This document shows positions 1-18,008 of a DNA stretch of 18,008 nt, piece by piece; the first letter of the stretch is position 1; the number at the start of each line of letters is the position of its first letter. The notes beneath the pieces are model-generated. The model saw only the letters and a list, made by a program, of their open reading frames with translations. It ran no database searches and was not told where the DNA came from. The translations under genes and the position numbers were made by a program. Origin of the DNA: Candidatus Sabulitectum sp. (GTDB lineage Bacteria; Fermentibacterota; Fermentibacteria; Fermentibacterales; Fermentibacteraceae); the NCBI GenBank assembly GCA_023145935.1, contig JAGLDB010000015.1, forward strand, positions 1-18,008. The letters are read 5' to 3'.

Positions 1-1283
1 TGTGAGCCGCTCACCGCAGACTCTATGGCCGAGTTTCCCAGACCCCGATGTCTGTATATGTTTTCCAGAACAACGATAGAGTTGTCAACCAGCATACCCA
101 CAGCAAGAGCAAGCCCTGCCAGGGAAATCATATTCAGATCCACATCGAAGAAGTGCATTGCAGCGAAAGTAACAACAATTGAAATTGGAATTGCTGATCC
201 GGCAATAGCTGCACCCCTGGGAGAACGAAGGAAGAACAGAAGAACCAGGAACGCAAGAATTGTGGCAGTTACTGCAGTGGTGGCAAGGTTGCCTATGGAC
301 TGTGTGATGAATGTGGACTGGTCGTACATTACATAAGGGACAACCTGCCCCTCATATTCTTCGGCTATTTTATCAAGTTCATCCTGTACAGTCTGGCAGA
401 CATTCACGGTGTTGGCATCACTCCGCCTCTGGATATAGACAAACAGCGACGGAGTCTGGTTCATTCTGATAAGTTCGTAGACTTCAGCTTCCCCGTCTAT
501 AACCTCTGCCACATCCCGGAGAAGAATTGCTCCATTCTGATTGTTTCCAACAACCAGTTGTTCAAGATCCGCAAGAGAGGTTACGCTTGCTTCAACTCTG
601 ATGTTGATTTGTTCTCCACCGGAATCAAGATTGCCTGCGGGTTTGTCATTTCTAACTCTGGCAAGGGCACCTACAACCTGGCTTATTGTTAGTCCGACTC
701 CCTGAAGCTTTGCGGGATCAACCTCTACCTGTATCTCCCGTATCAGTCCCCCTGCAACATTTACCGATCCAACGCCTTCCTGCCTGGCCAGCCTTGGTTC
801 AATTTCGTCTTCGATCAGTTTGCGCAGTGCAAAATCATCCAGGACAGGGCTGGACAGCCCGATAAACAGAATGGGCTGCATGGCAGGGTCCAAAGCGAGA
901 ACCATGGGGTCGGAGCAATCTTCCGGAAGAGCACTTCCATAAAGGTCCAGTTGTCGTCTGATGTCTGTTTCTGCCGTTTGAAGGCTGTGTCCCCATTGAA
1001 ACTCGGCCATAATCACACTGGAGCCATTCGAGGAAATTGAGCTGACCTCTTTAACATTTTCTACTCTGGAAACAGCTTCTTCCAGATACTTTGTAACAAG
1101 GTTCTCCATTTCCTCCGGGCCTGCTCCCTGCATTGTGCTGGCAACAATAACCATGGGGAATTCTAGTTTTGGGAAAAGGTCGATTCCCAGTTTGGAAAGG
1201 CCAAAGAAGCCCACACCAATGATGAATATGAAAACCATCATAAATGTAATCCTTCTTCTTACAGATAAGCTGGAGAGACTCAT
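1..1283 (-). CDS. RND (AcrB/HAE-1 type) efflux pump, N-terminal 427 residues, cut by window edge
   Basis: Inner-membrane proton-driven pump subunit of a tripartite exporter. I translated it by hand because its 3' end lies outside the window. The ATG at 1283 overlaps the TGA of the upstream adaptor gene by one base (TGATG), with a GAGGTGG ribosome site, so the start is firm. Visible features are a first membrane helix at about residues 12-32 followed by the typical IDLFPKLEFP segment, a long periplasmic porter domain (about 40-335), helix 2 near 337-357, and the motif GMLVDNSIVVLENIYRH near 396-412. That motif corresponds to transmembrane helix 4 of AcrB, where Asp407-Asp408 relay protons. Here the pair is Asp-Asn, a variant I recall as common in HAE-1 relatives. 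It is the fourth gene of the tetR-tolC-adaptor-pump operon. The substrate (drug, bile salt, lipid or metal) cannot be read; the sequence looks more HAE-1 than the heavy-metal type. Confidence 0.93.
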   Translation of the reverse strand, partial: MSLSSLSVRRRITFMMVFIFIIGVGFFGLSKLGIDLFPKLEFPMVIVASTMQGAGPEEMENLVTKYLEEAVSRVENVKEVSSISSNGSSVIMAEFQWGHSLQTAETDIRRQLDLYGSALPEDCSDPMVLALDPAMQPILFIGLSSPVLDDFALRKLIEDEIEPRLARQEGVGSVNVAGGLIREIQVEVDPAKLQGVGLTISQVVGALARVRNDKPAGNLDSGGEQINIRVEASVTSLADLEQLVVGNNQNGAILLRDVAEVIDGEAEVYELIRMNQTPSLFVYIQRRSDANTVNVCQTVQDELDKIAEEYEGQVVPYVMYDQSTFITQSIGNLATTAVTATILAFLVLLFFLRSPRGAAIAGSAIPISIVVTFAAMHFFDVDLNMISLAGLALAVGMLVDNSIVVLENIYRHRGLGNSAIESAVSGS

Positions 1284-2335
1284 CAGTTCACCACCTCGAC
1301 AGGGCCGTCCTGGATTACACTGTTCTGTCCAAGAACGATAATCTGGTCTCCGGCTTCAATTCCGGAAGTGATCTGTATATTGCCTTTGCTTATCAGTCCA
1401 GTTGTAATATCTCTCAGATCCGCTCGCTCATTCACAACTACGGCAACCTGGTAACCAGTCCTGGTTCGCCTTAGAACATTGATGGGTAGAACCATTGTTT
1501 CTGTAATGGATTCAGTTACAATGGAAACACGGCCGGATAAGCCCGGGCGCAGCAGATTTTCGGTGTCGTTAAAGTGAACCTCAGCAGCAACCTGCCCGCT
1601 TACAGGGTCAACAGTGGGTGAAACAGCCGTCACAACACCGGGTATGGATTGCTGATCTATGGCGGATACTGTTACGTAAGCAGGCTGCCCTGGCTCAAGG
1701 CTGAAAATTGCAGATTCAGGCAGCAGAACTCTTGCCACCACTCCTCCGTTACCTGATAGGGAAAGAAGTGGGTTTGAGCCACTCATGTTTCCAGCTCTTG
1801 CCCATACACGACCTACTCTTCCAGAGAAAGGAGCAACTATCCATGCATTGTCTCTTGTGGTTCTTGCCTGGGTATATCCGGCATAGGCTTGATTTAACTG
1901 GGCCTCCGCTGCTTCAAGAGCAACACCAATTCCATCCAGCTCCTGTGCGCTGAGAGCTCCTGCGTCATAAAGGGTCTGCATTCTTGCGTAGTTTGCTCTT
2001 GCGTTCTCGGCATTTGCCCTTGCGGCACTTACGGAAGCAAGAGCAGCCGAAGTTCCTGCGTTAACCTGCTGATCAGTATCCATTTTTACCAGTCTTGTTC
2101 CTGCCTCAATGATGTCTCCTTCTGAAACAAGAACCTCTTCAACTGTGCCTGGTATTGAAGCAAAGACAAGAGCTTCCTGAGAGCCTTCAAGTCTCGTATT
2201 GGCATAAACTTCAGAAGATATAGTCGAGGGTTCCATTTCTTGAACACGGACCCTGACAATTCTCTCTGTCTCTTCTTCTCCCGGCCCGCAGGCCATGGCA
2301 ATTAGTACAGGAAGAATTAAGGCAATCCTTTTCAT
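1283..2335 (-). CDS. Periplasmic adaptor (membrane fusion protein, HlyD/AcrA family), lipoprotein
   Basis: Adaptor that bridges the RND pump to the TolC-like channel, 350 residues, close to the usual size. The N-terminus is a lipoprotein signal ending ...LIAMAC, so Cys16 is the probable lipidated residue and the protein would be anchored to a membrane facing the periplasm. A half-lipoyl domain precedes an Ala-rich coiled-coil hairpin at about 75-155 (SAARANAENARANYARMQ and LEAAEAQLNQAYAGYTQAR), followed by the second half-lipoyl strand VAPFSGRVGRVW, a beta-barrel with PGQPAYVTV, and a membrane-proximal domain. The ATG at 2335 follows AAGGAGA at good spacing and overlaps the stop of the upstream channel gene by four bases (ATGA), which suggests translational coupling. 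The family call is secure; the transported substrate is unknown. Confidence 0.95.
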   Translation of the reverse strand: MKRIALILPVLIAMACGPGEEETERIVRVRVQEMEPSTISSEVYANTRLEGSQEALVFASIPGTVEEVLVSEGDIIEAGTRLVKMDTDQQVNAGTSAALASVSAARANAENARANYARMQTLYDAGALSAQELDGIGVALEAAEAQLNQAYAGYTQARTTRDNAWIVAPFSGRVGRVWARAGNMSGSNPLLSLSGNGGVVARVLLPESAIFSLEPGQPAYVTVSAIDQQSIPGVVTAVSPTVDPVSGQVAAEVHFNDTENLLRPGLSGRVSIVTESITETMVLPINVLRRTRTGYQVAVVVNERADLRDITTGLISKGNIQITSGIEAGDQIIVLGQNSVIQDGPVEVVN

Positions 2336-3657
2336 TGGTTTATCTCCTTCAACTCAAGGTCCAGGCTCAGAATTCCCAATGCCCTGGCCAGACCAGTTTC
2401 GGCTGTTTTCAGAGAATAGAGTGCTGATGCATAATTTGTTCGTGCCTGGGTAAGGGCCAGAAACGCCCCGTCCATATCAAGTCTTGTGATAATGCCTGCT
2501 TCGTATGAGACTCTTGCGATCTCTGAGCCTTCAATTGCCTGCTGAACAGTAGATTCTGCAGCGCCAACGGTTTCCCTTGCCTGGTGCAGAGAATTCCAGG
2601 TCGCCGTGAGCTGAAGTGAAGTATAGTTTTCCATATCACTTGCTCTTGCGTGGGAAGCCAGCCTGTCTGCACGAGCAGACTGGTAGTTGCTGAAATCATT
2701 TATTCCATGAAAAATGGGTATCTGCACAACTGCAGAGGTGCTCCAGCTTCTAGAGTAGTCATCGCTGTTTATCTGCCAGATATCGTCAACGCCTGCTTGA
2801 AATCCATAACTGGTGGAAAAAATCAGCTGTGGAGCAAAACTTGCGGCAGAAAGATCGACCTGGGCGTCTGCCAGCTTCCGAATTTCCTCAGCTGAAGCTA
2901 AAGTAGTACTGTTTTGCCCCATAATAAGCTGAGCCTCTTCAAAGGAGTCAGGTAGAGGAACTGGAAATGGGTCAGTGAGCTCGCCTTCAATTAATGCCGT
3001 ATGACTCTGGTTGAACCCCATACTTACCGCAAATGCAGCACGAGAGTTTTCAACTCCGGCTACTGCAGCAATGGAATCGGGTCTTCGGTTTTCATAGGCA
3101 ACCTGACTTTGAAGCAGTTCAAATCTGCTGATGGTTCCAACCTCGAATCTTTGTTCCGCAAGAACGAAACCTTCACGGGCAATGTTCATTGCTTCGGTTG
3201 TTACATCTGACATCATCTCGGCCATGAGCACGCCGTAAAAGGAGGAAATAACGTTTGAAACGGCATCCTGTTCGGCTCCAGAGAGAGTGATCTCAGAGAG
3301 GTTCAAGGCAGTTGAAGTCATGGAAGCCCCAACAGGGCCCTGTAGAACAATTGGCAGACTGGCGGTAATACCGTATCTGGAAGACCATTCAGACCCCATT
3401 GGGATCGATCCCATACCGGGGATAGTCATCTCCTGAATATCATGGCTTTTCTGGTATGAAAGAGAGAAGTCCACCTGGGGAAGGAACCATGTATGGGCAG
3501 CATTTCTGCTCCATCTGGTGCTTTCCACTTCATTGCGCGCTGCTGCCACATCACCTCTCTGCTCCATTGCAGTGGCTATGGCTTCTTCCAGTGTGAATGC
3601 CGAAGCCTGCAGGCAAATAAGCAGGACAGGCATAATTAGTACTGTCAGTTTTGTCAT
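2332..3657 (-). CDS. TolC-like outer-membrane efflux channel
   Basis: Outer-membrane factor of the tripartite pump, about 441 residues from the chosen start. An upstream in-frame Met at 3690 would overlap tetR by 32 bases and put a charged stretch ahead of the signal peptide. The Met at 3657 gives a clean Sec signal (MTKLTVLIMPVLLICLQASA), lies one base after the tetR stop and has AGAGG about nine bases upstream, so I prefer it. After the signal comes TLEEAIATAMEQRGDVAAARNE, the typical start of an outer-membrane efflux protein repeat. The rest alternates long amphipathic helices with short beta segments in two similar halves; the second half carries AQVDLSAASFAPQLIFSTSYG. The last codons overlap the adaptor start by four bases. 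Its position between regulator and adaptor supports a co-regulated complete exporter. Confidence 0.93.
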   Translation of the reverse strand: MTKLTVLIMPVLLICLQASAFTLEEAIATAMEQRGDVAAARNEVESTRWSRNAAHTWFLPQVDFSLSYQKSHDIQEMTIPGMGSIPMGSEWSSRYGITASLPIVLQGPVGASMTSTALNLSEITLSGAEQDAVSNVISSFYGVLMAEMMSDVTTEAMNIAREGFVLAEQRFEVGTISRFELLQSQVAYENRRPDSIAAVAGVENSRAAFAVSMGFNQSHTALIEGELTDPFPVPLPDSFEEAQLIMGQNSTTLASAEEIRKLADAQVDLSAASFAPQLIFSTSYGFQAGVDDIWQINSDDYSRSWSTSAVVQIPIFHGINDFSNYQSARADRLASHARASDMENYTSLQLTATWNSLHQARETVGAAESTVQQAIEGSEIARVSYEAGIITRLDMDGAFLALTQARTNYASALYSLKTAETGLARALGILSLDLELKEINQ

Positions 3658-3658
3658 T

Positions 3659-4252
3659 TCAAGACCTCTTTCCTGTTCCAATTCCGTCAAATACCAGCCT
3701 TGTAAGCATATCAGTAAAGTCGACTGGAGTTACAGAGTCAAAAAACTGTTTACCATGTACTCTCACTGCACCATCCAGAAGAGAGTTGACAAGGGCCATT
3801 ATCAGGTGTAGCTCAGCATCTTTTCTAATTTCTCCAAGCTTGACCGCTTGATTAAAAATAGGCTGAAGGTTGTTAAATATTGCTACGATTCTGGATCTGG
3901 ATTCTGCCCCGCCAATAGTTTTACCGGTAACCATGATTCTTACTGCATTTGAAAGCTCTGGTCTAGTGACGAGTTGATCAATACGGGCTCTGACAATTCT
4001 TTGCAGAAGTTCTCGAAATGAAATATTAGGCTCAAGACAGTCTTGAAGCATTTTCTGAAGGGAGTCTGCAGTATACTCGACAAGTTGCTGGTAGAAGCCT
4101 AGTTTGCTCCCGAAATAGTAGTAAACCATCGGTTTGGTAACTCCTGCTTTTGCGGCAACATCGTCCATTGAAATTTTTTCAACTGGTTTGTTCATGAGCA
4201 GCGTGAGACCGGCGTCAAGTAACTGTTCTCTTTTTGCTCTTTTTTTAGGCAT
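3659..4252 (-). CDS. TetR-family transcriptional repressor of the efflux operon
   Basis: A 197-residue regulator, normal TetR length. The N-terminal helix-turn-helix runs at about residues 6-55: LLDAGLTLLMNK, then ISMDDVAAKAGVTKPMVYYYFGSK, which matches the family's recognition-helix pattern (VxxxxYYYFxxK). The remaining ~140 residues are the helical ligand-binding and dimerisation domain, which varies too much to predict the inducer. The ATG at 4252 has AAGGA seven bases upstream. It is the first gene of the efflux operon, and its stop lies one base before the channel gene start. A perfect inverted repeat in its own promoter (4262-4279) is the likely operator, so I infer autorepression relieved by a pump substrate. 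Confidence 0.94.
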   Translation of the reverse strand: MPKKRAKREQLLDAGLTLLMNKPVEKISMDDVAAKAGVTKPMVYYYFGSKLGFYQQLVEYTADSLQKMLQDCLEPNISFRELLQRIVRARIDQLVTRPELSNAVRIMVTGKTIGGAESRSRIVAIFNNLQPIFNQAVKLGEIRKDAELHLIMALVNSLLDGAVRVHGKQFFDSVTPVDFTDMLTRLVFDGIGTGKRS

Positions 4253-4261
4253 AAATTTTCC

Positions 4262-4279
4262 TTACTTACGAGTAAGTAA
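4262..4279. promoter_or_regulatory. Perfect palindromic operator, probable TetR-family site
   Basis: TTACTTACGAGTAAGTAA: two perfect 8-bp inverted arms (4262-4269 and 4272-4279) around a 2-bp GA spacer. It lies 9 bp upstream of the tetR start codon and begins directly after the -10 box on the minus strand, covering the expected transcription start. Size, symmetry and position are what is known for TetR-family operators. Assignment to this particular repressor is inference from position. Confidence 0.8.
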
Positions 4280-4307
4280 AATATATTGAGAAATTCATAA
4301 TAGTCAA
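4280..4307 (-). promoter_or_regulatory. Sigma-70-like promoter of the tetR-efflux operon
   Basis: On the minus strand TTGACT (4307-4302) and TATATT (4285-4280) are separated by 16 bp. Transcription would start near 4273, inside the palindrome at 4262-4279, giving a short leader before the ATG at 4252. The rest of the 4253-4471 gap holds nothing else I can support; no convincing promoter for the divergent peptidase gene was found. Confidence 0.72.
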
Positions 4308-4471
4308 TAGCTGTCTTTTATTGCCGATACGTAAGACTCGAATTTTCCAGTGATTTACGGGAACTTTTGAACCCCTTTCGTGTTCCCATGAATGTTGTTA
4401 GATTTCTACTTCGGTTTTCAATATATTTTTTTAGACGACGATTCTATTTTTCAAAAGAAAGGTTTGGTACG

Positions 4472-6478
4472 ATGTTGTTTTTGCAAGTTGCAATGGTTCT
4501 TATGTCTGTTCAGGCAACAGAACTTTCTTTCTCTATAGACCCTGCCGCAGTGGAGCTTACAACCTTCCGTGGTGAAGAGGTTCTTTATATTCCAGGTGGA
4601 GCTTCCCCATTTGTGGATGGAGAGCCAGGTCTTCCTGGAATGGGATACTCCATGGTTATTCCTCAGGGAACATATCTTGAGAGTGTTGAAGTGGAAGTAC
4701 TGTCAAGAATAGATCTTCCAGGTATTCACAATATCGCACCTGTTCTTTCCGTTCCACTGAATCAGCAGATTCCAGTGGTTATTCCTCATTCCGTCAGTTA
4801 TTCAAGAGGAGCATTTCCCTCCGTCTCAATTCACGATGTTAATACAGGCAACAAGACGGGTTTCAGAGTTGCTTCTTTCACATATGTTCCTTTCACATGG
4901 GATCCTGCAACGGGAATCATCTCTCTGGTAACCAGCGCAACACTTACCCCGGTAGTGGTACCAGCTACAGATGCTCCTGAGCTTGCCCTTTCGGATCTCC
5001 AGGTAAGAACAGCTATTTCAGCTCTTGAATCTGTTGTACAGAATCCGGAGATGCTTGAGGTTTATGCTCCAGAGATCGTCAGCGGTGTTGATGGAGCGCC
5101 ATGGGTTATCATTGCAGACGAAGCACTTCAGACAACTCTTCAGCCCTTGATCGATCTTCGTGCAACGACTCACGGTTCACAGTTTGTTACTACACAGTGG
5201 ATCTATGATAATTTCACAGGTCGTGATACCCAGGAAAAGATCAGAAATTACCTCATCAATGGTTATGAGAACCAGGGACTTGTGTATGCTCTTATAGTTG
5301 GTGATTTCGGTGAAACCACAAGAATTTCCAGCCTGCAGATAGGCGGTAATATTCTTAACGCAACTGCTGATCTATATTTCGCCGATCTCGATGGAACGTG
5401 GGACGGCGATAACGACAACAAATTCGGCGAACTGAGCGATGGACTTGACTATTACACAGACCTTTACGTTGGAAGATACAGCACAGATGTGCCTTCTCGT
5501 CTTGCTGTAATGGTTAACAGAACAGTTGCCTACGAGACCACAGCACCTTCTGGTGACTGGCAGACTACTGCTCTTCTGGCAGGTGCCCAACTTTGGCCCC
5601 CATATTCAGGAGCAAAAGTATGCGATTCTATTTCAGTAAGAATTCCTGCTTCCTGGACTGAATACAAACTGTACGAAACGGCTTCCGGCCACCCCAATAA
5701 CCAGATTGACATTCTGAATGATGGAGTTTCCTACTGTTCACCTAATGGACACGGATTCTATGCGGGAATCTACTGGCTGGAGCATCCACCCACGGACTTG
5801 ATTTCCGCAGGAAACTACACAGGGCTTACCAACGATGCTATTCCCCCTGTGTTCCATTCGATAGCTTGCCTTGCAGGCAGCATTCAGAATATTGCCTCTA
5901 TTGCAGAAAGACTCATGTTCAGGGCACAGGGTGGCGGAGTTGCAGTTATGTTCAACTCCGATAACGGATGGGGTTCTCCTCCAAACTTCGGTGCCAGCGA
6001 GTGGCTTGAGCTTTACTTCGCAGAAGTTCTTTTTGTTGATGAGCAGTATGAGATCGGTGTTACCCACGGTGTTTCCAAAGACGAGTTCAAGGCTAATGTA
6101 AGTGTTTCCATGCAGACATGGGTGCTTCAGGAGAACAACCTTCTTGGTGACCCTGCACTTCAGTTTATTGCCGGTCAGATGGGTATTGAAGAGGGAGAAG
6201 GAAGTCCTTCAGTTGCTGCACCTGCAATTTTTGCCCCAAGCCCTAACCCGGTAAGTGGTACATGCGCTGTGAACTTCACAATGCCGGCTTCAGGTACTGC
6301 TACCATTGCAGTTTATGATATCACAGGTAGAATTGCTGCAACGGTTCATCAGGGTATTCTTGGTGCAGGACAGGGAAGCCTCAGCTTTGACGCCTCCAGT
6401 CTTCCTTCCGGTTGTTACAGCCTTGTTATTAATTCAGAAACAGGATCTGCCTCCACACAGATGCTTGTTCTTCGCTAA
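4472..6478 (+). CDS. Gingipain-like cysteine peptidase (family C25) with C-terminal type A sorting domain, copy 1
   Basis: Predicted secreted cysteine peptidase of 668 residues. The ATG at 4472 follows AAAGG and gives a hydrophobic signal (MLFLQVAMVLMSVQA). The open frame extends to a TTG at 4367, but that extension is Arg/Phe-rich and absent from the tandem paralogue. After the signal comes a gingipain-type propeptide region (about 15-190; GGASPFVDGEPGLPGMGYS), then the peptidase domain beginning near PWVIIADEAL. Catalytic candidates are His427 in NGHGFYAG and Cys466 in HSIACLAGS, 39 residues apart and in the His-then-Cys order of family C25. The last ~80 residues (APSPNPVSG ... VYDITGR ... 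LPSGCYSLVI) are a Por/type IX-style beta-sandwich sorting domain. I infer export across the outer membrane. Cleavage specificity cannot be read. A tandem paralogue follows after a hairpin. Confidence 0.88.
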   Translation: MLFLQVAMVLMSVQATELSFSIDPAAVELTTFRGEEVLYIPGGASPFVDGEPGLPGMGYSMVIPQGTYLESVEVEVLSRIDLPGIHNIAPVLSVPLNQQIPVVIPHSVSYSRGAFPSVSIHDVNTGNKTGFRVASFTYVPFTWDPATGIISLVTSATLTPVVVPATDAPELALSDLQVRTAISALESVVQNPEMLEVYAPEIVSGVDGAPWVIIADEALQTTLQPLIDLRATTHGSQFVTTQWIYDNFTGRDTQEKIRNYLINGYENQGLVYALIVGDFGETTRISSLQIGGNILNATADLYFADLDGTWDGDNDNKFGELSDGLDYYTDLYVGRYSTDVPSRLAVMVNRTVAYETTAPSGDWQTTALLAGAQLWPPYSGAKVCDSISVRIPASWTEYKLYETASGHPNNQIDILNDGVSYCSPNGHGFYAGIYWLEHPPTDLISAGNYTGLTNDAIPPVFHSIACLAGSIQNIASIAERLMFRAQGGGVAVMFNSDNGWGSPPNFGASEWLELYFAEVLFVDEQYEIGVTHGVSKDEFKANVSVSMQTWVLQENNLLGDPALQFIAGQMGIEEGEGSPSVAAPAIFAPSPNPVSGTCAVNFTMPASGTATIAVYDITGRIAATVHQGILGAGQGSLSFDASSLPSGCYSLVINSETGSASTQMLVLR

Positions 6479-6508
6479 ATCGTATAAAGCGGTAAAATAG
6501 TGGAATAA

Positions 6509-6538
6509 TAAGGCCTCCCGAGAAATCGGGAGGCCTTA
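6509..6538 (+). terminator. Strong hairpin between the two C25 peptidase genes
   Basis: AAGGCCTCCCGA - GAAA - TCGGGAGGCCTT: a perfect 12-bp stem (13 with the flanking T-A pair) capped by a GAAA tetraloop, 30 bp after the stop of the first peptidase. It is not followed by a good T-run, so it may be a partial terminator or an mRNA-stabilising 3' hairpin rather than a full stop. Confidence 0.6.
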
Positions 6539-6586
6539 CTCAATGAATTTGGTTTTCACAAAGGTTTGCTGGAGAGAGAGGATCAT

Positions 6587-8608
6587 ATGACTTTATTCAT
6601 CAGTATATTGTTGGCTTTCGTTTCTGTTCATTCAGAAGACCTGTACTTTTTCATTGAGCCCGAAGATGTAAGTTTCATTCCATTTCGTGGTGAAGAAAGT
6701 GTTTACATCCCCGGAGGGGCATCCCCGTTTGCCGAAGGAGAGCCAGGTCTTCCGGGAATAGGATATTCCATGGTTATTCCCCAGGGAACATATCTTGAGA
6801 GTATTCAGGTAGAGGTGCTTTCGGAGGTGGATCTTCCCGGGATCATTAGTGTTGCTCCTGTTATTACGGTTCCTCTGAACCAGCCGATTCCGGCTTATAT
6901 TCCACATTCTGTGAGCTATTCACTTGGAGCATTTCCGTTAGATGCAGTTCAGGATATCAGCACAGGTAACAAAACAGGTTTCAGGATAGCTTCCTTTTCT
7001 TATGTTCCATTCGTCTGGAATCCCCTTACAGGAAAGCTTTCGCTTGTTATCAGTGCCAGACTTACACCGGTAATGGCTTCAGCCACAGATGTACAACAGC
7101 ATACACTCTCCGAAACTCAGTTGAGAACAGCGATTTCTGCTCTTGGGTCTGTTGTTCAGAACCCTGAAATGCTTGAAACATATGCCCCTGAAGTTACTGA
7201 TGTTGTTGATGGTGTCCCCTGGGTTGTAATTGCAGACTCAGTACATGAATCAACCATTCAGCCACTCGTTGACCTGAGAGCAGTGACACATGGATCAGCT
7301 TTCGTCTCAACCCAGTGGATCTATGATAACTATGATGGTTACGATACCCAGGAGCAGATCAGGAATTACCTGATTGATGCTTACCAGAATCAGGGCCTGG
7401 TCTATGCCCTGATTGTGGGAGATTATGGTGAGACTACTAGGATTTCCAGCCTGAGCATTGGTGGAAATATCATGGATACTGTAGCAGACCTCTATTTCAG
7501 CGATCTGGATGGCAGTTGGGATCTTGATGGAGATCACCTGTATGGTGAGTACAGCGATGGCCTTGATTACTACTCGGACATTTATGTGGGAAGATTCAGC
7601 ACGGATGTTCCTGCCCGCCTTGTAACCATGGTGAGCAAGGCTGTTGCATACGAGACAGATCCACTGCCAGGCAGCTGGCAGACCACTGCCCTGCTTGCCG
7701 GAGCCGGCTTGTGGGTGGATGACCCTCCGGGGTACTGGGGATCATTCGTCTGTGATTCTATTGATTCCAGAATACCGGAGTCCTGGACAGTGCATAAATT
7801 GTATGAAGACTATTCTTCTCACCCTAACAATCAGATCGATCTGTATAATCAGGGTGTTTCATACAGCAGTCTTAATGGACACGGGAATCCAGGGGGCGTG
7901 TACTGGTATTTTGATCCTCCCACAGAAATTGTTACAACATCAAACTACTACGATATGAGTAACTTCGGGATGCCTGTTGTCTTTCACTCTATGGCCTGCC
8001 ACCCGGGACATCTTCAGAATATTGCCTGCATTGCAGAGCGGTTGATGATCTGGCCTGACGGCGGTGCGGTTGCTGTAATGTTCAACTCGCACTGGGGTAT
8101 TGGTACTCCCCCTGCATTTGGCCCCAGTGAATGGCTTGAGCTGTTTTTCGCAGAGGTTCTTTTACAGGATGAGCAGTATGAGATAGGGGTTGCGCACGCG
8201 GTTTCCAAGGATGAATTCAAGGCAAATGTAAGTATTGCCATGCAGAACTGGATTCTTCAGGAAAACAATCTTCTGGGAGATCCTGCCCTAAGATTTATTG
8301 CAGGGCAGATGGGAATTGAAGAGGGCGAAGGGAACTCTTCAGTTGCCAGTCCCATAATTCATTTCCTTAGCCCCAACCCGGTAAGCGGTACTTGTGCAGT
8401 GAGCTTTACAATGCCAGCTACCAGTATGGCTACTATTGCTGTTTATGATGTGTCCGGTAGAATTGTTGCAACAGTACATCAGGGTATTCTTGGTGCAGGG
8501 CAGGGAAGCCTCAGCTTTGATGCCTCCAGTCTGCCTTCAGGGTGTTACAGTGTTGTGATAAATTCAGAAACAGGTTCTGCTTTTTCACAGATGCTTGTTC
8601 TCCACTGA
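6587..8608 (+). CDS. Gingipain-like cysteine peptidase (family C25) with C-terminal type A sorting domain, copy 2
   Basis: Tandem paralogue of the preceding gene, 673 residues, co-linear through propeptide, catalytic domain and sorting domain. The ATG at 6587 is preceded by GAGAGAGGA; a TTG at 6566 also opens the frame but lacks a spaced ribosome site. Signal MTLFISILLAFVSVHS is short and has no basic n-region. Catalytic candidates are His432 in NGHGNPGG and Cys471 in HSMACHPGH, again 39 residues apart; the residues after each differ from copy 1 (GNPGGVYW versus GFYAGIYW, HPGHLQN versus LAGSIQN), so specificity may have diverged. The C-terminal domain (NPVSGTCAVSF ... VYDVSGR ... GCYSVVIN) is nearly identical to copy 1. 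Export by a type IX-like system is inferred. No obvious T-tailed terminator follows in 8609-8695, where only a weak 5-bp hairpin is seen. Confidence 0.87.
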   Translation: MTLFISILLAFVSVHSEDLYFFIEPEDVSFIPFRGEESVYIPGGASPFAEGEPGLPGIGYSMVIPQGTYLESIQVEVLSEVDLPGIISVAPVITVPLNQPIPAYIPHSVSYSLGAFPLDAVQDISTGNKTGFRIASFSYVPFVWNPLTGKLSLVISARLTPVMASATDVQQHTLSETQLRTAISALGSVVQNPEMLETYAPEVTDVVDGVPWVVIADSVHESTIQPLVDLRAVTHGSAFVSTQWIYDNYDGYDTQEQIRNYLIDAYQNQGLVYALIVGDYGETTRISSLSIGGNIMDTVADLYFSDLDGSWDLDGDHLYGEYSDGLDYYSDIYVGRFSTDVPARLVTMVSKAVAYETDPLPGSWQTTALLAGAGLWVDDPPGYWGSFVCDSIDSRIPESWTVHKLYEDYSSHPNNQIDLYNQGVSYSSLNGHGNPGGVYWYFDPPTEIVTTSNYYDMSNFGMPVVFHSMACHPGHLQNIACIAERLMIWPDGGAVAVMFNSHWGIGTPPAFGPSEWLELFFAEVLLQDEQYEIGVAHAVSKDEFKANVSIAMQNWILQENNLLGDPALRFIAGQMGIEEGEGNSSVASPIIHFLSPNPVSGTCAVSFTMPATSMATIAVYDVSGRIVATVHQGILGAGQGSLSFDASSLPSGCYSVVINSETGSAFSQMLVLH

Positions 8609-8695
8609 AATATGCTTAGCAAGAGCATTCTTTACGGGATTGGATAGCAGCGATTTTTATTAAGAAAAGTTAATCGGAATAGATATTACTCCGCT

Positions 8696-8929
8696 CTAAA
8701 ACCCGTTGGTGCTGGTTTTTTCAGGACGCTCCAGCTCAATCCTCTCTTCATCCGGTCTGATCAATTCTTCAATATAGAATCCTGCAGGCAGACCAAAACC
8801 TCTTGAGGGAAGAGCGGTGTACTTCTTGTCTTTTCTGGACGGATTGCAGAGAATATAAAATGGTATTCCATCCCGCTGGGCAGCACGAACTGCGGCTTCT
8901 GTGATCTCTGGTAGATCTGCAAAGTACAT
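8696..8929 (-). CDS. Small orphan protein, 77 residues, unknown function
   Basis: I do not recognise this protein. The frame stays open to 9061, but that extension runs through a terminator and into the upstream gene. The ATG at 8929 has a very good ribosome site (AAGGAG, seven bases away) and starts MYFADLPEITEAAVRAAQRD. The protein has no signal peptide or membrane helix and so is probably cytoplasmic. It has a helix (ITEAAVRAAQRDG), a short strand (IPFYILCNP), a basic turn (SRKDKK), a Gly-rich turn and an acidic C-terminus (IRPDEERIELERPE). The single Cys is in a CNPSR context. It lies 26 bp after the terminator of the Spy-like gene, leaving little room for a promoter, so it may depend on read-through. 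The strong ribosome site makes a real gene likely. Confidence 0.68.
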   Translation of the reverse strand: MYFADLPEITEAAVRAAQRDGIPFYILCNPSRKDKKYTALPSRGFGLPAGFYIEELIRPDEERIELERPEKTSTNGF

Positions 8930-8955
8930 TTCACTCTCCTTCCCCCAATAAATAC

Positions 8956-8990
8956 AAAAAAGGGAAGGTTTGCGAAACCCTCCCTTTTTT
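8956..8990 (-). terminator. Intrinsic terminator after the Spy/CpxP-like gene
   Basis: Sixteen-base arms (8956-8971 and 8975-8990) with one mismatch and a GCG loop. The minus strand ends the hairpin in CCCTTTTTTG and the plus strand in seven Ts, so it can work in both directions. It lies 9 bases beyond the stop of the Spy-like gene and just upstream of the small orphan gene. Confidence 0.82.
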
Positions 8991-8999
8991 TGTCCGCTT

Positions 9000-9539
9000 C
9001 TACCTATGGGGGTGTACGCCCATATTTGCACCGCTGCGACCGCTGCGACCGCTTTGACCACGGTTGCCCATTCCCATATTCATGGAACCGGGATTAAATT
9101 CAGCCAGGGCAGCAAGCTGTTCCGGGGTCAGAACATCATGAATGTCCACAAGGGCTTCGGCAATTATGCTGTTTGCGTCTTCCATTGCTTCAATTCTCTG
9201 ATTAAGAAGATTCTCTAATTCAGAAACAGATAGACTGCTTGAGGAAAATAGTTCCAGGAAGTCTTCTCTTTGACTGCCGGGGTCTTCTGTTCCCCTGAGG
9301 TTTGCCATAGATTCACGGGTGTCTTCCATTATGTCGCTAATGGCCTCTCTCTGGTCATCTGTAAGATCAAGCATCCTCATCATCGGCAGCATTCTCTGGA
9401 AAAAATCACCTTCAGTTCCACTATGGCTCTGGTTGTTACCCATTGGTCTTCCCTGCATTCCTCCAGGCTGGGCAACTGCTGATCCAGCAAGCAGCACTAT
9501 GGCTGCAAGCATTGCTATTATTGTGATTCCCTTTTTCAT
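9000..9539 (-). CDS. Spy/CpxP-like periplasmic protein (LTxxQ family)
   Basis: A 179-residue periplasmic protein with a clear Sec signal (MKKGITIIAMLAAIVLLAGSAVA, cleavage after AVA). Mature features are a Gly/Met-rich start (GGMQGRPMGN), then an all-helical body with two LTxxQ-type motifs, LDLTDDQREAI at about residues 57-67 and VLTPEQLAAL at about 136-145. These define the Spy/CpxP/zinc-resistance-associated family of periplasmic chaperones and stress sensors. The C-terminus is Met/Gly/Arg/His-rich (GSMNMGMGNRGQSGRSGR, ending HPHR), which could bind metal. The ATG at 9539 follows AAAGGA. In enterobacteria cpxP and spy are activated by CpxR (and BaeR); a CpxR-like direct repeat lies 78 bp upstream here (9618-9633). 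It ends in its own terminator. Confidence 0.85.
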   Translation of the reverse strand: MKKGITIIAMLAAIVLLAGSAVAQPGGMQGRPMGNNQSHSGTEGDFFQRMLPMMRMLDLTDDQREAISDIMEDTRESMANLRGTEDPGSQREDFLELFSSSSLSVSELENLLNQRIEAMEDANSIIAEALVDIHDVLTPEQLAALAEFNPGSMNMGMGNRGQSGRSGRSGANMGVHPHR

Positions 9540-9617
9540 CTCATTTTCCTTTCGTGGTTGGTTGTTTTGAGTACAAACGTATAATGAGAGCTGGTCGGGA
9601 CGGAACAGTTAATGCAG

Positions 9618-9633
9618 TGTAACGGAATGTAAC
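9618..9633. promoter_or_regulatory. CpxR/OmpR-like tandem direct repeat upstream of the Spy-like gene
   Basis: TGTAACGGAATGTAAC contains two TGTAAC hexamers exactly 10 bp apart (GTAAC-N5-GTAAC), the one-turn spacing typical of OmpR-family sites and very close to the enterobacterial CpxR consensus GTAAA-N5-GTAAA. It lies 78 bp upstream of the ATG at 9539. Candidate -10 boxes (around 9579-9587) have poor -35 partners, as expected for an activator-dependent promoter. A matching repeat occurs at 12246-12261. Confidence 0.5.
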
Positions 9634-9636
9634 AGA

Positions 9637-9662
9637 AAAGGGGAGCCGCCAGGCTCCCCTTT
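9637..9662 (-). terminator. Intrinsic terminator after the FadL-family gene
   Basis: AAAGGGGAGCC - GCCA - GGCTCCCCTTT: a perfect 11-bp stem, 22 bp beyond the stop of the FadL-family gene, with CCCCTTTTCTG on the minus strand. Confidence 0.85.
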
Positions 9663-9684
9663 GTTCTCTGTCTACTTCAGTGGC

Positions 9685-10965
9685 TTAAAAAGAAGCATTG
9701 GCTCCAATTGCCAGGAAGAATGCTTTCTTGTCAAAAGTTTCTCCGGTATAGATTCCCACGCTTTCGCCCTTGTTGGAGAATGTTGCTCCTCCGGCTATGG
9801 TGAAATCCATGATTTCATTTGCCTGCCAGTTAACTCCTCCTGAGAGAAGACCGACATTCAAGTTGTATTCAAGATCGGTATAAGTGGAATCACAACCGCC
9901 ATAGTTGGAATAGCTGTACCCCAGTGCACCGGAAAAGGCATTATTGAACTGGTAACGACCGCTTATGTTTGCCTCCCAGCCATCTTCGTATGCGTCAGCT
10001 ATGCCGTCGTCCTCTCCCTGATCGGCAGCTTTAAGGAAGTAGTAATTAGCGGAGCAGCCTAGTCTGAGTTTGTTAGTAGCCATCATTTCAACACCAATGG
10101 CAGCTACTGCAGGAAGGTCTCGCCTCTGCTTTGCTCCGTCGGCAAGGTATGGCATCAATTCATCCCATGTTGAAGCTACATTTGCAGTGGCTTCAAAATC
10201 AAGAGCTGTTGCGGTCTCGTATCTGGCAGCAAGGTTGATCCGACTGGAGGGTTTGTAATCAATGCTGATCAAGCCAGACATCCCAGCTGCATCTCTGTCA
10301 ACATCCAGCTCGGCAGATGTAGTGCCAACAGGAAGACCTGTTGCCATATCCACTACAGTAAAAGTTCCCTGGCCCTTATAGTTTCGGTGTCCGGATGTGT
10401 ATCTGCCGGAAACTGCTGCACTGAACTTTTCATTAAAAGCGTAGGCAATACCGGCAATTCCTCTCATGTAAAAAGAGGTACCTTCCATGGATCCTTCGTT
10501 AAGAATGGCAATATGGGTCGGTCCATATTGAGCCTGCACTAGTGCTGTCTGCAGCAGAGGCATAATGAAAAGGCCATCTGCGTACTCTACACTTCCACCA
10601 CCTGCAGGTATGGAAAAGCCACCAAATGCGGCAATGCTGCCTGTTTTGTAAACAGCATAGAAGTTCGGAATGAAAGGAGTTGCCACGGTAGTAGACACTT
10701 CAGTCTCCTCAGAGGCTCCCAGAAAAGTACCTGTAATAGTGTAATCTTTTCCGATGTACTGACCACTGAAGTTAAGATGAATTCCCTCATCAATAAAGGC
10801 AAGACCAGCAGGGTTGTAAGTAACCCCGTCGGCACAGTCTGTAACTGCATTTCTAGACAATTCCATTAAATATTCGGCACTTCTGATTCCAAGAATATCT
10901 ATGTTTCCAGCAAAAGACAGACCAGATATCAGAACAGGCAGACAGATCATCAAAAGACCACGCAT
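9685..10965 (-). CDS. FadL/OmpP1/TodX-family outer-membrane transport protein
   Basis: Predicted outer-membrane beta-barrel of 426 residues of the kind that takes up long-chain fatty acids or other hydrophobic compounds. The open frame starts at 11004, but the ATG at 10965 has a near-perfect GGAGG five bases upstream and begins a clean signal (MRGLLMICLPVLISGLSFA). The mature N-terminus contains the family hallmark NPAGLAF near residue 52, which in FadL belongs to the N-terminal plug. The rest is alternating amphipathic strands with aromatic girdles (GRYTSGHRNYKG, LAARYETATALDFEA, LRLGCSANYYFLKAA), ending in ...GANASF, with the terminal Phe expected for BAM-assembled barrels. It has its own promoter (11011-11039) and terminator. 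The substrate is not readable; a general hydrophobic-compound porin is the cautious call. Confidence 0.85.
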   Translation of the reverse strand: MRGLLMICLPVLISGLSFAGNIDILGIRSAEYLMELSRNAVTDCADGVTYNPAGLAFIDEGIHLNFSGQYIGKDYTITGTFLGASEETEVSTTVATPFIPNFYAVYKTGSIAAFGGFSIPAGGGSVEYADGLFIMPLLQTALVQAQYGPTHIAILNEGSMEGTSFYMRGIAGIAYAFNEKFSAAVSGRYTSGHRNYKGQGTFTVVDMATGLPVGTTSAELDVDRDAAGMSGLISIDYKPSSRINLAARYETATALDFEATANVASTWDELMPYLADGAKQRRDLPAVAAIGVEMMATNKLRLGCSANYYFLKAADQGEDDGIADAYEDGWEANISGRYQFNNAFSGALGYSYSNYGGCDSTYTDLEYNLNVGLLSGGVNWQANEIMDFTIAGGATFSNKGESVGIYTGETFDKKAFFLAIGANASF

Positions 10966-11010
10966 GTTCCCTCCTTCGTTAAAATAATTCGCAAAACAAT
11001 GCACTCGAGC

Positions 11011-11039
11011 AATCTACCTACTGATACAGGGTTGGTCAA
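11011..11039 (-). promoter_or_regulatory. Sigma-70-like promoter of the FadL-family gene
   Basis: Minus strand: TTGACC (11039-11034), 17-bp spacer, TAGATT (11016-11011), placing the start about 40 bp upstream of the ATG at 10965. No terminator hairpin is evident between this and the preceding propeller gene, so read-through is also possible. Confidence 0.6.
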
Positions 11040-11059
11040 CGGATACAGAAACACTTTTT

Positions 11060-12169
11060 CTATAAGCTGAGTATAAGAACCCTGGGATAATCGTCCGGAT
11101 TCGAATCAAAGGCTGCTATGCCGTAGGAAGTAATTGTGAAAGAAAACCCTGACAGATCAAGCTCAGGATCTACAATTACCGTTTCAAAAGGAACCGTCTC
11201 TCCAGCAGAAAACAGATCGAAGGTGGGATTGGATTCCCAGCCTCGTTGAATCCATACATTCCCCAGGCTATCCAGGCCAATTGAACCGGTGGCATAGTAG
11301 TGGGAGGGAGGCTCGTAATCTGCTCCAGCAAGCCTGCTGCCTCTTCCTGAAGATGCCATTGCCTGCATTCTGTATTCGTAAGCAAGGATGTCATCCTGTA
11401 TGTCCTCTTCGGATTTGCTTACCGGTTCATAGTCCGGGAAAGTAAGGTAATAAGGTTCTGATCCATCCATGGGATAAACAGAGACTGCATAGTCCCGGCT
11501 TACCGGAGGTGAATAGTAAAGATTGTTCAGGTCTGCCATAAGGCCTGCGCTGGGCTGCATGAGTCTATCAATGATGTTTTCCGGTGAGAAATTATCCTCA
11601 AATTCAAAAAAGATAAATGCAGAGTCCGTATCTGCTTCCCATAGAGCAACAGAAGTGGTAACTGTTCCTGCTTCTCTGTTGAATCCTCCCTGTTCACCGG
11701 CAAAGCCGTTTCCAGCTGCGGAGATAACAAATGGTGCCCTGGTGGTGAAATTGGATACAGTTTCTGAATGCAGCAGATCGCTACTAAAAATTTCTACTTC
11801 CCTGCTGAAAGGGTCAGTTACTGCAATTCGCCCATCCCTAAGGCAGGCAATTCCCCGGGGATTAAGAAATTCTCCAGGAGCCTCGCCCTCTCCGCCGAAT
11901 TCGCCAAGAAAACTTCCGGATGGGGAAAATAGTCTGACCTTCTTCTTCTGAGCATCCAGGATCGCAATATTGCCATCTGGAGTGAAGTCTACATCCTGAA
12001 TTACACCGAAGACAAAATTGGAGTCGCCCAATTCAACGCCTATCTCCGCTGTTACGTGAAGCATGGAGGCTTCGATTCCAGTGGAAAGATCTTCAGTATC
12101 AGTTCTGGAAGAATCAGAATTGCAAGCAAAAATAACAAGGAACAGTGCAGGTATCATTGATCTCTTCAT
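11060..12169 (-). CDS. Lipoprotein with NHL/6-bladed beta-propeller-like repeats
   Basis: A 369-residue predicted lipoprotein. The signal MKRSMIPALFLVIFAC ends in a lipobox with Cys16 as the lipidation site, followed by a Ser/Asp-rich linker. The body has the rhythm of NHL-type propeller blades: VIQDVDFTPDGNIAILDAQ, KVRLFSPSGSFLGEFGGEG, EFLNPRGIACLRDGRIAVTD and REVEIFSSD in the first third, and SIGLDSLGNVWIQRGW near the end. Proteins of this type (6-bladed beta-propeller lipoproteins of Bacteroidota) are mostly uncharacterised; the fold usually mediates binding. The ATG at 12169 follows AGAGGAG with six intervening bases. A CpxR-like repeat lies 76 bp upstream, the same distance as in front of the Spy-like gene, hinting at envelope-stress control. 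Ligand and partners are unknown. Confidence 0.75.
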   Translation of the reverse strand: MKRSMIPALFLVIFACNSDSSRTDTEDLSTGIEASMLHVTAEIGVELGDSNFVFGVIQDVDFTPDGNIAILDAQKKKVRLFSPSGSFLGEFGGEGEAPGEFLNPRGIACLRDGRIAVTDPFSREVEIFSSDLLHSETVSNFTTRAPFVISAAGNGFAGEQGGFNREAGTVTTSVALWEADTDSAFIFFEFEDNFSPENIIDRLMQPSAGLMADLNNLYYSPPVSRDYAVSVYPMDGSEPYYLTFPDYEPVSKSEEDIQDDILAYEYRMQAMASSGRGSRLAGADYEPPSHYYATGSIGLDSLGNVWIQRGWESNPTFDLFSAGETVPFETVIVDPELDLSGFSFTITSYGIAAFDSNPDDYPRVLILSL

Positions 12170-12245
12170 CGCATTCTCCTCTTAGACTAATTAGACGACA
12201 GTGGCAAGCAGAAGCAGAAATATACTTGTAGAGAACTGCAAAGAT

Positions 12246-12261
12246 TGTAACAGAATGTAAA
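12246..12261. promoter_or_regulatory. Second CpxR/OmpR-like tandem repeat, upstream of the propeller lipoprotein gene
   Basis: TGTAACAGAATGTAAA: hexamers TGTAAC and TGTAAA 10 bp apart (GTAAC-N5-GTAAA). Its near edge is 76 bp upstream of the ATG at 12169. A candidate -10 (TATATT, 12224-12219 on the minus strand) lacks a good -35. Part of the element also serves as the T-run of the terminator at 12263-12288. Confidence 0.48.
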
Positions 12262-12368
12262 AACCCGCCCCCGGTGGGGAGGGCGGGTAAATCGATCTCA
12301 ATGGTAAAGAGGGAGGATACCATGTGCTGAGAATCGATATTTTCTCTTTAATGTTTCTCGAAACTGTC
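12259..12368 (-). ncRNA. Candidate small RNA with anti-Shine-Dalgarno loop (about 110 nt)
   Basis: A transcription unit with no protein. It has a promoter (12375-12402), a start expected near 12368, a long hairpin (12338 to 12291) and, two bases later, an intrinsic terminator (12288 to 12263, then five Ts). The hairpin has a 16-bp interrupted stem: AUCGAU/AUCGAU, CUCA/UGAG and AUGGUA/UACCAU, broken by a single U and a GCAC bulge. The 11-nt apical loop is UCCUCCCUCUU. This loop is complementary to purine-rich ribosome binding sites, as in known C-rich-loop regulatory RNAs. It could instead be the attenuated 5' leader of the propeller gene. End points are predicted, not measured. Read on the plus strand, the same hairpin would hide GGGAGGA and an AUG, but I see no plus promoter. 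Confidence 0.55.
12263..12288 (-). terminator. Intrinsic terminator of the candidate small RNA
   Basis: Perfect 8-bp GC-rich arms ACCCGCCC and GGGCGGGT (12263-12270, 12281-12288), 10-nt loop, followed on the minus strand by TTTTTA. The plus strand lacks a T-run, so the direction is minus. The upstream tRNA has a separate terminator, which implies an independent transcript ending here. Confidence 0.72.
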
Positions 12369-12374
12369 ACCGAA

Positions 12375-12402
12375 ATCTTAAACATAAATCTGGCGAAGTC
12401 AA
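12375..12402 (-). promoter_or_regulatory. Sigma-70-like promoter of the candidate small RNA
   Basis: Minus strand: TTGACT (12402-12397), 16-bp spacer, TAAGAT (12380-12375). It lies downstream of the tRNA-Asp terminator and upstream of the hairpin, the right place for an independent transcript. Confidence 0.55.
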
Positions 12403-12430
12403 GCCCCGATTTTTTCCCTGCAATTACAAC

Positions 12431-12452
12431 AAAAAAGGGGCATTTCTGCCCC
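12431..12452 (-). terminator. Intrinsic terminator of tRNA-Asp
   Basis: Minus strand: GGGGCA - GAAA - TGCCCC followed by TTTTTT, a 6-bp stem with a GAAA tetraloop, 14 bp beyond the tRNA 3' end. Confidence 0.88.
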
Positions 12453-12466
12453 CTGAAAAGATACCT

Positions 12467-12543
12467 TGGCGACCCGAACGAGACTCGAACTCGTAACTTC
12501 CGGCGTGACAGGCCGGTGCTCTAACCAATTGAACTACCGGGCC
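12467..12543 (-). tRNA. tRNA-Asp (anticodon GTC)
   Basis: Complete 77-nt cloverleaf on the minus strand. The acceptor arm GGCCCGG pairs with TCGGGTC (two G-U pairs), with discriminator G and an encoded CCA end. The D-stem is GTTC/GAGC, the anticodon stem CCGGC/GCCGG encloses loop CTGTCAC (anticodon GTC, Asp), the variable loop is five bases, and the T-stem ACGAG/CTCGT encloses TTCGAGT. It has a promoter upstream and a terminator directly downstream, so it is a single-tRNA unit. Confidence 0.97.
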
Positions 12544-12557
12544 ACTCAAGGAGTGCA

Positions 12558-12585
12558 AATATCTCATATTTTTAAGCTTTGTCAA
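12558..12585 (-). promoter_or_regulatory. Promoter of tRNA-Asp
   Basis: Minus strand: perfect -35 TTGACA (12585-12580), 16-bp spacer, GATATT (12563-12558), about 15 bp before the tRNA 5' end. ATATTT with a 17-bp spacer is an alternative -10. The rest of the gap up to 12836 (about 250 bp) holds only the inverted repeat at 12748-12775. Confidence 0.7.
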
Positions 12586-12747
12586 CCCCCGGGAAGGAAA
12601 GGTTCTGAGTGACATTCTGGAGCCGGTGCAGGAATGAAGGCTTCTTTCGGGTGATGTGAGAACATATTCTTCGAACTTTCTGGAACTGTATGTGTATAAC
12701 TTTGCAGAGTGAGTGTGATTGTTGTTTGTGTTCTTTTCAGGGCTACC

Positions 12748-12775
12748 GAAACTGTAAAAAATACCTTATAGTTTC
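12748..12775. repeat. Imperfect 10-bp inverted repeat upstream of the UGA-containing gene
   Basis: Arms GAAACTGTAA (12748-12757) and TTATAGTTTC (12766-12775) pair over 10 positions, one of them G-U, around an 8-base A-rich loop. It lies about 60 bp before the ATG at 12837. It has no T-run and no gene end nearby, so an operator or leader element is more likely than a terminator. TATAGT within it could be a -10 box, but no good -35 is seen. Confidence 0.4.
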
Positions 12776-12836
12776 ATGAAATGAAGAGGGATTGTACCAG
12801 TGTTGTAATCCTGTTGTTTACGAAAGGATCAGTATA

Positions 12837-13448
12837 ATGAAAAAAGCGATGTTTGTCCTTCTAGTAGCAGTACCTGTACTGCTTGCTGCAAGTGTAGAAA
12901 TTGGATCTTCACAGTTCATGAGCACTAAACCCTTCTGCGGTGATTGAACCCTGACTCTTCGCTATCAGGTGATAGCACAGTCAACTGAATTCTCAGGACC
13001 TATGATCATCAGTTCTCTTACATTCTTTTTAGCTCCGGGAGCAGTAGAGGATCATGTAACCTTTGATGAATACTATGTTCATCTGGGTTACTGTTCATCT
13101 AATGAACTCAGCGCCACTTATAACGATAATTATGTGAATGGCTGGAGGTATCCTGTTCTTGAGAGCACAAGTCCAATTACTTTCCTGGAGACGGATCCTA
13201 CAATTTATTTTGATACACCATTTTTCTATGACCCGGCCAACGGCAACCTCGTTTTCGAGATCGCGTGGCCGAATGGTGAAGATGAGATATACACATACAC
13301 TTCAGTTTCTTCTTCTAGCACTTGTGTATATGGAGACTACTATTTGTCTGCGGGAGATCAATATACAGAATTGCCTCATGTGCTTATAAATGGCGATCTG
13401 GCTCTGGCCAATACGACATTTGCCGGCATAAAGGCTTCATTCCAGTAA
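12837..13448 (+). CDS. Secreted protein with one in-frame UGA: possible CxxU selenoprotein, else a nonsense-interrupted gene
   Basis: An ATG at 12837, preceded by AAAGGA, opens a frame of 203 residues ending with TAA at 13448, broken only by TGA at 12945-12947 (codon 37). Residues 1-18 (MKKAMFVLLVAVPVLLAA) are a clear Sec signal. The UGA lies in PFC-GD-UGA-TLTLRYQ, so Cys34 and codon 37 would form CxxU. A SECIS-like hairpin follows (12961-12976). The rest resembles secreted beta-sandwich proteins of FCB-type bacteria (SSLTFFLAPG, WRYPVLESTSPITF, NGNLVFEIAW), function unknown; two further Cys occur (YCSSN, STCVYG). No ribosome site lies just after the UGA, so restart is unlikely. TGA is a true stop elsewhere in the window and TGG encodes Trp inside this gene, so a changed code is unlikely. 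Alternatives are selenocysteine, a TGG-to-TGA mutation (Trp would fit here) or a sequence error. It is 22 bp upstream of, and probably co-transcribed with, the Fe-S protein gene. Confidence 0.62.
12961..12976 (+). promoter_or_regulatory. Candidate bacterial SECIS hairpin downstream of the in-frame UGA
   Basis: GCTATC - AGGT - GATAGC: a perfect 6-bp stem with an AGGU loop closed by a C-G pair. Counting the U of UGA as 1, the loop G-U is at 25-26. In E. coli fdhF the loop begins AGGU, is also closed by C-G, and the key G-U is at 23-24. The hairpin lies inside the coding frame, as bacterial SECIS elements do. The fdhF bulged U is not obvious here. Confidence 0.45.
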
Positions 13449-13470
13449 AAAACCACTCGCAGGGGGGGCA

Positions 13471-15198
13471 GTGAAACAACTTGTAATTCTTCTTATTGCG
13501 GTATCTGCCCTTTATGCACAGTGCCCTCTCGGTTTTTCTCCGGATGAGGCGTGCACTGCTGAAGCCCCTTCATGTGTTTTGTATTCCGACGAAAATGGCG
13601 ATTCTCTTTGTGACAACGCAGGACCACAGGAACAGTCTCAGCCTCCTGCAGAGGAACCGGAGGAAGTAACGGAGCCTGATTCTGAACCAGAACCGGAACT
13701 GGAGACCGAGCCGGAATTAGAACCGGAGGTTGTGGAGGAAGAAGAGCCGGCATCGGATCTATTCTGTCCACTGAACCTTGTTCCTCAGGAGGCCTGTCCT
13801 CAGGAAAATGCCAGATGTACTTTCTACACAGATTCAAACGGGGACGGCTTGTGCGACAATCCGGGACCTCAAACTGTTTCATCTGTTGAGGAGACAGAGC
13901 AGGTTGAGGAGGAATATACCGAGCCACCGTTGGATATTGAGGAGCCGGAAGAAGAAGTTCCGGATGTTGCAGTTGAAGAGGACATTCCTTCTGATTCTCT
14001 TGATACGGATGCCACAGCCATTGATTGCCCTCTGGGATTCTCTGTAGAGGAAGCCTGTGAAGCAGACCAACCTCTCTGCACTCTATTTCGCGATTCAGAT
14101 CTGAATGGGGTGTGTGATAACGGCATTGCAACCACAGAGGATAATGTCGATCCGGGGGAAATAGAAACACAAACTGCCAATAGAGGAAATCGTTGTCCTC
14201 TTGGATACAATGCGAGTCAGGCATGTGATGTAGATAATCCTGACTGCACCTTTTACATAGATGCAGACGAAAATGATCTGTGTGACAATCCTGGCCCCGG
14301 TTCAGGCCAGGGACAGGGCTGTCCCGAGTCAGAGGGTGGTGCAGGGCAGGAACGAGACATAGTAATAGGTTGTCCCCTGGGGCTTCCCCTTGCTGCTGCA
14401 TGTCCGGATTCACTTGCTCTCTGTCCTCACTGGTATGGTGTTTCGTCCCACACCACTTGTTCAAACCCTGCAGGTGGTTCACGAAGAACAGGCATAATAT
14501 TTCTTACACTGGGAGTTCTGCTTCCTGTTTCAACCTGGTTGTCCCGCAAGTTCTATGGAAGACGACTTAAGGACAGGCTTAGAAGGAATTCGGCCCACCA
14601 CATAATAAGAGGTGTGTCACTGATGATTCTGGGTTTTGGTGTTCAGGGATGTTTCTGTCCCCTTGGAACATTCCAGTATGCTTTTACTTCAGGAGGACTG
14701 GCATTTCTAGGCTTAAGTGGAATTATGATCTTTCTTCTGCCACTTCTGTTCAGTGCTTTTTTCGGCAGGGTTTTCTGCGGGTGGGTATGCCCATTTGGAG
14801 CGTTGCAGGAATTTCTTTACCGCATTCATGTTCCAGGCAGATTCTCGTTGCCAAGCAAGGTTCACAGTAAGCTCAAACATCTCAGTACGATGATACTTTT
14901 TGCACTGATCTCCGTAATTCTGCTCAACCGATTTGGTGTGATATCTCTGGGATGGCCTGCTCCATTTTGTGTAATAGATCCATTCCATACGATCTTTACA
15001 CTGTTTCTTTCCGGTAGCCTGATAGTGGCAGGAATAACAATTGTTCTTTCTATATTCATAAGAAGATTTTTCTGCAAATATCTTTGTTTCTACGGTGCGG
15101 CACAGGCCATTCTTGCTAAACTGACACTCTGGAACAGGATAAAGGGAATCAGAAGAGAGCAGCCGGAACCGGACTCAGACGAAGAGTTCGACAAATAG
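13471..15198 (+). CDS. Membrane 4Fe-4S protein (NapH/NosR/CcoG-like) with five Cys-rich external repeats
   Basis: A 575-residue predicted electron-transfer membrane protein. The GTG at 13471 follows a G-rich ribosome site, and residues 1-16 (MKQLVILLIAVSALYA) are a signal peptide. Residues 18-335 hold five repeats starting at Cys18, 99, 186, 242 and 301, each with exact spacing C-x9-C-x6-C-x11-C and starting CPLG or CPLN. The first four have an Asp/Asn loop before the last Cys (DENGDSLCDN, DSNGDGLCDN), like a calcium-binding loop. Acidic Pro/Glu-rich linkers separate repeats 1-3. About five membrane helices follow (near 341-358, 379-396, 409-432, 473-491, 507-531), with CGWVCPFGALQE (Cys436, Cys440) and CKYLCFYGAAQ (Cys535, Cys539), the paired cysteine motifs of the Fer4_5/NapH group, plus GCFCPLG (Cys394, Cys396). 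The second motif has Phe instead of the usual Pro. Periplasmic redox transfer is inferred; the partner is unknown. Confidence 0.82.
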   Translation: MKQLVILLIAVSALYAQCPLGFSPDEACTAEAPSCVLYSDENGDSLCDNAGPQEQSQPPAEEPEEVTEPDSEPEPELETEPELEPEVVEEEEPASDLFCPLNLVPQEACPQENARCTFYTDSNGDGLCDNPGPQTVSSVEETEQVEEEYTEPPLDIEEPEEEVPDVAVEEDIPSDSLDTDATAIDCPLGFSVEEACEADQPLCTLFRDSDLNGVCDNGIATTEDNVDPGEIETQTANRGNRCPLGYNASQACDVDNPDCTFYIDADENDLCDNPGPGSGQGQGCPESEGGAGQERDIVIGCPLGLPLAAACPDSLALCPHWYGVSSHTTCSNPAGGSRRTGIIFLTLGVLLPVSTWLSRKFYGRRLKDRLRRNSAHHIIRGVSLMILGFGVQGCFCPLGTFQYAFTSGGLAFLGLSGIMIFLLPLLFSAFFGRVFCGWVCPFGALQEFLYRIHVPGRFSLPSKVHSKLKHLSTMILFALISVILLNRFGVISLGWPAPFCVIDPFHTIFTLFLSGSLIVAGITIVLSIFIRRFFCKYLCFYGAAQAILAKLTLWNRIKGIRREQPEPDSDEEFDK

Positions 15199-15225
15199 AA
15201 AAGGGGAGCCGAAGCTCCCCTTTTT
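15199..15225 (+). terminator. Bidirectional intrinsic terminator between convergent genes
   Basis: AAAAGGGGAGC - CGAA - GCTCCCCTTTT: a perfect 11-bp stem directly after the stop of the Fe-S protein, with a run of five Ts on the plus strand and four Ts on the minus strand. It serves both this gene and the convergent secreted-protein gene. Confidence 0.9.
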
Positions 15226-15235
15226 CAGTATGGTA

Positions 15236-17014
15236 TCAAATCTTAATCAATCTAATCGTTGTTTGGTCATGTCCGCAAATCTTTGCTATATAAACACCTG
15301 CAGGTATTACGGTTCCAGCAGAATTTGTGCCGTTCCAGGTAACAGTTTGAGCTGAATCCCCTGAAGAAATATCAATGGAAGAGACAAGCCTTCCTGTAAC
15401 ATCGAATATCTCCAGCGAGGAGTTTTCAACTCCCGGAAGAAGATATGTGAAAGCAAGAGAAGAGCTGAAAGGGTTTACAGATAAAGAAAGCTGCGGACCG
15501 GAAAAAACCTCTGATTCACCCGGGTCTTCTGTGGATGTGGGTATACCCATGAATATTTCATCTATATACCATCCCTCTCTTGTTCCGTAGTCATCTGATC
15601 CAAATACAAATCTGATCTGCCCTGGCCCTGCAAGAGAGTCTGGCAATGCTATACTGTACTGAGTCCATGGAGAGGTTCCACTGAAGACCTCAGTAGCATC
15701 TTCAAAGGGTCCAGTAGAACTCGAGGCAATTTGATGGGTATAGACCGGAGACAGATCAATCCAGTTGCCGCATCTTTGATACTGAACTATGCCGCCATCC
15801 AGGGCCAGGGATGAACTCTGGGTTTGCGCATCGATCCACATCCAGAAGTTGATCTGGCCGCCAAGAGGCAGGTTCATATACGGAGACAACAGACCTCCGA
15901 AATGATGGCTCGAGTAGTCTCCTGAACCTGAATGTCCGCATTTAAAACTGTACTGCCCCCCTGTAGAGTAGTTCATTTCAGAAGAAACATGCCAGTCATT
16001 GGACCATCCCGCTGTGATTGCTTCCCATGTCCAGTCTTCAGCTCCGGATTCAACATCACATTCAAGACCGCTTCCCACAGGCAGAGAAAACAACAGCTGT
16101 TCATGATAACCACCATCAGCCATGAGAGTAAGCCTCATTTCATAAGCTTCGCCTTCAGGTGTATTTGAAGGGGCAAGAACAGTGAAATCAGTAGAGCCAT
16201 ACTGTGATTCTCCAGGGTCTATTGTTCCGTAGGTGACATAATTGTTGATCACCACCAGGTCGGAATTCAGAGATTGGAGAATACCAAAGGCATTCTGCAG
16301 AGGTCCGTCGCCGCTGTTTGTTAACTGAATACCAAGATCTATTGTTTCGCCTGGCTCAAGGGCAAAATTTCCGTCTCCCTGGCTTTGATCATCTGTTATT
16401 AGCCAGGTGATGGCAGAATTTCCTGTTTCGTAATTATTTACCTCTATCCAGTCCCAGAATGCATTTGACTCATCACCCATGTGGAAGCCAAAAGTTCCAG
16501 CATGAGGATTGGGATCGGTTGCATTCAGTATCCAACTGTCTCCGGTTGAAGGGACAACAATAGCAAGTGAAACATTCTGATCGTTACAAGTAAGTGTTAA
16601 CTCGTATGTTACCCCGGACGGGAAGTCGGCATAGATGGAATTGAATATTGTAGACTGAACTCCATTCTCTACCAATCTTATTCTTGCCACATCAGCATCA
16701 GGGGAGACGTAGGCATAAATTCCAGAATCAACATCATCTAATCTGGCACTGATGCCAAAAACATGAACTCCACCAGCACTGATAGTAATCTCTCCATTTT
16801 CAAAAAAAGTAGCATTAATCGGTGTAAGGAAAGTTGGAGAGGAACCGGTGTTCCCATGAACCATGCCTTCGGATACAGACCAGTTTCCCGGAACACAACG
16901 AGGTTCCCAGTCGCTTATGTCGTTATCCTCAAAGTCATCATAAAATGAAAACCCATGGGCATTGGGAAGAAAAATAACTAAGGCTACTAAGTAAAATATA
17001 GTTTTATATGACAA
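15236..17014 (-). CDS. Large secreted multidomain protein with C-terminal type A sorting domain
   Basis: A 592-residue predicted secreted protein without recognisable catalytic residues. Translation appears to start at TTG (17014): it is the first usable start after an in-frame TAG, has AGGTG seven bases upstream, and begins a signal (SYKTIFYLVALVIFLPNAHG). In order: a laminin-G/jelly-roll-like sandwich (about 22-190; YDDFEDNDISDWEP ... GTFGFHMGDESNAFWDWIEV), a CARDB-like adhesion domain (about 200-315; DGNFALEPGETIDLGIQLTN), a MAM/immune-inhibitor-like sandwich (about 318-490; ESGAEDWTWEA ... GWYIDEIFMG), and a sorting/FlgD-like domain (about 505-592; LSVNPFSSSL ... EIFDVTGRLV ... IPAGVYIAKI). 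The domains suggest binding to glycans or surfaces. The sorting domain is like those of the two peptidases, so the same export route is inferred. Confidence 0.78.
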   Translation of the reverse strand: MSYKTIFYLVALVIFLPNAHGFSFYDDFEDNDISDWEPRCVPGNWSVSEGMVHGNTGSSPTFLTPINATFFENGEITISAGGVHVFGISARLDDVDSGIYAYVSPDADVARIRLVENGVQSTIFNSIYADFPSGVTYELTLTCNDQNVSLAIVVPSTGDSWILNATDPNPHAGTFGFHMGDESNAFWDWIEVNNYETGNSAITWLITDDQSQGDGNFALEPGETIDLGIQLTNSGDGPLQNAFGILQSLNSDLVVINNYVTYGTIDPGESQYGSTDFTVLAPSNTPEGEAYEMRLTLMADGGYHEQLLFSLPVGSGLECDVESGAEDWTWEAITAGWSNDWHVSSEMNYSTGGQYSFKCGHSGSGDYSSHHFGGLLSPYMNLPLGGQINFWMWIDAQTQSSSLALDGGIVQYQRCGNWIDLSPVYTHQIASSSTGPFEDATEVFSGTSPWTQYSIALPDSLAGPGQIRFVFGSDDYGTREGWYIDEIFMGIPTSTEDPGESEVFSGPQLSLSVNPFSSSLAFTYLLPGVENSSLEIFDVTGRLVSSIDISSGDSAQTVTWNGTNSAGTVIPAGVYIAKICGHDQTTIRLIKI

Positions 17015-17038
17015 AATAACACACCTACCTTCCTTAAA

Positions 17039-17069
17039 CTAATAGGAAGAAGAATTCCTCGTTTGTCAA
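17039..17069 (-). promoter_or_regulatory. Possible promoter of the secreted multidomain protein
   Basis: Minus strand: perfect -35 TTGACA (17069-17064) and TATTAG (17044-17039) at 19 bp, or CTATTA at 18 bp. The spacing is long, so this is tentative. The start would be about 20 bp upstream of the TTG at 17014. Confidence 0.4.
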
Positions 17070-17164
17070 GGGCGTACTTCGCTCATCTTCATATTTTGAT
17101 AAATGACAAGAAACTGGCGATTTCGCATAAGCCCTGCAATCTTTCTGGTTTCATTTCTGAATGG

Positions 17165-17170
17165 TATATT
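17165..17170 (+). promoter_or_regulatory. Possible -10 box for the methyltransferase gene
   Basis: TATATT preceded by GG, about 34 bp before the ATG at 17204, in the right place for a short leader. The -35 partner 17 bp upstream (TTTCTG) is poor, so this is a weak call. Confidence 0.3.
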
Positions 17171-17203
17171 AACGCAGGAAAAATTAAAAGGAGAGGGTGA
17201 ATC

Positions 17204-17932
17204 ATGGCTGATTCAAGAATAGAAGGAGAAAAAGGGCGGAGTGCTTTTCAGGAAGTGTTCGGAAACATGCCGTTACCGGAAAGTATTTCATCAAGTACAC
17301 TGAATTATGAGGATTACTGGAGAGAACGGGCAGAAAAGCAGATTGTAACTGAGCCTGCAAAACGAAGAGCAAGAGGAGTTCTACCTTTCATTGAGGAGGG
17401 AGATAACGTTCTGGATATTGGGTGTGGAACAGGAGAAACTCTCCAGGTGTTGAGAGATGAAAGAAGCATTCTGGGCACAGGTCTTGATATTTCGGAGACA
17501 GCTCTTGCAGTAGTGAAGAAAAAAGGATTTGAGGTGTTAGACACTGACCTCTCCCTGCCAGGTAATAGTCTTCAGGGTAATTGGGACCACATAATAATGT
17601 TTGAAGTAGCCGAGCATGTAATTGATACTGAAGTTATGCTTTCGAATCTGAAAGGGCATTACAGAAAAGGGCTCTATATCTCAACGCCTAATCTTGGATA
17701 TCTGGCGCACAGGTTAAGAATGGTTTTTGGCAGGTTTCCGGTAACTTACATATCAGATCCAAGAGAGCATCTCAGGTACTGGAGTGTTAAAGACTTTATT
17801 TACTGGTCAGGAAAGCTTGGTTACAGTAAGCCGGAAGTACTTGGATTGAGAGGAAAGCCCGGAGTCTTTAAACTCCCGGCCAAGTTCCCCTCGCTTTTCG
17901 CCAGTGAAGTGGTATATCGTTTCAATCCCTGA
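17204..17932 (+). CDS. Class I SAM-dependent methyltransferase
   Basis: A 242-residue cytoplasmic enzyme. The ATG at 17204 follows AAGGAGAGGG. After a ~60-residue N-terminal extension comes motif I VLDIGCGTGE (about 69-78), the SAM-binding glycine loop, then GLDIS (about 93-97, the acidic end of strand 2), MFEVAEHV (about 132-139, motif IV with an EH pair as in UbiE/MetW-type enzymes) and YISTPN (about 158-163). The C-terminus has PREHLRYWS, common in methyltransferases that modify O-antigen or other small or lipid-linked acceptors. Known parallels are the MetW/UbiG-like group, but the acceptor cannot be deduced. It is divergent from the secreted-protein gene (189 bp gap) and converges on a gene whose stop is only 7 bp away. 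Confidence 0.9.
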   Translation: MADSRIEGEKGRSAFQEVFGNMPLPESISSSTLNYEDYWRERAEKQIVTEPAKRRARGVLPFIEEGDNVLDIGCGTGETLQVLRDERSILGTGLDISETALAVVKKKGFEVLDTDLSLPGNSLQGNWDHIIMFEVAEHVIDTEVMLSNLKGHYRKGLYISTPNLGYLAHRLRMVFGRFPVTYISDPREHLRYWSVKDFIYWSGKLGYSKPEVLGLRGKPGVFKLPAKFPSLFASEVVYRFNP

Positions 17933-17939
17933 TTGCGGT

Positions 17940-18008
17940 TTACTCTCCGATCAGCCTGAGTACAGCCATGGCCTGCCGGGCAACCGGCGGGTCGATCATT
18001 TTTGAACC
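17940..18008 (-). CDS. C-terminal 22 codons of a gene running off the window edge
   Basis: On the minus strand an open frame enters from the right edge and ends with TAA at 17942-17940. The visible residues are GSKMIDPPVARQAMAVLRLI followed by Gly-Glu. Helix-like composition and coding-type codons suggest the end of a real protein, but the product cannot be named from so little. It converges with the methyltransferase, with seven bases between stops. A GC-rich inverted repeat (CCTGCCGG-GCAA-CCGGCGGG, 17979-17998) falls inside this frame and might also act as the methyltransferase's transcript-end hairpin. Confidence 0.5.
   Translation of the reverse strand, partial: GSKMIDPPVARQAMAVLRLIGE

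Follow-up and report, generated by a model that had tools for sequence, protein, structure and literature searches.

A family of probable exported selenoproteins with an in-frame UGA and a SECIS-like hairpin in Candidatus Fermentibacterota

Background

The decoding of UGA as selenocysteine (Sec) by means of SelB and a SECIS hairpin is already known. In E. coli fdhF, the in-frame UGA is followed closely by a hairpin whose GGU-type apical loop begins 17 nt after the UGA, and the stem of this SECIS bears a bulge. The gene family that we describe here has the same arrangement, with an apical loop of the GGU type 19 or 22 nt behind an in-frame UGA, but its stem of 6 to 8 bp has no bulge. The SelD of the same lineage also resembles the family in combining a UGA with a hairpin that has a GGU-type loop; Cys forms exist in the family. 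Profile searches found no match of the family to either formate dehydrogenase or SelD, from which it differs as well in being probably exported.

Most characterised selenoproteins are thioredoxin-like, according to the available sections of a 2026 inventory of 119 families (PMC13188914), and the CxxU proteins in its Table 1 (SelW-like) share with our family a CxxU motif containing Sec and a probable redox role. Unlike them, the family has an all-beta predicted model, which would be unusual among selenoproteins, and matches no NCBIfam or Pfam entry above the cut-off. The PEP-CTERM protein P0066 shows a weak profile match (E 1.2e-6) and similar RSQSLYQ and DTPFFYNPA stretches, but it has no Cys at the site and carries a different C-terminal sorting signal (PF07589). 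The YedE/YedF/SelD selenium-utilisation clusters treated in PMC5322559 house one clade of the family, while the clade discussed most fully below is located elsewhere. The available sections of that paper consider selenium export as well as transport in general for YedE, and we found in them no mention of an exported selenoprotein.

When compared by name and motif, none of the Table 1 entries of the inventory (PMC13188914) matched the family at the level of description, and in the open-access literature accessible to us we found no report of selenoproteins or selenocysteine in Fermentibacterota, Fermentibacteria, Fermentibacter, Sabulitectum or, judging by titles and the openings of abstracts, Hyd24-12. 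According to PMC13188914, a groundwater study (its reference 66) contains candidate selenoproteins, among which such genes could be present. Both the protein family and its expansion thus appear to be new, being set apart from the inventory families by description and from Pfam and NCBIfam families by profile. The family seems to have escaped notice because gene-calling programs place the start codon downstream of the UGA, so that the signal peptide is lost along with the site of Sec. It would add to the known selenoproteins a probably exported, all-beta family with up to 10 matches in one genome.

Results and discussion

The gene and its reading frame

The window is the whole stretch of DNA that was analysed, 18,008 nt from Candidatus Sabulitectum, a genus of the phylum Candidatus Fermentibacterota. 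An initial annotation of the window had described a frame from 12837 to 13448 that is interrupted only by a TGA at codon 37, within a CxxU motif, and had suggested a new family of secreted selenoproteins. The frame proved to be as described, with a terminal TAA, and the Cys34-Gly-Asp-UGA motif is present in the sequence. The features of the locus are as follows.

12823..12828, + strand: likely ribosome-binding site AAAGGA, 8 nt upstream of the ATG, identified by reading the sequence
12837..13448, + strand: putative selenoprotein gene, 203 codons with UGA as codon 37 and TAA as stop, alignable over its full length with 11 loci and one Cys homologue
12837..12890, + strand: likely signal peptide MKKAMFVLLVAVPVLLAA, judged from the sequence and from conservation of the stretch in frame
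12936..12947, + strand: CxxU motif Cys34-Gly-Asp-Sec37, with the UGA at 12945-12947, from the sequence and comparison with homologues
12961..12976, + strand: SECIS-like hairpin GCTATC-AGGT-GATAGC, 13 nt after the UGA, assessed by covariation, background frequency and Cys forms
13471..15198, + strand: neighbour gene, 22 nt downstream, encoding Cys-rich repeats and a NapH/NosR-like membrane Fe-S part (Fer4_5)

Translated in this frame, the likely signal peptide is followed by SSQFMSTKPFCGD, the UGA, TLTLRYQVIAQ and the remainder of the protein up to the TAA. Because of this signal-like N-terminus, the protein is probably exported. Runs resembling AAAGG also occur upstream in most of the 11 loci.

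Conservation of the UGA and replacement by cysteine

All 11 full-length loci, which come from ten genomes and encode proteins 59-95% identical to that of the window, have TGA at codon 37. The closest relative found, L002, belongs to a bin that is itself named Candidatus Sabulitectum sp. and is 95% identical. For a larger set of homologues, 100 further genome regions were added to the loci found initially. Of the resulting 151 ORF matches, we set aside one duplicate and 27 matches that spanned fewer than 150 aa, which left 123 unique homologues matching over at least roughly 150 aa. The UGA motif was present in 14 of those 27 (several being locus-edge copies that were already counted), a TGA elsewhere in 2 (the short fragments L153 and L162), and neither in 11, where the site was not covered.

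Exactly one in-frame UGA, always in the N-terminal motif, was found in 108 of the 123 homologues. Another 10, the genome Cys forms, have Cys at that position, and in the remaining 5 the N-terminus is not intact owing to contig ends or apparent frameshifts. The question raised at the outset, whether homologues would have Cys, UGA or Trp at the site, is thereby answered: UGA or Cys, with Trp in none of the 123 and no other sense replacement. Apparent frameshifts precede the site in L161 and L129, the latter still showing GCU.

The exchange of UGA for Cys is found in two clades that lie apart in the tree. Besides the ten genome Cys forms, Cys takes the place of Sec in two full-length public sequences, P0004 (58% identical) and P0032 (54% identical). 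Their motif reads PFGAVC, with Gly where the window has Cys34, and their clade differs from that of the ten genome forms. P0004 was the only full-length sequence among the 30 relatives returned by a search of public proteins, the other 29 being proteins of 121-162 aa whose starts lie after the UGA; P0032 was found separately by a profile search. The region before the UGA behaves as a gene: across all pairs of 12 sequences, codons 2-36 contain 802 synonymous against 299 non-synonymous single-base codon differences, and purifying selection is seen on both sides of the UGA. On this comparative evidence, codons 2-36 evolve as coding sequence, and the UGA at codon 37 is kept as a sense codon that is exchanged with Cys only.

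Family size and motif variants

A profile search with the initial alignment found matches in 34 of the 36 genomes searched from the bacterial family. A broader alignment extended the search to the phylum, where 41 of 42 genomes gave matches, in one case a single weak one (E 2.7e-5); counting fragments, the matches summed to 205, with 0-10 per genome. The homologue counts given above refer to genomes other than the six added by the phylum search (G037-G042). Some of the matches in these six have no TGA, and for locus L178 (G042) the open frames were listed.

Among the 108 UGA homologues, CxxU was the commonest motif (71), followed by CU (19), CxU (11) and GIGU (3), with SxxU, DSU, UxC and UC found once each. 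In seven members (L095, L098, L100, L108, L127, L131 and L156) none of the three residues before the Sec is a Cys, the motif being GIGU, SxxU, DSU, UC or UxC instead, which points to Sec, rather than the pair, as the constant feature.

The hairpin after the UGA

The initial annotation had placed a stem GCTATC/GATAGC with an AGGT loop 13 nt past the UGA, and this is what we found at 12961-12976. Its further observation that the loop G-U lies at positions 25-26 counted from the U, as against 23-24 in E. coli fdhF, agrees with the fdhF sequence (L192), in which AGGT follows after 17 nt. Each TGA in the window, on either strand, was checked for such a hairpin at such a spacing, and the scan gave one match, codon 37. 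The same scan of the 11 loci of relatives gave 17 matches, 16 of them in family members. A stem of at least 6 bp is present in 106 of the 109 UGA members (window included), as opposed to 4.8% of 17,244 other codon positions in the same genes, leaving 3 of the 109 without a 6-bp stem. The loop is AGGT in 86 of the 109 and AGTT in 12, and it begins 19 nt (78 members) or 22 nt (29 members) after the UGA, so that 107 of the 109 fall into one of two spacing classes.

In the Cys forms the hairpin is missing: the best stem at the site was 1-2 bp in all ten. The protein motif of this segment is nevertheless retained, as R-Y-Q in nine of the ten and T-Y-Q in the other. Most UGA members write R-Y-Q as CGC-TAY-CAG, whereas the Cys forms use other codons, including AGR for the Arg in nine. 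Constraint on the nucleotide sequence is also visible among the 12 closest orthologues, where third-position entropy is 0.43 bits in hairpin codons 42-47 against 1.16-1.39 bits in other blocks.

We measured covariation in 66 of the 67 distinct hairpins, omitting L156, in which the hairpin lies in another register. In this alignment 99.5% of 396 cells were paired and five of the six pairs had changed on both sides. Double-change cells numbered 46, where shuffled alignments gave 9.0. On four of five measures the real alignment scored above every one of 500 shuffles, and on the fifth, pair types, 3 shuffles reached its value, although the relatedness of the sequences inflates these shuffle comparisons. 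For this reason, the Cys forms count for more than the covariation. When the partners were slid by one or two bases, 22-31% of cells remained paired, with 22 double-change cells at +2; a slide of -3 left 90.4% of cells paired and no double change. Taken with the Cys forms, the comparison establishes a covarying AGGU-loop hairpin that accompanies the UGA and is missing where the codon is Cys; judged from sequence, this hairpin is a SECIS.

We built a covariance model (R1) from hairpins with the 19-nt spacing, using 44 of the 48. A search of four whole genomes with it gave 22 matches at E values up to 0.05, all within family members, the model having been trained partly on the same four genomes and 150 of the 681-744 candidates per genome having been scored. 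The model misses some members, since the same genomes contain 31 family matches. In Rfam, the neighbouring tRNA-Asp was the sole match at the gathering score, and a loose threshold added three chance-level matches around the UGA. The clade of L156, L157 and L159, whose motif is TNRPF[SC]G[ST]U, differs in the register of the hairpin after the UGA, which in L159 reads GGTACCAG-GTT-CTGGTACT. The contrast between clades that have Sec and the hairpin and clades that have Cys and no hairpin amounts to a natural experiment on the requirements of a SECIS.

Selenocysteine machinery in related genomes

We judged the sel genes from the genomes of relatives rather than from the window's own. In the ten genomes that carry the 11 loci, selB, selA and tRNA-Sec were each above the cut-off in nine, and selD in eight. 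The gaps are a selB fragment only and no selD in G009, no tRNA-Sec over the cut-off in G002, a split selA in G004 and no selD over the cut-off in G008. That they differ between genomes is as expected, because these metagenome bins are incomplete. Across the phylum, selB was above the cut-off in 35 of 42 genomes. In 14 control genomes, selB, tRNA-Sec and selD gave a weak signal in all and passed in 2, 5 and 2, respectively, while selA gave a weak signal in 4 and passed in 1; such weak signals show that the cut-offs matter.

SelD provides a comparison within the same lineage. Every one of the 13 SelD matches over the cut-off holds one TGA, and in all 11 sequences read (L180-L187 and L189-L191) this TGA is followed by a hairpin whose apex is GGU or GGC, from which it follows that the SelB of these cells probably already serves such loops. 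Five genomes (G001, G005, G006, G007 and G010) have two SelD copies over the cut-off, both with the TGA.

Alternative explanations

The conserved UGA and its exchange with Cys, the hairpin and the sel genes of relatives all support the suggestion of a selenoprotein, and the gene belongs to a many-copy family with matches in 41 of 42 phylum genomes. We consider it very probable that the gene encodes a probably exported selenoprotein in which UGA37 is decoded as Sec; SelB and Sec-tRNA would insert it, as the comparison and the sel genes of close relatives suggest. A TGG-to-TGA nonsense mutation or a sequencing error, making the gene a pseudogene or an artefact, might be considered from a single sequence, in which Trp would suit the position, and from the 29 of 30 public proteins that begin after the UGA. 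Such an origin is exceedingly improbable given a UGA shared by loci from ten assemblies and by 108 of 123 homologues, the lack of Trp in any of them and the selection acting on either side. A reassignment of UGA throughout the lineage, for example to Trp or Gly, would account for in-frame UGA being common among family members, but the initial annotation had already pointed to TGA stops in neighbouring genes and to TGG within the gene itself. Our counts bear this out: TGA ends 6 of the 12 window genes checked, and the gene has 2 TGG codons. The stop codons of the 123 homologues are TAA in 45, TAG in 43 and TGA in 34, with one lost at a contig end. As exchange is with Cys only, and selA, selB and tRNA-Sec are found in relatives, we regard reassignment as having a negligible chance of being correct.

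The UGA could also be a true stop, passed by near-cognate readthrough or followed by re-initiation, giving a short leader and a protein from the GTG at 12969, without selenocysteine. Public annotation does pick downstream starts of this kind, and readthrough could be favoured by a hairpin located behind the stop. However, neither version explains the exchange with Cys in two clades, the loss of the hairpin in Cys forms, the CxxU, CxU and CU motifs or the sel genes, and the GTG overlaps the hairpin loop; we think this account very improbable. A different kind of alternative accepts the selenoprotein but has its Sec bind metal or selenium, or form covalent cross-links on the cell surface, instead of transferring electrons. 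The many paralogues per genome, a predicted beta-sandwich whose structural look-alikes are of lectin-like and carbohydrate-esterase type, the CU and CxU motifs and the location of one clade in selenium clusters are in its favour. Against it stand the predominance of CxxU (71 of 108) and the Fe-S protein of electron-transfer type that follows the gene in every locus of the window clade. A binding or cross-linking role is a serious possibility, if somewhat short of an even one.

Fold and possible function

A search of 83 members against Pfam at E 0.01 returned no families, and 10 members searched against NCBIfam gave four matches in two members, all far below the curated cut-off. The predicted structure (mean pLDDT 92.4) is all-beta, with helices confined to the signal region, a stretch of 4 residues and the C-terminus. 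Structure comparison found beta-sandwich look-alikes of lectin-like and carbohydrate-esterase type, and the model suggests a beta-sandwich, jelly-roll-like domain. A thioredoxin fold around the CxxU was rejected, the predicted model being all-beta beside these few helices; no thioredoxin-fold proteins were among the structural matches listed, an absence that proves nothing.

In the model, the Cys-Gly-Asp-Sec pair would sit on a loop before a strand of the secreted domain. Because of the CxxU motif and the Fe-S neighbour, we give about an even chance to an extracytoplasmic selenol/thiol redox protein, and the gene clusters suggest selenium handling for part of the family; we infer both roles from the motif and the neighbourhood. 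Proteins of the window clade may pass electrons to or from the Cys-rich NapH/NosR-like membrane protein whose gene comes next, and those of the selD-yedF-yedE clusters may act in selenium capture, reduction or export. More tentatively, the family could form an exported, many-copy, jelly-roll-like selenoprotein system with CxxU, CxU, CU and UC variants, working at the cell surface in selenium capture, extracellular electron transfer or both, coupled to YedE/YedF or to a Cys-rich Fe-S conduit.

Gene neighbourhood

A homologue of the gene at 13471-15198 follows the selenoprotein gene in all 11 loci, and L002 has the same gene order as the window on both sides. The Cys-rich part of this neighbour consists of a repeat unit, CPLGF..C..C..Y.D..GD.LCDN, ahead of the Fe-S part, and the repeats align unevenly among relatives. 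In the wider family, 108 members have at least 330 nt of downstream sequence, and in 29 of these we detected the Fe-S neighbour no more than 900 nt away, many of the remaining members having only about 400 nt; another family gene lies between in 5 of the 29. A separate clade of 7 members, 6 of which were fetched, adjoins YedF in all 6, YedE in 4 and SelD in 4, and offers a handle on the movement of selenium across the bacterial envelope. No single functional theme was found among the neighbours of other clades.

Several observations concern individual loci. Two CxU-clade genes (L221 and L222, with the motif PFCHUN) share the same gene order, near genes that on inspection of the sequence are putative sodium-pumping decarboxylase genes. 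Beside one Cys form, at 2161-3195 of L051, lies a gene for an Omp28-related protein with a weak match, below the cut-off, to the Omp28 selenoprotein model. The window itself contains a tandem pair of related genes at 4367-8608, the second of which matches gingipain-type (C25) peptidases with a T9SS-like sorting tail, and two copies are also present in L002 and L008.
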